44,903 bases of DNA, taken from the NCBI GenBank assembly GCA_007694125.1, contig RECH01000192.1, forward strand, positions 1 through 44,903. Reading direction: 5' to 3'. The position numbers and the translations under genes are program-made. Position 1 is the first letter of the stretch, and every line of letters starts with the position of its first letter. The DNA is from Leptolyngbya sp. DLM2.Bin15. Its GTDB lineage: Bacteria; Cyanobacteriota; Cyanobacteriia; RECH01. Below the pieces are notes generated by a model that worked only from the letters and a program-made list of their open reading frames with translations, did no database searches and was not told the DNA's origin. Positions 1-44,903 of the stretch are shown here, piece after piece.

Positions 1-1595
1 GGCAGCCAGTCGTTGGCCTTGGCTGGCTCAAACACCTGGTTGTCATTGCGCGCATCGGCATAGCGCAGGTAATACCAGGAGGAGTCAATGAAGGTGTCCA
101 TGGTATCGGTTTCCCGCTTGGCCGGTGTGCCGCAGGTGGGACAGGGCACATTCACCCAGTCGTCCAGCTTGGCCAAGGGCGAGCCCCCCCGCCCCGATAG
201 CTCCACATTATCCGGCAACACCACCGGCAAATCAGCCTCGGGCACCGGCACAATGCCGCAGCTAGGACAATGCACCACCGGAATCGGCACACCCCAGTAG
301 CGCTGCCGGGAAATTAGCCAATCTCGCAGACGATAGGTGGCTGTGCCCTTACCTTTGCCTTCAGATTCCAGCCAAGCGATCGCCTTCTCCACGCTCTGCC
401 CCGGCCCCTTACCCGCCGGAACGCCATCCAGTAGTCCCGACTGCACCATCACCCCATCGCCTGGCCAGGCCTTAGCCATAGCATCACCGTCTAGGGTCTC
501 GCCCTCCGGCTGCACGACAACCACCACCGGCAGGCCAAACTGACGGGCAAATTCAAAGTCCCGCTGATCGTGGGCCGGCACCGCCATAATTGCCCCGGTA
601 CCGTAGCCCATGAGCACATAGTCGGCAATCCACACCGGCACCTTAGCTCCATTCACCGGGTTGAGGGCATAGCTCCCCGTCCAGACCCCGGTCTTTTCCC
701 GATCCTCCACCATGCGATCTACATCGCTCTTGCTGGCCGCCGCCGTGCGATAGGTCTGGATGGCCTCGGCCTGCTCCGGCGTGGTGAGATCATCCACCAA
801 GGGATGTTCCGGGGACAGCACCATGAACGTGGCCCCCCAGAGGGTATCGGGGCGGGTGGTAAACACCGTTAGGTCTGCCCCGTCTTCCGTCTTGAAGGTC
901 ACCTCTGCGCCGGTGGATTTGCCAATCCAGTTTTCCTGCATCAGCTTGACGCGATCGGGCCAGCCATCCAGGGTTTGCAGATCGGTGAGCAACTGCTCGG
1001 CATAGTCGGTAATTTTCAAAAACCACTGGCTGAGCATCCGCTTTTCCACGATCGCCCCCGACCGCCAGGATCGCCCATCCGCATCCACCTGCTCATTGGC
1101 CACCACAGTTTGATCCACCGGATCCCAGTTCACGGCGGCCTCTTTGCGGTAAGCCAGCCCCGCCTTCAGGTATTCAATAAAAATCCACTGCGTCCATTTG
1201 TAATAGTCTGGTGCGCAGGTGGCCACTTCCCGATCCCAGTCGTAGGATAGGCCCAGCCGCTTGAGCTGCCCCTTCATGGTCTCAATATTTTGGTAGGTCC
1301 AGGTGGCGGGATGAACCCCGCGATCAATGGCCGCATTTTCCGCCGGCAGCCCAAACGCATCCCAACCCATGGGGTGCAGCACCCGGTAGCCCTGCATCCG
1401 CCGCACCCGCGCAATCACGTCGGTGATCGTATAGTTCCGCACATGGCCCATGTGCAAATTACCCGAAGGATAGGGAAACATCGACAGCGCGTAGTACTTC
1501 GGCTTCTCGTTTTCTTCGGCGCGATCGCTGCCTTGGTCAGCCCAAACCTGTTGCCACTTGGGTTCAATTTCTCCTGGGGTATAACGGGACTCCAC
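1..1595 (-). CDS. leuS: leucyl-tRNA synthetase, N-terminal part (runs off the left edge)
   Basis: Cytoplasmic class I aminoacyl-tRNA synthetase that charges tRNA-Leu. The reverse strand reads without a stop from a GTG at 1593-1595 to the window edge, giving about 531 of the roughly 850 residues usual for bacterial LeuRS. The N-terminus reads [18 protein letters not shown]. The class I HIGH-type signature is [12 protein letters not shown] (the residue before LPYPSG is read as F in this copy, [12 protein letters not shown]), followed by a typical [13 protein letters not shown] block. The editing (CP1) domain carries [13 protein letters not shown] and the zinc-type cysteine pairs CPSC and CPTC are visible. 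The KMSKS loop and anticodon domain lie outside the window. The start is supported by AGGAGA (minus strand, 1601-1606) five bases upstream. Family assignment is secure; only completeness is unknown. Confidence 0.96.
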
Positions 1596-1857
1596 GGGCT
1601 TCTCCTAAACTTACTGGAATGCGGGATGCAGATCTCTGGCCATTTTGGCATAAGCCGTTGAGGATTTTTCACCGATCTGGTGCATGGCTCCGGATCCTGG
1701 GCGTCAGGGATGCGATCGCCCCCAGTCTTGCTAGCCTTCATCCTCACGCCTAGAAACCTTGGGAAGGGCTAGGCTTCAACCTGGGATCAGCCGAAGAGGT
1801 GGGTCTGCCTTCCTATGATTCAATGGGGGGCAGAGTTAGTGACGGGTACAGCACTTC

Positions 1858-2733
1858 ATGCGGCGCGATTCGATCTTCTACAAACTGTTCCAGCAAGCTC
1901 CCACCCTGCTGTTTGAGCTATTGCCTGATCCACCCGCCAATGCAGAGGGCTATCGGTTTGATTCGGTCGCGATTAAGGAACCGCGCTTTGAAATTGATGG
2001 GGTGTTTTTGCCGCCAGACGATGAGACTGGCACCGTTTATTTTTGTGAGGTGCAGTTCCAAAAGGATGAACGGCTGTATGAACGGGTATTTGCAGAGTCG
2101 CTGCTGTATTTCTATCGCTACCGGGAGCGGTTTAGCTATTGGCAGGTTGTGATGATTTATCCAACCCGCAGTGTGGAGCAAAGCCAACGGCGTCCCTATC
2201 AGGGGTTGCTGGACAGTGAGCAGGTACACCGGGTGTATCTAGATGAGCTCGGTGAACTGCACCAATTGCCGCCATGGGTAGCGGTGATGGTATTAACCAC
2301 CGTGGACAAAAGCCAGGCACCTGAAGCCGCGCGGTATCTGTTGAGCCGTGCCCGTCAGGAGGTATCTGCCCCTGACAGTCGCGCCATAATAGAATTAATA
2401 ACGACGATTGTGGCCTATCGCTTTGACCAATTGAGTCGTAGGGAGATTGAAGCCATGCTAGACATCACACTACAAGAGACGCGAGTATATCGGGAAATTA
2501 AGGAGGAGGGGCGAGAGGAAGGACGAGAAGAAGGGCGAGAGGAAGGGCGAGAAGAAGAGGCTATTGCTCTCATCACCCGCCAATTAACCCGCCGCTTGCG
2601 CCAGGAGCTGTCTGACGAGATGCGAAGCGCGATCGCAACCTTACCGCTTGCCGTTTTGGAAGATCTCAGTGAGAGTCTGCTAGATTTCACGACCCTGGCT
2701 GATTTAGAAGCTTGGTTAGCAGCGCAGGACTAG
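1858..2733 (+). CDS. Rpn-family PD-(D/E)XK nuclease-like protein with DUF4351 tail
   Basis: A 291-residue protein of the Rpn/transposase_31-like (DUF2887) group common in cyanobacteria, often annotated as recombination-promoting nuclease or putative transposase. Residues about 1-110 hold the restriction-endonuclease-like fold signature: YRFDSV..., then FEIDGVFLPP and CEVQFQKD (the D...ExQ active-site pattern). A charged spacer near residues 216-235 consists of EEGR repeated four times and is encoded by a near-perfect 12-bp tandem repeat. The C-terminal 55 residues (LTRRLRQELSDEM...DLEAWL) match the DUF4351 helical domain. The ATG at 1858 follows a poor Shine-Dalgarno region. It stands alone between leuS and rpsB on opposite or spaced transcription units. 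Family members are usually multicopy and horizontally mobile; biological role is not established. Confidence 0.85.
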   Translation: MRRDSIFYKLFQQAPTLLFELLPDPPANAEGYRFDSVAIKEPRFEIDGVFLPPDDETGTVYFCEVQFQKDERLYERVFAESLLYFYRYRERFSYWQVVMIYPTRSVEQSQRRPYQGLLDSEQVHRVYLDELGELHQLPPWVAVMVLTTVDKSQAPEAARYLLSRARQEVSAPDSRAIIELITTIVAYRFDQLSRREIEAMLDITLQETRVYREIKEEGREEGREEGREEGREEEAIALITRQLTRRLRQELSDEMRSAIATLPLAVLEDLSESLLDFTTLADLEAWLAAQD

Positions 2734-2875
2734 AGATAGAGCGATGTTGACCTGAGTAAGCGCGAGGGGATCTAGACCATTTGGCGTACCGCCTTGCCCC
2801 ATGGACTGGCAGGGACATTCAATCAACGGGACGCCACACAAATTGTGCTATTCTGGAAAAGTTGTCAAAAATCGC

Positions 2876-2910
2876 ACACCCAGATATTCGGGTGTTTCGC
2901 AACTTGCGAA
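2876..2910 (+). promoter_or_regulatory. Double hairpin in the rpsB 5' leader
   Basis: Two adjacent inverted repeats lie just upstream of rpsB: ACACCC (2876-2881) with GGGTGT (2890-2895), and TTCGC (2896-2900) with GCGAA (2906-2910). They are followed by the AGGAG ribosome-binding site of rpsB near 2938. Ribosomal protein S2 operons in other bacteria are autoregulated through their leader, so an S2-binding leader is possible, but the structure shown here has not been matched to a known family. Confidence 0.4.
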
Positions 2911-2952
2911 ATGCACTTGGGTGGAGGATAAACCCGAAAGGAGTCAAAACAC

Positions 2953-3738
2953 ATGCCCGTAGTATCTTTGGCCGAACTCTTAGAGTCCGGCGTCCACTTT
3001 GGCCATCAAACCCGCCGTTGGAATCCCAAGATGTCGCCGTACATCTACACCTCACGGAACGGCGTTCACATCATTGACCTAGTTCAAACGGCTCAGCTCA
3101 TCGAAGAAGCCTACGCCACCGTCCGAGACGCATCGGAGCAAGGCAAAAAAGTATTGTTCGTGGGTACCAAGCGTCAGGCAGCCGGTATCGTTGCTCAAGA
3201 AGCGGCTCGTTGCGGTGCTTACTTCGTGAACCAGCGCTGGCTGGGCGGTATGCTCACCAACTGGGCCACCATCAAAACCCGGGTCGATCGTCTCAAGGAA
3301 CTAGAGCACCGTGAAGAAAGCGGAGCCCTAGCCCTTCTGCCCAAGAAAGAAGCTGCTGTTCTTCGCCGCGAGATGGAAAAGCTGCAGAAATATCTGGGTG
3401 GCATCAAGAGTATGCGCAAGCTACCCGACATGGTGCTGATTGTGGATCACCGTCGGGAATATAACGCTGTGCAAGAGTGCCAAAAGCTCGGCATTCCCAT
3501 CATTGCGCTCTTGGATACCAACTGCGATCCTGACGTTGTAGACATCCCTATTCCCGCCAACGACGACGCTATTCGTTCCATCAAACTGATTGTCGGTAAG
3601 CTGGCCGATGCCATCTATGAAGGGCATCATGGTCAAGGAGAGGTGGATTACGACGACTACGATGAGTATGACGGTGCCGAAGACGATTACGATGATAGTG
3701 ACGTCTCCGACGGCAATGACGAGTCGGGTAATAGCTAA
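2953..3738 (+). CDS. rpsB: 30S ribosomal protein S2
   Basis: Small-subunit ribosomal protein S2, needed for binding of S1 and initiation. The N-terminus [19 protein letters not shown], the RRWNPKM block, FVGTKRQA and the central [11 protein letters not shown] motif are diagnostic. The start is backed by AGGAG about ten bases upstream. The protein is 261 residues, longer than the roughly 240 of E. coli S2, because of a strongly acidic Asp/Glu/Tyr/Ser tail from about residue 231 onward. It is the first gene of an rpsB-tsf operon, separated from tsf by 119 bases that contain a stem-loop. The coding region has no HIP1 octamer, as often seen in highly expressed genes. Confidence 0.98.
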
Positions 3739-3750
3739 CGCAGCAGGGAG

Positions 3751-3781
3751 CTCTAGAGGGTGAGTTATCCCCCGTCTAGAG
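3751..3781 (+). promoter_or_regulatory. Stem-loop between rpsB and tsf
   Basis: CTCTAGA (3751-3757) pairs with TCTAGAG (3775-3781), with a further GGG/CCC extension inside. No T-run follows, so it is unlikely to be a strong intrinsic terminator. It could be an RNA-processing site or partial attenuator that sets the ratio of S2 to EF-Ts; this is inference. Confidence 0.45.
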
Positions 3782-3857
3782 GGGTTCCCTCGTCTGTCCG
3801 ATCAACTGCGGATGTACCGCGGACTGTTGATACATGTAGATGTAGGGGTTAAGCACA

Positions 3858-4640
3858 ATGCCGGAGATCTCAGCAAAATTAGTCAAAGAACTGCGCGACA
3901 AGACTGGCGCAGGCATGATGGACTGCAAAAAAGCCTTGCAGGAAAATGAGGGTGATATCGCCAAAGCTGGCGAATGGTTGCGGCAGAAAGGCATTGCCTC
4001 GGCCGAGAAAAAAGCTGGCAAGGTCGCAGCCGAAGGGTTGGTTGACAGCTATATCCACACCGGTGGCCGCATTGGTGTGTTGGTGGAAGTCAACTGCCAA
4101 ACTGATTTCGTAGCTCGCAACGAAGACTTTCAGGCCCTAGTGCGCAATATTGCCATGCAGATTGCCGCTTGCCCGAACGTTGAGTATGTGCGCACCGAAG
4201 ATATTCCTGCTACCTTCGCGGAGAAGGAAAAAGAGATTGAAATGGGTCGGGATGACTTGGCCAGCAAGCCCGAAGCCATCCGCGAGAAAATTGTGGTTGG
4301 GCGAATTGAAAAGCGCCTGAAAGAACTCTCGTTGATGGATCAGCCCTACATCAAGGATCAAAGCATCACCGTGCAAGAATTGGTCACCCAGAATGTGGCC
4401 AAGCTGGGTGAAAACATCCAGGTGCGTCGCTTTGTGCGCTTTGTTCTAGGGGAAGGCATCGAGAAGGAAGAGTCTGACTTTGCTGCAGAAGTCGCCGCCC
4501 AAACCGGTGCTGCTGCACCGGCTGCGGTTGCGGAAGCACCTGCGGTAGAAGAAGCTCCTGCTCCGGTAGCGGAAGCACCTGCGGTGGAAGAGACTAAGCC
4601 TGCTAGCTCCAAAAAGAAGGGCGGCAAGAAGAAAAAGTAG
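3858..4640 (+). CDS. tsf: Elongation factor Ts
   Basis: Guanine-nucleotide exchange factor that recycles EF-Tu-GDP in the cytoplasm. The UBA-like N-terminal domain spans about residues 1-50 ([20 protein letters not shown]), followed by the EF-Tu-contacting TDFVAR motif at 82-87 and the core domain to about residue 205. After the core is a low-complexity tail of about 50 residues in which the unit [10 protein letters not shown] recurs, ending in a lysine-rich KKKGGKKKK stretch. The canonical family is about 200 residues in cyanobacteria and 280 in E. coli with a second core repeat, which is missing here. It is the second gene of the rpsB operon and is closed by a strong terminator at 4715-4739. 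Confidence 0.97.
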
Positions 4641-4714
4641 GAGAACTGGGATTTGTGGGAGGCGATCGCTCCCCCCCATCAAGTCCTCAACTCTAGCGTT
4701 TTTTCATCATCCGA

Positions 4715-4739
4715 GGGGCTGTTCTGCAGTCCCTTTTTT
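4715..4739 (+). terminator. Intrinsic terminator of the rpsB-tsf operon
   Basis: GGGGCTG (4715-4721) and CAGTCCC (4727-4733) form a 7-bp stem with one G-T pair and a 5-base loop, followed directly by six Ts (4734-4739). This is a textbook rho-independent terminator. A weaker GGGAG/CTCCC hairpin containing a HIP1 octamer lies upstream at 4657-4673. Confidence 0.88.
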
Positions 4740-4902
4740 GTGGACTTGTTCTAGCGATCGCCCCGTGACGTTCGGTTATCCGCCGTTGGGAGCATCCTCA
4801 AGGTGGGGCAGCGGAGAGACGGATGTGGATATGATAGAAAAGGCAAGGGAGAGCGATCGCCCGGAATGCCTTCCATGCCATCTCCCCACCGGAGCATCCA
4901 CG

Positions 4903-5286
4903 ATGATTGTCAAAGCAAAAAACCGGAAGCTGGCTATTATCCTAGCCTTTGCAGGGGCCGTGGCTCCTGTCTCGGGGCTACATAAGTTTTACCTCGGGCA
5001 ATATGGCTGGGGCATTCTCTACCTGCTCCTATCCTGGACGCCAATTCCCCGCGTTGCCAGTGCCATTGAGGGCGTGTGGTATCTGTCCCAGCATCCCGAT
5101 GAATTTGACCTGACCATGAACCCCAACCTGGCCCCCCAGACCCCGGCAGAGCCGCCGGTGGATCCCAAACAGGTGGGGGCGATCGCCGATTCCCTACGCC
5201 ACCTGGATCAACTGCGGCAAGATGGGCTAATTTCCGACTACGAGTTTGAGCAAAAGCGACGACAGTTGCTCGATCGCATTGCCTAA
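4903..5286 (+). CDS. TM2-domain membrane protein with short SHOCT-like tail
   Basis: A 127-residue inner-membrane protein. Residues about 10-60 form the TM2 domain: a first hydrophobic helix, the family signature GLHKFYLGQYGWG (25-37), and a second helix. The C-terminal 35 residues (LRQDGLISDYEFEQKRRQLL) look like the short SHOCT helix pair often found at the ends of small bacterial membrane proteins. The open frame extends 55 codons further upstream to 4738, but that part lies in the tsf terminator. The ATG at 4903 has GGAG eight bases before it and begins the conserved part, so it is preferred. No function is established for bacterial TM2 proteins. Confidence 0.82.
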   Translation: MIVKAKNRKLAIILAFAGAVAPVSGLHKFYLGQYGWGILYLLLSWTPIPRVASAIEGVWYLSQHPDEFDLTMNPNLAPQTPAEPPVDPKQVGAIADSLRHLDQLRQDGLISDYEFEQKRRQLLDRIA

Positions 5287-5319
5287 CCCCCAATTCACCA
5301 CCTGGCAGAGGAGTGACCC

Positions 5320-5880
5320 ATGAGGCGATCGCACTGGCTAACAGCCATGGGACGGATGGGCAACGGCCTAAAAAACCGCTTGCAGCCCCTACAAACCCGC
5401 CTGCTGAATGACCCCTACTATCGCTTTCAGAGCTTTGAAGAACTGACCCTAGCTGCCCAGCTTGGCGTAGTCATTGATGCCAACCAGGCCACGGTCGATG
5501 ACTGGCTGCGGCTACCAGGTCTCTCGATTCACCAAGCGCGATCGCTCGTTAGCTTACAGCGTTCAGGGCTCCAGTTTCATTGCCTAGAGGATATTGCAGC
5601 GGCGCTGAGCGTGCCCGTATCCCAGCTTCAACGGCTTGCCCCTGTGCTGCGGTTTTGCTACTACGATGCCGATAGCGTTTGCACCATCCAGCCGGTGAAC
5701 CCCAATAGCGCTTCGGTAGAACAGCTCACCCGCATTCCCGACGTGGATCTATTTTTAGCCAGGGCGATCGTCCAAAATCGCGAGCAGCGAGGGCGGTTTC
5801 AAAGCATGGCCGATCTACAGCAGCGCCTGGCCCTCCCGGCTTCTCTCATGGGCAACCTGATCCATTACCTCGTGCTTTAA
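5320..5880 (+). CDS. ComEA-like helix-hairpin-helix protein
   Basis: A 186-residue protein with two helix-hairpin-helix blocks that resemble the ComEA/TIGR00426 DNA-binding repeat: IDANQATVDDWLRLPGLS (about 52-69) and VNPNSASVEQLTRIPDVD (about 126-143), each followed by an arginine/glutamine-rich helix and a RF/FHxxxDL segment. HhH pairs bind DNA backbone without sequence specificity. No signal peptide or membrane helix is evident, so it differs from the exported ComEA competence receptor. Cyanobacteria carry similar soluble HhH proteins of unknown role. A good GAGGAG ribosome-binding site lies 8 bases upstream. Its stop codon overlaps the convergent lepB stop by four bases. Confidence 0.75.
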   Translation: MRRSHWLTAMGRMGNGLKNRLQPLQTRLLNDPYYRFQSFEELTLAAQLGVVIDANQATVDDWLRLPGLSIHQARSLVSLQRSGLQFHCLEDIAAALSVPVSQLQRLAPVLRFCYYDADSVCTIQPVNPNSASVEQLTRIPDVDLFLARAIVQNREQRGRFQSMADLQQRLALPASLMGNLIHYLVL

Positions 5881-6614
5881 CTGGCTAGATCCGCCGGGCT
5901 AGGAGCATTGGAGCTAGGAGCATCATCGAGGGTGACCCGAGGCGGACGAGGAATCACACCCAAGCGATCGAAGGGCCAAAACCGCACGATCGCCCGTCCA
6001 ATAATATTTTGGCGCGGCAAAAATCCCCACACATGGGAGTCAAAACTATAGTTGCGGTTATCGCCCAGCATAAAAACCTGATCCGGCGGCACCACTAGGG
6101 GGTTCAGCACATAGTTAGGCGGTTCGGCAATGTAGGGTTCGGCGATCGCCACCCCATCCACCCAAACCTGCCCGTCCTGCACCTGCACCACCTGCCCCGG
6201 CCCGGCAATGAGACGTTTGATAAACACTTGATTGGCTTCATAGCCTTGGGCCTGCAGCGCCTCTGGCGGCACAAACACCACAATATCGCCGGGCTGAGGC
6301 TCGTGAAAAGCATAGGATATTTTTTCAATCACCAAGCGATCGCCCACGGCCAACGTCGGCACCATGGAATCTGACGGAATAAACCGAGGTTCGGCAATGA
6401 AGAGGCGAACCAATAATGCTAATGCCACGGCGATGACAATCGTGCGCAAGGTATCGCGACGGGGCTCTTGGGGCCGCTGGGCATCGGGCGAGGTATCCGC
6501 ACCGGCAGGATCCGAGGCATCGACCGTTACCGTTGAGGTAGGCAGCTCGTCAGGTGTGAGGTCAGCGTCTGACCCAGAAGGGGACACTTTCGAATTGGAA
6601 TCTTGGGCAGTCAT
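5877..6614 (-). CDS. lepB: Signal peptidase I
   Basis: Membrane serine protease that removes Sec and Tat signal peptides. Numbering from the ATG at 6614 (245 residues): a Ser/Thr/Asp-rich cytoplasmic N-terminus to about 55, a membrane helix at 56-73, then the catalytic Ser83 in PSDSMVPTL and the general-base Lys133 in FIKRLIAGPG, and the box E motif MLGDNRNYSFDSHVWGF. The frame stays open 30 codons upstream to 6704, but that extension has no family similarity and the ATG at 6614 is the better start. The gene is convergent with the HhH gene. Cyanobacteria usually carry two LepB proteins, so this is one paralogue. Confidence 0.94.
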   Translation of the reverse strand: MTAQDSNSKVSPSGSDADLTPDELPTSTVTVDASDPAGADTSPDAQRPQEPRRDTLRTIVIAVALALLVRLFIAEPRFIPSDSMVPTLAVGDRLVIEKISYAFHEPQPGDIVVFVPPEALQAQGYEANQVFIKRLIAGPGQVVQVQDGQVWVDGVAIAEPYIAEPPNYVLNPLVVPPDQVFMLGDNRNYSFDSHVWGFLPRQNIIGRAIVRFWPFDRLGVIPRPPRVTLDDAPSSNAPSPADLAS

Positions 6615-6787
6615 AACAGCGTCAACCTGAGGCGTTCTACTGGGTGAGCAAGGTGGGAGAGGGACAGGCGATCGCCCCACCGCCAAGACAGCACCCAGCT
6701 TCAAAGCGTATCATACCTGTTGGATCCCTTGGGCTGGATCCCTTGGGGATCCCCATGCCCCATCCAGTTGTCTACCCCCCATGACCT

Positions 6788-6982
6788 ATGTCATCTCAAC
6801 TAGATACGTGGTACATCGTGCAGCAGCCCGATGGCCAGTGCGACATCACCGATGCTCAACCGGCAGAGTCATCCTCCCCAGCCAGTCCTACGCCAAAACA
6901 ATGGGGCCCCTATGCATCCCAAGCAGAGGCGATCGCTCACCGGATTGGCTTAATTCGCGCCGGCCATTGCCGTCCACGCTAA
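6788..6982 (+). CDS. Small conserved cyanobacterial protein, function unknown
   Basis: A 64-residue protein, MSSQLDTWYIVQQPDGQC..., ending WGPYASQAEAIAHRIGLIRAGHC. The first part (aromatic strand, Q-x-DGQC) and the WGPYASQxEAIxxRxGLIRAGxC ending look like a family of short proteins that I recognise from many cyanobacteria and that is sometimes mislabelled as a transposase-family protein. There is no nuclease or DNA-binding motif here. It sits alone between divergent lepB and convergent ctp. The ATG at 6788 is chosen over an overlapping ATG at 6781 that opens a different frame without recognisable content. Confidence 0.7.
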   Translation: MSSQLDTWYIVQQPDGQCDITDAQPAESSSPASPTPKQWGPYASQAEAIAHRIGLIRAGHCRPR

Positions 6983-7010
6983 GGTGGTCACGATCTGCGG
7001 GCGAGACTGG

Positions 7011-8300
7011 CTAGCGCACGGTCGCCTGAGTGGGTCGTCGCTGAGCGGTCATCTGAGTAGACAAGATCTCTAGAGCTTGGGAGAACTGCGGATCGCGATC
7101 GGTGCCAATCAGGGTGCGATCGTTGAACAGCACCTCAAGCTGCTCTTCCGTCAGCTCCACAATAATGTCTGGCTCAATGCCCTCTTGGTTAATGTCTCGT
7201 CCACTGGGCGTGAGATATTTGGCCACCGTCACGGCAATCCCGGAACCATCTCCCAGACCGCGCACCGACTGCACCAAGCCCTTGCCGAAGGTTTGGGTTC
7301 CCACCAAGGTGGCGCGATCGTTATCCTGCAGCGCCCCCGAGAGAATCTCACTGGCACTAGCAGACCCACCATCAACCAACACCACCAACGGCAAATCGGT
7401 TAATGCAGTGCCATTAGCTACTTCGCGATCGGAGACGCCTTGACGATTAACGGTTGAGACAATACCGCCTTCATCCAACCACATGCGAGCAATATCAATA
7501 CTGGAATAGAGCAATCCACCGGGGTTAGAGCGCAGATCTAGAACATAGCCAGATACACCCTGATCCTGCAGAGTTTGAATGGCTTCCTCCATCTCCTGGG
7601 CAGCGTTTGCGCTGAACTGGGTGAGGCGAATATAGCCAACATCACCGCTCTCCGTTTCCCGCAGCGAATACCGCACCGGATGAATCTCAATCAAATCACG
7701 ACGAAGCTGAAACTCTAGTTCCTGCTGTCCTCGGCGAATGGTCAACGTGATTTCTGTCCCAATGGGGCCACGGATGAGGTTAACGGCATCGTTAACGTTC
7801 ATGCCCTCGGTACTTTCCCCATCAATTTGGACAATGACGTCCTGCGCCAGAATACCGGCTTCAAAGGCTGGAGTGTCTTCAATGGGCGATACCACAATCA
7901 GCTCATCGGTTTCTTCATCCTGAGTCAGCTGAATCCCAACTCCCGTCAGCTCTCCAGAGGTATCAATCTGCATGTCGCGAAATTCGCGGGGATTCATGAA
8001 GCGAGTGTAGGGATCGCCCAGTTGATCCAACATCTCTCGAATGGCGACGTAGGCATCATCTTGGTCTTGATAGGAGCGATCGAGATAATCTTGGCGCACT
8101 GCCCGCCAATCGACTTGATTGAAGGTGGCATCCACGTAGGTGCGGTCAATTAACTGCCAGACTTCGTCGATCAATTCCTTAGGACTATCTTGAAAGAAGG
8201 CCTGACCTCTAGATAGTTGCAATCCAGCACCCGTGAGCGTAACTGCCGTAACCGCTACAGCCGTTGCACCTAGAACAAGTCCGCGCTTCGTAATAACCAT
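7011..8300 (-). CDS. ctpC: C-terminal processing protease, S41 family (CtpC-like)
   Basis: Periplasmic/lumenal PDZ-containing serine protease of the Tsp/CtpA family; family members trim C-termini such as the D1 precursor. The 429-residue sequence starts with a hydrophobic signal or anchor (about 6-28), has a PDZ domain at about 105-190 (GVGIQL...EAGILAQDVIVQIDG), and a protease domain with GYIRLTQFS, LDLRSNPGG, catalytic Ser315 in GSASASEIL and Lys340 in FGKGLVQS, 25 residues apart as in E. coli Tsp. The N-terminus MVITKRGLVLGATA matches what I recall of the cyanobacterial CtpC branch rather than the D1-processing CtpA, but subgroup assignment was not tested. It lies downstream of ispG on the same strand, 116 bases away. 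Confidence 0.88.
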   Translation of the reverse strand: MVITKRGLVLGATAVAVTAVTLTGAGLQLSRGQAFFQDSPKELIDEVWQLIDRTYVDATFNQVDWRAVRQDYLDRSYQDQDDAYVAIREMLDQLGDPYTRFMNPREFRDMQIDTSGELTGVGIQLTQDEETDELIVVSPIEDTPAFEAGILAQDVIVQIDGESTEGMNVNDAVNLIRGPIGTEITLTIRRGQQELEFQLRRDLIEIHPVRYSLRETESGDVGYIRLTQFSANAAQEMEEAIQTLQDQGVSGYVLDLRSNPGGLLYSSIDIARMWLDEGGIVSTVNRQGVSDREVANGTALTDLPLVVLVDGGSASASEILSGALQDNDRATLVGTQTFGKGLVQSVRGLGDGSGIAVTVAKYLTPSGRDINQEGIEPDIIVELTEEQLEVLFNDRTLIGTDRDPQFSQALEILSTQMTAQRRPTQATVR

Positions 8301-8416
8301 GTCTTGATTCCGATGAAGAGACGAGCATTAGGCCCAATCTAGCACAAGCGATATGAGAACAGGCTGAGAAATCAACCTGAATTTGTGCGACTTTGTCCTC
8401 CGGTCAGCCAATTGGC

Positions 8417-9637
8417 TTAGGGATCAACCCAGCGTCCGTCTGCCTTAATCAGGTTAATTAGCTCTGAAACGCCTTGATCCTCAGGCACGCGCTTGATTTC
8501 TTCACGACCGCGATAGAGGGAAATATAGCCCGCCTGCTTGCCCACATAGCCATAGTCAGCGTCGGCCATTTCTCCTGGGCCATTCACAATGCAGCCCATC
8601 ACGGCAATATCTAGCCCCGTCAGATGCTTGGTTGCATTACGCACCTTGTCGAGCACTTCTTCTAGGTTAAACAGGGTGCGACCGCAGGAGGGGCAGGCGA
8701 CATATTCCACCATGGTCTTGCGCAGACCCAGGGCTTGCAGAATGCTGTAGCATACGGGAATTTCCTTCTCGGGTGCTTCCGTGAGGGATACGCGCAGGGT
8801 ATCGCCAATGCCATCAGCCAAGAGGGTGGCAATGCCGGCTGTGGACTTGATGCGACCATACTCGCCATCCCCGGCTTCGGTGACACCGAGGTGGAGGGGA
8901 TAGTCCATGCCGAGGTCATCCATACGCTTCGCCATGAGGCGATAGGCGGCTAGCATCACCGGCACGCGGGAGGCTTTCAGGGAAATCACCAAGTTACGGA
9001 AATCCAGGGTTTCACAAATGCGAATAAACTCTAGCGCCGACTCCACCATGCCTTCAGGCGTATCGCCATAGGTGAAGAGCATCCGTTCGGCGAGGGAACC
9101 ATGGTTGACGCCAATGCGCATGGCCTTGCCTTGATCACGCAGGGAGATCACCAGTGGCTCTAGGGTTTCGCGAATCTTGTCGCCAATTTCGTCAAACTCG
9201 CTTTGGCTATATTCGGTGCGATCGCTCTTCGGTTTCTCGAACACATACAGCCCGGGATTAATGCGCACCTTATCGACATGCTTGGCCACCTCTAGGGCAA
9301 TTTTCATGCCGTTGTGATGAACATCGGCGACCAGGGGCACGGGCTGATAGGTTTCTTCAAGCTTTTGTTTAATAACGGCGAGGGCCTTGGCATGGGCCAT
9401 GCTGGGCACGGTTACCCGCACAATTTCACAGCCGATTTCGTGGAGTCGGCGAATGCCTGCCACCGAGCCCTCGATATCTAGCGTATCTTCATTGATCATC
9501 GACTGCACCACCACCGGGTATCCACCGCCAATGGTGACCGTCCCCACGGGTACAGGGCGGGTTTTGCGGCGACGAATGGTGGTCTCGAAGGCGTCGGGAG
9601 CCGGACTAGATGCAGTGGGAGTGGGCAGGGTTTGCAT
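8417..9637 (-). CDS. ispG: (E)-4-hydroxy-3-methylbut-2-enyl-diphosphate synthase (ferredoxin type)
   Basis: Penultimate enzyme of the MEP isoprenoid pathway; it reductively converts MEcPP to HMBPP with a [4Fe-4S] cluster, using photosynthetic ferredoxin in cyanobacteria. The 406-residue protein has the N-terminal TIM-barrel motifs [17 protein letters not shown] and [24 protein letters not shown], and the cluster cysteines in CPSCGRT (near 314 and 317) and GCIVNGPGE (near 348). Length and the insert-free layout match bacterial IspG. The gene is transcribed towards ctp, and feeds carotenoid, quinone and phytyl synthesis. Confidence 0.97.
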
Positions 9638-9810
9638 AGAGGATTCGCCAAAATGCGGATTAATTGGAGGACAGGTTAGACCGAGGCGATCGCCCCGACT
9701 AACACGTGTCTTTCTTCCAGATTGCCATAGTTGGGTTAACTTTTGGCAAACAGCGAAGCGATCGCCCCTAAGTCGGGGTTTTCAAGGGTCGGTAGAGCCC
9801 ATGAGGCAAC

Positions 9811-10092
9811 TTACTTTAAACCAGAGATGACCTTAGCCATGGCGAAATCACTCGCCGTCAGACCACCGGCATCGTGGCTGGTTAAAGAAATGGTCACCTT
9901 GTTGTAGGAAACGGCGATGTCTGGATGGTGCCCAGCTGCTTCCGCCGGTTCCACCAAGCGATTCACAAAGGCGATCGCCTCAATGAAGTCTTTAAACGTG
10001 CGCTGGCATTGAATCTCCTTGCCAACCAAGGTCCAGCCCGATAGCCCGCCTAAATGCTGTTGAATATCGGTTTCACTCAGAAGTTGAGCCAT
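9811..10092 (-). CDS. 4a-hydroxytetrahydrobiopterin dehydratase (pterin carbinolamine dehydratase)
   Basis: A 93-residue PCD/DCoH-family protein that dehydrates 4a-hydroxy-tetrahydropterins; in cyanobacteria, where no phenylalanine hydroxylase partner is evident here, its role may lie in molybdopterin or pteridine metabolism. The active-site motif EAAGHHPDI and the following VSYNKVTISLTSHDAGGLT are diagnostic. The ATG at 10092 is preferred over one eight codons earlier because the sequence between them contains the AAGGAAGG ribosome-binding site. The name PCD is secure; the physiological substrate is not. Confidence 0.9.
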   Translation of the reverse strand: MAQLLSETDIQQHLGGLSGWTLVGKEIQCQRTFKDFIEAIAFVNRLVEPAEAAGHHPDIAVSYNKVTISLTSHDAGGLTASDFAMAKVISGLK

Positions 10093-10516
10093 GGTGATCC
10101 TTCCTTTTATCTGCACTGAATCTGGGCAATGACATCTAGCAAGGCGATCGCCATCGGATCACCCACCGTCGATGCCTGCCTTTGGGGCCACCCTAGCATG
10201 GGCAACGCCATCGAGCAGAACGATCCCTTCCACGCTATCGGGTTCTCACCCTCCAAAGCAAGGGCGATCGCCTCAGAGTTTTTGATACATAGCCTCGATA
10301 TCCCCCTATTGCTGCTGCTTAAACTCTCCGTGACAGCATTTCTTTTCAGGTATGCGATCGCTCTCCAACAAATCGGTAAAATCAACACAACCCCATCCCT
10401 CAAAACGCAAATTACGCCCTTGAGCAGATGGGAGCATCTATCATCCCAACTCATCCATCATCCCAACTACTGACCGTGCCTTACTGTATCGTCATCGTCG
10501 CGTTTAGGAATCAGTC
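10093..10516. other. Gene-poor spacer between the PCD gene and the SLATT-type gene
   Basis: About 420 bases with at least three HIP1 octamers. Open frames exist on both strands (roughly 115 codons each) but overlap one another, lack ribosome-binding sites and show no recognisable motif, so neither is called. A 12-bp direct repeat ATCATCCCAACT occurs at 10440-10451 and 10457-10468. The promoters for the two divergent genes must lie here but no convincing -35/-10 pair was picked out. Confidence 0.6.
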
Positions 10517-12052
10517 ATGTCATCTGCATCTGCTAAACCGCCATCGTCCGCCCGTCCTCCCCAGACAAGCCCCTCGCCTAACTCACCGCAACCTCGCACA
10601 CCGGTTCTTGAAGACGCTTGGCAGCGCTTTGGAGACTACGACAAAAACGCCGTCAAGGCTCAAAAAGCCTTTATTCAACAGCGAAAATGGGTCGCCAGCC
10701 TAGGAGTTGCCTCCACCACCGCCGCTGTTTTATACCTAGTCTTAGAAGTCACCTTAGGGCAAGAAGGGCCACCCCTCTCAGACTTCATTAGATCAGTCGC
10801 CACCGGGCAACTGCGCAATGCCAATGAGGCAATCATGGGGTCGATGAGTCTCTTGGTGATTTTTCTGCCCATTTTGGTCACCATTTTGATCGCCGCCTCG
10901 ATCAAATTCAACATGGGGGTTAACTGGGTGATGCTGCGGGGCAGTGCAGAAACCCTGAAGAAAGAAATTTATCGCTATCGCACCCAGGTAGATATCTACG
11001 CTGCGGATGCCTCTGAACCTCGAGAGATTGTCCTAGCGCGCAAGATTAAAATTGTCGGCAAGCACGTCATGGAGACCCAGGTGAACCAATCGGGTCTGGA
11101 GGTCTATGATGGTGAACTACCACCGCCCTATGGCGCAGCGCGATCGCGAGGGGATGATGGTTTCTCAAACCTGACCGCCGATTTATACCTGATCTATCGC
11201 CTAGAAGATCAATTTGACTACTACCGCAAAAAAGCTCAGCGGCTGGGGCGAGAACTCACCCAGCTACAATGGTTGGTTTATATCCTAGGAGGAGTTGGCA
11301 CCCTCTTGGCTGCCGTGGGGTTTGAAGTCTGGGTCGCGGTCAGCAGCTCCTTTGCCGCCGCCTTTGCTGGATTTCTGGAATTTAAGCGAGTAGAACCCAA
11401 CCTTATCTCTTGCAACACCGCCGCATCAGACTTATACGATCTACGGGCCTGGTGGCGTGCCCTCCCCGAATCAGCCCGGCAGCAACAGGCCAATATTGAA
11501 GCCCTCGTCAACGGCACCGAGCAGATCATCCAGGGCGAAAATGCCAGTTGGGTACAAGAAATGCGCGATGCCCTAGCTGAACTCTACGGTGATCAAGAAC
11601 AGGTGCAAGCCGACCAGCTCCAGAGAATGGCGGAGCAAGGTACGTTGATCAATGTGCGAGACAACCAGGAGATCGTCCAACAAATTGTGGTGGGGCCCGT
11701 GCTAGACCCACAGGAGGAAGCAGTCGAGGGAGAAGAGCCAGCAGAGCCAGCGATCGCCCCTGACCAGGCCCAAGACTCCATCGATATCTCTAATGATGAC
11801 GATATAGATATCTCTGGTGATATAGATATCTCTGGTGATATAGACTTCTCTGAAGCTGACCATGGCAACCTCTCTGGCCCTGATCATGTGGTGCTCTCAG
11901 AGTTCAATGACCCCGATCAGGTCGATCTCTCGGAGTTCAACGTAGATCTTTCAGATTTCTTTGACCCAGAGAATGACCTGCCCAAGGAAACCTCCGAGGA
12001 ATCAGAGACCCAGGCAGCAACAGACGACATCGATTGGGCCAAAGTCCTATGA
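10517..12052 (+). CDS. SLATT/DUF4231-type membrane protein with acidic repetitive tail
   Basis: A 511-residue membrane protein. After a Pro/Ser-rich N-terminus (1-30) come two membrane helices (about 59-79 and 107-129), then the charged AETLKKEIYRYRTQ segment typical of the SLATT/DUF4231 group, a helical region to about 250, and two more membrane helices (about 253-293) ending FLEFKRVEPNL. This 2TM-helix arrangement occurs in SLATT proteins, which elsewhere act as predicted pore-forming effectors with SMODS/SLOG nucleotide sensors. No such sensor gene is next to it here. The last 130 residues are Asp/Ser/Glu-rich with DIDISG repeats. It stands alone, 424 bases from its divergent neighbour. 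Whether it is an effector or a housekeeping protein cannot be told from the sequence. Confidence 0.7.
   Translation: MSSASAKPPSSARPPQTSPSPNSPQPRTPVLEDAWQRFGDYDKNAVKAQKAFIQQRKWVASLGVASTTAAVLYLVLEVTLGQEGPPLSDFIRSVATGQLRNANEAIMGSMSLLVIFLPILVTILIAASIKFNMGVNWVMLRGSAETLKKEIYRYRTQVDIYAADASEPREIVLARKIKIVGKHVMETQVNQSGLEVYDGELPPPYGAARSRGDDGFSNLTADLYLIYRLEDQFDYYRKKAQRLGRELTQLQWLVYILGGVGTLLAAVGFEVWVAVSSSFAAAFAGFLEFKRVEPNLISCNTAASDLYDLRAWWRALPESARQQQANIEALVNGTEQIIQGENASWVQEMRDALAELYGDQEQVQADQLQRMAEQGTLINVRDNQEIVQQIVVGPVLDPQEEAVEGEEPAEPAIAPDQAQDSIDISNDDDIDISGDIDISGDIDFSEADHGNLSGPDHVVLSEFNDPDQVDLSEFNVDLSDFFDPENDLPKETSEESETQAATDDIDWAKVL
11801..11854 (+). repeat. 18-bp in-frame tandem repeat
   Basis: Three consecutive copies of an 18-bp unit, GATATAGATATCTCTGGT (11801-11818, 11819-11836 exact; 11837-11854 diverged), encode the repeated hexapeptide DIDISG in the tail of the SLATT-type protein. 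A looser LSEFN(D/V) repeat follows. The first two copies are identical, suggesting recent slippage. Confidence 0.85.
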
Positions 12053-12264
12053 CCGTGTTGCCAGACCGTGACCATCGGCAATAAAACTTAAAAACCAAAA
12101 TGACCGGAGACCCCCGAACCAGTAGTACGCTGTAAACAACGCTGTTTTGCCCCTTGCGCCGTGGCATGAGCTGAGTCTCCAGACCCTTTTATCCCGTATT
12201 ATCAAGCGGCAAGGGGTAGCGTGCCGACGTTAATAATTGGACATAGCCTGAAAGGAAAACTCTC

Positions 12265-12492
12265 ATGGTTCAACGTGGTTCAAAAGTTCGTATTCTGCGC
12301 AAAGAATCCTACTGGTACAAAGATGTAGGAACCGTTGCGTCCGTAGATCAAAGCGGCATTAAATACCCCGTTATTGTGCGGTTTGACAAGGTAAACTACA
12401 GCGGTTTCAGCGGCTCCGCTGGCGGCGTGAACACCAACAACTTCTCCCTAGAGGAAGTGGAAGAAGTTTCGGCACCCGCCAAGAAAAAGTAA
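12265..12492 (+). CDS. psaE: Photosystem I reaction centre subunit IV
   Basis: Stromal-side PSI subunit that helps dock ferredoxin/flavodoxin and supports cyclic electron flow. The 75-residue sequence is a typical PsaE SH3-like fold: [43 protein letters not shown] and [14 protein letters not shown], with a short lysine-rich end. AAAGGAAAA precedes the ATG by about seven bases. It is monocistronic by layout: a stem-loop follows and then mutM with its own GTG start 58 bases on. Confidence 0.98.
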
Positions 12493-12497
12493 AGTCC

Positions 12498-12519
12498 TCT
12501 AGCACGGAAAGCCGCTAGA
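12498..12519 (+). terminator. Stem-loop after psaE, possible weak terminator
   Basis: TCTAGC (12498-12503) pairs with GCTAGA (12514-12519) across a 10-base loop, followed by a T-containing but interrupted stretch. It could trim or partly terminate the abundant psaE transcript before mutM. Confidence 0.35.
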
Positions 12520-12550
12520 CTAGATTTACTCTACGTTTTGCGAACTGACT

Positions 12551-13438
12551 GTGCCCGAGCTACCAGAAGTTGAAACAGTATGTCGGGGGCTAAATGCAGC
12601 TACCCTACATCAAACTATTGTGGGTGGGGATGTGTTGCTTGATCGCACCATTGCCCACCCATTTTGTATGGACGATTTCATTGCCGGACTCACCGGACAG
12701 GCGATCGCTCACTGGCATCGGCGCGGCAAGTATTTGCTCGCAGAAATCACCTCATCAGCACCTTCTACAGCGCCATCGGCCTGGCTAGGTGTGCATCTAC
12801 GTATGACCGGTCAACTCTTCTGGGTGCCGCCGACCACGCCCCTAGAGAAGCATTGTCGAGTGCGGCTATGGTTTGAGGGCGATCGCGAACTGCGGTTTGT
12901 CGATCAACGCACCTTTGGGCGTATGTGGTGGGTGCCGCCGGGCATGGAACCCTCCCAGATCATCACCGGTCTAACCCGACTAGGCCCCGATCCCTTCACC
13001 CCCGACTTTTCTGCCGACTATGTGGCCACCTGGCTGAGCGATCGCCGCCGACCGATTAAAACTGCCTTGTTAGATCAACAGTTTGTGGCCGGCGTGGGCA
13101 ATATCTATGCTGATGAAGCCCTGTTTCTCAGCGGCATCCATCCCACCACCGACAGCTCCACCCTCTCCTTCGAGCAATGCACAACCCTGCATACCATGAT
13201 CCAGCGGGTGCTGCGGGAAGGGATTGAGTCGGGCGGTACCACTATCAGCACCTTTCGAGATCTGCAAGGCGTCAACGGCAACTATGGCGGTCTAGCCTGG
13301 GTCTATGGTCGAGAAGGCGATCGCTGCCGGGTTTGTGACACCGTTGTAGAACGCATGAAACTAGCTGGACGATCTGCCCATTTTTGCCCTGTCTGTCAGC
13401 CGAGGAGAGCGATCGCAACGTCTCGCCTTAGCGTATAG
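12551..13438 (+). CDS. mutM: Formamidopyrimidine-DNA glycosylase (Fpg/MutM)
   Basis: Bifunctional DNA glycosylase/AP lyase that removes 8-oxoguanine and ring-opened purines. It starts at a GTG (12551), reading (M)PELPEVETVCRGL, so the catalytic Pro and Glu follow the initiator. The conserved lysine is in RRGKYLL (near residue 59), the helix-two-turn-helix in DQQFVAGVGNIYADEALF, and the C-terminal zinc finger has cysteine pairs CRVC and CPVC near residues 259 and 280. At 295 residues it is slightly longer than E. coli MutM, owing to a Ser/Ala/Pro-rich insert near residue 70 (SSAPSTAPS). Placement next to psaE is of interest because PSI is a source of reactive oxygen, but that link is inference. 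Confidence 0.96.
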   Translation: MPELPEVETVCRGLNAATLHQTIVGGDVLLDRTIAHPFCMDDFIAGLTGQAIAHWHRRGKYLLAEITSSAPSTAPSAWLGVHLRMTGQLFWVPPTTPLEKHCRVRLWFEGDRELRFVDQRTFGRMWWVPPGMEPSQIITGLTRLGPDPFTPDFSADYVATWLSDRRRPIKTALLDQQFVAGVGNIYADEALFLSGIHPTTDSSTLSFEQCTTLHTMIQRVLREGIESGGTTISTFRDLQGVNGNYGGLAWVYGREGDRCRVCDTVVERMKLAGRSAHFCPVCQPRRAIATSRLSV

Positions 13439-13637
13439 TTTGGGATGAGCTTCATTCCGGTCTATACGTTTGAATCCCCATTATTGCTTCCTAGTGCTAA
13501 CCATCCAAACCGGTTCAGTTCCATTGCTCGTTTATGAATCTAGACCGTTACATCCAAGTTTTTGATACCGTATGCAGGAAGGCGATCGCTCTTGTTCGTT
13601 TCTGCGTTGAACCTGTAGCTATTCGCCGCACCTTGCC

Positions 13638-14333
13638 ATGAAATGGACGTATTGGATAGCGCTAAGCATCGTTCCAGGCCTAACCTTAGCTGCCTGCACA
13701 ACCATGCCCGACTGGCTAGAAAACTGGTCATCGAGCCTCGGAGAACAACTAGAGATCGATGGCGATTCCCCATCTGAAAACGAGACACCTCCTGAACCCA
13801 GTCCTGGGCGAGAGCTTCCTCCCACCAAACTGACCTTGGTGATGGTGGATGGTCAACCCACAGAAGTAGAGCTTGAACTGTTCCAGCATCCAGAGTTTCC
13901 CCTGACGCTTTACACCCCCCGAGGAGAGTTTAGCCGTCTGTTTGAAACTATCGGGGATACTCAATCGGTACAATTTAACCTCATCCAAGATGACGGAGAA
14001 CCTGATCCGTCATCCTATCTTCAGCTCGTCGTGCCGGTTCACAATGTCACCCTTGATGAGCTACGCAATCGCGTCTTGGGAGACAACGGCATCCTCGCCA
14101 GTCGCCGCTGGCAGATGGTCGATCGCACTCGAGTGTTGACCTATACCTGGGCGGATGAACGCATTGACTTTCAACATACTGTAGGCGATACCATTTATCG
14201 CGGTTCTCTATTTTTGGGCGATCGCGACGGGCAGCCTTTCTACGCCCTCACCTATTATCCTCAGGCCCTCGCTCCTAGCATCACGCCCCGTCTATCGATG
14301 ATCTTAGATACCATCGATAGACGAGACATCTAG
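13638..14333 (+). CDS. Predicted lipoprotein, function unknown
   Basis: A 231-residue protein with a lipoprotein signal peptide: MKWTYWIALSIVPGLTLAAC, with lipobox LAAC and the modified Cys20. A Pro/Glu/Ser-rich linker (about 40-70) follows, then a globular domain with alternating strands (LTLVMVDGQPTEVELELF..., FPLTLYTPRGEF, DRTRVLTYTWADERIDFQHT, YALTYYPQAL). No known family was recognised. It is convergent with the large amidase gene, so it probably forms its own transcription unit. Confidence 0.72.
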   Translation: MKWTYWIALSIVPGLTLAACTTMPDWLENWSSSLGEQLEIDGDSPSENETPPEPSPGRELPPTKLTLVMVDGQPTEVELELFQHPEFPLTLYTPRGEFSRLFETIGDTQSVQFNLIQDDGEPDPSSYLQLVVPVHNVTLDELRNRVLGDNGILASRRWQMVDRTRVLTYTWADERIDFQHTVGDTIYRGSLFLGDRDGQPFYALTYYPQALAPSITPRLSMILDTIDRRDI

Positions 14334-14373
14334 GACACCACCCACCGCATCCCGATCGTGATGTCCTCACCAG

Positions 14374-17172
14374 CTAGGCAGCGATCGCCCCTCGACGACG
14401 CAGATACACCTTAATGCCTTCCGCAATACCGTCGGCAAGGAGTTTCACATACTCTGCATCAATGAGATTGGTTGCATCGGTTTGAGTGGTCACATAGCCA
14501 ACTTCGACTAATACCGACGGCATCGTGGTTTGGCGGAGGGTGAGGAACGTAGCCTGACGAACGCCCAAATCCTTGATGCCTGCTTTTTGCAAAACTTGAT
14601 CATGCACCACTCGCGCTAGCTCTCCCCCCTCATCGGAGGTGCGGTAATAATAGGTTTCCACACCATTCACCTCATAGCGGCTGAGACTTAGGGCATTAGC
14701 GTGAATACTTACAAATACATCGGCTTTGCGATCTTCTGCTATTTTCACGCGTTCATCCGAAGCTACGGATTGATCGGCCGATCGGGTTAGAGCAACACGC
14801 ACCCCCGCCTGCTGAAGCTGAAATGCCACAGACTGCGCAACCGGCAAGACCAAGTCTTTTTCCTTCAACCCACCAATACCTAACGTGCCAGGATCCGTAC
14901 CGCCATGTCCTGGATCGAGCACCACCATCGGAGCTGTCGGACTCGGCCTCACCGAACCGCCAGTATCACTGGGCACAGAGGCATCCGGCTTCACCACAAA
15001 CGTAGACGTGACGGGCTGCGATCGCTGGGCATATACCAAGGCCTGATACACCATCGCGGTGACCTCTGCCCTGGTGGCCGTTTGGTTGGGATTCAGCTCC
15101 CGCAGTTGGGGATGGTTCACCACAATTTCCTGGGCGGTGGCCGCAGCGACAGCATCCAGGGCATAGGTGGGAATGCGATCCTTATCCGTAAAGAAGTTCA
15201 GCAACTGGCGATCGCCTGGTTCTAACCCCAAACCACTGGCTAAGGACAGCAACACATGCAGCTTGAGCAAATTATCCTGAGGGCGGAAGCTACCATCCCC
15301 AAACCCCGATAGCCACTTGCCTCGGTAGGCTCGCTGAATCACCCCAGCGGCCCAAAAACTATTGGGCACATCATCAAAGGTCACCGCTGGGCGATCGGGC
15401 AGGGGATTGAAGGTGCCAGACAGCAGCGCCGCATATTCCGCCCTGGTCATCAGCGCATTGGGGCGAAAGGTGCCATCCACAAAGCCACGGATGAACCCCT
15501 GGCTGGCCAAACCGCGAATGAAGGGCGCGGCCCAATGCCCCTCAATATCGGAGAAGGACGGCATTTCCAACGCCGGTTCCACAATGAACGGGGAGGCGAT
15601 CGCCCATCCCCGCCCCGTGATCACCAAGGCTTGATAGAGCAACGCCGAAAGCTGGGCCCGGGTAATCGTTTGCATGGGATTGAGCATATCCACCAAGGGG
15701 TGGTTCACAATCATGCGCTTCTGGGTGGCCGTGGCCACCGCCCCCGCCGACTGGCTAGGAATTTGGGCGCGATCGCGATAGACCTGTAGAGAATTGGGCG
15801 TCCCCCCCGACAAATCTAGCCCCTTCACCAGCGACTCAATCACCTGAATGCGGCTCATGTTTTGATTGGGGCGGAAGGTGCCATCCGCAAATCCTGACAG
15901 GAAACCCATGGTCTGGGCCTTAGCGATCGCCCTCACGGCCCAGAAGTTGGATGGCACATCGGAAAATGAGGCTGGCGTCACCGTATCAGGCAGTTGAAAC
16001 GCCTGGGAGACAAAGGTGGCATACTGGGCGCGAGTCACCGTGAGTTCAGGGCGAAAGGTGCCATCGGTAAAGCCACTCACAATGCCCTGACGCACCAAGC
16101 CGCGAATAAAATGCTCTGCCCAATAGCCCTGAATATCCGTCAGCGTCACATCCGTGGTGGATGCCGCGGCGGGCGGCGTGGGCGCGGGGGCGGGCGGAGG
16201 CGGGGCCGGAGCTGGCGGAACCACTACCGGCTCAGCCTGTACCTGTAGAGAACTGGGCGTGGGCGGCGGCAGGGTTGCCCCAGGCGACATGGCCGCAAAT
16301 TCAATCGACCCGGTGGTGCGATTCAGGTTAATTTGATTGCCCACCGATACAGCTTTCGCCGTACTTTCGTTCACCACATCGGCTTGAACATTGCCGTCAA
16401 AAACATTGCCGCCTGGCGACAGCCCCCGTCCTAGATCCGGCTGGGCCGTATCGCGAATCAGTAAGCCAATGCGGGTATTGCGAGCAATCAAATTATTGCG
16501 CAGCACCGGCCGAGCCGATCGCGATAGGACAATACCCGAATGATTTTCCAAAATTTGGTTGTCTGCTAAGAGGGGCGCAGCTTGGTCACTAATCGCGATG
16601 CCATAACCAGTTTGCTGGAAGATATTGTGGCGCAGTTCTCCCTTAGCGTTACGCACAATGGAGATACCGCTAGCAGCATTGCGCCGAAATAGGTTGTTGA
16701 CCAGCTCCGGCGTTGCACTGCCGGTGACAAACACACCTTCCCGCCCGCAGTTGGCAAAGGTGCAGTGGGCGATCGCGGGTTGGCTAGACTCAATCCAAAC
16801 CCCAGTACCGCGCGCATTGGGATTGGTAATACTCATCCCCACCAGCCGCACCCCATCCGCCGGCACCAAGGTCACATTCTGCTGCCCAAAGGAGGCGCTG
16901 CTAAACAGTCCTCCGCCAGAAACGATCACCGCCTGCCCCCGATTACTCTCCTCACCCATGAGCGTCACCCCTTCTGGAATTTGGATGGGAAACGTCTCAC
17001 CAGAGGCCGTGTTATAGGTACCTGGACTCAAGTAAATCGTGCTGCCCTTGGGGGCCCGCTGTAAGGCAAAGGTCAGCGTTTTGTAAGGATTGGCGCGATC
17101 GCCCGTCGCATTATTGTTGCCACGTTCTGGATGAACATACCGTTGCACAGAAGTTGGGGCAGACTGAACCAT
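14374..17172 (-). CDS. Beta-helix (DUF1565) / six SLH repeats / N-acetylmuramoyl-L-alanine amidase fusion
   Basis: A 932-residue envelope protein with three parts. Residues about 8-290 are a DUF1565-type right-handed beta-helix (YVHPERGNNNATGDRANPYKTL, repeated N-x-x-x-G turns). A Pro/Ala linker leads to six SLH repeats in two triads (about 344-720), with WAEHFIRGL and SGFTDGTFRPE-type motifs; SLH domains bind peptidoglycan-linked polymers. The end (about 747-930) is an Amidase_3 zinc hydrolase with VVLDPGHGGTDPG, SIHAN and LVEVGYVTT, which cleaves the bond between MurNAc and L-Ala. The ATG at 17172 is fixed by a GGGAGA site and an in-frame TAG just upstream, yet the N-terminus MVQSAPTSVQRY has no signal peptide, which is odd for a cell-wall enzyme. 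Domain calls are firm; substrate and localisation are inferred. Confidence 0.92.
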   Translation of the reverse strand: MVQSAPTSVQRYVHPERGNNNATGDRANPYKTLTFALQRAPKGSTIYLSPGTYNTASGETFPIQIPEGVTLMGEESNRGQAVIVSGGGLFSSASFGQQNVTLVPADGVRLVGMSITNPNARGTGVWIESSQPAIAHCTFANCGREGVFVTGSATPELVNNLFRRNAASGISIVRNAKGELRHNIFQQTGYGIAISDQAAPLLADNQILENHSGIVLSRSARPVLRNNLIARNTRIGLLIRDTAQPDLGRGLSPGGNVFDGNVQADVVNESTAKAVSVGNQINLNRTTGSIEFAAMSPGATLPPPTPSSLQVQAEPVVVPPAPAPPPPAPAPTPPAAASTTDVTLTDIQGYWAEHFIRGLVRQGIVSGFTDGTFRPELTVTRAQYATFVSQAFQLPDTVTPASFSDVPSNFWAVRAIAKAQTMGFLSGFADGTFRPNQNMSRIQVIESLVKGLDLSGGTPNSLQVYRDRAQIPSQSAGAVATATQKRMIVNHPLVDMLNPMQTITRAQLSALLYQALVITGRGWAIASPFIVEPALEMPSFSDIEGHWAAPFIRGLASQGFIRGFVDGTFRPNALMTRAEYAALLSGTFNPLPDRPAVTFDDVPNSFWAAGVIQRAYRGKWLSGFGDGSFRPQDNLLKLHVLLSLASGLGLEPGDRQLLNFFTDKDRIPTYALDAVAAATAQEIVVNHPQLRELNPNQTATRAEVTAMVYQALVYAQRSQPVTSTFVVKPDASVPSDTGGSVRPSPTAPMVVLDPGHGGTDPGTLGIGGLKEKDLVLPVAQSVAFQLQQAGVRVALTRSADQSVASDERVKIAEDRKADVFVSIHANALSLSRYEVNGVETYYYRTSDEGGELARVVHDQVLQKAGIKDLGVRQATFLTLRQTTMPSVLVEVGYVTTQTDATNLIDAEYVKLLADGIAEGIKVYLRRRGAIAA

Positions 17173-17494
17173 GGATGCTTCTCCCTAAACAAAAGCCGCG
17201 AGTGAGAATGGAGTCCGGCACAGTGACATAACGTTCAACCTAGGATGGCCGGAGGGACAATCTTGATTCTACGTCTTGGACAACCCGATGACCGTGAAAC
17301 CCTAGTGCCCCTCAACAGTTTACGGCTGATTGCTAGGAACAAGACAGGGGGGCCACATTCCTAAGTCCTATCCCACCGCCTAGGATAAGCTCATATCGGC
17401 TCATATCGGCTCATATCAGCTAGCAATAGTATGATGAACAGGCAGCCTCGGCTATCCGGGCGATCGCTCTCCTCCAGCTCCCCATAGGACGCCC
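17173..17494. other. Spacer with divergent promoters and a 10-bp triplet repeat
   Basis: About 320 bases between the divergent amidase and 111-residue membrane protein genes. The only clear structure is the GCTCATATC(G/A) triplet at 17389-17418, followed by a TATGAT that could be a -10 box near 17430. No coding frame is supported. Confidence 0.6.
17389..17418 (+). repeat. Three tandem copies of a 10-bp unit
   Basis: GCTCATATCG occurs at 17389-17398 and 17399-17408, and GCTCATATCA at 17409-17418. The 10-bp period is about one helical turn, so the copies face the same side of the DNA. They sit about 80 bases upstream of the gene starting at 17495. They could be a repeated regulator site or simple slippage. 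Confidence 0.8.
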
Positions 17495-17830
17495 ATGGTC
17501 ACCACCGTCTTGATCTTAAATGTCTTGATTGCCGCCATATGTTGGTATGTCGCCTGGCAAATTTGGAGCCTGCGGCGCACCTTGGCGAATGTAACCGATG
17601 CGCTCCTGTCGGCAGAGCAAAGCACCTACGACGTGCTGCATGGAGCACCGGAAGCCATCATCACGGCGCAGAAAGGTTCGTACCAACTGCGGCAAAGCTA
17701 CGAACGGCTGAACCAACAGGTGGCCCGCTTGCAGCAGATTTTATCGCTGATTGCCGTTGGCCAACTGGCCTGGCGGCGGCTACGCTATCCATCCCATCGT
17801 CGCCGGACGCGATCGCCTCGTCCCCGTTAA
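17495..17830 (+). CDS. Single-pass membrane protein with coiled coil, function unknown
   Basis: A 111-residue protein with an N-terminal membrane helix (about 3-26, VTTVLILNVLIAAICWYVAWQIW), a predicted amphipathic coiled region (about 27-95; SLRRTLANVTDALLSAEQS, LNQQVARLQQILSLIA) and a basic Arg/Ser/Pro-rich tail. It precedes a YtxH-domain protein and a DUF948-like protein, all in the same direction, so the three may work together at the membrane. This is a conserved type in cyanobacteria as far as I recall; no function is known. Confidence 0.65.
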   Translation: MVTTVLILNVLIAAICWYVAWQIWSLRRTLANVTDALLSAEQSTYDVLHGAPEAIITAQKGSYQLRQSYERLNQQVARLQQILSLIAVGQLAWRRLRYPSHRRRTRSPRPR

Positions 17831-18045
17831 GATCAACGACCACATCTCTAGCAAGAATCTCCACAGGCTAGAGAATCTCCACAGTCCCCATCATGGCTGG
17901 CCTAGAAATTCCACAAACTCGCTACATATTGAGGTATCTTAGGGGCAAGTTGGGGCACATCAACATTAGGCATAGGTTGCCATCGATGGCCAAAGTCCAG
18001 GCTTCTGTTTAATGTTAATGCGGTGCAGCAGAGGAAGAAAAACGC

Positions 18046-18411
18046 ATGGTAGAAAAGCGATCGGGTTCGTCCGGAGCATTTGTAGGCGGGTTGCTAATTG
18101 GGGCAGCCGTTGGAGCCATTACTGGGCTATTGGTAGCCCCTAAGACTGGGCGGGAAACTCGTCAGCTTTTAAAAAAATCAGCGAGTGCCCTACCGGATAT
18201 TGCCGAAGATTTGTCCACCACAGTTCAACTACAGGCCGATCGCCTCTCAGAATCTGCCCTGCGCAACTGGGATGGCACCTTGACGCGCCTCAGGGAAGCG
18301 ATCGCGGCGGGGGTAGAGGCCAGTCAGCGCGATCGCCAGATGGCTCTCGACCGTGATGACGACCCCAGATCTGAGGTCAGCAACCATTCCCACGACTCCA
18401 GTTTGACGTAA
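18046..18411 (+). CDS. YtxH-domain membrane protein
   Basis: A 121-residue protein with the YtxH (gas-vesicle-protein-like/general stress) signature: GGLLIGAAVGAITGLLVAPKTG (about 14-35, a glycine-rich membrane helix followed by the conserved APKTGRETR), then a long helical domain (RQLLKKSASALPDIAEDL). An AGGAAGAAAA stretch lies before the ATG. It is followed 5 bases later by a DUF948-like gene, indicating translational coupling. YtxH proteins are linked to stress in Bacillus; the cyanobacterial role is unknown. Confidence 0.82.
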   Translation: MVEKRSGSSGAFVGGLLIGAAVGAITGLLVAPKTGRETRQLLKKSASALPDIAEDLSTTVQLQADRLSESALRNWDGTLTRLREAIAAGVEASQRDRQMALDRDDDPRSEVSNHSHDSSLT

Positions 18412-18416
18412 CACCT

Positions 18417-18944
18417 GTGATAGATCCTGTATTTTGGCTGGGGGTATCCATTCTGCTGGTGGCCGTGAGTTTGGCCGCTGTCTTGGTTGCGATGATCCCG
18501 ACCTTGAAAGAACTGGCGCGGGCTGCTCGCAGTGCCGAAAAGCTGTTTGATACCCTAAGCCGTGAACTTCCCCCCACCCTCGAATCCATTCGCCTGACGG
18601 GGCTGGAGATTAGTGAACTGACCGATGAAGTCAACGACGGTGTTCAAAGCGCCAAGCGGGTCGTGCAGCAAGTTGATCAAGGTATCGGTGGAGCCCGTAA
18701 GCAAGTCCAGCGGGCCCAGTCGTCAACGCGCAATATTGTTGTAGGGATGACGGCGGCATGGCGCACCCTGCGGCGTCAACCATCACGGCGATCGCTCGAT
18801 CGCTTACCGGCCAGCAGCAGCCAGCCCTTTGACGATCGGGCGGACAAGTCTCCCCAGGCGGATGATCGCCGTAGCGATGGCGATCGCATTCAACATCGCG
18901 AGTATTGGGCCACCCCTGCAGACAACGACGGGCGGGTAGACTAA
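18417..18944 (+). CDS. DUF948-like membrane-anchored protein
   Basis: A 175-residue protein starting at a GTG only five bases after the previous stop, so probably translated by coupling. It has an N-terminal membrane helix (about 5-29, FWLGVSILLVAVSLAAVLVAM) followed by a long helical region with the DUF948-type pattern LARAARSAEKLFDTL, LTGLEISELTDEVNDGVQS and VVQQVDQGI, then a hydrophilic Arg/Asp-rich tail that contains HIP1-derived codons. DUF948 and YtxH genes are adjacent in many bacteria (Bacillus ytxG/ytxH), which supports the pairing here. Confidence 0.75.
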   Translation: MIDPVFWLGVSILLVAVSLAAVLVAMIPTLKELARAARSAEKLFDTLSRELPPTLESIRLTGLEISELTDEVNDGVQSAKRVVQQVDQGIGGARKQVQRAQSSTRNIVVGMTAAWRTLRRQPSRRSLDRLPASSSQPFDDRADKSPQADDRRSDGDRIQHREYWATPADNDGRVD

Positions 18945-18966
18945 CAGTCTCATCTCCAACAGCTCC

Positions 18967-19308
18967 CTAATCGCGGGTTGTCGAAGAGGGCGATCGCCAC
19001 TGTAGAAGTAACTTATAGCCGCCTAAAGCCAGCAGCAGGAATAGCGCCAGCTTCACCACAAAGGAAATTAGCTCTAGCACAATACTCAGCACCGTCAGCA
19101 CCACGGCGATCGCCCCAAGGCCCACCATCCATTTGCTGCCGTCGGACAATCGTCCAAACCAGCGCAAAAGCCGATTGATCAGATATCCCGCTCGGGTAGA
19201 CGACTCGATCAACACTTGAACCGGCTCAGCATCGCTGGTGGAGTGATCCTCAGATCCGGGAGACGATGCCCCTGAACTAGAGTGGGTGGAATGGGAGAGA
19301 GGAATCAT
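18967..19308 (-). CDS. Small membrane protein, function unknown
   Basis: A 113-residue protein with a Ser/His/Glu-rich N-terminus (1-30), an amphipathic segment (STRAGYLINRLLRWFGRL) and two closely spaced membrane helices (about 58-102: KWMVGLGAIAVVLTVLSIVL and LISFVVKLALFLLLALGGYKLLL). It is convergent with the DUF948-like gene. No recognised family. Confidence 0.6.
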   Translation of the reverse strand: MIPLSHSTHSSSGASSPGSEDHSTSDAEPVQVLIESSTRAGYLINRLLRWFGRLSDGSKWMVGLGAIAVVLTVLSIVLELISFVVKLALFLLLALGGYKLLLQWRSPSSTTRD

Positions 19309-19532
19309 GGGAAAGGCGCAGACCGCCGCGCAGTGACAATCTAAGATACATACAGTGATGGGCTAGGGGCATCCGCCCTTCCGGGATACCATGCCCCGCC
19401 CATCTGCTTCAAGATACAGGTTTCGCTAGAAGCGGAGACCGTGGGGGCTTAGACCATAGCTGACATCCTGGATTGCTCCACAGCCTCGATCGACCTACCC
19501 CTCAGGGCGTTCCTGCATTCAGAACCATGCAC

Positions 19533-20063
19533 CTAATCTGCCCACTTGGCGCGAATGGCCTCAATGCGGGTGCGATTGACCCCCAGATCAGACTGCCCCA
19601 AACGCGATGCCGATCGCACATGGACAATGCCTGTACCGGGTTCTGCATAAAACTCTACATCATCCACAAACCCCATCAGGGCACTGGTGAACTCGGCGTA
19701 GAGGTAGGTGTCCGATTCGTCAATAATCTCCGTGCGCTCCATGCCTTGAATAATGCCCTTCAGGGTGGCGATCGCCTCTCCTGGGGTGGCGCGATAGGTG
19801 AGGGGCGCGATCGCATGTTCTGCATCGGCGGCCTCGGCTTGGCTGCTCACACAGTTGGGGGATGCGGGACAAGCGGCTAATTTGCCGTCCTTCACGCCCA
19901 GATTGGTCGGACGCTGACCGGAAAAATGAAACAAGGGTTGACCTCCTGATGAAACCTCAGCCACTGGCACGGTTGCGATCGCGGCGGCAGGTGCTGCCCA
20001 AGATCCCACACTCCCAATCGCCAGCAGCACAACACAAGCGGTGATTAGAATTCGTATAACCAT
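19533..20063 (-). CDS. DUF1499 domain protein, exported
   Basis: A 176-residue protein from the ATG at 20063: a signal peptide (about 1-29, ITACVVLLAIGSVGSWAAPAAA) followed by a DUF1499 domain with the diagnostic LAACPASPNCVSSQA, an LKGIIQGMERTEIIDE segment, YLYAEFTSALMGFVDDVEFY and VHVRSASRLGQSDLGVNRTRIE. The frame extends 39 codons further, but that part is Arg/Ser-rich and gives no signal peptide, so the ATG at 20063 is chosen; an ATG at 20093 is also possible. DUF1499 proteins are widespread in cyanobacteria and plants (thylakoid lumen) with no established function. Confidence 0.83.
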   Translation of the reverse strand: MVIRILITACVVLLAIGSVGSWAAPAAAIATVPVAEVSSGGQPLFHFSGQRPTNLGVKDGKLAACPASPNCVSSQAEAADAEHAIAPLTYRATPGEAIATLKGIIQGMERTEIIDESDTYLYAEFTSALMGFVDDVEFYAEPGTGIVHVRSASRLGQSDLGVNRTRIEAIRAKWAD

Positions 20064-20336
20064 GACGGGCCTACTGCGTACATTTCCCTTCATATTACTT
20101 AATATCGTCCCCGCTGCACCCAATCTCTCCCAAGACCAGGAGCGATCGCCCCGAGACGACCTCCAGCGATCGTCAGGCATTGACCTATGACTCTGAAGCG
20201 GAAGTAACTCGCCTATTGACTAAGACGGAAACCCTTGGGCATCCTGGAATTTCTTTTCGTTCTTCTATCTTCGCTCTTCTGTCTTACGATACTAGTGAGA
20301 TGTTCCCATGGGCACACAACCGGTGGATTGTCCGTC

Positions 20337-20342
20337 TATAAT
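20337..20342 (+). promoter_or_regulatory. Possible -10 box of ssrA
   Basis: A perfect TATAAT 78 bases upstream of the mature tmRNA 5' end. No good -35 hexamer lies at the right distance, so the start site near 20349 is tentative; the 5' leader would be removed by RNase P. Confidence 0.35.
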
Positions 20343-20419
20343 AGTAAGACCGGGGAGAACTTGCCTCCAGATCAGGGTCTCCAGAGCATGGAGGTGATTT
20401 ATCAACCGGAAACCAACGC

Positions 20420-20807
20420 GGGGCTGTAATGGTTTCGACGTTTTAGTGAACACTACTTTGTGATTCAGGCCGAGAGCGAGTCCACTCTCGTAAATCAAGA
20501 CTCAAAAAAAAAGTAAATGCGAACAACATCGTACCTTTTGCTCGTAAAGCGGCACCTGTTGCTGCCTAATAACGCCTCTTAACCGGCTCGAGCGTCTGCA
20601 GTGTGACTCCGTTAAGGACTGTGGACAAAAACCAACGGATGCTCTAGTGGGCTGCCTCTGGTCAACCACTAGCTAAGACTTTACCAGAGCATCCTACCGT
20701 CCGGGATAATGGACGGTTCCCGCTTCAAGGGTTAGAGAAGCTACGCCTGTGAACGAGTGAAGTACCAATAGCTGAGGCGGACACGGGTTCGACTCCCGTC
20801 AGCTCCA
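20420..20807 (+). ncRNA. ssrA: Transfer-messenger RNA (tmRNA)
   Basis: Rescues stalled ribosomes by trans-translation with SmpB and tags the peptide for proteolysis. The 5' end GGGGCTGTAATGGTTTCGAC is the family signature. It pairs with the 3' CAGCTCC at 20800-20806 to form the tRNA-like acceptor stem, and the T-arm GGGTTCGACTCCC lies just before it. The mature RNA is about 388 nt, one piece (not circularly permuted as in some picocyanobacteria). CCA is not fully encoded (only CCA from TCCATTT overlaps), so the tail is presumably completed by tRNA nucleotidyltransferase. A strong terminator follows at 20842-20871. Confidence 0.97.
20519..20569 (+). other. tmRNA tag-peptide reading frame
   Basis: The resume codon GCG at 20519 opens a 16-codon frame ANNIVPFARKAAPVAA ending in TAA (20567-20569), followed by a second TAA-like stop. 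The ANNIVxF start and hydrophobic Ala-rich end are typical of cyanobacterial tags recognised by ClpXP/FtsH-type proteases. Confidence 0.95.
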
Positions 20808-20841
20808 TTTCAATCCAAGCCTCCAGACAAAACCTCCAAAG

Positions 20842-20871
20842 AAGCGATCCTAATCCTAGGGTCGCTTTTTT
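20842..20871 (+). terminator. Intrinsic terminator of ssrA
   Basis: AAGCGATCCTA (20842-20852) and TAGGGTCGCTT (20857-20867) form an 11-bp stem with one G-T pair and a 4-base loop, followed by more Ts. The element overlaps the last codons and stop of the convergent rluE gene (stop at 20856-20858), so the two transcripts end over the same hairpin. Confidence 0.92.
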
Positions 20872-21470
20872 GATCGGGGCGATCGACATATCCGTCGCAG
20901 TTCCATCACTTCGTCCTCAGACAGATCCCGCCATTGCCCTGGCTCCAGGCCTTCTAAACGCAGGTGGGCGATCGCTCGTCGTACCAGCCGCAGGGTGGGA
21001 TGGCCCACCGCTGCCGTCATCCGCCGCACTTGACGGTTGCGGCCCTCGGTTAACGTCAACTCCAGCCAGGCCGTAGGCACGGTTTTCCGAAAGCGCACCG
21101 GCGGATCACGGGGCGGTAGATCCGGTTCTTGCTCCAGCATTCGCACCTGGGCTGGCCGGGTGCGATCGCCCTTAATCACCACGCCCTGCCGCAGGTGCTC
21201 CAGAGCCGCCTCATCGGGAATGCGTTCGACCTGCACCCAGTAGGTGCGGGGATGGGCGAACACGGGATCGGTTAGGCGATGCTGCAGCCAGCCATCATTG
21301 GTCAACAGCAACAGTCCCTCACTATCGCGATCAAGCCGCCCGGCAGCATAGACTCCCGGCACGTCAATGTAGGCTTTCAGGGTATCTCGGGAGGCCTCAG
21401 TGCGATCGCTAAACTGCGTCAACACAGCATAGGGTTTGTAAAACAAAAGATAGCGGTGGGAATGAGTCAT
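20856..21470 (-). CDS. rluE: 23S rRNA pseudouridine synthase, RluE/RsuA type
   Basis: RsuA-branch pseudouridine synthase; by family, isomerises a uridine in 23S rRNA (U2457 for RluE in E. coli). The 204-residue protein lacks the N-terminal S4 domain, as RluE does, and starts directly with [15 protein letters not shown]. Catalytic Asp47 lies in [18 protein letters not shown], followed by the [19 protein letters not shown] block. It ends inside the ssrA terminator hairpin. The precise target in this organism is inferred. Confidence 0.9.
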
Positions 21471-21607
21471 AGGGCGATCGCCATGAACAACCTAGCCCCC
21501 GTATGTTAAGACATATGTCGGTTCATCTAAAAAAAGGTTGAGTTCGCTCAGGTCAACGGCAAACACCCCTTAACCTAGGAGTTTAAGGAGTACGAAGTTA
21601 GACCGCC

Positions 21608-21913
21608 ATGAACATGGAAAAGTATCGCGTTGCCTGCACCCTGTCTTTCGGGGATATCTACGGTCAGATTGTCATTTGGCTGATTGTTATTTTCCTCAGC
21701 CTCGCCACCGCCCTCGCCCTCATGGGTGCTAGCCGTCCCATTTATGCCCTCGCTACAGTGGGCTTGATTTTGGTGCTGTCGTTGCCCTTTTTGCTCTTTG
21801 CCTTCGTCACCACCCTCCTCAATCACATCGAATTTACAGCCGTTGAGCCAACGACAGAGACCAGTCCTGCCAGCCAGCCCGTCAGCACCCAAAATCCTCA
21901 AGTGGCTAGCTAG
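21608..21913 (+). CDS. Small two-helix membrane protein, function unknown
   Basis: A 101-residue protein with two membrane helices (about 19-42, YGQIVIWLIVIFLSLATALA, and 47-70, ALATVGLILVLSLPFLLFAF), then a Thr/Pro/Ser-rich tail. An AAGGAG sits too far upstream (17 bases) to be a clean Shine-Dalgarno site. It precedes sdhA in the same direction with a 120-base gap. It could be a membrane partner, but nothing in the sequence (no haem-ligand histidine pair) supports an SdhC/D role. Confidence 0.62.
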   Translation: MNMEKYRVACTLSFGDIYGQIVIWLIVIFLSLATALALMGASRPIYALATVGLILVLSLPFLLFAFVTTLLNHIEFTAVEPTTETSPASQPVSTQNPQVAS

Positions 21914-22033
21914 TTGTCCTTGCCCAGGCGATCGCTCTCCCAGATACCGATCATCTAAAGAGTTCCCTGCATTTTGGCGGGGAACTCATCGATCTGCGCC
22001 AGGATAGAAGCAACCAACCCACAATCCTCGACC

Positions 22034-23761
22034 ATGATTGAGCATGATGTTCTGATCATCGGCGGTGGCCTAGCCGGCTGCCGCGCCGCCGTTGAAATTG
22101 CCCGCACCAATCCCGCCCTCTCCATTGGCGTCATTGCCAAAACCCATCCCATCCGCTCCCACTCCGTGGCTGCCCAAGGGGGGATCGCTGCCACCCTCAA
22201 CAATGTGGACGCCGCCGATAGTTGGGAAGCCCATGCCTTCGATACGGTCAAAGGCTCCGATTACCTTGCCGATCAAGACGCGGTAGAGATTTTGACCCGC
22301 GAGGCTCCCGGCGTGGTGATTGATCTCGAACATATGGGCGTGTTGTTTTCCCGATTGCCCGATGGCCGCATTGCCCAACGGGCCTTTGGTGGTCATACCC
22401 ATCGCCGTACCTGCTACGCCGCTGATAAAACCGGCCACGCTATTCTGCACGAACTGGTCAGCAATCTGCGGCGCTACGGGGTCACCATCTACGACGAATG
22501 GTATGTGATGCGCCTGATTGTGGAAGAGGGGCAGGCGAAAGGATTGGTGATGTATCGCTTGGTGGACGGGCATATCGAAGTGGCCCGAGCCAAGGCAGTC
22601 ATGGTGGCCACCGGCGGCTACGGACGCGCCTACAACACCACCTCCAATGACTTTGCCTCCACCGGTGACGGTCTAGCCATGGCGGCGGCGGCGGGCATTC
22701 CGCTACAAGACATGGAATTTGTGCAGTTTCATCCCACCGGTCTCTATCCCGCCGGGGTGCTGATCTCCGAAGCCGTGCGGGGGGAAGGGGCCTATCTGAT
22801 CAACAGCGAGGGCGATCGCTTCATGGCCACCTACGCTCCCAGCAAGATGGAGCTAGCGCCCCGAGACATCACCTCCCGCGCCATCACCAAGGAACTACGC
22901 GCAGGTCGCGGCATTCACCTCGATGGCAGTGCCGGCGGCCCCTTCGTCTATCTCGATCTACGGCACATGGGTCAGGACAAGATCATGAGCCGCGTGCCCT
23001 TTTGCTGGGAAGAAGCCCATCGCCTCGCCGGTGTGGATGCTGTCCATGAACCCATTCCCATTCGCCCTACCGTGCATTACTCCATGGGCGGCATTCCCGT
23101 GAACACCGATGGCCAGGTGCGCAGCGGCCCTGATGGCTTGGTAGACGGTCTCTTCTCGGCTGGTGAAACTGCTTGTGTATCGGTTCATGGGGCCAATCGC
23201 TTGGGCAGCAATTCCCTTCTAGAATGCGTGGTCTATGGACGACGGACAGGAGCAGCGATCGCCCGTTATGTCAGCGATCGCAAGCTACCAGAGGTGAACG
23301 CACAGCGCTACGTCATCGAGGCTCAGCAGCAGGTGAACACCCTCATCCACCAATCCGGCGACTACCGCATTGCCGAGGTACGCCAAGCCTTTCAGGACTG
23401 CATGACCGATCACTGTGGCGTCTTCCGCACCGCAGAGACCATGCAGCAAGGTTTAGAACAACTGCAGCAGATCCAAGAGCAGGCCCAGCGCATTTACCTC
23501 GACGACAAGCAAGCCCTCTGGAACACCGAGATCACCGAAGCCCTAGAGCTGCGCAGTTTGCTCACCGTTGGGCAAATTATTCTAGAATCTGCTCTGCAAC
23601 GCCGAGAAAGCCGAGGAGCCCACTGCCGGGAAGACTTCCCCGATCGCAACGATGCCGACTTCCTGCAACACACCCTGGCCTACTACTCCCCCGCTGGCGT
23701 AGACATTTCCTATCGCCCTGTGGTGATCAACCGCTTTGAACCCCAGGAACGGAAGTATTAG
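22034..23761 (+). CDS. sdhA: Succinate dehydrogenase/fumarate reductase flavoprotein subunit
   Basis: Flavoprotein of respiratory complex II; oxidises succinate to fumarate and passes electrons to SdhB and the plastoquinone pool in thylakoid membranes. The 575-residue protein begins MIEHDVLIIGGGLAGCRAA (FAD-binding) and has HSVAAQGGIAATLNN with the FAD-linked His, QFHPTGLYPAGVLI, the substrate-site SRAITKELR, RPTVHYSMGGIPVNTDGQV, and FSAGETACVSVHGANRLG. The frame is open 20 codons upstream to 21974, but that part lacks similarity. SdhB is not in the window. An HdrB/SdhE-type protein at 41924 may be the membrane-anchor partner. Confidence 0.95.
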   Translation: MIEHDVLIIGGGLAGCRAAVEIARTNPALSIGVIAKTHPIRSHSVAAQGGIAATLNNVDAADSWEAHAFDTVKGSDYLADQDAVEILTREAPGVVIDLEHMGVLFSRLPDGRIAQRAFGGHTHRRTCYAADKTGHAILHELVSNLRRYGVTIYDEWYVMRLIVEEGQAKGLVMYRLVDGHIEVARAKAVMVATGGYGRAYNTTSNDFASTGDGLAMAAAAGIPLQDMEFVQFHPTGLYPAGVLISEAVRGEGAYLINSEGDRFMATYAPSKMELAPRDITSRAITKELRAGRGIHLDGSAGGPFVYLDLRHMGQDKIMSRVPFCWEEAHRLAGVDAVHEPIPIRPTVHYSMGGIPVNTDGQVRSGPDGLVDGLFSAGETACVSVHGANRLGSNSLLECVVYGRRTGAAIARYVSDRKLPEVNAQRYVIEAQQQVNTLIHQSGDYRIAEVRQAFQDCMTDHCGVFRTAETMQQGLEQLQQIQEQAQRIYLDDKQALWNTEITEALELRSLLTVGQIILESALQRRESRGAHCREDFPDRNDADFLQHTLAYYSPAGVDISYRPVVINRFEPQERKY

Positions 23762-23798
23762 CCATCAGGATGATGTGGGAGAAATAGCTATGGGCAAG

Positions 23799-23929
23799 CA
23801 CTTCGACGTCGCTCAGTGCTCCAATCCCTATGAGAAGAGGGTTGAGCGGAGCCGAAACCCGGCAACGTCACTCAGTGCTCCAACCCTGACAAGAAGAGGG
23901 TTGAGCGGAGCCGAAACCCGGCAACGTCA
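23799..23929 (+). repeat. Tandem pair of a 59-bp palindromic repeat
   Basis: Two 59-bp copies starting CTCAGTGCTCCAA lie at 23812-23870 and 23871-23929. They share an identical 3' part, about 35 bp, containing AGGGTTGAGCGGAGCCGAAA. The lead-in CACTTCGACGTCGCTCA (23799-23815) is an imperfect reverse complement of TGAGCGGAGCCGAA inside each copy, so the unit can fold. Elements of the form CACTTCGACTNCGCTCA/TGAGCGNAGTCGAAGTG are widespread dispersed repeats in cyanobacteria. The block lies between sdhA and the VTE6-like gene, in frame with the latter. Confidence 0.8.
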
Positions 23930-24011
23930 CCATATCCCCAAGCGCTACTCCAGCAACCTCCTAGTGCTTCCAGCATCCAGTACAATCAGGGCATTGGACT
24001 GGATAACCACA

Positions 24012-24779
24012 GTGGCCATTGATTTTTCTAACCCCTGGCTGATCGCCATGGCTCTCAACACAGTGCTGCTGGGCCTCGCCTGGCTAGCACCCAAAGCACT
24101 CCTCACCCCAGCGGGCCTGGTTCATGCCTGGGTTTTGGGCGTCTTAATTTGGGGTAGCTTGGGCTGGCAAGGCTATACCGTAGTCATGGTCTACTTCCTG
24201 GTGGGGTCGGCGGTGACGCGCATTGGGCTGGCCCAGAAGGAAGCGGCGGGGATTGCCGAGAAGCGATCGGGGGCAAGGGGGCCAGAAAATGTCTGGGGCT
24301 CAGCCCTGATTGGCGCGCTTTGTGCCCTGGGTCTACTGGTGCTCCCGGCGACGGACATCGAGGGGCGATCGCTCCTCCTCCTAGGCTATGTCGCCAGTTT
24401 TGCCACCAAGCTCTCCGACACAACGGCCAGTGAAGTGGGCAAGGCCTATGGAAAACGCACCTTTTTGATCACCACGCTGCAAGCCGTCCCTCGGGGTACG
24501 GAAGGCGCAGTCAGCCTCGAAGGTACTCTGGCGGGCGCAGTCGCATCGGTGGCGATCGCCCTCGTCGGCTGGGCCGTTGGCATGATCGATCCCTTAGGCA
24601 TCGGTCTCTGCATTGTGGCGGCATTGGTGGCGACCACCGTGGAAAGTGTGATCGGTGCGACGTTGCAAGACCAGTGGGACTGGCTGACCAATGAACTGGT
24701 GAACGTGATCAATACCCTCGTAGGGGCGATCGCTGCCATTGGTCTGGCCCTATTAATCCGCCTTGTGGCAGGGGTCTAA
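24012..24779 (+). CDS. DUF92/TIGR00297 membrane protein, VTE6-type phytyl-phosphate kinase homologue
   Basis: A 255-residue polytopic membrane protein of the DUF92 family. Plant VTE6, a member, phosphorylates phytyl phosphate to phytyl diphosphate in the salvage of phytol from chlorophyll for tocopherol and phylloquinone. Visible features: hydrophobic segments throughout, GPENVWGSALIGALCALG, the family signature ATKLSDTTASEVGKAYGK and VPRGTEGAVSLEGTLAG, and ESVIGATLQDQ. The open frame reaches back to 23736 through the palindromic repeats, which would add a non-homologous 92-residue leader; the GTG at 24012 starts the conserved region and is preferred. The function in this organism is inferred from the plant homologue. 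rsmD starts 16 bases after its stop, so they are likely cotranscribed. Confidence 0.82.
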   Translation: MAIDFSNPWLIAMALNTVLLGLAWLAPKALLTPAGLVHAWVLGVLIWGSLGWQGYTVVMVYFLVGSAVTRIGLAQKEAAGIAEKRSGARGPENVWGSALIGALCALGLLVLPATDIEGRSLLLLGYVASFATKLSDTTASEVGKAYGKRTFLITTLQAVPRGTEGAVSLEGTLAGAVASVAIALVGWAVGMIDPLGIGLCIVAALVATTVESVIGATLQDQWDWLTNELVNVINTLVGAIAAIGLALLIRLVAGV

Positions 24780-24795
24780 CGCAAAAAACGCCACC

Positions 24796-25350
24796 ATGAG
24801 CATTCGCATTTACGGAAATCGTCAACTCAAAACCTTGCCAGGTCTGGCAACTCGCCCCACCCCGTCCCGCGTCCGGCAGGCCCTGTTCAACATTTGGCAG
24901 GGGAACATCACGGGCTGTCGCTGGCTGGATCTTTGTGCTGGCAGCGGAGCCATGGGAGCCGAGGCCCTATGTCGCGGCGCGGCGGAAGCGATCGCTATTG
25001 ACCAATCAGCGCCAGCCTGCCGGATTATCCAGCAAAACTGGCAGCAGGTGGTGCAGCCCCAGCAGCGCATTCAGGTGCGGCGCGGTGGAGTGCTCCAGCA
25101 ATTGGCGACCCTGTCGGGTACCTTCGACCGCATCTACTTTGATCCGCCCTACCAGGGCGAGCTGTATCAACCCGTACTAGAAGCGATCGCCCGCCGACAG
25201 TTACTGGCCCCAGGCGGTGAACTCGCCGCCGAGCATGACCCCCAGCAGCCCCTCCCCGATCGCATCCCCAACCCGGCCTCAGGGGGACTCGTCGTCGTGC
25301 GCTATAAACAGTATGGCAACACCGCCCTCACGTTTTATGGCAACGCTTGA
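24796..25350 (+). CDS. rsmD: 16S rRNA (guanine(966)-N(2))-methyltransferase RsmD
   Basis: SAM-dependent methyltransferase that modifies G966 in 16S rRNA. From the ATG at 24796 the protein has 184 residues: GNRQLKTLPGLATRPTPSRVRQALFN (RsmD N-terminal pattern), the SAM-binding DLCAGSGAMGAEAL, and the catalytic DPPY at about 116-119 (FDPPYQG). The frame starts eleven codons earlier at a GTG within the end of the upstream gene; the ATG gives the standard MSIRIYGNR start. Linked to petG and cytM in this window. Confidence 0.93.
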   Translation: MSIRIYGNRQLKTLPGLATRPTPSRVRQALFNIWQGNITGCRWLDLCAGSGAMGAEALCRGAAEAIAIDQSAPACRIIQQNWQQVVQPQQRIQVRRGGVLQQLATLSGTFDRIYFDPPYQGELYQPVLEAIARRQLLAPGGELAAEHDPQQPLPDRIPNPASGGLVVVRYKQYGNTALTFYGNA

Positions 25351-25363
25351 GCCCTGCTAATGC

Positions 25364-25396
25364 AAAACCTCCCAAGGTTCCGGAGAACTTGAGAGG
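25364..25396 (-). terminator. Terminator downstream of petG
   Basis: CCTCCCAAGGTTC (25368-25380) and GAACTTGAGAGG (25385-25396) form an imperfect 11-12 bp hairpin. Read on the minus strand it is followed by TTTT (25364-25367), which fits termination of petG; on the plus strand it lies just after the rsmD stop and can also stop or stabilise that mRNA. Confidence 0.65.
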
Positions 25397-25461
25397 CTTA
25401 CTATCGATCGACAGCCTAGGATCTATGCGGATCCTGGTCGTCCTACCATCGTAGATTCAGA

Positions 25462-25575
25462 CTACAGGTCGAATTCGTTGCCGCGGCGGTACTGGAAATA
25501 GGCTGCAACAAACAGGCCTAGCAGGGTCACCGGCACTAATCCCAACACAATTCCAGACAATAGAGGCTCTACCAC
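25462..25575 (-). CDS. petG: Cytochrome b6f complex subunit 5 (PetG)
   Basis: A 37-codon gene read on the minus strand from a GTG (25573-25575) to TAG (25462-25464). The product begins [20 protein letters not shown] and ends [12 protein letters not shown], a near-canonical PetG: one transmembrane helix with the short N-terminal EPLL and C-terminal QYxRGN motifs. It is a small stabilising subunit of cytochrome b6f in thylakoids. AAGGAG (minus strand, 25583-25588) lies 7 bases before the start, and a hairpin plus T-run follows. It is too short for length-filtered gene finding and easy to miss. Confidence 0.96.
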
Positions 25576-26013
25576 AGTTCAACTCCTTCGATCTCAACGG
25601 TTTTATTTAATCTTAGTGCTACCCGTACCCAAGGGTAGAGTCTTTGCCCACGGTCTACCTGGAGACCAACCGTCAGGATCATTCAGGGACGGTGGCCTGG
25701 GGCAAGTTCATCCTGGGCACCACAACATTTCTTACCATTTTTATCATACTGGGCGAGGGTACAAAGTTAAAGGTGCGATCGCCCCGTGGCTATAGCAGGT
25801 CTTGTATCCTCAAAGCGATCGCCCCCTCATGATCGAGCAAGACCCTCTTCACCTCTGCTTAAGCTTTGCAAGATCGAATTAAGTTAATTAAACTTATGTA
25901 TGCGACAAATACATGATCCGGGTTCACGCGTCGCCAGACATGTTACAGCCAAGTTTTAAGTTTCATAAACCATTTTCATCACCCATGTTCAATAGCTGCG
26001 GCTACTTTGAGTT
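25576..26013. other. Divergent spacer between petG and the cytochrome gene
   Basis: About 440 bases. A stem-loop, CTACCC (25619-25624) with GGGTAG (25633-25638), lies in the petG leader. A 62-codon frame at 25644-25832 has a hydrophobic middle but runs into two HIP1 octamers and has no ribosome-binding site, so it is not called. The stretch from 25860 to 26000 is AT-rich and presumably holds the promoter of the cytochrome gene. Confidence 0.6.
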
Positions 26014-26412
26014 GTGACTAGAGATTTACTGAACGCGCCAGATCAAAAGCAGCCTTTACAAGAGCGAGCCATGCTGCACATGGCTTTAGCCGCATTTTTT
26101 GTGTTACTTGCCCTGCTCGTGGGCATCCTGGTGACCTACCAAATTTGGTATTCTGATCCCTACGTCCAGCAAGTGTTGTCCCTAGACGGCGATCCGGTGC
26201 GCGGCCATGCTATTTTTCAGATGAACTGCTCAAGCTGCCATGGGCTCTATGCCAATGGACTCGTGGGCCCTAGTCTTCACGATGTAGCCGATCACAAATC
26301 ACGGGTGAGCCTCATCCATCAGGTGACCAGTGGGCAAACGCCGCCTATGCCTCAGTTCCAGCCCAGCCCTCAAGAAATGGCAGATTTGCTGAAATACCTC
26401 GAAAGTCTCTAA
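26014..26412 (+). CDS. cytM: Membrane-anchored c-type cytochrome, CytM-like
   Basis: A 132-residue cytochrome c starting at a GTG. An uncleaved-looking N-terminal membrane helix (about 20-45, HMALAAFFVLLALLVGILVT) is followed by a small haem domain with GDPVRGHAIFQMNCSSCHG (haem motif CSSCH at 72-76, His axial ligand) and SGQTPPMPQF (the likely Met ligand), ending MADLLKYLESL. The anchored single-haem layout, the VLSLDGDPxRGHAIF start and the location next to petG fit cytochrome cM, which is thought to influence respiratory and photosynthetic electron flow under stress in Synechocystis. The CytM name is from sequence memory and was not checked by alignment. Confidence 0.8.
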   Translation: MTRDLLNAPDQKQPLQERAMLHMALAAFFVLLALLVGILVTYQIWYSDPYVQQVLSLDGDPVRGHAIFQMNCSSCHGLYANGLVGPSLHDVADHKSRVSLIHQVTSGQTPPMPQFQPSPQEMADLLKYLESL

Positions 26413-26442
26413 TACCAACATTTCTACCCTACCTGTGCTTCG

Positions 26443-28260
26443 TTGACTAAGACCCTTAACAATCGGTGGAATCAGCGGCGATCGCTGCGGTGGGCCGCTC
26501 TCTTGGCTGGGGCGGTCATTCTTCTGGTCGTGGGCGCGCTCCTCAGTCTGGAACCACAGCGCAGTCCGGAGTTGGCCCAGCGGCTGACCATGAGTTTTCC
26601 CAACGAGCCCAAGACCTTCAATGTTGCCCTGAATGAAGAATCTCCCAATATCTTTGACGGCGTCACCTATGCGGGCTTGCTGCGCCAGGATGGCTTAACC
26701 GGGGAGTTGCTGCCCAACTTAGCCGAATCGTGGCAGGTGAGTGAGGATGGTCAGCAGATCATTTTCACCCTACGTCCCGCGATGCAATGGTCAGACGGAC
26801 AACCGTTGACCGTCGATGACGTGGTGTTTACCTTCAACGATGTCTGCTTTAACCCAGCGGTGCCCACGCTGCTGCGGGATAGTCTGCGCGTTGGCGAATC
26901 CGGCGCGTTGCCAACCGTCCAAAAGGTGGGCGATCGCCAGGTTGAGATCATATCCCCCGAACCCTTTGCGCCACTGTTGCGCAATATGGGCGGAGTTCCC
27001 ATCATGCCCCGCCATGCCTTGGCCTCGGCGCTGGAGCCCATCGACGGTCAGCCGCTGCCGTTTTTGTCGACCTGGGGAACCGATACACCAGCGGAGCAGA
27101 TTGTCAGCAGCGGCCCCTTTCGCATGGTTCAGTACATCCCAGGTCAGCGATTGGTGTTTGAACAAAATCCTGGCTATTGGGCCTGGAACGATGCCGCCGC
27201 CAGTCCGCAGCCTGTGCAGGAGATGGTGTGGCAAATTGTGGATTCTCCCGATACGGCCCTGATGCGGTTTCGGTCGGGAGGGCTGGATGTGGTGGGAGCA
27301 TCCGCCTCCAATTTTGGCTTGCTGAAGCGGGAAGAATCCCGAGGACAGTTCACCATCTATAACGGTGGCCCAGCCCTGTCCACCAGCTACCTGATGTTCA
27401 ACCTGAATCGCGGTCAGCGGCCCGCCGGTCGTCCGTTGGTGAATCCAGTCAAGTCGGCTTGGTTTAACCAAAAAGAATTCCGGCAAGCGATCGCCCATGG
27501 CATTGATCGCCAAACCTTGATTAACAACATCTTTCAAGGGTTGGGCACCGTCCAACATGCCTCCATCGCCCTGCAAAGTCCGTTTTACCTATCCCCAGAC
27601 GATGGGCTACCCACCTACGACTATGATCCCGACCGGGGAAGAGCCTTACTAGAATCCATTGGGTTTACCTACGATGCCGCTGGTCAGCTACGGGATGCCG
27701 ACGGCAACCGCGTTGAGTTCACCCTGATGCATGTGGCCGGATCGGGTACCACCGACGCGATCGCCACCCAGATTCAGCGTGATCTGGGGCGCTTGGGTAT
27801 CCGGGTTACCCTGCAAGCCCTGTCCTTCAACGCCATCGTCGATCGGATTACCCTCAGCCTAGATTGGGAAGCACAAATTTTAGGCACCACCAACAGCCTA
27901 GAACCCCACTTCGGCATCAGTGCATGGTCGCCCGACGGTCGCCTTCATGACTTCAATCTCCGCCCAGATGCCGATGACATCATCGGTCGCGAGGTGGCAG
28001 ACTGGGAGGCAGAAATCGGTCGCCTCTATGTGCAAGCATCCCAAGCCACCGATTTTGAAACGCGCTACCAGCTCTATGCTGAGGCCCAGAAGCTAGCCCA
28101 GGAATACATACCGATCATCCACTTGGTCAATCCCCTAGCCTTGGTCGCCGTGCGCGATCGCATTCAGGGAATCCAGTTTTCCGCCATCGGTCAACTGCTT
28201 TGGAATGTCCATGAGCTGAGAATGCTGGAGCGATCGCCTGATCCAGAAGCAGCGAACTGA
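26443..28260 (+). CDS. ABC transporter substrate-binding protein, peptide/nickel family (SBP_bac_5)
   Basis: A 605-residue periplasmic or membrane-anchored solute-binding protein of the DppA/OppA class. The N-terminus has basic residues and a membrane helix (about 17-35, WAALLAGAVILLVVGALL). The mature part shows the family pattern: TMSFPNEPKTFNVAL, YAGLLRQDGLTGELLPNLAESW, the signature IIFTLRPAMQWSDGQPLTVDDVVFTFNDV, SGPFRMVQYIPGQRLVFEQNP, and REFxQAIAHGIDRQTLINNI-type VFN. The start is a TTG at 26443; no better ATG is in frame. No permease or ATPase genes are nearby, so the transporter is incomplete here. Probable substrates are oligopeptides, but they cannot be told from the sequence. Confidence 0.88.
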   Translation: MTKTLNNRWNQRRSLRWAALLAGAVILLVVGALLSLEPQRSPELAQRLTMSFPNEPKTFNVALNEESPNIFDGVTYAGLLRQDGLTGELLPNLAESWQVSEDGQQIIFTLRPAMQWSDGQPLTVDDVVFTFNDVCFNPAVPTLLRDSLRVGESGALPTVQKVGDRQVEIISPEPFAPLLRNMGGVPIMPRHALASALEPIDGQPLPFLSTWGTDTPAEQIVSSGPFRMVQYIPGQRLVFEQNPGYWAWNDAAASPQPVQEMVWQIVDSPDTALMRFRSGGLDVVGASASNFGLLKREESRGQFTIYNGGPALSTSYLMFNLNRGQRPAGRPLVNPVKSAWFNQKEFRQAIAHGIDRQTLINNIFQGLGTVQHASIALQSPFYLSPDDGLPTYDYDPDRGRALLESIGFTYDAAGQLRDADGNRVEFTLMHVAGSGTTDAIATQIQRDLGRLGIRVTLQALSFNAIVDRITLSLDWEAQILGTTNSLEPHFGISAWSPDGRLHDFNLRPDADDIIGREVADWEAEIGRLYVQASQATDFETRYQLYAEAQKLAQEYIPIIHLVNPLALVAVRDRIQGIQFSAIGQLLWNVHELRMLERSPDPEAAN

Positions 28261-28287
28261 TGCCCTCGGTAGCGAAGTTCTAGTGCA

Positions 28288-28312
28288 ATCATCCTGAACA
28301 AGGTAGGATGAT
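28288..28312 (+). promoter_or_regulatory. Stem-loop between the binding protein and the pseudokinase
   Basis: ATCATCCT (28288-28295) pairs perfectly with AGGATGAT (28305-28312) across nine bases. There is no T-run, so it may be a transcript end or a processing or leader structure for the next gene, which starts at 28353. Confidence 0.5.
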
Positions 28313-28352
28313 GTGAATATTTGTGTCGTGATAGGTTCTCAAGGATCCCCCA

Positions 28353-30002
28353 ATGACGCTGACGAAAGATGCGGACTTGCAGCAAGGAAAATACGTGATT
28401 CGTCACGTCCTCGAAGAGGGCGATCGCGGTATCACGTACCTAGCGACCCACAGCGTTTTACAAGAAACCGTCCGTCTGCGCACCCTCATACCACCGAAGG
28501 ACAGCGACCAGTCCCAAGAGGTCATGCATCGTCGCTTTTTAGAGCTAGGACGACGGCTCTACGGCTGCCGCCATCCCCACCTCGTTCGGGTAATCGACTC
28601 CTTTATTGAACAAGACCAGCCCTTTTTGGTCCTCGAACATCCGGAGGGACAAACCCTGGCAGAAGCGATCGCTCAACAGCCCCTCTCCCAAGCCGAAGCC
28701 TTGCGCTACGTTCACCAAATCGGCTCAGCCCTCGCCGCCCTACATCGCCATGGCTTGCCCCACGGAGCAGTTTCCCCTCACACCATTGTGCTGCGCCCCA
28801 CCCCACCTCCCACGGCTCTGCTAGGGAGCATCAGCCTCGGCACCATTCAAAACGAGGAAGGCACAGCACGCTACCCATCCCCCGCCCAAGATCTCCAAGA
28901 TCTAGCCTGCGTGCTCTACGCTGCGCTCACGGGACAAGTGCGATCGCTAGACTCCTTGGATAAAGTGCCCCTGCTCCACAATCTTCATCAGCATCAGCCC
29001 CACCTCAGCCCGGCAGTCGAACAGGCGTTACTACAAGCACTCCAGCCAGCCGAACACAGCACCTTTGCAGGCATCGAACATTGGCTAGCCCTTCTCCCCC
29101 AAGTGGTAGCCTCCCCCCAAGCGTCTGCAAGCTCCGAGATGGCAACCACGGCAGACGCTACCAACACTACAGACACTACAGGCACTGATGCTCCGCCCGT
29201 AGCCCATACCCTCTCCACGGCTCCTACCCAGGTGGTGGCCCCGGCTGCTTTCCCCACGCAACCACCCCAACCCCATCCAGAGGCTGACTTGCCCAACCCC
29301 ACCCAAGTCGTTGCAGCATCATCCCAGGTGCCATCGTCTAACAAGGCATCTCAACCAACGTCTGCCAAACCCAGAGGGCGATCGCCCCAAGCGGCCAAGA
29401 TTCGCTGGTTTCCGATCACCGTTGGACTAACCTCAGTCCTAGCTGCCTTAGGCGGTCTAGGGTTTGGGTTTTCCCTGAGGCTAGAAGAGCCCGATAGCCC
29501 TCGCCGTAATGGTATTTTTCTAGACCGAAAACAGGGCTTTCCGCCATCGGAGGAATGGCCGGGTGAAGGCATCACCGAGGCGTCTTCCTCCGATTATTTG
29601 TTTGAATCATCCACCTGGGCATCTCCCAGAGCGGAACAAGAGGTAGACGCATACTCATCCCCCAGCCCTGTGCGGGAATATATTGGCCCCGGCGACGTTG
29701 ACCCCATCTATCCCTCAGAGCCCATCTACTCTGCAGAGCCCAGTTACCGCGAAGCGCCTACCTATAGGGAGGAAAGTCCTTCAGAGCGCCCCAAACCCAG
29801 TACTGAAGCCATAGAGGCTCCCGTCTATTCAGACAGTCCAGAGCCAGGATTCTCACCCGATCCAGTGCCTCCACCGGAGGCCAAACTTGACGACCTGCCC
29901 AGCTATGACCCTGTCGTCGTGCCCGACCCTGGCTTAAGCCTGCCCTCTCCCAGCCCCGAACCATCGGGTGTGGTACCCGGGCCCGATCCAGCTCCACTCT
30001 AG
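28353..30002 (+). CDS. Membrane-anchored Ser/Thr kinase-like protein lacking catalytic residues
   Basis: A 549-residue protein. Residues about 1-245 follow a Ser/Thr kinase fold (GKYVIRHVLEEGDRGITYLATHSV; FLVLEHPEGQTLAEAI; LRYVHQIGSALAALHRHGLPHGAVSPHTIVL; DLQDLACVLYAALTGQ), but key residues are altered. The VAxK lysine position reads VRLRTL, HRDxKxxN reads HGAVSPHT, and no DFG is present. It is thus a probable pseudokinase. A Thr/Ala/Pro-rich linker leads to a membrane helix at about 351-373 (PITVGLTSVLAALGGLGFGF) and a Pro/Ser/Glu-rich extracytoplasmic tail with repeated YSEPIY/SYREAPTY-type motifs. Such receptor-like topology is common for cyanobacterial and actinobacterial kinases; ligand and partners are unknown. 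Confidence 0.82.
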   Translation: MTLTKDADLQQGKYVIRHVLEEGDRGITYLATHSVLQETVRLRTLIPPKDSDQSQEVMHRRFLELGRRLYGCRHPHLVRVIDSFIEQDQPFLVLEHPEGQTLAEAIAQQPLSQAEALRYVHQIGSALAALHRHGLPHGAVSPHTIVLRPTPPPTALLGSISLGTIQNEEGTARYPSPAQDLQDLACVLYAALTGQVRSLDSLDKVPLLHNLHQHQPHLSPAVEQALLQALQPAEHSTFAGIEHWLALLPQVVASPQASASSEMATTADATNTTDTTGTDAPPVAHTLSTAPTQVVAPAAFPTQPPQPHPEADLPNPTQVVAASSQVPSSNKASQPTSAKPRGRSPQAAKIRWFPITVGLTSVLAALGGLGFGFSLRLEEPDSPRRNGIFLDRKQGFPPSEEWPGEGITEASSSDYLFESSTWASPRAEQEVDAYSSPSPVREYIGPGDVDPIYPSEPIYSAEPSYREAPTYREESPSERPKPSTEAIEAPVYSDSPEPGFSPDPVPPPEAKLDDLPSYDPVVVPDPGLSLPSPSPEPSGVVPGPDPAPL

Positions 30003-30248
30003 ACTCCAGTGCTGCCTGAACAGAAGGAATGACAAGGCCCGCCCTTCGTCGCTAGACTATCGTTACAGACAGCAATACATTTGCACTACTAGCATACCCT
30101 GGGCCCTCGTCGTCATCCCTGGGCGTGAACTTTCCTGTGCCTGACAAACAACGCTATATCCAGGGTTTCAGGTCATTACAAAGCCTAGATATGGCCCAAG
30201 GAATCCGTTAACCTGAAGAGTATTCGGTGATCTTTTTTTTGAACAACT

Positions 30249-33200
30249 ATGTCCTTTGTTGGCCTACATATCCACAGTGACTACAGCTTGCTCGATGGGG
30301 CTAGCCAACTGCCTCAACTGATTGATCGGGCTCTGGAGCTAGAGATGCCAGCGATCGCTCTCACGGATCACGGCGTCATGTATGGGGCAATCGAGCTGCT
30401 CAAGGTCTGCAAAGGCAGGGGCATTAAGCCGATCATTGGCAATGAGATGTATGTGATCAACGGCGACATCACCAAACAGGAACGTCGCCCCAAGTATCAC
30501 CAAGTGGTGCTGGCCAAAAATACCCAGGGCTACAAAAACCTGGTCAAACTCACCACCCTCTCCCACCTAGATGGCTATCAGGGCAAGGGGATCTTTGCCC
30601 GCCCCTGCATCAACAAGGATCTGCTGGAAAAACATCGGGAAGGGCTGATTGTCACCAGCGCTTGCCTGGGCGGTGAGGTGCCCCAAGCAATTTTGCAAGG
30701 CAAGCCCGAGATTGCCCGTCGGGTGGCCCGCTGGTATAAAGACCTGTTCGGGGACGACTATTATCTAGAGCTGCAGGATCACGGCTCCCAGGAAGACCGG
30801 ATCGTCAATGTGGAAATTGTCCGCATTGCCCGCGAACTGGATATTCAACTGATTGCCACCAACGACTCCCACTACATTTCCTGTTTCGATGTGGAAGCCC
30901 ATGATGCGCTGCTCTGCATTCAAACCGGCAAGCTGATCACCGAAGATAAACGCCTGCGCTACAGCGGTACGGAATACCTGAAATCTGCCGATGAAATGCG
31001 CTGCCTGTTTCGCGATCACTTGACCGAGGATGTGATTGAAGAAGCGATCGCCAATACCGTCACGGTGGCCGACAAGGTTAGCGAATATACCGGTCTCTTG
31101 GGCGAACCCCGCATCCCCAACTATGTCGTACCCGACCATCACACGGCCGATACCTACCTAGAAGAGGTGACCTGGGAAGGGCTGCTGGGGCGGCTGAGCG
31201 TCCGTCAGCGGACTGAGGTACCGGAAGAGTACCGCGATCGCCTAGAGTATGAACTGCAGATGATGCAGCAGATGGGCTTTTCCACCTACTTCCTGGTGGT
31301 GTGGGACTATATCAAATTCGCCCGCGATCGCAGCATTCCCGTTGGCCCTGGGCGAGGATCGGCAGCAGGATCCCTGGTGGCCTATGCGCTGGGCATCACC
31401 AACATTGACCCGGTTCACCATGGACTGCTATTTGAGCGCTTCCTAAATCCTGAACGGAAGTCCATGCCAGATATTGATACCGACTTCTGCATCGATCGCC
31501 GGGATGAGGTGATCCAATATGTCACCGAGAAATATGGCAGCGATCGCGTTGCCCAAATTATTACCTTCAACCGCATGACCTCCAAGGCGGTACTCAAAGA
31601 CGTGGCGCGGGTGCTGGATATTCCCTACGGGGAGAGCGATCGCATGGCCAAGCTGATTCCCGTCTCTCGGGGCAAGCCAGCCAAGCTCAAGGCGATGATT
31701 TCGGAGGAAACGCCGGCAGCGGAGTTTAAGGAAAAATACGACAACGATGCCAAGGTCAAACGCTGGGTAGACATGGCCATGCGCATCGAAGGCATGAACA
31801 AGACCTTTGGCGTCCATGCGGCGGGGGTAGTGATCTCCTCCGAGCCTCTAGATGAAGTGGTGCCGCTGCAGCGCAATAATGACGGCGCGGTGATCACCCA
31901 GTACTACATGGAAGATATCGAGGCCATGGGGCTGCTGAAAATGGACTTTTTGGGGCTGAAAAACCTCACCATGATCCAAAAAACCGTGGACTTGGTGCAG
32001 CACACCCAGAACAAGAGTATTGACCTGGATCATTTGCCCCTGGATGATCCCAAAACCTACCAACTGCTGGCCCAGGGAGAACTAGGCGGCATCTTCCAGC
32101 TAGAATCATCGGGGATGCGGCAGATTGTCCGAGATCTCAAGCCTTCAGGTTTGGAAGATATCTCCTCGGTGCTCGCCCTCTACCGACCGGGGCCCCTAGA
32201 TGCCGGTCTGATTCCCAAGTTCATCAACCGTAAGCACGGTCGAGAGGTGATCGACTATGCCCATGAAATTCTCCGCCCTATTTTGAAGGAAACCTACGGC
32301 ATCATGGTCTACCAAGAGCAGATCATGAAAATTGCCCAGGATATGGGCGGCTATTCCCTGGGGCAAGCCGACCTGCTGCGGCGGGCTATGGGTAAGAAAA
32401 AAATGTCGGAAATGCAGAAGCACCAAGCTACATTTGTGGCAGGTGCGCAGGGCAACAACGTAGATAAGAAAATTGCGGAAGCCCTATGGGATCAGATGGT
32501 GCAGTTTGCTGAATACTGCTTCAATAAATCCCACTCCACAGCCTATGGCTATGTGACCTATCAAACGGCCTACCTCAAAGCCAACTATCCGGTTGAATAT
32601 ATGGCAGCGCTGCTGACGGCCAACAGCGGCGATCAGGAGAAGGTGCATGGCTACATCAGCACCTGCCTTAAGATGGGCATCCAGGTAGACCCCCCCAACA
32701 TCAACCGTTCGGGGCTAGACTTCACGCCCCTCCAAGATCGGATTTTATTTGGGCTATCGGCGGTGCGCCATGCCGGACAGGGGGCGATCGAGAGTCTGCT
32801 GGAACAGCGAGACCAGGGCGGCGAGTTTAAATCCCTGGCGGATCTCTGCGATCGCATTGACCTACGAGCCGTGAACCGCCGAGCCATTGAGGCATTGATT
32901 CAAGCTGGGGCAATGGACTGCCTCAAGCCCAACCGTCGCCAACTGATGGACGATTTAGATCTAGTCTTAGACTGGGCCCAGGCGCGGGCGAAGGATCGAG
33001 CCATTGGGCAAGGTAATTTATTTGATATGTTTGCGGAAACGGCAGATAATCCAGCGATCGACACCTTTGAATCTGCCCCCAGCGCGCCCCCGGTGGACGA
33101 CTATCCCCAACAGGAAAAGCTAAAGCTAGAAAAGGAACTCATCGGCTTCTATATTTCCGACCATCCGTTGAAAGACTTACAGCAATCAGCTAAGGTTTTA

Positions 33201-33776
33201 GCACCCATCAACCTCAATCAACTGGCAGAACGAGCATCAGCAGAAAAAGATAATGAAACCATCAGCGCCATTGTCATGCTAGTCAGCGTCAAGCCGGTGA
33301 TCACCAAGAAGGGCGATCGCATGGCGATTATCCAACTGGAGGATCTATCCGGTCAGGTGGAAGGAGTCGTCTTTCCCAAATCCTTTGAGCGCATTGGCCA
33401 CTTGATCGAAGCTGATGCCCGCCTGATGGTGTGGGGCAAGGCCGATCGACGCGATGACCGCCGCATCCAGCTGATCGTTGAAGACGCGGAGCCCATTGAA
33501 GCCGTGCAGTTGGTGATGATCGACCTGCCCCTGGAGATGGCCAACGACATTACCCAGCGCAATCGCCTGCGGGAAGTCTTAAAGCAGCAGCGGGGTGAAG
33601 AAGACCACGGAGCGCGGGTATCCGTCGTTGCCAGCGTGGGTGCCAACGGACAGCGGCAACTGGTGCGCTTCGGTGCCCAGTTCCGAGTCCATGATTCTCA
33701 CCAGGCCGTGGCAGCCCTTGCCCAAGCTGGCTTCCAAGCCCGCACCTCATCCCTACTGCCAGCGGGGAGCGCTTAG
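30249..33776 (+). CDS. dnaE: DNA polymerase III alpha subunit, uninterrupted
   Basis: Replicative DNA polymerase catalytic subunit, 1175 residues. PHP domain: [12 protein letters not shown] at the start and [10 protein letters not shown]. Polymerase domain: [16 protein letters not shown], catalytic aspartates in MPDIDTDFC (about 408 and 410) and in [11 protein letters not shown] (about 566), [10 protein letters not shown] and [12 protein letters not shown]-terminus: helix-hairpin-helix and OB-fold ([22 protein letters not shown]). In many cyanobacteria dnaE is split into two distant genes by a trans-splicing intein between Tyr and Cys of [11 protein letters not shown]. Here [15 protein letters not shown] is continuous (Tyr756-Cys757, junction at 32516/32517). 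Its stop overlaps the convergent rca stop by four bases. Confidence 0.97.
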
Positions 33777-35050
33777 GACGGACGCTGCACCATCACTTCC
33801 ATCACCCGCGTTTTGGTGGCTGGATCGATGCCAATGATGCGCACATACTCCTTGGGGTATTGGGCCAGACTCTGCTCCAGTTGGGCGATCGCCTCCCGCC
33901 CAGACCCCGCCGTAATCGATGGGCCGCTCTGCCACGAGTTCATGCGAAACCGCCGAGCATCCACATGCTCTAGACCAATGCAGCAGCCTTGGTCTACCAG
34001 ACGCTGCACGTGATCGCACACCGCTGGGTCGAGACGCGCAGATGCACCGTTTAGCCCGGCATGATCGGGTTGATTGGATACTACGGGCGGTGGGGCCGGA
34101 GTTGGCGACGGGGACACAGGAGCCGATGGCATGGGCGGCCGATCGCCTTCATCCACAAGCTGCGATCGCCCCAGACCCTGGTTATATTCCCGCACCAGCC
34201 CCATCTGCCGCACCCGATCTTGCTCCATCATCAACGCCTGGGCGTGACCTTGCAAATGCTCAAAGTTGAAGTCAGGTTTGGGGAACGTGGGCGGCCCCTC
34301 CTTACTATTCACCACGCGCTGAGACACCCGCTCCAGCCCAATGTCGTGAATAAACCGCTGGATTTGTTCATCATAAATCCGCGATCGCAACGCACTAAAG
34401 AAGTCAATCGACTGATGGGGATACAGGTCTACCAACTTCTCAATCTCTGCAGTTGAGAGGCGATCGCCCTCAAAAATACCGCTGACAATGCCAATGCGAT
34501 CGCTGCGATCCGGCTCCCAGTAAAACTTCGCCATCCGACCATCTCGAATCAGCGGCGCATAGAGCGTAGACAAATCATTACCCGTCACCAAAATTGGAAT
34601 CCGCTGAATCGGCCGTTCATCGTAGCTCCCCGGCAATTGCACATTCGTGGGATTATCCGCAATGTTCATCAGCGTGCCGTTGACCAACTGCGTATTGACG
34701 GTGTACTGCGTACCGCCATCAAAGCGTCCAGCGCCCGCATCCAGATCATTGATCATCAGCACCGTCATCTTGCCCTGCACCCGCACCAGTTCCGCGGCCT
34801 CGCGATAGCGCAGCCGCACCAGCCGAGCCGGATCACCCGCATCAGGACTTTCCAGCTCTGCCCCGGAAATATGCACCACATTGATCTTCATTTTCTGAAA
34901 GACCAATTCACATTGAAACGACTTACCCTCGCCCTTGCGTCCATGAATGCCTAAAATGAGCGGCACCCGCACATTGGGCAACTCTAGAAAATTCTTCGTA
35001 ATATGAACCGCTAAGGTATTCAGGAAACGAGGTGAAATGTAGTAAGACAT
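33773..35050 (-). CDS. rca: Rubisco activase with C-terminal RbcS-like (SSUL) domain
   Basis: A 425-residue AAA+ remodelling protein from the ATG at 35050. The AAA+ core (about 1-290) has Walker A GRKGEGKS (37-44), Walker [10 protein letters not shown], and the sensor/loop [19 protein letters not shown] with [10 protein letters not shown]. It releases inhibitory sugar phosphates from Rubisco. A Pro/Ser-rich linker ([14 protein letters not shown]) leads to an RbcS-like domain in the last ~85 residues ([44 protein letters not shown]), of the type that in CcmM and in cyanobacterial activases binds Rubisco and recruits it to carboxysomes. The frame is open sixteen codons further to 35098; MSYYISPRF is the likely start. 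No carboxysome genes are in the window. Confidence 0.95.
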
Positions 35051-35262
35051 GATAGCGACGCAATACGAGGACTCTGAACGTAGGCTTTGAACACTCACCT
35101 CCAGCTTATGGCAAAGTGTTACCGTTTATGAACCAGCGATCGATACCCACCTCCCGCCCAATTGTTTCGATACGTTACAATTATTAAGATTCACCCATCA
35201 TGCGATAGACACTGCTCTCCATCGATCGCAACAGCAAGCAGTGATTTTCATTTAGAAACAAC

Positions 35263-35278
35263 CGTGATATAGATCACT
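35263..35278. promoter_or_regulatory. CRP-like operator upstream of the gene at 35327
   Basis: CGTGATATAGATCACT contains GTGA and TCAC separated by six bases and matches 13 of 16 positions of the E. coli CRP consensus TGTGATCTAGATCACA. Cyanobacterial SyCRP1 binds a closely similar site. It ends 48 bases before the ATG and 212 bases from the divergent rca start. Confidence 0.55.
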
Positions 35279-35326
35279 ATAAATAGATTCCTTTTAGACA
35301 ATCTTTAGCACTATTAAAAAAAGACT

Positions 35327-36337
35327 ATGCATTTACCCAATAAAGATGAGTTAATGTCTGGGGTGTCCTCCTCGCTACACTCCTTTTCCCAAGCCTGGGC
35401 CAAGCGCTATGTGCAACAGGTCACCCAACCCTTGCTGCCCGCCCACAGTGCTAATACATCCCGCCAGGATGTTGCCGAACACTTGCGTCAAGAACTCCGG
35501 GCCGTGAGTGCAAAAGCGTGGAGCAAGACCGAACATTTACTCGCAGAACAGGTCAAGCGCCACCAACTGCCGCCAAACTTAATTAACCCATGGGCGATCG
35601 CCAAGGATGTCTATGATATCTACGATCAAGCCTTCATCAGCTACGTCTCATCGATCACACCCGAACGCTTTGCAGTCAACATTTCGCCTCTTCTGGGTCA
35701 TATTCGGGCGAAATATACCCTCGTTGATCCAAGGGTGATCGGCTTTGTGAGTATGCAGTTCCACTACACTGGACTGTTTTTGCTGGAGCTAGCCGCCACC
35801 GATCAAGATGCTTTGCGCCTCTATTTCAAAGCCATCGATGATCATCTTTATATGCCCCTGCAGCGGGCCTACGATGCTGCCGCTCGCCATTCCTATGAAT
35901 CAACAGATTTACAGCTCGTTAGAAAGCTCCTGCCCCAAAGTAGTGCGATCGCCCATCGGGTTGTCGATCAAGTCATGGCGGCCTTTCCCCAGCATCATTG
36001 CTATAGTGGTGCCCTCAATTCTCCCCAGGTTAAAATCTCCAGTCTGCGGGATGCGGAGATGTTTCAAACCTATCTTTGGGTCTGCATTTTAGAAGATAAC
36101 ATCAGCATTGTGCAGCAAGAACTGTTTCCCCTCTGCGTGATGCTATACCCCATGCTGAATGTGCGTTGGGAGCTAGTGCGCTACATGCTGACGCTGATGG
36201 ATCATGAGTTTGCCCAGTGTCTAGACACAGCCCAATTCATTAAGTGTTCAACCTATCTTGATAGCCTGAAGATCATGTTTGCCGAAGATGTATTTGCTAG
36301 CGAGGCCATGGTGCCCAGCTACAACGGCGTCGCATAA
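35327..36337 (+). CDS. Predicted soluble helical protein, unrecognised
   Basis: A 336-residue protein without signal peptide, membrane helix or a motif I recognise. Predicted to be mostly helical: SSLHSFSQAWAKRYVQQV, RQELRAVSAKAWSKTEHLL, INPWAIAKDVYDIYDQAFISYV, LLGHIRAKYTLVDPRVIGF, FHYTGLFLLELAATDQDALR and ELVRYMLTLMDHEFAQCL. One stretch (HYTGLFLLELAATDQD) has the look of a sensor helical bundle, but nothing firm. The ATG at 35327 has no good ribosome-binding site; the CRP-like operator lies 48 bases upstream. The gene is divergent from rca. Function not assigned. Confidence 0.75.
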   Translation: MHLPNKDELMSGVSSSLHSFSQAWAKRYVQQVTQPLLPAHSANTSRQDVAEHLRQELRAVSAKAWSKTEHLLAEQVKRHQLPPNLINPWAIAKDVYDIYDQAFISYVSSITPERFAVNISPLLGHIRAKYTLVDPRVIGFVSMQFHYTGLFLLELAATDQDALRLYFKAIDDHLYMPLQRAYDAAARHSYESTDLQLVRKLLPQSSAIAHRVVDQVMAAFPQHHCYSGALNSPQVKISSLRDAEMFQTYLWVCILEDNISIVQQELFPLCVMLYPMLNVRWELVRYMLTLMDHEFAQCLDTAQFIKCSTYLDSLKIMFAEDVFASEAMVPSYNGVA

Positions 36338-37191
36338 CACAACTACCCTGATCATCTGGCAACCAATAGAACAACCAGCATCCCAGGTCTTCCGTAGCAC
36401 CGCTGGCATTGCTCACGGTTCAAGCACCACCTTGGCGATCAGACCATCCTCGGGCCACCCTGGGACGTCTTGAGCAGGCCACAGCTCAATGCCCCATGAA
36501 CCTAGCTTGGCGCGATCAGGCGACCGTTGGCGCGCCAACAAGATAGCCGTGAACCTTGAATGATACAGGCGATCGCCACATCCGCCTGTCCCCCATCCTG
36601 GCAGTAGCAAAACGACACCAACAAACCAACGGTTGACGCTTCCCATGGCTGCTAAAAGATCGTGCACGAGAAACATTGCAATCGCCACACCGCATCTAGC
36701 GCAGGGTGTATCGCCCCTCAGCCCCTAGTGCAGGATCATGGCCCTGAGGGGTTAGTGCCTTCATTGCATTTGCCCAACGCCGTGTTATGTTACCAGTGAA
36801 ATTAGGAGATACCAAACAACAGTGTCTCGTCCTTTTCATAGCCTCAGTCCCCAGGCTTATGAATCGGTTGCAAGGGTACGGACTTATGAAAGACTCATGG
36901 TCTAGCACTTTTAAGATCTTTCAAAAGCGCACAGAACTTCTGTGACACTATCGTCTAACTACCACTGTAGAGTGAACTCTCAAAAATGGCTAGTGCGTTA
37001 CGCAATGTAACTCATTGATTAGTCCAAGGCGTAGCCTCCGCATATTTCCTGAAACTATGCGGAAATACGGGTCTAATCTGCCCTCAGGCCAGGAGGTTCT
37101 CTCTATCAAAGATCAGAAGAATTGCGATTGATGGGTCTTCATAAATCCTGCACTGTTGAGTTGGGTCTTGCATCTACACAGGGCTAGGACA
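36338..37191. other. Long gene-poor stretch with several inverted repeats
   Basis: About 850 bases without a supportable gene. Hairpin-capable sequences: CCCCTCAG (36714-36721) with CTGAGGGG (36744-36751); TTCATAGCCT (36835-36844) with AGGC/TATGAA (36853-36863, one bulge); and TCCGCATA (37037-37044) with TATGCGGA (37056-37063) next to GGCGTAGCC, a motif common in cyanobacterial dispersed repeats. A minus-strand frame at 36413-36646 could encode a 77-residue protein with a hydrophobic N-terminus, but it has no ribosome-binding site and no recognised similarity, so it is not called. This could be the remnant of a decayed region. Confidence 0.55.
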
Positions 37192-37347
37192 ATGAAATAC
37201 GCGTTTGCTGCAATGATTGCACTCCTTTCTCTCGCTGCAACATCTACCATCATGGAGCCAATGAGTAAGAATCCACCATGCAATCCCGAGTTGGAATGTG
37301 ATGTTGTTGTTCAGCTCCATGGGGTGAAGACCGTACGTAATCAGTAG
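37192..37347 (+). CDS. Tiny predicted secreted peptide, candidate gene
   Basis: A 51-codon frame beginning MKYAFAAMIALLSLAATS, a signal-peptide-like leader, followed by a short mature part with two cysteines (PCNPELEC) and VVVQLHGVKT. AGGAC lies one base before the ATG, too close to be ideal. Fourteen bases downstream another small frame opens. It lies in a gene-poor region, so it may be a lineage-specific gene or a chance frame; no family is recognised. Confidence 0.4.
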   Translation: MKYAFAAMIALLSLAATSTIMEPMSKNPPCNPELECDVVVQLHGVKTVRNQ

Positions 37348-37361
37348 CGTCTAATAGAACC

Positions 37362-37604
37362 ATGACTAGAGAGCTTGTGACAAGGAAAATCGATTGGCGA
37401 GAGATAGGCTTACTCCTGACCATCGCGGCTGCCACTAGTTTTATTACGCTAGGGGTTTTGGAATGCCTGTTTAACAATATTCGCTGTGTGCAAATCGGAA
37501 CAGACGGCAGCTACAACAGGCTGCATGGCTTTCAGAATTGCGCCCCAGCGGACATCAACCAGCGATCGCCTGCCTGGTCGCGATCGCATATTGGACGTTC
37601 ATAG
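37362..37604 (+). CDS. Small membrane protein, candidate gene
   Basis: An 80-codon frame starting MTRELVTRKIDWREIG, with one likely membrane helix (about 16-34, GLLLTIAAATSFITLGVLE) and three cysteines (CLFNNIRC, NC). The end runs through two HIP1-type octamers (QRSPAWSRSH), which argues that the last fifteen codons are not conserved. It follows the 51-codon frame by 14 bases and is followed by a terminator at 37770-37806, so a small operon is plausible. Not recognised. Confidence 0.38.
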   Translation: MTRELVTRKIDWREIGLLLTIAAATSFITLGVLECLFNNIRCVQIGTDGSYNRLHGFQNCAPADINQRSPAWSRSHIGRS

Positions 37605-37710
37605 GACGTTAACCTGCAACCTTTCTTGAGGCGGCATCCTAGGGCTCTCTAGTCAATCAGAGTCCTGTTTGTCTTGCCCGATTTCTGCATCGGCAAGACG
37701 TCGGTGAATC

Positions 37711-37755
37711 TCTGCCTCAGTGACATCTGTCTCAGTGAAATCTATCTCAGTGACA
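37711..37755 (+). repeat. Three tandem 15-bp repeats
   Basis: TCTGCCTCAGTGACA (37711-37725), TCTGTCTCAGTGAAA (37726-37740) and TCTATCTCAGTGACA (37741-37755). The unit length is a multiple of three but no supported reading frame covers it. It lies between the small ORFs and a hairpin terminator. Confidence 0.85.
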
Positions 37756-37769
37756 ACGATCGATCACGG

Positions 37770-37806
37770 AGCGATCGCTTCATCTAACCAGGAGCGATCG
37801 CTTTTT
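37770..37806 (+). terminator. Terminator built from two HIP1 palindromes
   Basis: AGCGATCGCT at 37770-37779 and again at 37793-37802 are each self-complementary and can pair with one another to give a 10-bp stem with a 13-base loop, followed by a run of Ts (37802-37806). It would end a plus-strand transcript from the small ORFs at 37192-37604. Confidence 0.6.
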
Positions 37807-38168
37807 AATGCTCTTATCAAACTCCCATAATTCTAGGAGGCCATACATCCGTGATTTTACGGGCTCCCCGCAAATCTACGGACAGCTTTATGTAAAAATC
37901 ATGGGGCTTTTGTAAAACCTGTATGAAGATGCGCACCTGATCTGGACTTTCTAGGACAAAACCGCTAGGAACTGGCCCTGGGACGACCGTCCTACATGCC
38001 TACCTTGGCCCCGCCGATATTCCTGCACCTTGATGGATCGACGCGATCGTTATCTCTCCTAGGACGCAGCGGATAGCCCCAAGTTCCTGTCCCATCATCA
38101 CCGGGCGATCGCTGAATCCCTCGTCAGATGGCGGTAAAATCGGGGGGATCATTTGTGGGTCTTCAGGC
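37807..38168. other. Leader and spacer before the GH116 gene
   Basis: About 360 bases with no supported gene. It contains two GTAAAA-centred AT-rich tracts (near 37890 and 37910), HIP1-like octamers, and presumably the promoter of the glucosidase gene; no convincing -35/-10 pair was picked out. Confidence 0.5.
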
Positions 38169-40589
38169 ATGATTCCAAGCTGTAGCTGGCAGCGGCCCCT
38201 TGGGCTGGGCTGGACTAATCCTTATACCGTTCGCTACGCCAGCAATCTCGATGATGGCCCCTGGCATGGGATGCCGTTGGGTGGCTTTGGGGCAGGCTGT
38301 ATGGGGCGATCGCCTCGGGGAGACTTCAACCTCTGGCATATTGACGGCGGCGAGCATGTGTTTCGCTCGGTGCCAGCCTGTCAGTTTAGCCTGTTTGAAC
38401 AGTCTGGCCAGCAAACCCAAGCCTACGCCCTTTGTACAGAAGCCGACGCTGTCCCCAGCGCTTGGACGCCCTATCCCGCCAGCAGCAAGGGACAACCAAC
38501 GGGCGACTACCATGCCCTCTATCCTCGCAGTTGGTTTGTCTACGAGGCATTGCAGGCAAAGGTCACCTGTGAACAGTTTTCGCCGATTTTACCCGGCAAT
38601 TATCAAGACACCAGCTATCCCGTAGCGGTGTTTCACTGGACGCTGGAAAATCCCACCGATGCCCCCCTCACCCTCAGCATCTTGGTGACCTGGCAGAACA
38701 TGGTGAGCTGGTTTACCAATGGGCAGAGTACGCCGGAAGTGCGGATGCGGGACGACGGCAGCCCCGTGTATGACTACCAGCCGCGCTGGGGCGATAGCCA
38801 AGGCAATAGCAACCAGTGGCAGCCGATGGATGCTGCCGGACGGGTGGGCTGGGTGATGGATCGGGCAAACCGACCGGAGCAGCCCCAGGAGGGGGATGGC
38901 CAATGGGCGATCGCTGCCCAAGCTGACGATTGCGAAGTGTTCTACCACAGCCGCTGGAATCCCGATGGCGATGGCGCGGAGCTATGGAACAGCTTTGCCC
39001 GCGATGGATCCCTGCCCAATGTAGCCGACCCCACCCCCGCCGCTGCTGGAGAACAGATTGCCACTGCCCTGGCCTTACGCATCACCCTTGCGCCGGGAGA
39101 GCGGCGTACTCTACCCATGGCGATCGCTTGGGATGTCCCGGTGACCGAATTTGCCCAGGGAGTGACCTATCTACGGCGCTATACGGACTTTTTTGGCGCG
39201 GATGGGCGACAGGCCTGGGCGATCGCTCAGACGGCGCTGGATCAGTATGCAACCTGGCAACAGCAGATTCAGGAGTGGCAGCAGCCGATTCTCGACCGAG
39301 CGGATCTACCCAATTGGTTCAAAATGGCGCTGTTTAACGAACTCTACGACCTCTGTAGCGGAGCCAGCCTTTGGAGTGCGGCCAGCGATCGCGATCCGGT
39401 GGGTCAGTTTGCCGTCGCAGAATGCTTAGACTATCGCTGGTATGAAAGTTTAGACGTACGCCTCCATGCCTCATGGTCGCTGCTGCTGCTATGGCCCGAC
39501 CTAGAAAAAGCCGTGATGCGCGCCTTCGCCCGAGCCATTCCCAGCGCCGACGATACCCCACGGGTGATTGGCTACTACTACACCATTGGCGCGGAAAGCC
39601 CGATGGCGATGCGCAAAACCGCCAACGCCACCCCCCACGACCTGGGTGCCCCCAACGAACATCCCTGGGAAAAAACCAACTACACCAGCTACCAAGACTG
39701 CAACCTGTGGAAAGATCTGGCTAGCGACTTCGTGATTCAGGTCTATCGAGATTTTCTATTCACCGGCAGCACCGATCTGGCCTTCCTCAGAGACTGCTGG
39801 CCCTCGGTGGTCAGCGCCCTCGACTATCTCAAAGGCTTCGACCACGACGGCGACGGCATTCCCGAAAACTCCGGAGCACCGGATCAAACCTTTGACGACT
39901 GGCGGCTCAAGGGCATCAGCGCCTACTGTGGCGGCCTCTGGCTGGCGGCCTTGGAAGCAGCGATCGCCATCGGTCAAGTCTTGGAGCAAGCTGGGGAAGT
40001 TGCCCCCAGTCCCGCCGAGCAGATCTCACGCTACCAAACCTGGCTGACCCAAGCCAAACCCCTGTACCAAGAAGCGCTATGGAATGGCCGCTATTACCGC
40101 TTAGACACCGGCAGCGGCTCCGACGTGGTCATGGCGGATCAGCTTTGCGGTCAGTTCTATGCCCGCCTGCTGGGTCTACCCGACATCGTGCCGACAGACT
40201 GCGCCCAGTCTGCTCTTGAAATGGTGTATGAAGCCTGTTTCATGCGCTTCCACAATGGTCAATTCGGCGCGGCCAATGGTCTGCGTCCCGATGGTTCGCC
40301 CATGAATCCAGACGACACCCATCCCCTAGAAGTGTGGACAGGCATCAACTTTGGCCTCGCCGCCTTTTTGGTGCAAATGAACCTGCGAGACGAAGCCCTG
40401 CGCATGACCGAGGCCGTGGTTAAACAGATCTATACCAACGGGCTGCAGTTCCGCACGCCAGAAGCCATCACCGCCGTGGGCACCTTCCGCGCCTGTCACT
40501 ACCTGCGGGCCTTGGCTATCTGGCTGACCTACGGCATGTTGACAGACTTTGCGCCGGTGTTGCCTAATCCCCCCAGTCATGGGGATTGA
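38169..40589 (+). CDS. GH116 beta-glucosidase/glucosylceramidase-like protein
   Basis: An 806-residue glycoside hydrolase of family GH116 (GBA2 type, which includes bacterial and archaeal beta-glucosidases/xylosidases). The N-terminal beta-sandwich begins NPYTVRYASNLDDGPWHGMPLGGFGAGCMG, the family start. The C-terminal (alpha/alpha)6 domain has the nucleophile region YRWYESLDVR (Glu426) and the acid/base region PDQTFDDW (Asp572 or Asp576), with SAYCGGLWLAALEAAI and EVWTGINFGLAAFLV further on. There is no signal peptide, so it is probably cytoplasmic. Substrates (beta-glucosides, possibly glucosylated lipids or compatible solutes) cannot be told from the sequence. The 3' end overlaps the convergent lipoprotein gene by 26 bases. 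Confidence 0.9.
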   Translation: MIPSCSWQRPLGLGWTNPYTVRYASNLDDGPWHGMPLGGFGAGCMGRSPRGDFNLWHIDGGEHVFRSVPACQFSLFEQSGQQTQAYALCTEADAVPSAWTPYPASSKGQPTGDYHALYPRSWFVYEALQAKVTCEQFSPILPGNYQDTSYPVAVFHWTLENPTDAPLTLSILVTWQNMVSWFTNGQSTPEVRMRDDGSPVYDYQPRWGDSQGNSNQWQPMDAAGRVGWVMDRANRPEQPQEGDGQWAIAAQADDCEVFYHSRWNPDGDGAELWNSFARDGSLPNVADPTPAAAGEQIATALALRITLAPGERRTLPMAIAWDVPVTEFAQGVTYLRRYTDFFGADGRQAWAIAQTALDQYATWQQQIQEWQQPILDRADLPNWFKMALFNELYDLCSGASLWSAASDRDPVGQFAVAECLDYRWYESLDVRLHASWSLLLLWPDLEKAVMRAFARAIPSADDTPRVIGYYYTIGAESPMAMRKTANATPHDLGAPNEHPWEKTNYTSYQDCNLWKDLASDFVIQVYRDFLFTGSTDLAFLRDCWPSVVSALDYLKGFDHDGDGIPENSGAPDQTFDDWRLKGISAYCGGLWLAALEAAIAIGQVLEQAGEVAPSPAEQISRYQTWLTQAKPLYQEALWNGRYYRLDTGSGSDVVMADQLCGQFYARLLGLPDIVPTDCAQSALEMVYEACFMRFHNGQFGAANGLRPDGSPMNPDDTHPLEVWTGINFGLAAFLVQMNLRDEALRMTEAVVKQIYTNGLQFRTPEAITAVGTFRACHYLRALAIWLTYGMLTDFAPVLPNPPSHGD

Positions 40590-41355
40590 GCACCACAATC
40601 ATACTGTGAACCACCGGCTCCACCTCATCCAAACGCGGATGATTCGAGGGGAACAGGGTATCACCGATGATCGGATAGTCTCCCTCGTAAATGCTCATCT
40701 CATTGTGGGAAGGACGCATCCGTAAGTACAAGACATTGCGGTAGGCATCCAGCCGGCTGTTATCCAGTTGAATGGTGCCGCCATAGTCCCAGGCGAACCC
40801 ATAGAACTGGAAATCGCCCAAAACCTGCCTCAGCTCTGCCAAGTCCATGCCGGTATGCACACCTTCCGGCGTGTGCCAGGCAGGATCTAACTCCCGCACT
40901 TCAAAGGGGCGCGATCGCGTCTCATCTGTCCAGATAATCGCCAGCGATCGCCCCTCCTCCAACTCCACCCAAGTGCCTGGCTCCTCAAAGCCTTCCCCCA
41001 CACCGATCAAACCATCGCGGAGCTGATCTTCGCCAAAGATGGCAGCAAGCTGCTGGCGATTGGTATCGCGGGTGATGGGGCCCACGCGCTCACCAGGAAT
41101 CACGGTGGTGTCTGCCAGGGGATCCACCTGGGTCTCGTCTACCAAGGGGCGATCGCTGGTTGGGGGACGAGACGGGACAGGTTCAGTCGGCACCTGCACA
41201 GCTAGATCGTCAGCAGGTTCATCAGCGGGTTCGCCTTGCACAGCTTCCGACTCCGGGGCCGGCGGCAGGGCCGATCCCTCTGGCTCCGGCGACCCTCCAC
41301 AGGCGATCGATAGAAGAGCGATCGCCCCTAGTAATCCTAAAAAACGTCGGTTCAT
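40564..41355 (-). CDS. Predicted lipoprotein with C-terminal globular domain
   Basis: A 263-residue protein with a signal peptide ending in SIAC (Cys19; the -3 residue is Ser, a tolerated variant of the lipobox). A Glu/Pro/Ala-rich linker (about 20-75) leads to a domain beginning VGPITRDTNRQQLAAIFGEDQL, with GTWVELEEGRSLAIIWTD, GMDLAELRQVLGDFQFYGFAWDYGG and EVEPVVHSMIVVLNPH. The TRxxLxxxFG and LRQVLGxFxFYGFAWDYGG pattern resembles domains of exported proteins of unknown function. Convergent with the GH116 gene. Confidence 0.75.
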   Translation of the reverse strand: MNRRFLGLLGAIALLSIACGGSPEPEGSALPPAPESEAVQGEPADEPADDLAVQVPTEPVPSRPPTSDRPLVDETQVDPLADTTVIPGERVGPITRDTNRQQLAAIFGEDQLRDGLIGVGEGFEEPGTWVELEEGRSLAIIWTDETRSRPFEVRELDPAWHTPEGVHTGMDLAELRQVLGDFQFYGFAWDYGGTIQLDNSRLDAYRNVLYLRMRPSHNEMSIYEGDYPIIGDTLFPSNHPRLDEVEPVVHSMIVVLNPHDWGD

Positions 41356-41923
41356 AACATAGTGCTCATAGCGTCAGACTCACCAGCCGTTGTAGCTTGT
41401 CGTTCCAATCCGGCGAGTGCAGTTCTGTTAGATACATAACTCTACCCTACGATTTCCTACGCAGATTGGGGGCGATCGGAGGATACTTTCAAGAATGGCA
41501 CAGGTGTCTAACCGAGACAGGCAACGACCGGAATGACGAGAGCGATCGCCCACAGGTCAACTCAGGTTTGAACATACGTCAGACATTCGCTGGAACTCCG
41601 CAGCAGCAATTATCTTATCTTAAAACTCAAAGCAACGCATAAGACAGAGATAAAAATTCAGCCAACATACGACGACATATGTTCGCAAGCATAAGGGCGA
41701 TCGCCAGCATCCGACGCTTATGATTTGTGCTCTCCTGTCCATGCAAACCTGATCATGGCTGCGGTGCCCCAAGACAGCGCCGTACCCATCAACGTTAAGG
41801 GACTATAAGGATATTGCCCCAACGTCAGACTTGTGGAGGAAGATAGGAGAGACCAACGGCTCTCACGGGCAACCTCCCGCCTGCCGCCCAGTCCTGATGA
41901 GAACACTCTGCGATCGCTGAACT
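41356..41923. other. Gene-poor spacer before the HdrB-like gene
   Basis: About 570 bases with three HIP1 octamers. CATAAG (41690-41695) and CTTATG (41716-41721) flank one of them and can pair. GTGGAGGAAGATAGGAGAG at 41830-41848 is a purine-rich stretch but lies about 80 bases from the next start. No coding frame is supported. Confidence 0.5.
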
Positions 41924-42823
41924 ATGTCACTCAAGTATGCCTACTATCCCGGTTGCGTCGCCCAAGGGGCCTGCCGCGAACTCCACCAATCCACCCAAGC
42001 CCTCACCCGTGCCTTGGGCATCGAACTAGTTGAACTCAAAAAAGCCGCCTGCTGCGGGTCGGGCACCTTTAAGGAAGAGTCGCAACTGCTGGAAGATACG
42101 GTGAATGCCCGCAACATTGCCCTAGCAGAAGAACTCAACCTGCCCCTGCTCACCCACTGCAGCACCTGCCAAGGGGTAATAGGCCATGTGGACGAACGGC
42201 TGAAGGAGGCACAGGAACAGGATCCAGCCTACCTCAATCAAATTAACGGTCTGCTGAAAAAAGAAGGCTGCTCACCCTACCAAGGCAGTAGCAGCGTCAC
42301 CCATATTCTTTGGGCTCTGGTGGGAGACTATGGCGTGGAAGCCTTGCAGCAACGGGTGACTCGGGCGCTGTCGGGGCTGAACTGTGCAGCATTCTACGGT
42401 TGCTACCTGCTACGGGCCCAGAAGCACCTACCCCACGACGATCCCCACGCACCAGAATCGATGGAACGGGTCTTCCGAGCCGTGGGAGCAACGCCCATTT
42501 ATTATTCGGGACGCACCCAGTGCTGCGGCTGGCCAATTTCCAGCTATGACACGACCAATTCTTTCAAAATGGCGGGGTCACATCTCCAAGAAGCGATCGC
42601 TGCCGGTGCGGACTGTATCGTCACGCCTTGCCCGCTCTGTCATCTCAACCTCGATTCACGACAGCCGGAGGTCGCCAAGGTGATGGGGCGATCGCTTGAC
42701 CTGCCCATTTTGCACCTACCCCAGCTCGTCGCCCTAGCTCTCGGAGTATCACCCAAGGATCTGGGATTAGACCGCCATGTGGTTTCCACTCGCCCCGTTC
42801 TGGAAAAACTCGGGCTGCTGTAG
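41924..42823 (+). CDS. Heterodisulfide reductase subunit B-like / SdhE-type CCG-domain protein
   Basis: A 299-residue protein with two CCG domains. First: Cys11, Cys43-Cys44 and CSTC (79, 82); second: Cys160, Cys200-Cys201 and CPLC (236, 239). The pattern C-(31)-CC-(34)-CxxC matches the HdrB/SdhE/SdhC-type domain that binds a noncubane [4Fe-4S] cluster. In cyanobacteria such proteins have been proposed to be membrane-anchor partners of succinate dehydrogenase, whose flavoprotein SdhA is encoded in this window at 22034. No HdrA or HdrC gene is nearby. The ATG at 41924 is preferred for the MSLKYAYYPGC start. Function as an SDH subunit is an inference. Confidence 0.85.
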   Translation: MSLKYAYYPGCVAQGACRELHQSTQALTRALGIELVELKKAACCGSGTFKEESQLLEDTVNARNIALAEELNLPLLTHCSTCQGVIGHVDERLKEAQEQDPAYLNQINGLLKKEGCSPYQGSSSVTHILWALVGDYGVEALQQRVTRALSGLNCAAFYGCYLLRAQKHLPHDDPHAPESMERVFRAVGATPIYYSGRTQCCGWPISSYDTTNSFKMAGSHLQEAIAAGADCIVTPCPLCHLNLDSRQPEVAKVMGRSLDLPILHLPQLVALALGVSPKDLGLDRHVVSTRPVLEKLGLL

Positions 42824-42988
42824 TTGGATGCATCATGATGACATCTGCCAAGGTTGTGCTGAGAGGAATCACGTTATTATCTACTAGCTGTACAGTATCG
42901 AGGGGGGCAATTAACGCCTCTGTTTACACCTAGTGGTCTAGAAGTAGAAATCCTGACATAATTTAAGATATGACTTGGAGGTTGTCCT

Positions 42989-43216
42989 ATGAAGCAGCAG
43001 TCTTTCGAAGGAACATGGGAAGAAATTCTTCGTTACGCCCCAGAACTAGCTGGACAGCGCGTAAAACTAACCGTGCTATCCAACGAGAGCACACCCCTTC
43101 AAAACGAGACTACCCTGGATCAAGTCTTACAAGGTAGGGTCGGACGAGTTCAATTTCAGCCTTCAAATTTGTCCACACGCACCAAACAAGTCTTCACCGA
43201 TCTCTTGAAGGGCTAA
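42989..43216 (+). CDS. Small antitoxin-like protein, orphan
   Basis: A 75-residue protein, MKQQSFEGTWEEILRYAPELAGQRVKLTVLSNE, followed by a charged tail. The N-terminal beta strand (SFEGTWEEI...) and AGxRVxLTVL look like the AbrB/VapB-type antitoxin proteins found in cyanobacterial toxin-antitoxin pairs. GGAGG lies 8 bases before the ATG. There is no toxin gene next to it; downstream are HIP1 octamers, a candidate small RNA and the convergent Abi gene. It could be an orphan antitoxin or part of the same defence neighbourhood. Confidence 0.65.
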   Translation: MKQQSFEGTWEEILRYAPELAGQRVKLTVLSNESTPLQNETTLDQVLQGRVGRVQFQPSNLSTRTKQVFTDLLKG

Positions 43217-43356
43217 TACTGACCGTCTCAAGGCGATCGCTCTTTCTACAACCTGATTTCTGGGGGGCGATCGCTTTAGAGTTACTTCAGAACAACTCAG
43301 AAGAACGGCAGACTCAGCGACGTTAGACTTGCTCGAAAGATTAAAATGCAACATGC

Positions 43357-43386
43357 TTGACTACATTCTATTGTGTTGAGTATCAT
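43357..43386 (+). promoter_or_regulatory. Promoter of the candidate small RNA
   Basis: A -35 TTGACT (43357-43362), 18-bp spacer and -10 TATCAT (43381-43386). The predicted start is near 43392, directly ahead of three hairpins and a terminator, with no coding frame following. Confidence 0.6.
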
Positions 43387-43391
43387 ACAAG

Positions 43392-43468
43392 TGGAGCTCG
43401 GCTCAGGGGTAGTCGTATGACTGCCGCACCAAACCGCACCAAACCTTAGGTGGCGGTTTTAGTGTTTT
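43392..43468 (+). ncRNA. Candidate small structured RNA facing the Abi gene
   Basis: Predicted 77-nt RNA from the promoter at 43357-43386 to a T-run. It folds into three hairpins: GAGC/GCTC (43394-43404), GGTAGTC/GACTGCC (43408-43425, one G-T pair, GTAT loop) and the terminator AAACCGCACC/GGTGGCGGTTT (43431-43459). A 10-bp tandem duplication, CCGCACCAAA, spans 43424-43443. No open frame of note fits. It is not matched to a known cyanobacterial RNA (Yfr1, Yfr2, 6S were considered). It lies 182 bases from the end of the convergent Abi_2 gene and could be a regulatory RNA or an RNA partner of it. Confidence 0.5.
43431..43468 (+). terminator. Intrinsic terminator of the candidate small RNA
   Basis: AAACCGC-ACC (43431-43440) pairs with GGT-GCGGTTT (43449-43459) with one bulged G (43452), a 10-bp GC-rich stem followed by TTTTAGTGTTTT. 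Its position just after two hairpins supports a short transcript. Confidence 0.7.
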
Positions 43469-43649
43469 AAAGCGAATTATCGAAACAGTAATATTTTATC
43501 CCTCGCACCTGCAAGATCTGATTCTGATGAGGGGTGATCGCTCTTGCCTCGTCAAATAGCAGATTAAACTGCTTGATTCTGCTGCCTAAAGGCAGTTATC
43601 CAGAGGTAGAACACTGCCCTGAATCTTTAAGTTATTCAACGCTCGGCTC

Positions 43650-44576
43650 CTATTCCCATACTGGAAGAGCCATCCAGTCTTCTGGAAAACCCATTCTTGA
43701 TCTATCGACTTTCGGATGTTCTTCCAGTAAGTGTTCTAGTCTTTCTTCCCAGTGTGAATCTTGAGAGATTTTTCTCAGGAGTCTAATGATTACAAATACC
43801 TGAGCAAAAAACATATTATTTTGAGAGACATGATTTCTATATTCCTTCAAAATTTTAGGTTTGATAGTAAAGGTTCGGTTCCAGATCCTGGAATGATGTG
43901 CACATAGATTTCGAAGGTATGACATTGTGTGCAACCATGATTCTAGAATACGGTAGGGAACTGAGAATAAGCCAGCGATCTTCTTCTGCAACCCCGACTC
44001 CAGAGACTTATATATTAACGACACTGTTCCCAAAGAAAGCGTCTCAAATATCATCCAACTAGGAGGAAGTTCTGGGTCATCATAATGCCTCATGTAATGC
44101 TGAATGAATATATCCGACTTGTTTTCTTCAACATCTTTTTTAAGCTTTATCAACCAGTTGGCATGATTAAACGTTTTCTTGTTTTTCTTGCTGGCTTCGC
44201 TCGTCTTAAAAGGCTCTTTCATCAAGAACCAGTGAGAGCCATAGTCAACACTAGCCACATTTGATATCGCTGCTTTTATAGCAACTTCGATGCGTTCAAC
44301 AGCATCCATTATAAGTAGGCGCAGCTTTCGATCGAAAATGTATAAATCTAAGACCTGCTCAAAGCTTACATAGGGCTTGAATTGGTGGTTATCACCGCTT
44401 GCTTCACAATACTGAAAGGGGATGCAGTAAGCAGAGAGCCTATAGTAGCCAATAAATCTTAGGTAGTGACTTGCTACCTCACGATTGTCTATCTTGAGTC
44501 CCCTAGAAACAAGCAAGTCAACCTGCTGTTCTATCGTTAAAGCTGGCTTGCTAAATTTGCTTCTGCTTTTGTCCAC
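43650..44576 (-). CDS. Abi_2 family (AbiF/AbiD-type) HEPN protein, predicted abortive-infection RNase
   Basis: A 308-residue protein of the Abi_2 family (pfam07751), known from lactococcal AbiD/AbiF phage-resistance loci. It shows the family pattern: LTIEQQVDLLVSRGLKI, HYLRFIGYYRLSAYCIPF, FEQVLDLYIFDRKLRLLIM and AVERIEVAIKAAISN, PPSWMIFETLSLGTVSLIYK, and the HEPN catalytic motif RNLCAH (Arg222-His227, RxxxxH) in YLRNLCAHHSRIWNR. HEPN proteins of this type are RNA-cleaving toxins. The start is a GTG at 44576, with AGGAAG about 20 bases upstream, so translation initiation looks weak. The coding sequence is AT-rich and free of HIP1 octamers, fitting horizontal acquisition. It lies downstream of a promoter/small-RNA/terminator unit. 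Confidence 0.88.
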   Translation of the reverse strand: MDKSRSKFSKPALTIEQQVDLLVSRGLKIDNREVASHYLRFIGYYRLSAYCIPFQYCEASGDNHQFKPYVSFEQVLDLYIFDRKLRLLIMDAVERIEVAIKAAISNVASVDYGSHWFLMKEPFKTSEASKKNKKTFNHANWLIKLKKDVEENKSDIFIQHYMRHYDDPELPPSWMIFETLSLGTVSLIYKSLESGLQKKIAGLFSVPYRILESWLHTMSYLRNLCAHHSRIWNRTFTIKPKILKEYRNHVSQNNMFFAQVFVIIRLLRKISQDSHWEERLEHLLEEHPKVDRSRMGFPEDWMALPVWE

Positions 44577-44600
44577 GCAACACTCTATGGATTGAGCTTC

Positions 44601-44650
44601 CTAAAAAAACAAAACTCACCTAGTGCGCTTCCGAGAGAGGCGAGGTGAGT
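44601..44650 (-). terminator. Hairpin and T-run between promoter and Abi_2 start
   Basis: On the minus strand an 8-bp stem (ACTCACCT/AGGTGAGT) is followed by TTTTGTTTTTTT. It lies between the promoter at 44663-44691 and the GTG at 44576, so it should limit read-through into the Abi_2 gene. Confidence 0.75.
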
Positions 44651-44656
44651 GTTCTT
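44602..44656 (-). ncRNA. Candidate small RNA in the Abi_2 leader (possible RNA antitoxin)
   Basis: Predicted 55-nt RNA from a start near 44656 (7 bases past TAGGAT) to the T-run at 44602-44613. It has a short single-stranded 5' end and one hairpin, ACTCACCT (44650-44643) with AGGTGAGT (44621-44614), enclosing a CGC/GCG inner stem. The hairpin and T-run make an intrinsic terminator, so most transcripts should stop before the Abi_2 start at 44576. This promoter-RNA-terminator-toxin order is that of type III toxin-antitoxin loci, where the small RNA inhibits the toxin. It could instead be a simple attenuated leader. No repeat units are seen. Confidence 0.5.
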
Positions 44657-44662
44657 GTCTTG

Positions 44663-44691
44663 ATCCTAAACGCAACTCAAGGTTTTGTCAA
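44663..44691 (-). promoter_or_regulatory. Strong sigma-70-type promoter ahead of Abi_2
   Basis: On the minus strand: consensus -35 TTGACA (44691-44686), 17-bp spacer, -10 TAGGAT (44668-44663). Predicted start is about 44656. The -35 is perfect and the spacing ideal. Confidence 0.75.
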
Positions 44692-44746
44692 GACCAGTTC
44701 ATGGGTAGAAGAGCACTTCGGAGCGATCGCTCTCCCTACTAACATT

Positions 44747-44788
44747 AAAACAACCCTAGGCTCTTGGATCATCTCCAAAAACCTAGGG
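44747..44788 (-). terminator. Two-part hairpin with T-run on the minus strand
   Basis: CCCTAGG (44788-44782 on the minus strand) pairs with CCTAGGG (44760-44754), enclosing a second stem TTGGA/TCCAA (44778-44774 with 44768-44764). On the minus strand it is followed by TTGTTTT. It fits as the terminator of a leftward gene ending at 44849, separating it from the Abi_2 unit. Confidence 0.6.
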
Positions 44789-44848
44789 CTAAACTATGAT
44801 GCGGTATTCACGTAGACAGCGCTTCAGCCACTGGGGCTACAGTAAATG

Positions 44849-44902
44849 CTAGACCTGACGCCAAAGCTGACGTAGGGTGCCGGGTAGATAATTATCGACT
44901 TC
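44849..44902 (-). CDS. C-terminal end of an unidentified leftward gene (cut by the right edge)
   Basis: The minus-strand frame reads EVDNYLPGTLRQLWRQV and then TAG (44851-44849). A terminator follows about 60 bases later. Seventeen residues are too few for a family call; the existence of a gene is inferred from the frame plus the terminator. Confidence 0.35.
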   Translation of the reverse strand, partial: EVDNYLPGTLRQLWRQV

Positions 44903-44903
44903 T

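Follow-up and report, generated by a model that had tools for sequence, protein, structure and literature searches.

Positions 43357–43468 of the window (the whole 44,903-nucleotide stretch of Leptolyngbya sp. DLM2.Bin15 DNA analyzed here) carry a compact element that a first-pass annotation had described as a near-consensus promoter, three consecutive hairpins and an intrinsic terminator with no coding frame, and each part of this description holds. The sigma70-type promoter (43357–43386, +) consists of TTGACT at 43357–43362, a spacer of 18 and TATCAT at 43381–43386, a 10/12 match. The small RNA, ~75–78 nt long and, as argued below, of the DUF3800-associated kind, spans 43391–43468 (+); its segment 43391–43466 is predicted to fold into three hairpins at −31.7 kcal/mol, versus a mean of −22.9 (SD 3.05) for shuffled sequences (z = −2.89; 3 of 200 shuffles at least as stable). 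Hairpin 1 (43394–43404, +) reads GAGC-UCG-GCUC, and hairpin 2 (43408–43425, +) reads GGUAGUC-GUAU-GACUGCC, its third pair being U43410·G43423. Hairpin 3, together with T runs at 43457–43460 and 43465–43468, forms the intrinsic terminator (43431–43468, +; stem ~43431–43459), whose final bases are shared with the stop codon of a DUF3800 gene remnant. The only reading frame in 43357–43468 is a 30-codon TTG frame that is not gene-like. The exact 10-bp duplication reported earlier is present as well, CCGCACCAAA occupying 43424–43433 and again 43434–43443; it occurs in close relatives only and is not general to the RNA family, and its reading as a repeat array was rejected on account of this restriction.

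Three features on the opposite strand complete the locus. The DUF3800 remnant (43467–43595, −) retains the last 42 codons of the gene, LPLGSRIKQFNLLFDEARAITPHQNQILQVRGIKYYCFDNSL followed by the stop, and is recognized by a DUF3800-subfamily HMM at E = 3e-4. The Abi_2 gene (43650–44576, −) is a phage-defense gene of the AbiD/AbiF type (PF07751 and PADLOC AbiD; E = 7.7e-56 and 1.9e-79), and its 3′ end at 43650 does lie 182 bases from the RNA element, as had been noted. Upstream of Abi_2 is an abiF-type RNA motif (44614–44649, −), which scores 21.4 bits against RF03085, below the gathering score of 37, and is preceded by a promoter-like site found by promoter scan, TTGACA-17-TAGGAT (44663–44691, −).

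Scans of the window region alone gave five promoters against 3.7 expected, which is not above chance, and a simple terminator scan of the region did not exceed chance either and did not list the 43431–43468 terminator; the case for an RNA gene therefore rests on comparison. A DNA search of 390 cyanobacterial genomes found relatives of the RNA in G183 (89%), G146 (81%), G056 (73%) and G358/G352 (72–73%), with a further clear relative at a contig end in G367; BLAST matches of 18–37 bases with E > 1e-4 were judged to be chance. The window RNA scores 75.9 bits (E = 4e-18) against covariance model R1, in which it is itself included, and the model reaches E ≤ 0.0017 in distant members outside its training set (Litoreibacter, Mesorhizobium). 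Weak model matches at ten further cyanobacterial loci (L072–L081) were set aside: most coincide with terminator look-alikes or with a tRNA that has a terminator behind it, and one lies inside a coding-like stretch.

Whether homologous loci would carry the hairpins with compensatory changes had been set beforehand as a test, and they do: three-hairpin folds are predicted in cyanobacteria, alphaproteobacteria and one myxobacterium. When 22 RNAs are aligned, 97.4% of the cells are paired and 7 of 16 pairs have changed on both sides, compared with a shuffle mean of 2.2 and at most 2 in slid controls; four of the five pairs of hairpin 1 show such changes. Hairpin 2 is near-invariant in cyanobacteria. 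Across several phyla its third pair is U·G in 19 of 20 RNAs, while the fourth is AU, GC, UA or CG (stems delimited by hand; NGR234, which has U-A there, and the Methylobacterium/Mesorhizobium loci L054 and L056, which fold in another register, were omitted). Since a U·G pair would be A·C on the opposite strand, the RNA strand is the folded strand and under selection. The promoter is likewise kept at the same position, a sigma70-like match of at least 9/12 occurring there in 22 of 27 homologues versus 1.2% of random positions. These comparative data, chiefly the covariation and the conserved promoter position, bear out the earlier suggestion of a separate small RNA, and we conclude from sequence comparison that 43357–43468 is a real small-RNA gene.

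The relatives also identify the gene with which the RNA belongs. In each readable relative from the 390-genome search, the RNA converges on the 3′ end of a gene whose product has GIKYYCF, or a closely similar sequence, as its C-terminus, and Pfam assigns two of these partners to DUF3800 (PF12686; E = 9.9e-9 and 4.5e-14). A protein search of GTDB contigs gave 30 DUF3800 relatives, spread over cyanobacteria, alphaproteobacteria, one Obscuribacterales genome and the myxobacterium Enhygromyxa; these were chosen via the C-terminal motif, which biases the sample to this subfamily. Every one of the 30 is faced by a similarly organized RNA gene on the other strand, which terminates at or close to the stop codon. 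The same holds for rhizobial plasmid copies, with intact modules on plasmids of Sinorhizobium meliloti and Rhizobium etli; RNA relatives occur in Calothrix and Fischerella too, and a convergent hairpin RNA also occupies this place beside the distant DUF3800 genes carried by a Paracoccus phage and a Methylorubrum plasmid. Searching viral collections turned up a single distant DUF3800 (25%), and the RNA core was not found in them. Among the 390 cyanobacterial genomes, the covariance model finds convincing RNA matches in 10 and a protein profile finds six genomes with long DUF3800 genes and two with truncated genes. Each of the six long genes has the RNA next to it; the four RNA-bearing genomes that lack a long gene have the RNA beside a DUF3800 remnant in three cases (the window, G044 and G153) and at a contig end in one (G367). 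This co-occurrence has a Fisher p of 4e-11, uncorrected for relatedness among genomes that are not independent.

The DUF3800 remnant of the window has the GIKYYCF terminus common to intact relatives, and a PF12686 search of the source genome gave no match beyond it, so that by this profile the RNA here is an orphan in a genome without a DUF3800 protein for it to serve. The extreme C-terminal GIKYYCF (e.g., L044:2407–2433) is nearly invariant across phyla, partly because the search was seeded with it.

This history bears on the relation to Abi_2, which had been proposed as a toxin with the RNA as its second RNA partner. The idea draws on their adjacency, 182 bases apart, and on the precedent of RNA antitoxins that restrain Abi_2/AbiF proteins, as in Clostridioides difficile, where an AbiF protein is held by an upstream RNA antitoxin in the RCd22-AbiF pair (PMC12373285). 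Yet when loci with and without Abi_2 were compared, the RNA did not follow Abi_2: none of the 10 other cyanobacterial genomes with an Abi_2 relative had a convincing match, the one hit (G242) falling by chance on a tRNA and terminator. Wherever an intact RNA has a readable flank, what converges on it is DUF3800, whether as a whole gene, a broken one or a remnant, with Synechocystis pSYSX as the sole exception, and in the window the remnant of this ancestral neighbor sits between the RNA and Abi_2. Abi_2 moreover already has an abiF-type RNA upstream; a motif at the same place in three Abi_2 relatives scores 41.0, 43.1 and 51.7 bits against RF03085, and the RNA at 44614–44649 is probably the cognate RNA of Abi_2. 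An antitoxin role toward Abi_2 is thus very improbable. The gene order indicates instead that Abi_2 is a neighbor and not the ancestral partner of the 43391–43468 RNA, which it faces by accident, and that it occupies the place of the lost DUF3800 gene, with an abiF-type RNA of its own upstream. Same-genus relatives align with the compared stretch only to ~42886, which places the RNA and Abi_2 in a strain-variable region. An RNA that faces a toxin gene may, in general, be the leftover of another system.

What the RNA does can be approached through its partner. A high-confidence structure model of DUF3800 (pLDDT 89) finds RNase HII as its best fold match (1eke, probability 0.99, E = 0.03) and RNase HI next; the Foldseek E-values are weak, 0.03 being the best, and an RNase H fold is also stated in PMC10910872 and PMC12669027. 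DUF3800 is probably an RNase H-like nuclease. The predicted fold, and the presence of DUF3800 as an accessory component of certain V-A2 and VI-F CRISPR loci (PMC12669027), would suit an RNA that guides or scaffolds an RNase H-fold effector, comparable to the omega RNA of TnpB/IscB; however, the ~75-nt RNA ends in a terminator with no variable guide-length segment, and even distant cyanobacteria share an almost identical core, which makes such a role highly doubtful.

The preferred reading, which we regard as very probably correct, is that the window element is the RNA half that is left of a DUF3800-RNA module, the module comprising a three-hairpin RNA that has a sigma70-type promoter of its own, and a convergent DUF3800 protein of predicted RNase H fold. 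Linkage and covariation suggest a direct physical partnership, in which the DUF3800 protein would bind the RNA and recognize hairpin 2 with its U·G pair. The RNA would then restrain a putative toxic nuclease, as in type III toxin–antitoxin and AbiF systems, and where the DUF3800 mRNA runs past its stop codon into the complement of the RNA, antisense coupling could be added.

The way in which modules decay speaks to this antitoxin role. The RNA is retained although DUF3800 is broken or gone in G183, G352, L041, L050, L060, pSYSX and the window, all intact DUF3800 genes in the loci compared had the RNA beside them, and in G044 and G153, which keep a C-terminal DUF3800 remnant, the RNA itself is decaying. 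Its own promoter, its retention when DUF3800 breaks and its constant presence beside the intact gene fit an RNA antitoxin, and by analogy we favor the proposal that the RNA holds a putatively toxic nuclease in check, at a little less than an even chance. The alternative that the RNA is a required cofactor of DUF3800 would fit nearly as well, and the asymmetry of retention may merely reflect the small mutation target that the RNA presents.

A well-kept orphan, an unannotated RNA copy on plasmid pSYSX of Synechocystis PCC 6803 (L091, about 93594–93673; RNA copy at 93605–93673), lies within a type I restriction locus (hsdM-hsdS-Fic-[RNA]-higBA-hsdR) and has neither DUF3800 nor Abi_2 in its surroundings; the texts searched for expression of the pSYSX or R. 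etli copies contained nothing on it. That orphans such as this and the window RNA keep their structure would be expected if the RNA were an independent regulator, acting in trans on distant mRNAs or as a cis-antisense RNA on the 3′ end of the DUF3800 mRNA with no need to bind the protein, and because the two genes converge and overlap at the stop codon, antisense pairing is possible wherever the mRNA extends. Antisense pairing alone, however, requires neither compensatory hairpins nor a U·G pair invariant on one strand; comparison across phyla shows no conserved single-stranded seed outside the hairpins, and in 390 genomes the RNA occurs without DUF3800 or its traces only in the one contig-end case. 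We regard an independent regulator as unlikely. Returning to the module, a broader proposal, rather unlikely but worth stating, is that DUF3800-RNA modules constitute a widespread, undescribed convergent type of RNA antitoxin with an RNase H-fold toxin, whose orphans would persist as anti-addiction or immunity RNAs that protect against modules entering the cell.

An Rfam search, recommended in the first-pass annotation as a check, produced no identification: neither the RNA in the window nor those of its relatives match any family of Rfam 15, even at permissive E-values, and HOTAIR_3 and miRNA-type matches in both are chance. Closest in kind are the DUF3800-associated RNAs of Rfam (RF02969, DUF3800-I; RF02968, DUF3800-IX), likewise structured RNAs beside a DUF3800 gene, for which PMC10910872 cites Weinberg et al. 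2017. Like these, the RNA studied here adjoins DUF3800 and has a conserved, covarying structure; it is set apart from them by the Rfam models and by length (115 positions in DUF3800-I versus ~75 nt). Neither it nor its relatives match DUF3800-I, -IX or the sister models, and the RF02969 search gave no match in the genomes tried, where the control was likewise silent. As Rfam lists such RNAs and no model fits, we take this one to be a new DUF3800-associated RNA, orphaned here.

Other known systems are alike in part. The abiF RNA (RF03085) with AbiF/AbiD likewise couples a small RNA to one toxic nuclease-like protein, but that RNA lies upstream on the same strand, whereas the window RNA lies downstream on the opposite strand with other hairpins and another protein family; 43391–43468 does not match RF03085, and 44614–44649 does so only below the gathering score. 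Type III toxin–antitoxin systems (ToxIN, CptIN, TenpIN) resemble the module in its proposed action, an RNA inhibiting a nuclease. They differ in that an array of tandem repeats precedes the protein gene, with array, terminator and toxin on one strand, where the module has opposite strands, two 10-bp copies confined to this genome and close relatives, and a protein of predicted RNase H fold and not of ToxN type. Solitary antitoxins of decayed toxin–antitoxin modules offer a further parallel, the RNA half outliving the protein half (as in the window and on pSYSX), although here the antitoxin role itself is inferred.

An RNA absent from Rfam thus recurs in several phyla with one architecture, three hairpins with a nearly invariant U·G and a convergent end at the stop codon, and the module of RNA and DUF3800 spans cyanobacteria to proteobacteria while being broken in this genome. 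DUF3800-associated RNAs are catalogued, yet we found no report in the literature on what they do; relatives in tractable hosts (Synechocystis PCC 6803, S. meliloti, R. etli, Calothrix, Fischerella) make the function of DUF3800-RNA directly testable.

The surroundings of the modules were compared with control loci by PADLOC and Pfam (107 flanking versus 70 control proteins). Defense genes are not enriched around them, so a defense-island hypothesis was rejected, and many modules sit among housekeeping genes; single modules or copies do lie inside defense-type islands (pSYSX; R. etli p42a). On p42a (L093, 10044–17837), the module adjoins genes annotated as TIR domain, caspase family and E2 ligase fold, and at L006 a module lies near genes that, by eye, look like MazF-type and HicAB-type toxin–antitoxin genes. 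The window has, in its strain-variable stretch, a 75-residue antitoxin-like frame (42989–43216, +) with no adjacent toxin and no Pfam match. Finally, L036 4105–4390 (−) matches RF02514 (5′ ureB sRNA), probably because it is antisense to a urease gene.
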